17,063 nucleotides of DNA from Anaerolineae bacterium (GTDB taxonomy: Bacteria > Chloroflexota > Anaerolineae > Aggregatilineales > Phototrophicaceae): NCBI GenBank assembly GCA_028284565.1, contig JANQRM010000411.1, positions 1 through 17,063 on the forward strand, read 5' to 3'. Shown here one piece after another: positions 1-17,063 of this stretch; the stretch's first letter is position 1; every line of letters begins with the position of its first letter. The notes under the pieces were generated by a model that made no database searches, was not told the origin of the DNA, and was given only the letters and a program-made list of their open reading frames with translations. The translations under genes and the position numbers were made by a program.

Positions 1-2
1 TC

Positions 3-788
3 GGCTTTTCGCCCGTGTTTCCCGTATATCGGCTACAAATCGAGACACAAGTTACTCAGCAACTCACCGCACCCCTCAATTTCCGCTTCGCTACCGAAGC
101 CGATATTCCCCGTGTGGCGTGGCTCTATCAACAGCATTGGAGTCCCCGCGTCAGCTTCCAACGTGAACCTGCGCTATGGGGCTGGCGATTCCATGCCTCT
201 GGCGATTCTCTATGGGTTGCCGAATCTTCCTCTGGGGAGATTGAAGGCTACCTTTGGGAACATCCCTCACCCATGAATACGTCCGAAGTCGTGGTCAATA
301 CTCTCGGCGCGACCAAAACTATCTTGTCCTATTTGGGAGGGCAAGCGCAAGACCGATTTCAGGAGACGATAAGCCTCTTATCTCCACCAGACTCGGCGTT
401 GGTAGCGTTTGCTCAACAATTGCTCCCAACCCGACTCAGTGCCGATTTTCATCCCAGAGGCGGATGGATGGCGCGCGTGATGGACACGCAAGGACTCACC
501 CAAACTCTGCTTCCTGAAATTCGTCAACAAGCCAGCATGATGAATCCCAACTTGCCCACAGACCGCCTGCTACTAACCTGCGAACCGGACTCCGTACAAA
601 TCGGCTTGCGAGGCGAACCCGCAACCTTTTCCGCACTCAAATATCGGGATTTTATGCAGTTGATGTTCGGCTCCGTCCGTCCGATGACATTGGCATTCCG
701 CTTGCCTTTACTGCCAGAAGCAACCCAACTGTTGGAATGGTTGTTCCCACCACGCATCGCCACTCTCGCCGGATGGGATTGGTTCTAG
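3..788 (+). CDS. C-terminal part of an Eis-like (tandem GNAT plus SCP2-like) acetyltransferase, 5' truncated by the window
   Basis: The frame is open to the left edge. The GTG at 15 is probably internal, because the first visible residues (GFSPVFPVYRLQIE) look like the closing strand of one GNAT fold. After a linker, a second GNAT-like segment begins at about FRFATEADIPRVAWLYQQHW and continues through LWVAESSSGEIEGYLWEH. The last 80 or so residues (LLLTCEPDSVQIGLRGEPAT, then KYRDFMQLMFGSVRP, ending FPPRIATLAGWDWF) resemble the sterol-carrier-like C-terminal domain of Eis-type enzymes. Such proteins transfer an acetyl group from acetyl-CoA to amines; the substrate here cannot be named. The stop codon TAG (786-788) lies inside the CTAG that borders the adjoining cassette. 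The fold assignment rests on the general pattern of short segments, so the family call is moderate. Confidence 0.55.
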   Translation, partial: GFSPVFPVYRLQIETQVTQQLTAPLNFRFATEADIPRVAWLYQQHWSPRVSFQREPALWGWRFHASGDSLWVAESSSGEIEGYLWEHPSPMNTSEVVVNTLGATKTILSYLGGQAQDRFQETISLLSPPDSALVAFAQQLLPTRLSADFHPRGGWMARVMDTQGLTQTLLPEIRQQASMMNPNLPTDRLLLTCEPDSVQIGLRGEPATFSALKYRDFMQLMFGSVRPMTLAFRLPLLPEATQLLEWLFPPRIATLAGWDWF

Positions 789-806
789 TTGTACAATGCT
801 ACTTAG
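789..806 (+). repeat. Left terminal inverted repeat of the cassette
   Basis: TTGTACAATGCTACTTAG pairs with the complement of 2666-2683 with one mismatch at position 800. It starts immediately after the CTAG that contains the stop codon of the acetyltransferase gene. Confidence 0.75.
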
Positions 807-828
807 AGGTCTCAAAATCATCAATCAT

Positions 829-857
829 TTGCCCTATGAGGTGTTCCGACCTATCTT
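829..857 (+). promoter_or_regulatory. Candidate sigma-70 promoter of the M3 peptidase gene
   Basis: TTGCCC (829-834) and TATCTT (852-857) are separated by 17 bases. Transcription would start near 864, inside the cassette, so the gene would carry its own promoter. Both hexamers deviate from consensus, and the call rests on spacing. Confidence 0.35.
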
Positions 858-868
858 AATGCCTATAT

Positions 869-2620
869 ATGCTAAATATTTTTATGCCCGAGAGAAAATT
901 TGATATGACCAGCTTACCACAAGTTTTTGAAGTTGCCCGCGACTGGGCTTGGGATGTTTACGCACCTTATTATAAGGCATTGCAAGAGACTGAACTCAAT
1001 GAAAAGAACATAGAGGATTGGCTTAAACATTGGAATGACCTCTATTGTACACTAAGCGAGGTCAGGGTTGGTCTTGAAATACAAGCTGACCAAAATACAG
1101 CCGATGAAGAATCGCGACAAGACTATGCTGATTTTATGAAAGATATTTTTCCTAAGATGGAAGAATCGCAAATCAAGTTACAGAAAAAATTAGTCGATAG
1201 CGGTATTAGAGGGCAAGGACTTGACCCATTAATTCGGACTTTGCACGGGAAATTACAAATCTTTCGGGAAGAAAACCTTCCGCTCTTGGCTCAACAAGAA
1301 AAACTTGTCCAAAGCTATAACCAGATTATGGGCGCACAAACCGTACAATGGGAGGGCGAAGACGTTCCTTTACAGCGCATTTTCCCATATTTTCAAAGCC
1401 CTGACCGTAAGCTACGTGAAAAAGCAGAGCGTGTGCTTCAAGAACGTCGTTTACAGGACAAAGATAAGATTGATTCTATCTGGCGAGACTTGATGGATGT
1501 CCGCAAACAACTCTATGAAAATGCGGATATGGATAACTTCCGTTCTTATCAGTGGTTGCGTTTAGGGCGTGTGGATTATGAACCACAAGACGTGATTGAT
1601 TTTTGTGAATCTATTGAGAAAGTAGTCGTTCCAGTCGTCCAAAGTTTTCACGAGAAACGCCGTACAAAATTGGGCATTGATACACTACGCCCATGGGATA
1701 CGGCAGTTGACCTCGATGGTCGTGAGCCTTTGAAGCCATTTGAAACGATGGAAGAATTTATTGAAAAATCCAAATATGTTTTTAAGCATGTTGATCCTGA
1801 ATTGGGGCGACTGTTTGCAGAATTTCATGAAGCTGGCGGTCTTGATTTAGAGAATCGCAAGAACAAGACAGCCAGTGGTTATGCGAAAATGTTTGCGGTC
1901 AGCAAGACACCTTTTATCTTCATGCACGCTGTTGGGACAGAGGGCGATGTCAATATACTTTTGCACGAAACAGGACATGCCTTTCATAGAGTTTATATGT
2001 CTGAGCGATATATGATTGACAAATCTCATGGCTTACCGATGGAAATTGCAGAAGTTGCTGCAATGGCAATGGAATTATTGGCTGCTCCTTATCTGACAGA
2101 AGACTATGGCGGCTTTTTCAATGAAGTGGATACCACACGTTATCGCCTCAATCATTTAAAAAGCATTGTTAATATCTTGCCATTTATTGCAAGCGGGGTA
2201 TTGTTTCAGCATTGGATTTATACCCATCATGAGCAAGCCAGTGACCCTCAAGCCTGTGATGAAAAGTGGGTGGAGTTACAAATGCGCTTTTTCCCAGATA
2301 TAGATTATGAGGATTTAGAGCCATATTTGCGGAATTCTTGGCGTAGAATTGGTCATTTTTTCTGGTCACCATTTTTTGCGATAGAGTATGCTATGGCACA
2401 ATTGGGCGCAATACAAATTTGGGCAAATGCACTCAAGGACCAATCTGCCGCTTTAGAAGCCTATCGTAGTGCTCTCAAGCTAGCCTATAGTGTCCCTCTG
2501 CCAGAACTTTATGAGATAGCAGGAGCAAAATTTGCCTTTGATGTAGCGACAATTAAAGCGGCTGTTGATTTACTTGAGCAAACCATTGAAGAATTTGAAG
2601 AAATCGTTGATGCAAGCTAA
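869..2620 (+). CDS. M3 family oligoendopeptidase (zinc metallopeptidase)
   Basis: This 583-residue cytoplasmic peptidase hydrolyses short peptides, probably in peptide turnover. The zinc site is plain: H366-E367-T-G-H370 within ILLHETGHAFH, and E395 in EIAEVAAMAM. The gap of 25 residues from the second His to the Glu is the same as in thimet oligopeptidase. The stretch HFFWSPFFAIEYAMAQLGA near the C-terminus is also typical of bacterial M3 enzymes, and the length is right for the family. There is no signal peptide. The start is uncertain: ATGs at 869, 884 and 905 are in frame and none has a strong ribosome site; 905 would begin MTSLPQVFE. It is the only gene in the putative insertion cassette and is visibly richer in A+T than both neighbours. 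The enzyme class is secure. Confidence 0.93.
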   Translation: MLNIFMPERKFDMTSLPQVFEVARDWAWDVYAPYYKALQETELNEKNIEDWLKHWNDLYCTLSEVRVGLEIQADQNTADEESRQDYADFMKDIFPKMEESQIKLQKKLVDSGIRGQGLDPLIRTLHGKLQIFREENLPLLAQQEKLVQSYNQIMGAQTVQWEGEDVPLQRIFPYFQSPDRKLREKAERVLQERRLQDKDKIDSIWRDLMDVRKQLYENADMDNFRSYQWLRLGRVDYEPQDVIDFCESIEKVVVPVVQSFHEKRRTKLGIDTLRPWDTAVDLDGREPLKPFETMEEFIEKSKYVFKHVDPELGRLFAEFHEAGGLDLENRKNKTASGYAKMFAVSKTPFIFMHAVGTEGDVNILLHETGHAFHRVYMSERYMIDKSHGLPMEIAEVAAMAMELLAAPYLTEDYGGFFNEVDTTRYRLNHLKSIVNILPFIASGVLFQHWIYTHHEQASDPQACDEKWVELQMRFFPDIDYEDLEPYLRNSWRRIGHFFWSPFFAIEYAMAQLGAIQIWANALKDQSAALEAYRSALKLAYSVPLPELYEIAGAKFAFDVATIKAAVDLLEQTIEEFEEIVDAS

Positions 2621-2665
2621 GTGATTCAACAAAAGTATTAATACTGAGTAAAGTGGATGAAAACC

Positions 2666-2683
2666 CTAAGTGGCATTGTACAA
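2666..2683 (-). repeat. Right terminal inverted repeat of the cassette
   Basis: Read on the minus strand this is TTGTACAATGCCACTTAG, matching 789-806 at 17 of 18 positions. It abuts the CTAG at 2684-2687 that contains the stop codon of the minus-strand WD40 gene. Confidence 0.75.
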
Positions 2684-3673
2684 CTAGTTGTCGTCGCTTA
2701 CACCCCAAAAGCGCACCGTCTCATCCAAGCCCGAAGTCGCAATCAACGTCCCATCAGGACTAAATGAAACCGACAGAATCCAGCCAAAATGTCCACCAAG
2801 AGTCTGTAATAACTCACCGTTTTCGACATCCCACAAGCGCAAGGTGCTATCGTATCCCACCGAAGCCAACAACTGTCCATCAGGACTAAACACCACCGCG
2901 CTAATCCCATTCCGATGTCCCGCTAGCTCATGAATGACTGCGCCCGTTTCCAGATTCCACACTTGCACATTTTTCAGAAAATCCGATGCAACAAGGGCTT
3001 GTTCCGGATGAACTGCCAGCGCACGAATCCCTGTCTTATGTCCTTCAAACGTAAAAACGCGCGCACCTGTTTCAATATCCCACACGCCGACCTTGCCATC
3101 CAAACTAGCTGACAAGAGCTGTGTACCGTCGGGTGTGAATGCGACGACTTGTACTGTTTTGTCATGTCCCTCCAACATGCGATAAGGACGCATTGCTTCG
3201 GGATTCCACAGCCAGATTTCGTTATCTGCACCACTCGATGCGACCATCGGCTCGGTTGGATGATAATCGACTGTCCATATCCACCGGCGGTGTCCGGGGA
3301 TAGTCTCTAGCAGATGACTCGACGAGTTGTCCCAGATGCCCACCCTCTGGTCGATACTGCCAGACGCGAGCGTTGTTCCGTCAGGTGAGACGGCAACTGT
3401 CGTCACGGGGTCGAGATGCCCAGCCAGCAAATCGGGCGGTTTAGCCAAATCATCACGGAAATATCGCCAGATTCCTGAATTTCCCGCCATGAGTATCGTC
3501 GCGCTGTCTGGAGTCCAAGCCATATCAAAAATCAACGGCTCCGCTTGTATCACGGCGAGTTCTTGTACTTGCGCGGCATTATCAGGGGTAATAGGCGTAT
3601 CTGTCAGTTGGGCAGATAAAGGAAGCAACCCAATAATGAGCAAGAGTCCCATCAACCAGAGTTTATATTGCAT
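2684..3673 (-). CDS. Secreted seven-bladed WD40 repeat protein
   Basis: The 329-residue product begins with a signal peptide (MQYKLWLMGLLLIIGLLPLSAQ), so it should act outside the cytoplasmic membrane. It is followed by one divergent blade and six clear WD40 repeats opening with GHLD, GHRRW, GHDK, GHKT, GHRN and GHFG and carrying SPDG turns and closing WD-type pairs (VGIWD, LWLWN, VGVWD, VQVWN, LRLWD, VRFWG). Seven blades make one complete propeller with nothing added. Such domains are binding scaffolds and no catalytic function is visible. ATG at 3673 is preceded by AAGG with 8-base spacing. The gene diverges from the sulfur-oxidation fusion gene, with about 100 bases between them. Its TAG stop lies in the CTAG at the edge of the M3 cassette, which suggests it was originally convergent with the acetyltransferase gene. 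Confidence 0.9.
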   Translation of the reverse strand: MQYKLWLMGLLLIIGLLPLSAQLTDTPITPDNAAQVQELAVIQAEPLIFDMAWTPDSATILMAGNSGIWRYFRDDLAKPPDLLAGHLDPVTTVAVSPDGTTLASGSIDQRVGIWDNSSSHLLETIPGHRRWIWTVDYHPTEPMVASSGADNEIWLWNPEAMRPYRMLEGHDKTVQVVAFTPDGTQLLSASLDGKVGVWDIETGARVFTFEGHKTGIRALAVHPEQALVASDFLKNVQVWNLETGAVIHELAGHRNGISAVVFSPDGQLLASVGYDSTLRLWDVENGELLQTLGGHFGWILSVSFSPDGTLIATSGLDETVRFWGVSDDN

Positions 3674-3732
3674 ACGAGTGACCTTGTAGGTGCTTTGATT
3701 GCCTAAATTACAGCAAAAATCTAACGAATCTA

Positions 3733-3741
3733 TGCGATAAT
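3733..3741 (+). promoter_or_regulatory. Candidate extended -10 promoter of the MBL-rhodanese gene
   Basis: TGC followed by GATAAT gives the TGn extended -10 pattern. No good -35 lies 17 bases upstream. A start near 3748 would give a leader of about 25 bases before the ribosome site at 3761-3769. Confidence 0.35.
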
Positions 3742-3772
3742 GATGATAGTTATGGAAAATAAGGAGAGGTCG

Positions 3773-5176
3773 ATGTTACTGAAGTACTTTTACGATGACA
3801 AACTAGCACAAGCATCCTACATGGTGGGTTGTTCAGCAACTGGCGAAGCCCTCGTCATTGACCCACCGCGTGATGTGTCACCCTATCTGGACATAGCAGA
3901 GCGTGAAGGTGTACAAATTACGCATATCACCGAGACGCATATCCATGCCGATTTTGTGAGCGGCAGTCGTGAACTCGCCGAAGCCACAGGAGGTAGGGTA
4001 TATCTCAGTGATATGGGCGACGAGGCGTGGAAATACCAGTTTGTGGACTCGTCGAATGTGACCCCCGTGCGTGATGGCGACGTATTTATGGTCGGCAACA
4101 TCAAGATTCAGGTGCTTCATACACCCGGTCACACGCCCGAACACATCAGCTTTATGGTCACCGATACCGCAGGCGCAGATGAACCAATGGGGGTGTTCAC
4201 AGGCGATTTCCTTTTCGTTGGCGATGTCGGGCGACCCGATTTACTCGAAACTGCCGCCGGAATATCAGGCACGAAGGAAATTGGCGCACGTCAGCAATTT
4301 GCCAGTGTCCAATACTTCAAAGACTTGCCCGATTATCTGCAAATCTGGCCCGGACACGGTGCAGGCAGTGCCTGTGGCAAAGCTCTGGGGACAATCCCCT
4401 CTACGACCTTGGGCTACGAAAAACGCTTCAATCCTGCTTTTCAGTTTGATGATGAAACCGAGTTTGTCGACTGGCTTTTGGCTGACCAACCCGAAGCCCC
4501 ACGCTATTTTGCCCAGATGAAAATGGTCAACAAACAAGGACCTGCCTTAACCCAAGCGTTGCCCACCATCAATAAACTCACCCTGTCAGAACTAACCAAT
4601 GCCTTGAATAGAGGCGACTTCATAATCGATAGTCGTGAGCGTAACGTCTTCGTCCAAGCCCATGTTTCCAAAACTATTAGCATTCCGTCAACCAGTTCCA
4701 ACTTTTCCACTTATGTCGGCTGGTTCGTTGATTATGATGCACCTCTCTATCTCATCGTTGCATCAGACGATTCTGTTCAAGACTTGGTAACTACTCTGCG
4801 CGGGATTGGGGTCGACAATCTGGCAGGCTATTTCATCGCTGATGAGGTCTTAGACACACCGGATTCATTGCCTGTTATGACCGCGGATGAATTGGCACAA
4901 CGTATGACACAGAATGGCATCGTGGTTCTCGATGTACGGGGACAGGGTGAATACTGCGAGCAACACATCAAGGGAGCGAAGAATTTTGTCTTGGGGATGA
5001 TTCCTGACCATCTCTCTGAAATTCCAAAAGAACGTACGGTGGTCGCACACTGCGCCAGTGGCTATCGTTCACAAGTTGCCACCAGTTGGCTCCGCGCACA
5101 CGGTTATCAGAACGTGGTGAATTTAGATGCAACTCAAAGCGAATGGTCGACTGTGCTAGACACAGAATCGTGCTAA
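3773..5176 (+). CDS. Metallo-beta-lactamase fold/double rhodanese fusion, persulfide dioxygenase type
   Basis: ATG at 3773 was chosen because AAGGAGAGG (3761-3769) precedes it; an in-frame ATG at 3740 has no such site. The 467-residue product has an N-terminal metallo-beta-lactamase domain with THIHADF (H56, H58, D60), HTPGHTPEH (H120) and FTGDF (D145). H56, H120 and D145 correspond to the iron ligands known from ETHE1 persulfide dioxygenase. F61 replaces the last His of the usual HxHxDH motif. Two rhodanese domains follow. The first (about 262-350) has no catalytic Cys, with VASDDS at the active loop. The second (about 365-460) has an intact loop HCASGYRS with C427. Family knowledge points to oxidation of glutathione persulfide or related sulfane sulfur, with the rhodanese moving sulfur to or from a thiol. 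No sulfide-quinone reductase gene is nearby, so the pathway context is not seen. Confidence 0.88.
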   Translation: MLLKYFYDDKLAQASYMVGCSATGEALVIDPPRDVSPYLDIAEREGVQITHITETHIHADFVSGSRELAEATGGRVYLSDMGDEAWKYQFVDSSNVTPVRDGDVFMVGNIKIQVLHTPGHTPEHISFMVTDTAGADEPMGVFTGDFLFVGDVGRPDLLETAAGISGTKEIGARQQFASVQYFKDLPDYLQIWPGHGAGSACGKALGTIPSTTLGYEKRFNPAFQFDDETEFVDWLLADQPEAPRYFAQMKMVNKQGPALTQALPTINKLTLSELTNALNRGDFIIDSRERNVFVQAHVSKTISIPSTSSNFSTYVGWFVDYDAPLYLIVASDDSVQDLVTTLRGIGVDNLAGYFIADEVLDTPDSLPVMTADELAQRMTQNGIVVLDVRGQGEYCEQHIKGAKNFVLGMIPDHLSEIPKERTVVAHCASGYRSQVATSWLRAHGYQNVVNLDATQSEWSTVLDTESC

Positions 5177-5183
5177 TTGAACT

Positions 5184-6050
5184 TCAATCGTTGCGAAAAT
5201 GCTTACTCACCAAGCGATTCACGCGGTCTGGCTCCGCACCATAGGCTTGCAGGAGGGTTGTTCCATCTTGAATGAGAGTCAGCGCAAAGAGCAAATGGTC
5301 TGCCCCGACGTAATGATTGCCCAATCGAGATGCTTGGGCGACGGCTCCTTGTAAGACCACTTCGACATTCACGAGCGTATCGTCGTGTTGGTGATGGAGA
5401 CCTTGCTTGAGTAGCATCTCATCCAGCCCACTTTGCCGAAGGATTTGCGTACACACGCTCCGACGCTCCTTCACTAAAGCCATCAGCAGATGTCCCAAAC
5501 CCACCGATGGATGGTCAAGTGCAATTGCCATCTGTTCGGCGGCATACAGCACCCGCTTGCCAATCTCACTCAGGCGCGCATTCTGTCGCACCCGATGCAG
5601 GCTGAATTCCGTCTGCCCAGTTTGAAGCGCGAGGCGAACCCGTCGGCGCAGTTGTTCAGGTGTAATATCGACTAATTTCAGGAAACGTACCGCATTCCCC
5701 AGATTGGCGCGCGTAATCCCCAAGAGTAGATGTTCGGTGCCGATATAATGAGTCCCCAGCCAACTCGCCTCATCATCTGCAAAAGCAAGGGCTTGCTCAA
5801 AGGATTCATCGGGATATATGTCAATCGGAGTGTCTTGCTGGGGCAATAATCGCTTCAGATAGACTTTGGCACGCTCTTTGTCGAGGTCGAAGCCTTTCAT
5901 CACCGCTGCCCCGATACTCCCATCTGTCAACAAGACTCCCACGAGCAAATGTGCCGTATCCTGATGAATATGCGCGTAAGCAGTCGCCAACGACTCTGCA
6001 TGAAAGAGTGCGCGACGGGCATGGTGGCTATAGCGGTACGAATTTGCCAT
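5184..6050 (-). CDS. Stand-alone Clp-N repeat protein without ATPase domain
   Basis: The product of 288 residues has two Clp-N domains built from four half-motifs: DTAHLLVGVLL (31-41), GTEHLLLGI (104-112), GLGHLLMAL (184-192) and GADHLLFAL (249-257). No Walker motifs are present. In ClpA/B/C this domain receives substrates or adaptors, so a free copy may be an adaptor, decoy or ligand sensor; that is inference. The longer frame starting with TTG at 6119 is unlikely, because that TTG is part of the -35 box; ATG at 6050 begins right at the domain (ANSYRYSHHARRALFHAES). There is no Shine-Dalgarno sequence before it. The gene diverges from the LuxR/ATPase regulator with 186 bases between starts, and its 5' end is duplicated at 10394-10511. 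Confidence 0.8.
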   Translation of the reverse strand: MANSYRYSHHARRALFHAESLATAYAHIHQDTAHLLVGVLLTDGSIGAAVMKGFDLDKERAKVYLKRLLPQQDTPIDIYPDESFEQALAFADDEASWLGTHYIGTEHLLLGITRANLGNAVRFLKLVDITPEQLRRRVRLALQTGQTEFSLHRVRQNARLSEIGKRVLYAAEQMAIALDHPSVGLGHLLMALVKERRSVCTQILRQSGLDEMLLKQGLHHQHDDTLVNVEVVLQGAVAQASRLGNHYVGADHLLFALTLIQDGTTLLQAYGAEPDRVNRLVSKHFRND

Positions 6051-6089
6051 AGAAAGGAGGTCATTCAGACACGTATCCAAGTCGCTTGT

Positions 6090-6119
6090 ATTATAGGCGA
6101 GGGCGCGATTGCCTGACAA
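6090..6119 (-). promoter_or_regulatory. Sigma-70 promoter of the Clp-N gene
   Basis: On the minus strand TTGTCA (6119-6114) and TATAAT (6095-6090) are separated by 18 bases, close to consensus. Transcription would start near 6083, leaving a leader of about 33 bases. The same two boxes are preserved in the copy at 10479-10508, while two base differences fall in the spacer between them. Confidence 0.7.
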
Positions 6120-6197
6120 GCGGATAGTCCTTTACTGATGATTAGGTGAAATGGATAGAACTATATTGTCATAAATGAAGATATGCCTTGACTACGA

Positions 6198-6203
6198 TAT
6201 AAT
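6198..6203 (+). promoter_or_regulatory. Candidate -10 box of the LuxR/ATPase regulator gene
   Basis: A perfect TATAAT lies 33 bases before the ATG at 6237. The upstream region gives no convincing -35 at normal distance, which would fit a promoter that depends on an activator, but that is speculative. Confidence 0.35.
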
Positions 6204-6236
6204 TAGTAAGTTGAAGTTTCGGTCAGGGGTTGCTTC

Positions 6237-8903
6237 ATGCCAAAACAGAAAACCCATCTCCATAACCTACCCGCACACTTCTTATCCTTCGTCGGGCGCG
6301 AATCCGAAATTGTTGAAATCATTCATCTATTGCAGGCAACCGATTGCCGATTGCTCACTTTAGTGGGAACAGGGGGTGTTGGGAAAACTCGTTTGGCAAT
6401 AGAAGCGATCCATTGCATGGCAGAAGAAGACTATCAGCATGGGATTTATTATGTCCCACTTGCCCTCCTTACATCAGCGCAAGAGATTGTAACGCTCATT
6501 ATCGAAGTCTTAGGCATCCTGATTGGCGATGATGGCACACCACAAGAAGAACTGGTGAAATTCCTCAGCCAAAAGCATCTCTTGTTAGTGTTAGACAATT
6601 TCGAGCATGTCTTAGACGGTGTTGACCTTGTGACTCATATTCTCCATGATACATCCTATGTGAAGATACTCACGACATCACGAGAACCCTTGAATCTGAG
6701 TTTGGAGCATATCTGGCATGTGAAAGGATTACCGTATCCCGATACTGAATCACTGGACGAAGCGCAAATAGAACACTATAGCGCACTCAAATTATTCAGA
6801 GACCGTGCGATACAGGTACAGCGCAACACCCCTCACGATGAAGACGACCACAGCATGATTCAGATTTGCCGATTGGTGGATGGCTTGCCCCTTGCCATTG
6901 AGTTGGCAACATCATGGATTCATACTTTGTCCTACCAAGATATTCTCACACATATCGAAGCAGGTATTGATATTCTATCCACACGTAGGCGAGATATAGC
7001 CCCGCGTCATCATAGTATTCGTGCGGTATTCGATCATTCTTGGGATTTATTGACACCTGATGAACAAGCTGTATTCCCTTGCTTATCGGTCTTTCGCGGA
7101 GGATTTACGCGCGATGCCGCCGAGAAAGTGGCAGACGCCAGCCTGAATACCCTGTCAGGTCTGGTCGAAAAGTCAATGGTGCGCCACAACAATGGACGCT
7201 ACGATTTGCATGAACTCGTCCGTCAATATGGTGAGGAAAAATTAAACGACACAGGCAACAAGGCGCATATCCAAGAGAAGCATATGCACTATTATGCCGA
7301 TTTTATGGATGCGCGACGGGAGGATATTAAAGGCAAACGGCAACTTGAAAGTTTGGACGAGATTCATACGGATTTTGACAATCTTCGCCTAGCTTGGAAT
7401 CGTGCAATTTCGGAATCACAACTTGATACACTCCAAAAGATGATGGAAACTCTCGCGCTATTTTGTCATATGCGTACATTCTATCAAGTCGGCGAATCAC
7501 TCTTCAAATATGCAATTGAAATCCTGATACCAACTCACAAAACAGATTTAGACTTGACCTTGAATCGACTGCGTATTCGCTATGTACAGGTCTGGGTACT
7601 GCCGCAACTGTATCCAGTACCACCCCATATCCTAAAGATGGTTGATGATTCCCAGCAAGTCGCAGAGCAACAAGACGATTGGGAAGTCATCATGCTCTGT
7701 TGTTGGTTACGAGGCATATGTCTTGGATTTACCGGTAGCTTAGAGAAAGCCGTGCAGGATTTGGAATACGGCGAGCGTTTAGCAGTACAACATCAGGCAT
7801 TTTATTATCAAGGACGCATCCTCAGAGTTCTCGATAATTTGTTTACTATTCAATATTATGAAGATACACCTTATGCCATCGACATTAATAATCGCTTTAA
7901 GCTTGTAGCTCAGCAAATTTCGGACTTACACGGACTAGCTGATGCGATCAATATTAGATCGAATCGTTACTTACGTCAGAGCAAATATACAAAGGCGGAA
8001 TCCAATTTGTGCGAGAGTAAGCAACTCTGGGAACAAATAGGGGATCAGAAAGCTGTTGGTGTTACCACAATGACAATCGCCATTCATCAATTTTTCAGAG
8101 GAAAACTGAATGAATCAGAGGAGAATTTGTTAGAGGCATTTAATATTCTGGCATCAGTAAATTTTGTAATAAGTTTTCCTATTATCTATGCATTTTTGAG
8201 TATGATTGCTAGCCTATCAGATGAGTATGGTAAAGCCAGAGAGTTTGCACATAAAACACAGGACAATAATGTTCATGTGAATGGATCAGTCGCAAAATTC
8301 TTCACATATGCTGGGCTTAGTTTTTACTCAATTAGCACATCAGATTATCTCCATGCGGTTAAGCATCTTTCGCATTTGTTGGAATATACACAACACATCC
8401 CTCTATTAGAAACAATCGCACTTGTCGTCAGTACCTTTGTATTCAATCATCAACAAGAATTCACTCGCTCAGCTGAATATCAAGGTTTAGCGTTCACTCA
8501 TCCCGCCAGCCGAACAGGGTGGATGGAACGATGGAATAATCTGGCGGAACTGCAAACCGAACTTCAAGCCAAATTGGGCATCAAAGCCTATCAGAAAGCA
8601 TGGGAGCTCGGAGCTTCTCTCCAATTGGATGCCGTGATTGCAACCTTGCAGGCAGAATTCAATCCAGACCAAACATCAGACCAAGTGGAAATCGCCAATC
8701 AATCCTTAATTGAGCCACTGACTCCCCGCGAACTCGAAATTCTTCAGCTCATCAATTCGGGCTTCTCCAATCGAGACATTGCCGAACATCTGGTTGTGGT
8801 CGAGGATACGGTTAAAAAACACCTCACCAATCTATATGGTAAGCTAAGTGTTAAACGCCGTACCCAAGCCATTGCCAAAGCCAGAGAACTCAAGCTCCTA
8901 TAA
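6237..8903 (+). CDS. STAND-type ATPase transcription regulator with C-terminal LuxR helix-turn-helix
   Basis: The 888-residue product has an NTPase domain near its N-terminus: Walker A GTGGVGKT (44-51), Walker B LLLVLDN ending at D120-N121, a TTSREPLNL sensor stretch and GLPLAIELA. The middle (about 350-780) is helical and TPR-like, without catalytic motifs. Residues 828-888 form a LuxR-type DNA-binding domain (LTPRELEILQL, then NRDIAEHL and TVKKHLTNLYGKL). This is the MalT/STAND layout, in which ligand binding and ATP drive oligomerisation and DNA binding. No ligand can be assigned. ATG at 6237 has AGGGG (6225-6229) as a modest ribosome site. It diverges from the Clp-N gene, so the shared 186-base region is a natural place for it to act; that is inference. 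Confidence 0.92.
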   Translation: MPKQKTHLHNLPAHFLSFVGRESEIVEIIHLLQATDCRLLTLVGTGGVGKTRLAIEAIHCMAEEDYQHGIYYVPLALLTSAQEIVTLIIEVLGILIGDDGTPQEELVKFLSQKHLLLVLDNFEHVLDGVDLVTHILHDTSYVKILTTSREPLNLSLEHIWHVKGLPYPDTESLDEAQIEHYSALKLFRDRAIQVQRNTPHDEDDHSMIQICRLVDGLPLAIELATSWIHTLSYQDILTHIEAGIDILSTRRRDIAPRHHSIRAVFDHSWDLLTPDEQAVFPCLSVFRGGFTRDAAEKVADASLNTLSGLVEKSMVRHNNGRYDLHELVRQYGEEKLNDTGNKAHIQEKHMHYYADFMDARREDIKGKRQLESLDEIHTDFDNLRLAWNRAISESQLDTLQKMMETLALFCHMRTFYQVGESLFKYAIEILIPTHKTDLDLTLNRLRIRYVQVWVLPQLYPVPPHILKMVDDSQQVAEQQDDWEVIMLCCWLRGICLGFTGSLEKAVQDLEYGERLAVQHQAFYYQGRILRVLDNLFTIQYYEDTPYAIDINNRFKLVAQQISDLHGLADAINIRSNRYLRQSKYTKAESNLCESKQLWEQIGDQKAVGVTTMTIAIHQFFRGKLNESEENLLEAFNILASVNFVISFPIIYAFLSMIASLSDEYGKAREFAHKTQDNNVHVNGSVAKFFTYAGLSFYSISTSDYLHAVKHLSHLLEYTQHIPLLETIALVVSTFVFNHQQEFTRSAEYQGLAFTHPASRTGWMERWNNLAELQTELQAKLGIKAYQKAWELGASLQLDAVIATLQAEFNPDQTSDQVEIANQSLIEPLTPRELEILQLINSGFSNRDIAEHLVVVEDTVKKHLTNLYGKLSVKRRTQAIAKARELKLL

Positions 8904-9208
8904 CCGAAACTTCCACCACCATTCTGCGAAACTTCCACTAAAGTGGAATGATACATGCTCCTAAATTCGCTATGGTTAATCTAAGTCAGAAATTATCAAA
9001 TGGGATATCGGTATTCTAAGAGAAGGCTATGCCTCAAGGGTACCAGAAAATCGCTACATCCCTGAACTCACTTGTGAACCTAAACACTAATCTAGTATGG
9101 CGGTATAGATAAGCTCTACCGCCTAAGACTCACTTTTGTTTGCCAACAGATTTCGGGCCCGATTCTGCTTTGTGCGATATTTTGACAATCCATTAAGGAG
9201 AACAGATT
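8904..9208. other. Non-coding interval with small direct and inverted repeats
   Basis: These 305 bases hold no convincing gene. GAAACTTCCAC occurs twice (8906-8916 and 8928-8938, 22 bases apart), and the second copy runs into the inverted repeat TTCCACT-AA-AGTGGAA (8933-8948), which could be an operator or weak hairpin just after the regulator gene. A 7-bp hairpin lies at 9099-9123. The ribosome site of the next gene, AAGGAG (9195-9200), ends the interval. No promoter for that gene could be assigned. Confidence 0.5.
9099..9123. terminator. Hairpin, possible weak terminator
   Basis: GGCGGTA (9099-9105) pairs perfectly with TACCGCC (9117-9123) around an 11-base loop. The following bases contain only short T runs (TTTTGTTT about 11 bases on), so termination is possible but not typical. 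Confidence 0.3.
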
Positions 9209-9856
9209 ATGCAAACGAAATTTCAATTTCTAGGTTTATTGGTGCTATTGACACTACTGTCGATAGGGGTTTTTGCACAAGACGCAATGTCCGAAACCGT
9301 TCAAGTCACCACCGTTCATGTTGAAACACATCTCTCACAGGGAGATGTTCGGGACATAGAAGGCGCAACTGCCACACTGATGGCAAGCGAAGCAGGTGTC
9401 TTCGTCCACATGCAGACTGCCGAACTCGAAGAAGGTCATGTTTATACGATGTGGGTCGTCATCGTTAACAATCCGGAAGCATGTGAAACAAGCCCATGTG
9501 CTCCAAGTGACATCCTTGGCAACAGCGATGCTGTGCAATCCGAAGTTACCTGGGGTGATAGTGTTCTTTATAGCAATGAAGCACGTATGGAATTTGCGGC
9601 ATTTTTGCCGACTGGCGATGTAGTAGAGCCATGGTTTGGTAACGGCATTACCAACCCGCTTGAGGCAGAGATTCATCTCATAATTAACGACCACGGCGAA
9701 GTCGTATCTGAAATGACTGCCACCATGCTTAACACCTATCGTGGGGGTTGTACAGATGAAAGTCTACCACCACCGTTCCCGGAGACAGCGACATCTGATG
9801 GTGAACCCGGTCCCAATACTTGCCGCTTAGTACAAGGTGCGATTTTCGCGCAATAG
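9209..9856 (+). CDS. Secreted four-cysteine protein of unknown function
   Basis: The 215-residue product starts with a signal peptide (MQTKFQFLGLLVLLTLLSIG, cleavage likely near VFA-QD). There is no lipobox, so it is probably released or held in the envelope. The mature part looks like a single beta-rich domain, with segments GHVYTMWVVIVNNPEAC, YSNEARMEFAAFLPTG and EAEIHLIINDHGE. Four cysteines occur as two pairs, in ACETSPC and in GGC...NTC, and may form disulfides. I recognise the pattern as that of widespread secreted hypothetical proteins but can give no function. ATG at 9209 has AAGGAG 8 bases upstream. Nothing in the context identifies a partner. Confidence 0.8.
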   Translation: MQTKFQFLGLLVLLTLLSIGVFAQDAMSETVQVTTVHVETHLSQGDVRDIEGATATLMASEAGVFVHMQTAELEEGHVYTMWVVIVNNPEACETSPCAPSDILGNSDAVQSEVTWGDSVLYSNEARMEFAAFLPTGDVVEPWFGNGITNPLEAEIHLIINDHGEVVSEMTATMLNTYRGGCTDESLPPPFPETATSDGEPGPNTCRLVQGAIFAQ

Positions 9857-9994
9857 TATCCTTTGCGACTAACACGACAATCAGATGCAATATAAAAGAG
9901 AATGGAGGCAATTTGTGTTCAGCGACTATCGAAAAGAGCTAAACACAGTCGCCTCTGCTATGGTAGATACAACTTGATAAACAGGTGGTTGCCA

Positions 9995-10264
9995 ATGCGT
10001 ATCATGACAAGTCTATGTGTCTTCATCATGTTGGTCGGGGTCAGTATCGTTGTTATAAAAGAAATTGTTCAACCTCTTCCAAATGACATGCTCACCCAAA
10101 CATCAGACTTTCAATTTCTTCTGGCAGAGCTTTCTGCAAGGGGAGAAATCAATATCCAGACAAACAATAAGACAGAATACAATGAAATTGATGTTCAATT
10201 AGCTGAATTATCTGCTCAAGGATGGGTAACGATTGTAGCTTGTGGAGGTAGGCCTACCGAATAA
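9995..10264 (+). CDS. Small membrane-anchored protein with an internal AELSA repeat
   Basis: ATG at 9995 has AGGTGG 6 bases upstream and begins MRIMTSLCVFIMLVGVSIVV, a clear transmembrane or signal-anchor segment. A longer frame from 9902 would put a charged, unconvincing 31-residue stretch in front of it. The 89-residue product has a short outside part in which LLAELSARGEINIQ is followed by QLAELSAQGWVTIV, an apparent internal duplication separated by a polar Asn/Glu-rich linker. No family is recognised. A good intrinsic terminator at 10307-10346 lies 42 bases downstream, which supports expression as a unit. Confidence 0.55.
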   Translation: MRIMTSLCVFIMLVGVSIVVIKEIVQPLPNDMLTQTSDFQFLLAELSARGEINIQTNNKTEYNEIDVQLAELSAQGWVTIVACGGRPTE

Positions 10265-10306
10265 GTAAGTCCTACAATCATGTGTTGTAGCTCTCCTAAA
10301 CCTGTC

Positions 10307-10346
10307 GACACCATCAAATTTGAAATTGGTGGTGTCTATTTTTATT
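10307..10346 (+). terminator. Rho-independent terminator of the small membrane protein gene
   Basis: GACACCATCAA (10307-10317) pairs with TTGGTGGTGTC (10326-10336), an 11-bp stem with one G-U pair and an 8-base loop, followed by TATTTTTATT. Its T tract overlaps the end of the minus-strand gene remnant. Confidence 0.75.
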
Positions 10347-10511
10347 CGGCATCCTCGTCGCGTTGTAGTTCATTGCTCCTGCCTCTTCATAGTAGAGTGC
10401 GCGACGGGCGTGGTGACTATAGCGATACGAATTTGCCATAGAAAGGAGGTCATTCAGACACGTATCCAAGTCGCTTGTATTATAGGCGAGGGCGCAATCG
10501 CCTGACAAGCG
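10342..10511 (-). pseudogene. Chimeric remnant: promoter and 5' end of a Clp-N gene fused to the 3' end of a DUF4157 gene
   Basis: Bases 10394-10511 match 6005-6122 (promoter, leader and first 15 codons of the Clp-N gene) at 113 of 118 positions with no gaps. The three differences in the coding part are all silent third positions. Weaker similarity runs about four codons further. The adjoining 10342-10383 then reads, in another minus frame, GRSNELQRDEDAE and stop, matching the C-terminus [13 protein letters not shown] of the DUF4157 protein at 13001-13828; 29 of 33 bases agree in the best stretch. The Clp frame runs into the DUF4157 part out of frame, so no sensible protein results. The likely origin is a deletion or recombination between two minus-strand genes. 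The promoter boxes remain intact (10479-10508), so it could still be transcribed. Confidence 0.75.
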
Positions 10512-10585
10512 AGAGGCGCAGAAATACAACTTGCTGCTACCTTCATAAATCGAGTATCGTAGGGATAAATTGAAGGAGCAATCAC

Positions 10586-10771
10586 ATGAATCGACGGACA
10601 TTTACGGCAATTATTCACCAAGACGACGATTTATATGTTGTCGAATGCCCCGACGTTGGCACAATCATCGAAGAAGCCCTCGCAAATCTCCCCCAAGCCA
10701 CCGAACTTTACCTTGAAGAGTTCGATAAACCCCAAAAATTCCACCTAACCGTCACCCTTCCACCTGCTTAG
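10586..10771 (+). CDS. HicB-like antitoxin-family protein, orphan and shortened
   Basis: The 61-residue product has the HicB-like fold signature: RTFTAIIHQDDDLYVVECPD followed by IEEALANLPQATELYLEEF. Between ECPDVGT and IIEEAL it lacks about six residues compared with the usual form (a stretch like VSQGET), and the C-terminus is brief. GAAGGAG precedes the ATG at 10586. HicB proteins neutralise the HicA mRNA interferase, but no HicA-like frame (about 60-80 residues) is adjacent on either side: upstream is the chimeric remnant, downstream are 78 bases and then a secreted propeller gene. It may be a solitary regulator or a decaying half of a toxin-antitoxin pair. Confidence 0.75.
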   Translation: MNRRTFTAIIHQDDDLYVVECPDVGTIIEEALANLPQATELYLEEFDKPQKFHLTVTLPPA

Positions 10772-10849
10772 CATCAGGTAATCAACCAACTCCTCAACAA
10801 TTTTGCCTTTAGAATAGCTTTATCTGATGGCAACAATTGGAAATATCCC

Positions 10850-11434
10850 ATGAAAATTCGTTTAACAATCCTTCTTTTTATCTGTATCAGCATAGTTGCC
10901 TCAGCGTTTGAGGTCGAACCCAGCCCCTTCCTGCCCGATTTACAATCCATCACCCTCGATAATGTGAGCGAACTCCAAGAACTGAACACGCTTGGCTTGG
11001 GGATGATTTCGGATTTGGCATGGTCACACGATGGACACTATCTCGCTGTCGCCAGCTCCGTCGGCATTTTGATCTATGAGAATGGCAATTGGTCGAAACC
11101 GATACGACGAATCGAACCCGCTGTAGAGGATATTGACATTCAATTCAGCCATGATGACTCACAGATATTTGCGATTCCTGAAAAGCGGACGTTCTGGGGC
11201 AGTCCCGATGAAGGCGATTTGGGAGTCTTTGATATTACAACAGGTGAATACGATACCCTGATTCCTGATTTCACCACCCATGCAGACAATGCGATTTTCA
11301 GCCCAGACGGACGCTTTATCGCACGAGTACGTCCAACCGCACCCGAATCCTCAGCTAGCACGATTGACCTAACAAACCTTGCAACAGGTGAGACTCAAAT
11401 TGCATCTGAAAGCTTGGCGAAATCTGGCACCTAG
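10850..11434 (+). CDS. 5' fragment of a frameshifted secreted beta-propeller gene
   Basis: The 194-residue reading starts with a signal peptide (MKIRLTILLFICISIVASAF) and continues into WD40-like strands: LGMISDLAWSHDGHYLAVAS, FSHDDSQIFAIP, NAIFSPDGRFIARV and a NLATGETQIAS closing strand. It stops at TAG 11432-11434 after SESLAKSGT, in the middle of a blade. The protein-like sequence continues without pause in the next frame, so this is the front part of a gene that covers 10850-12966 and would encode about 705 residues. The ribosome site is weak (GGA about 10 bases before the ATG). If the frame break is real, the fragment would be an incomplete propeller and probably unstable. Confidence 0.75.
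   Translation: MKIRLTILLFICISIVASAFEVEPSPFLPDLQSITLDNVSELQELNTLGLGMISDLAWSHDGHYLAVASSVGILIYENGNWSKPIRRIEPAVEDIDIQFSHDDSQIFAIPEKRTFWGSPDEGDLGVFDITTGEYDTLIPDFTTHADNAIFSPDGRFIARVRPTAPESSASTIDLTNLATGETQIASESLAKSGT
11410..11431 (+). other. Frameshift site joining the two propeller fragments
   Basis: The downstream frame has a TGA at 11407-11409, so the change of frame must lie between 11410 and the TAG at 11432. The downstream frame then reads GEIWHLAYRPHHNQ, a proper propeller strand. A single missing base fits, for example one G in GGCGAAATC, which would restore SLAEIWHLAYRP. No canonical slippery heptamer is present. Confidence 0.75.
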
Positions 11435-11508
11435 CTTACCGTCCACATCACAATCAACTTGTTTTCCTACTCAACACCTTCACCCCTGATGATACTCGTC
11501 TTCGTCTG

Positions 11509-12966
11509 ATGTTTATGGAACTCGACACGCTCGACATCGTCAGAGAATGGGAACTGCCTAAAGGTACGTACCATCATACTTTTTCGATAAGTGGCGACGG
11601 AAATACACTGGGTCTCCTCGTCGAAGAGAACCCAAGAGCTTATGATACTATTCAAGTCGAACTTTGGGATATTGAAACGCAAACACTTGAAGGCACAGAA
11701 TGGGTCGGCGCAACGGATAACTTGTTTCACCCATTTGAATATAGAATTCAGTTTCAAATCAATGGGGATGCAACTCAACTGACCTTTTTTGAATACACTG
11801 GACCCGGTACAAGCTTCTATGTGTGGGATGTCGAGGATGATAAGGGGTGGACTTCATATGATGAGATTGAAATGTCACTTGGTGAAAAAACAACTTGGCA
11901 TCCTATCAACTCGTCCCAACTCATCGGGCGTACCGTGTATAACGGCATCATCTTATGGGACGGCGAAACCAACTCCTTTGAGGTATTAATTCATGGAACT
12001 CGCTTCATGGATAGGGGCGTGTTAGATGAAACTGGGCAGAATTTATGGATTGGTGGTTCACGTTTTGGGTCTAATCAACTTTACAATTTACACACAGGTG
12101 AACGGCTCCTTGATGAGGATTTAGGCTATCTAAAAGCGTGGCATCATGAGACACAATTGGGTGCATTCTATGTTGATAGACAAACGATTGAGATTCAGCA
12201 TATGGAAACAGGCGACCTCATCACCACCATTGGCGACGGACGCGATAGCTTCTATGATGCCCAATTTGTCGAAAACGGAACTATCTTGGCAGTCCATGTC
12301 TATCCCAATTTGCAAGCCTATGATGACGAGGATTTGAATCGTTGGGATACGGTGCGTTTCTATGACGTGCAATCGGGTGAAGTTGTCATACGTTTTCGTG
12401 GGAATGGTGGACCCACCACACGCTATCGACTGCGAATTTTGCAATCCAAATACTTGGCAGGCATGAGAGGTTATTATGCAATTCAAGAGATTCTGGCACA
12501 AGATGTCTTTCATGAATGGGATTATTATGACGACACAGAATGGCTGTCTGGTGAAGTCTTGGCGATGAGTTCCGATGAGCGTGTGGTTGCAACCACCTTC
12601 TTCCCCGACGATAAACCGAATGGTTCAGGCATTCGAGTATTTGATGCCACTACACAAGAACTCCTCTATGAATTCACCGACCATGACGGCGAGGTGCTGA
12701 GTCTCAGTTTCAATGTGAATAGCACAATCTTAGCATCAGCCAGTGGCAGTGGGAGTTACTCTGGAGGCGAGAATTCTGTCCGCTTATGGGACATGACCAC
12801 CGGGGAATCGTTGGGCGTGTTGGATATCTTTGATCAAGGTTATATGCGCGAGGTCATCTTCACATCTGGTGGCAAGACACTCATTATCATCATGGGTGGC
12901 TGTCCTTGTGAAGGCTATGGCTTTGATAGCTATGTCAAATTGTGGGGCATTCCATTAGACGACTAA
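11509..12966 (+). CDS. 3' fragment of a frameshifted secreted beta-propeller gene
   Basis: From the first ATG in this frame the reading has 485 residues, but coding character begins upstream at about 11413, so the ATG at 11509 is probably internal. It contains a series of WD40-like or propeller blades: VELWDIETQTLEG, FYVWDVEDD, GIILWDGETNSF, VRFYDVQSGEVVIRF, IRVFDATTQELLYEF and VRLWDMTTGESLGVL, ending VKLWGIPLDD. The sequence SLSFNVNSTILASASG is a clear blade motif. Together with the 5' fragment this gives about 705 residues, enough for two propellers. Two cysteines in GGCPCEG near the end stand out. It shares its overall style with the secreted WD40 protein at 2684-3673 but is much more divergent. 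It is convergent with the DUF4157 gene. Confidence 0.8.
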   Translation: MFMELDTLDIVREWELPKGTYHHTFSISGDGNTLGLLVEENPRAYDTIQVELWDIETQTLEGTEWVGATDNLFHPFEYRIQFQINGDATQLTFFEYTGPGTSFYVWDVEDDKGWTSYDEIEMSLGEKTTWHPINSSQLIGRTVYNGIILWDGETNSFEVLIHGTRFMDRGVLDETGQNLWIGGSRFGSNQLYNLHTGERLLDEDLGYLKAWHHETQLGAFYVDRQTIEIQHMETGDLITTIGDGRDSFYDAQFVENGTILAVHVYPNLQAYDDEDLNRWDTVRFYDVQSGEVVIRFRGNGGPTTRYRLRILQSKYLAGMRGYYAIQEILAQDVFHEWDYYDDTEWLSGEVLAMSSDERVVATTFFPDDKPNGSGIRVFDATTQELLYEFTDHDGEVLSLSFNVNSTILASASGSGSYSGGENSVRLWDMTTGESLGVLDIFDQGYMREVIFTSGGKTLIIIMGGCPCEGYGFDSYVKLWGIPLDD

Positions 12967-12968
12967 GC

Positions 12969-12992
12969 AAAAAGGGGACTGATTTCGTCCCC
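12969..12992 (-). terminator. Intrinsic terminator of the DUF4157 gene
   Basis: On the minus strand GGGGAC pairs with GTCCCC around a 7-base loop and is followed by TTTTT (12973-12969). It lies just after the stop of the DUF4157 gene. The same hairpin follows the convergent propeller gene, but with a poorer T tract on that strand. Confidence 0.7.
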
Positions 12993-13000
12993 ATTAATTG

Positions 13001-13828
13001 CTAGTCCTTATCATCGTCGCGTTGGAGTTCACTGCTCCCGCCCTGTTGGACGACGTGTGTGAGTTCATGCGCGAGGAGTTCTTGTCCCGATGAGCTGTTC
13101 GGGTTGTATTCGCCATCACGGAAGAAGATGTCGCTTCCGGTAGTGAAGGCGCGGGCATTGATTTGACGATTTAGGGTGTCGGCTTCTGCGCCGGTGTGGA
13201 TATTGACATTGCTAAAGTCTTGTCCCATCCGTGAACTGAAGAAGTCCTGTGATTCATTCGACATGGATTGCCCATTGCCTTGCTTGCTATTGATGGTGTT
13301 TTCGAGGTCTTCCGTGACTTCGGGAACACCTGCTCCTTCCCGTTGGATGAGCTTGCCTTGAAGCATTTCCTCTTCTTCCATCTCACCCATGCGCTGGATG
13401 TCATTAGCAGGCTTCATCATGAGTTCCTCATCTTCCTCTTCCATCCGTTGGATGGGTTTGAGTTGGAGTTCCTCTTCTTCCTCTTCACCAATTCGCTGGA
13501 TCATCTTGCCCTGAAGCATGTCCTCTTCTTCCATCTCGCCCATCTTCTGGACATCGGGCATGGTCATGACTTGCTTGGCAACATCATCGGCTTCTTGTTC
13601 GTAGGCATCATCTGGCTCACCGACGGTCAGCTTGGCTTGAATGACACCCCCGCCAGCCATAGGCAAGCGTCCTTCTGCAAGGAGGCGTTGCACGGCTTGA
13701 TTGCCGATGGTTTGCTGGAGTTCCATGATGTCATCATGCACCGGATTTGGTTTCCGGGATTGCTTGGGGAGTTTGGATGAATCATACTCATTTTGCAGGT
13801 TGGAATGTGAGTACATGCGATCAGACAT
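13001..13828 (-). CDS. DUF4157 (eCIS-core type) protein with acidic repeats and HExxH motif
   Basis: ATG at 13828 was chosen over GTG at 13831 because GGAGG (13840-13836) sits 7 bases before it. The 275-residue product has the three-part layout of DUF4157 proteins: an N-terminal [17 protein letters not shown] motif; [17 protein letters not shown]; then four acidic units of the type [17 protein letters not shown]. The C-terminal core has [39 protein letters not shown] and [10 protein letters not shown], with H254, E255 and H258 forming a zinc-peptidase-like motif. There is no toxin domain and no signal peptide. The domain is known from proteins linked to extracellular contractile injection systems, but none of the structural genes of such a system are in view. 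The first and last acidic units are nearly identical at the base level, which points to recent duplication. Activity is unproven for the family. Confidence 0.88.
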
Positions 13829-13896
13829 CACATTTCCTCCGAACTTGGCTTGCCAGATAGTTCCATTGTAGCAGAAAAATGCGTTTCAGAGTCCAT
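13828..13896 (-). CDS. Possible 22-residue leader ORF coupled to the DUF4157 gene
   Basis: On the minus strand GGAGG (13906-13902) precedes ATG (13896-13894) by 5 bases. The frame encodes 22 acidic, Ser-rich residues (beginning [16 protein letters not shown], ending EEM) and stops with TGA at 13830-13828, which overlaps the ATG of the DUF4157 gene as TGATG. Such overlap is typical of translational coupling. Against it, a candidate -10 box at 13865-13870 lies within this frame, and short frames with chance signals do occur. Confidence 0.3.
13865..13873 (-). promoter_or_regulatory. Candidate extended -10 promoter of the DUF4157 gene
   Basis: The minus strand reads TGC then TACAAT, an extended -10 pattern, and would start transcription near 13858, about 30 bases before the ATG. 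No good -35 is seen. It conflicts with the small coupled frame at 13828-13896; only one of the two may be right. Confidence 0.4.
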
Positions 13897-14025
13897 TTCG
13901 ACCTCCATTTTGTCGACATTTCTGGACAATGGCGTTTTCCTCCCGTAGTCTGCGCGTCAGGTATCCCCCACCGAATTATGCTATCCTGAGTCTGTTCTGA
14001 TATGGTTATGTGGGGACTTATCAAC

Positions 14026-14937
14026 ATGAAAGTTCGTATCCTCTGGCTGATTGTGGTCAGCTTACTCATCGTGCCGACTGGCTCCCTATCTGCCCAAGAA
14101 ACGAGTGTCTTCTGGGATGGGCAATCGCGCTTCACTGTCTTGCTGATGGGCGTGGATCGTCGTCCGAGTGAAGGGGATGACTGGGCGTTTCGCTCCGACT
14201 CGATGATGATTGTCAGTTATGACCCCACGACGCAACACATCGGCATGTTGAGCATCCCCCGCGATATTCACTTTGCCTTGCCAAATGGAAGCGAATTCCA
14301 GCGTATTAACACGCTTCTCGTCGAAGCCGAATTGAACGAACCCGGCACAGGTCCCGATGCGATTATCAACGCGCTCCAATATAACCTCGGCATGTATATT
14401 GACGGCTTTGTCTTGGTCGATTTTCAAGCCTTTATCACCTTCGTCGATGCGATTGGTGGGATTGTCATGGATGTCCCCTACCTCATCCGTGACGATGCCT
14501 ATCCCGATATGAATTATGGCTATGACCCGCTCTACCTCGAACCCGGCTTGCATCTGTTGGATGGCGAAACGGCGTTAAAGTATGCGCGAACCCGTCATCA
14601 AGATAGCGATTGGGTACGGGTGCAACGGCAATTACAGGTGGTGGAAGCGGTCAAGGAAAAGGTGTCCGACCCGATTATCTTCCAGAATTTGATGTTAAAT
14701 GCGCCCTTGCTCTATGCCGAATTGCAAGCGAATGTCTGGACGAATATCTCACTCGAACAGGCTGGCTTCCTCGCATTGGCGACAATTCAAGTCGATGCTG
14801 AGGCGGTTACGACAGGTGTTGTGAGCAAAGACCACAGCATGACGCTTGTGCAATCGGGCGATATTGTCCGCATCCCAGACCGTGAACTGCTGGTTGAATT
14901 GCTGGTGAGCGTCTTCGGCGAAAACTATGCGGAGTAG
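14026..14937 (+). CDS. LytR-CpsA-Psr (LCP) family cell-wall polymer ligase
   Basis: LCP enzymes move polymers from lipid-phosphate carriers to the cell wall or envelope, outside the membrane. The start at 14026 gives 303 residues beginning with a signal peptide or anchor (MKVRILWLIVVSLLIVPTGS). The signature residues are in place: FRSDSMM (R56, D58), SIPRD (R79, D80), GGIVMDVP, and LDGETALKYARTRH with R188 and R190, followed by DSDWVRVQRQ. Length and order fit the catalytic domain with a short C-terminal extension. A longer start at 14002 (MVMWGLIN) lacks support. The gene stands alone, and no polymer synthesis genes are near, so its substrate cannot be named. Confidence 0.92.
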   Translation: MKVRILWLIVVSLLIVPTGSLSAQETSVFWDGQSRFTVLLMGVDRRPSEGDDWAFRSDSMMIVSYDPTTQHIGMLSIPRDIHFALPNGSEFQRINTLLVEAELNEPGTGPDAIINALQYNLGMYIDGFVLVDFQAFITFVDAIGGIVMDVPYLIRDDAYPDMNYGYDPLYLEPGLHLLDGETALKYARTRHQDSDWVRVQRQLQVVEAVKEKVSDPIIFQNLMLNAPLLYAELQANVWTNISLEQAGFLALATIQVDAEAVTTGVVSKDHSMTLVQSGDIVRIPDRELLVELLVSVFGENYAE

Positions 14938-15158
14938 GCGATTCATTAGCATATTTTGCTGAATTTTGGCTGGGAAATGCGTCACAGTTTCTCGCTTCGT
15001 TGCTGATTGTGGATAGTTAGCACCGCCAAAATGGGTTGCTCGTATCCAAGATGTTAAGGTGCAGAGGACTATCTATCATCCCAAACTAGAATCCTATCAT
15101 AGAATGGGGTGTTGTGCGGTTAGGATTTACGAACATTTGTTTCACAATGATGTGCCTG

Positions 15159-15581
15159 ATGAAAAAAACTTACTGCAACTACATATCCGTCCTAATTGCA
15201 ATTTGTGTTCTAACAATGGCGACATCTTGTCGTCTGCGAGACTTTGATGTTTGCAATCCAGAAAGTCCTATCGTTGAGTTGTTGGAGACAAAATATCCTG
15301 AATGGTCATATTTGGTTGAGAGTCTTCCACCATCTACAAATGGTGTTGAAACACTGCACGTCGGAGGCGGAACATATTCAGTTCGAGTTCTTAAGTATAC
15401 AGATAATGAGCAACCTATTTTGTCTGTTTCGACCAATGAAGGATATCCAAGAATGTGGGTAGGGATTAGTGGTTATTTCTATACACCAACCACAGAGTTG
15501 TTAAATCTGAGTGATACATATGAAATTGAAGCGATGAAGGACAATGTTTACTGTTACAGAAGAAAATCAGTAGAAGAGTAA
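15159..15581 (+). CDS. Putative lipoprotein of unknown function
   Basis: ATG at 15159 begins MKKTYCNYISVLIAICVLTM followed by ATSC, a lipoprotein signal peptide with lipobox Cys at residue 24, so the protein should be anchored to the outer face of the membrane. Longer starts (from 15114) add a Cys-rich stretch that spoils the signal. The mature part, about 117 residues, has beta-type strands (TYSVRVLKYTDNEQPILSVS, WVGISGYFYTPTTEL) and no known motif. No strong ribosome site is visible. It stands 7 bases before the next gene and clearly belongs to the same unit. The region is markedly richer in A+T than the LCP gene before it. Confidence 0.65.
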   Translation: MKKTYCNYISVLIAICVLTMATSCRLRDFDVCNPESPIVELLETKYPEWSYLVESLPPSTNGVETLHVGGGTYSVRVLKYTDNEQPILSVSTNEGYPRMWVGISGYFYTPTTELLNLSDTYEIEAMKDNVYCYRRKSVEE

Positions 15582-15588
15582 AGCAAGA

Positions 15589-16260
15589 ATGACCCATAAA
15601 TTCAACAACGAACAACTCGAATTTTTGAAGCAGTATCATGAAACAATTGAAGTCGGTATGACGATTGCGAATTTCTTGAATAACTGGACGATCATTGACA
15701 AGTTTATTGAATTAGAAACTTATCAAACGATGTTTGGTGAATATCTTTGGGATGATGTGTATGATTACTACGAGGATAGCTCAGTTTATGACGGGTCTCT
15801 CAAGGAGCAATTGCTTCAACAGCTACGGTCAATTTGGAATGCTACAGGTGGATATCCAATGATGCATGAGAAAACTCCTATGCAGGACATCATGAAAAAA
15901 GTATGGCGTGGAGATGTCACAATTGAAGAAATACACGAATATTTGGGGCATTCCTATGCAATGCTACAGAACAGCTCTATTGTTGCACTTGGACGGAAAA
16001 TGCGAGAAAAATCGTCTCTTCGTACTGAAGAGTGGATTGAACCGTTAGAGGCAATTGGTCGAAGTTATAAAGCCAATATTGAAGTCATGGGTGATACACG
16101 CATCAAACATTTTGTTATCGCAGGATTAGAAGAACTGGATTTAGAACCAGCAAGGGCAATCGCACAGGAGCTTCGTCGTCAATTGTCACAAGTTGACCAA
16201 GACATCATGCGCGAGTTTGAGGAAAAATGGGATTATTTGATGGAGAACATTGATCCATGA
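15589..16260 (+). CDS. Soluble helical protein of unknown function
   Basis: The 223-residue product has no signal peptide or membrane segment. It is rich in charged and aromatic residues and looks mostly helical (EQLEFLKQYHETIEVG, WDDVYDYYEDSSVYD, ELRRQLSQVDQDIMREFEEK). I recognise no family. AAGCAAGA precedes the ATG. It follows the lipoprotein gene by 7 bases and overlaps the next small gene by 4 bases (ATGA), so the three are probably one transcript. A 60-base line inside (15661-15720) has 19 G+C, against 34 in a line of the LCP gene (14221-14280), which hints at foreign origin. Confidence 0.75.
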   Translation: MTHKFNNEQLEFLKQYHETIEVGMTIANFLNNWTIIDKFIELETYQTMFGEYLWDDVYDYYEDSSVYDGSLKEQLLQQLRSIWNATGGYPMMHEKTPMQDIMKKVWRGDVTIEEIHEYLGHSYAMLQNSSIVALGRKMREKSSLRTEEWIEPLEAIGRSYKANIEVMGDTRIKHFVIAGLEELDLEPARAIAQELRRQLSQVDQDIMREFEEKWDYLMENIDP

Positions 16261-16379
16261 AGAAAGCAAAACGTGGGCATGATGATCGCCATATCAAGAT
16301 GGCTATTCGCGTGATTTTTGTGGTGTCGCTTGCGATTATTATATTTGGGATAGCAGTGGCATTTGCGCTTCCTAATTAG
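16257..16379 (+). CDS. 40-residue single-span membrane protein
   Basis: The ATG at 16257 overlaps the TGA of the preceding gene (ATGA), the usual sign of translational coupling. The product starts with a basic, polar head (MKKAKRGHDDRHIKMAIR) and continues with one hydrophobic helix (VIFVVSLAIIIFGIAVAF) ending ALPN. Positive charges before the helix favour an N-in orientation. No family is recognised. It may anchor or regulate the 223-residue protein encoded just upstream. Confidence 0.6.
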   Translation: MKKAKRGHDDRHIKMAIRVIFVVSLAIIIFGIAVAFALPN

Positions 16380-16416
16380 TGACAATCTCGTTAGTTAGTC
16401 GTCTTTGAGAGTTTTC

Positions 16417-16436
16417 GGACAGCAAGAATGCTGTCC
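16417..16436. repeat. Perfect hairpin, small palindromic element
   Basis: GGACAGC (16417-16423) pairs with GCTGTCC (16430-16436) around AAGAAT. It follows the three-gene unit by 37 bases but is not followed by T residues, so it may be a palindromic repeat or a stabilising 3' end rather than an intrinsic terminator. Confidence 0.45.
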
Positions 16437-16571
16437 CTACGAATCGAGGATATTTTGTAAATTTACTCTGGTTAAAGGTTCTATATAGTGCAAACTTATC
16501 TCATTCAATATTTCGAGGATACTCGACCTTTGCGTTAGAATGCAGAGGATTGATTACTAAGAGGAATCCTA

Positions 16572-17063
16572 ATGAAATTTGGTGTGACCTTTCCCCAACA
16601 TGCGTTTACGGACCCGCTTGCCTTGCGCGATTTTGCCCAAGCCGCCGAAGAGCTGGGCTATGATTATCTGATGACCTATGACCATGTGGTCGGTGCGAAT
16701 CCAGACCGTCCCGATTGGAAAGACCGTAATCCCTATACGTATCAGCATCTCTTCCATGAACCCTTTGTCTTGTATGGCTATCTGGCGGGCTTGACGAAGC
16801 GTATCGAATTTGTCACGGGGATTTTGATTCTCCCACAACGGCAAACGGCACTCGTCGCCAAGCAATCGGCAGAAGTGGATTTGCTCTCGAATGGACGCTT
16901 ACGGTTGGGTGTGGGTGTGGGTTGGAATCATGTGGAGTATGAAACGCTGGGACAAGATTTCAGCACACGTGGACGACGCATGGAAGAACAGATTAGCCTA
17001 CTTCGTCAATTGTGGACGCAAGACCTCGTGACCTATGAAGGGGAGTTCGATACTTTGCCTGAT
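16572..17063 (+). CDS. LLM-class (F420-dependent type) flavin/F420 oxidoreductase, 3' truncated by the window
   Basis: The first 164 residues fit the luciferase-like monooxygenase fold: MKFGVTFPQHAF, ALRDFAQAAEELGYDYLMTY, DHVVGANPD, GYLAGLTKRIEFVTGILILP, QTALVAKQSAEVDLLSNGRL, RLGVGVGWNHVEYETLGQDF and RGRRMEEQISLLRQLWT. The GVGVGWN stretch and the spacing resemble the F420-dependent branch common in Actinobacteria and Chloroflexota. It would be a soluble TIM-barrel enzyme; the substrate is unknown. GAGGA precedes the ATG at 16572. The family's usual length is about 280-300 residues, so nearly half is missing to the right. Confidence 0.9.
   Translation, partial: MKFGVTFPQHAFTDPLALRDFAQAAEELGYDYLMTYDHVVGANPDRPDWKDRNPYTYQHLFHEPFVLYGYLAGLTKRIEFVTGILILPQRQTALVAKQSAEVDLLSNGRLRLGVGVGWNHVEYETLGQDFSTRGRRMEEQISLLRQLWTQDLVTYEGEFDTLPD

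Follow-up and report, generated by a model that had tools for sequence, protein, structure and literature searches.

The interval 789–2683 of the analysed DNA, a stretch of 17,063 nucleotides hereafter called the window, is in all likelihood a non-autonomous mobile insertion cassette in which ends of the IS701 family enclose no transposase but the gene of an M3 oligoendopeptidase. The unit has two matching ends flanked by a four-base duplication and an intact cargo frame, it holds no transposase, both neighbouring reading frames are intact, and its ends resemble those of real IS701 elements. An earlier note on this DNA had proposed a cassette architecture, and the likeness to IS701 elements from its order and class supports it. 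The window seems to be a complete contig, as its M3 protein, P0001, is recorded on one of 17,063 bases. Its uncultured host probably belongs to the order of Chloroflexota that includes CFX9, OLB13 and Phototrophicales CP2_20G, represented here by 154 genomes; the MBL-rhodanese protein of the window has its nearest match, 64% identical, in CFX9 (9 and 12 genomes searched).

Anatomy of the probable cassette

Two inverted repeats of 18 bp, differing at one position, lie directly inside two copies of CTAG, as the earlier note had described. The left repeat, TTGTACAATGCTACTTAG, occupies 789–806 on the forward strand and is assigned as an IS701-type end from its sequence, the repeat search and its profile rank, and the right repeat, TTGTACAATGCCACTTAG, occupies 2666–2683 on the reverse strand and is assigned in the same way, with an additional match in another genome (G097, see below). 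Partial pairing of the left repeat extends as far as position 814, and the repeat search returned arms of 30 nt (785–814 and 2658–2687) with a complementarity of 87%. Scanning the window for the 18-mer with up to 3 mismatches gave 2 matches, which are the two repeats, against a mean of 0.02 in shuffled sequences. The two CTAG copies, at 785–788 and 2684–2687, are the putative target duplication; the direct repeat happens to reach 8 bp (CTAGTTGT, 785–792 and 2684–2691).

The cassette measures 1,895 bp and carries one passenger gene. A leader (807–904, forward strand) connects the left end to the start codon of a complete frame of 571 amino acids (905–2620, forward strand), identified as an M3 family oligoendopeptidase with the zinc-binding motif HETGH by its reading frame, Pfam, TIGR02289 and alignment, and a trailer (2621–2665, forward strand) leads from its stop codon to the right end. 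Outside the gene and the ends 143 nt remain, and these show no likeness to the IS701 loci of the order with which they were compared. Neither the open reading frames nor a Pfam search revealed an IS701 transposase inside 789–2683, so that the unit is not an autonomous IS701 element, and the M3 gene is the sole cargo, in agreement with the description of the element as transposase-less. Three features of a mobile insertion cassette are found here together: two bracketing inverted repeats, a passenger gene without a transposase, and the target-site duplication CTAG.

Probable insertion site and neighbouring genes

The upstream reading frame (15–788, forward strand) terminates with the TAG of the left CTAG; it is the C-terminal part of a GNAT acetyltransferase gene that runs off the contig start. 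This part has no Pfam match of its own and was recognized by its homolog P0121, a full-length acetyltransferase from a 31.5-kb contig that is 92% identical to it and has the Acetyltransf_9 domain. Both P0121 and P0122 end in WDWF. Acetyltransferase homologs occur in 15 of the 154 genomes of the order, and we examined 12 loci; leaving aside L162 and L164, for which the wrong frame had been read, the C-terminus reads WDWF in 7 of 10 and LDWF, WDWS or LNWM in the others, with the stop codon following next, and two loci (L166 and L168) read TGGTTCTAG at the gene end, the same as the window. Because the acetyltransferases of these relatives stop at the same place, the TAG within CTAG is very probably the native stop codon. 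The right CTAG contains the stop codon of a WD40 beta-propeller gene on the other strand (2684–3673, reverse strand; reading frame and Pfam), which thus terminates in the same tetranucleotide. The insertion would have duplicated the shared stop of two convergent genes, and neither frame is broken.

The earlier note had looked to a relative in which the acetyltransferase and WD40 genes are joined through a single CTAG. No such junction was seen in the 12 acetyltransferase loci, whose homologs are 28–44% identical to the window's; a visual inspection limited to the ends of long frames showed no WD40 gene beside any of them.

Probability of a chance arrangement

To estimate how often such an arrangement arises by chance, we used 1,400 dinucleotide shuffles of the window and counted inverted repeats of 18 bp with one mismatch spanning 0.3–4 kb. 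Such a repeat alone appeared in 63 of the 1,400 shuffles (16 of 300 in a smaller run), and the combination with a 4-bp direct repeat just outside appeared in none (0 of 1,400; 0 of 300 in the smaller run), as did the combination with four further paired bases (0 of 1,400). Because CTAG is its own reverse complement, these four bases could equally lengthen the inverted repeat to 22 bp. IS701 relatives carrying the non-palindromic duplications CTAA or TTAG speak for reading the flanking CTAG pair as a target duplication and not as an extension of the repeat.

The G+C content of the M3 gene is 41.9% (GC3 0.364), compared to 54.0% and 51.6% in its two neighbours, and the difference from the flanks reported earlier is thus real. 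Low G+C values occur in further genes of the window as well (39.7%, 43.7% and 45.5%), and composition alone is therefore weak evidence for an insertion.

IS701 elements of the order and class

Searching with the IS701 transposase model NF033540, we found matches at E ≤ 1e-3 in 50 of the 154 genomes of the order, 7 of them over the cut-off, and matches at E ≤ 1e-60 in 38 of 396 genomes of the class. From 29 IS701 loci of the class, 12 cut by a contig end were left out and 17 were examined. An end pair with a 4-bp duplication was recognized in 11 of the 17, and in 10 of these 11 loci the duplication is YTAR (CTAA, TTAA, TTAG or CTAG) and the ends start with TACTACA; the 4-bp repeat of the remaining one (L188) belongs to an unrelated palindrome. 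Three loci (L171, L180 and L194) had no believable end pair, and the first two are also cut. Among the seven loci of the order, only L109 has a perfect duplication, CTAG, at both ends. In four others (L103, L104, L105 and L107) the ends are readable and TA lies nearby, with no perfect duplication, L108 is a divergent element also lacking one at believable ends, and L106 has no good end pair; a perfect duplication at believable ends is thus missing in 5 of 6 elements, the divergent one included.

With the IS701 family the cassette shares the 4-bp duplication and, as judged by a profile of the class's own ends, the terminal sequence. The IS701 elements with a YTAR duplication are 1.40–1.51 kb long (11 measured) and contain the transposase, whereas the cassette is 1,895 bp long and lacks it. 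In the available part of a published survey, the IS701 terminal consensus is given as ---YACT-Y--YR, which its authors consider not representative of the whole family, and almost all IS701 elements surveyed have 4-bp duplications (PMC2266710). The cassette ends fit this consensus at 6 of 7 positions. For Geobacillus members of the family, duplications of 4–9 bp are stated in the accessible text of another study (PMC8024623).

The main profile was built from 24 ends with their 4-nt flanks, taken from 12 elements, none of them from the window or G097. It ranked the two ends of the cassette as the top two places in the window, the right one with a score of 14.1 and the left one second with 13.2, the next best place scoring 6.9. 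The profiles benefit from the flank, and a YTAR duplication had been the reason for choosing 11 of the 12 elements. Elsewhere, in 865,929 bases from other loci, 14.1 was reached at 4 places and 13.2 at 5, each place in a different locus. Since true IS701 ends scored 14.5–31.0 in a leave-one-out analysis, just above the scores of the window, the cassette ends are divergent; ends from two genomes of the same order, G097 and G080, scored from 10.0 down to –0.9. The cassette ends may represent a divergent branch of IS701-type ends, similar to those of G097 and G080. A profile of 10 ends from the order, built without G097, assigned 22.3 and 18.6 to the window ends, values reached by 0 and 1 places in the 865,929 bases, and in two profiles without flanks the right end ranked first in both and the left end third in one and second in the other.

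As a control, we inspected five PF01609 (IS4/IS5-type) loci of the order, three of which have clear ends: AGAAGCCATTTGAA, GAGGCCATTTGAA and CAGGGTAATCGCTTC, none like those of the cassette. The element ending in CAGGGTAATCGCTTC has a 10-bp duplication, and in the other two, which we take to be IS5-like, TA adjoins the end; the cassette thus shares its ends with neither of the IS5-like elements that could be read. IS701-type ends with a fitting YTAR duplication, as proposed in the earlier note, are supported by the terminal sequence, which the profiles rank highly, by the CTAG duplication, which matches the YTAR pattern of 10 of the 11 class duplications, and by the different ends of the control elements.

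YTAR contains the stop codons TAA and TAG, so that insertions can fall on gene ends. We surveyed the frames flanking 12 IS701 elements (L109, L170, L172, L173, L176–L179, L184, L185, L189 and L190). In four of them (L176, L178, L185 and L189; 4 of 24 flanks), an open frame of 149–460 codons stops exactly in the flanking TAR. An open frame of 191–415 codons runs up to 4 of the 12 elements in another frame and may be interrupted; two of these four also have a frame that ends in TAR. The counts suggest that IS701 elements insert at stop codons, although the coincidence is suggestive only, because insertions that disrupt genes would be selected against, which also favours gene ends.

Matching ends in other genomes

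A near-identical copy of the right end was found in G097, a genome of another species, where 23 of 24 nucleotides agree with positions 2663–2686 of the window. This single end lies about 0.2 kb from a truncated IS701 transposase (residues 152–361 of 363, in a frame of 227 amino acids). The place came from an order-wide pattern search with 2 mismatches, which gave 40 places in 27 of the 154 genomes versus 49 places for the reversed control, so most of these matches are due to chance. A widened pattern, TARTTGTACAATGCNRSTTAG, with at most 1 mismatch matched only G097 among the 396 class genomes (2 places; 1 place for the reversed control); it had been widened after G097 was seen, and its matches there are thus not independent. 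The worth of the G097 match would accordingly lie in the adjoining transposase and in the widened pattern matching no other genome of the class. The search of relatives for pairs of these ends, proposed in the earlier note, gave one near-identical end close to an IS701 fragment and no second complete pair, and so bears out the proposal in part.

No second copy of the cassette and no element with these ends on both sides was found in the 154 genomes of the order, the 396 of the class, or the public and viral contigs. The exact 22-mer including CTAG (one N) was absent from public genome contigs, and the exact 18-mer (one N) from viral contigs. Other candidates were discarded. One viral contig (L198:1217–1237), which came from an exact match to a looser pattern, has CTAG followed by an IS701-like end with 1 mismatch to the window repeat, with no partner and no transposase seen, and chance is a plausible explanation. 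Five of 20 examined matches of the order-wide pattern (TTGTACAATGCGTCTTAG or TTGTACAATGCTTCCTAG) have a constant outer sequence and seem to represent one conserved locus, not element ends. In 866 kb of M3 loci, the place most similar to an end lies 73 nt past the M3 gene of L016, apparently within the start of the next gene; it has no partner, and we ascribe it to chance.

A repeat some 100 bp long is common to two contigs of G097, C20 and C232 (L135:3030–3127 and L138:1486–1587); it resembles the cassette end at its beginning, where TTGTACAATG follows TAA or TAG. It is perhaps a miniature element using IS701-type ends; a partner end was not found in the two contigs.

The peptidase and its relatives

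The M3 protein matches PF01432 with 121.5 bits (cut-off 27) and TIGR02289 (M3_not_pepF) with 435 bits, which is under the curated cut-off of 442.35. Residues H354, E355 and H358 are invariant in 18 aligned sequences, the window's included, and HETGH lies in a block of conserved columns. Among the best 120 of 3,596 matches, two metagenome proteins stand close to the window's own protein (P0001), P0002 with 87% and P0003 with 80% identity, and all others are at most 50% identical. A tree built from 60 of the 120 places the three proteins in one clade (100/100), whose branch measures 0.87 and whose neighbour is the long-branched P0044 (98/92).

An M3 gene is present at E ≤ 1e-100 in 83 of the 154 genomes of the order, none above 48% identity. 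With M3 genes so widespread in the order, the identity of the cargo proves nothing by itself. The other M3 oligoendopeptidases of the order belong to the same family and are 35–48% identical to the window's among the matches listed; unlike the window's gene, they lack bracketing repeats as far as they were checked. Of 80 M3 loci drawn from public genomes, 77 could be checked over 300 nt on either side, and none has repeats like those of the window; in the closest case (L058), the repeats differ at 2 of 18 positions and no duplication accompanies them. A relative with the M3 gene at this very place and without the repeats, which the earlier note would have counted against the cassette, did not appear: repeat-less M3 genes were found only elsewhere, at 34–44% identity. 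In plasmid records, M3 relatives occur in 31 records, every one below 60% identity.

Proposed mechanism and alternative explanations

Movement of the cassette would depend on a transposase supplied in trans. An IS701 transposase produced from another locus in the cell would attach to the two cassette ends, excise the cassette or copy it, and integrate it at a YTAR site, and filling in of the 4-nt stagger would produce the CTAG duplication. The site used here would be a CTAG holding the overlapping stop codons of two convergent genes, with both frames kept. Judging from the sequence, such a transposition presumably took place; the cassette may still be mobile, and the peptidase may be of some benefit to its host.

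Three other explanations deserve consideration. That an inverted repeat formed by chance around an ordinary resident M3 gene is extremely improbable: a repeat of this quality does arise by itself in some of the shuffles, but none of them reproduced it with the duplication, both ends match a profile built without them, which contradicts chance, and the boundaries coincide with the stop codons of both neighbours. It is also quite unlikely that the ends are those of an IS5-group element with an IS5 transposase as the helper. A YTAR duplication is indeed stated for IS5 insertions in the available part of the literature (PMC10359306), in line with the TA beside the ends of two PF01609 elements of the order, but the PF01609 elements have the different termini given above, readable in only 3 of the 5 loci, and the closest match to a cassette end adjoins an IS701 transposase fragment. 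The explanation that comes nearest to the cassette, though we consider it improbable, is that the unit is a relic of an autonomous IS701 element or a larger transposon that, once inserted, lost its transposase by deletion or replacement; the unit in its present form would then never have moved. It agrees with the cassette explanation on the ends and differs only in what moved. The single copy in 17 kb, the missing partner element in viral contigs, genome contigs and the 396 class genomes, and the difference between the two ends at 1 of 18 positions would fit a relic; the perfect duplication, the intact state of both ends and the M3 frame, and the 143 nt bearing no likeness to the IS701 loci compared argue against it. 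We therefore favour the mobile cassette.

Relation to known cassettes

The cassette principle has been known since MIC231A1, and it is the combination of IS701-type ends with an M3 cargo that seems new. MIC231A1 of Bacillus cereus (MIC231, adp) is described, in the part of the source available, as a transposase-free element whose passenger is a D-stereospecific endopeptidase and which is mobilised in trans by the IS231A transposase (PMC3913671). It resembles the unit of the window in combining insertion-sequence ends with a passenger gene and no transposase, and even in its peptidase cargo, so that the view of an oligoendopeptidase as unusual cargo is only half right: the M3 cargo differs, but the first described cassette also carries a peptidase. 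By its name, the adp product is probably not an M3 peptidase. The ends and helper of MIC231 belong to IS231, a subgroup of IS4, whereas the unit of the window has IS701-type ends; trans-mobilisation is reported for MIC231, whereas the present unit is known from its sequence. IS4 members have duplications of about 10 bp according to the accessible sections of the survey (PMC2266710).

The mic elements with qnrD (Proteeae) or qnrS2 (Aeromonas) likewise have inverted repeats around a passenger and no transposase, and the qnrD element has a target duplication, which is CA, 24-bp repeats with six mismatches, and a resistance cargo; the sections of their description at hand mention no link to IS701 (PMC3913671). 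In the same sections, described mobile insertion cassettes have IS231 or unassigned ends and, apart from adp, carry mostly resistance genes (PMC3913671). According to the available part of the 2008 survey, no passenger modules had by then been seen in elements other than those of the IS231 group, possibly because systematic searches were lacking (PMC2266710). We found no IS701 cassette and no M3 cargo in the open-access papers seen, some of them in part, which is a weak negative.

That an uncultured bacterium has a housekeeping-like peptidase on an IS701-type cassette suggests that ordinary genes, too, travel on small cassettes of this transposase-free kind. Such cassettes would be overlooked because nothing inside them is annotated as mobile, and the end profile (YTAR followed by NNNTACA, in inverted pairs with no transposase between them) makes a systematic search possible. 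More speculatively, and in our estimate with the odds against it, IS701-type cassettes could constitute a 'silent' route of gene shuttling in Chloroflexota, with the M3 lineage P0001–P0003 a travelling and not a resident gene family. If so, a CTAG common to two convergent stop codons would allow a cargo gene to be added without breaking either neighbour.

Other features of the window

The segment 10338–10511 is a mosaic of two gene-end fragments, in which 10383–10511 repeats the start of the Clp_N gene (5994–6122) with 93% identity and 10338–10383 repeats the end of the eCIS-core gene (12997–13042) with 78%. The latter gene (13001–13831, reverse strand) encodes a protein with an eCIS core domain (PF13699) and glutamate-rich tandem repeats. 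A beta-propeller-like gene at 10850–12966 is apparently split into the frames 10850–11434 and 11509–12966, perhaps as a pseudogene or through an assembly error.
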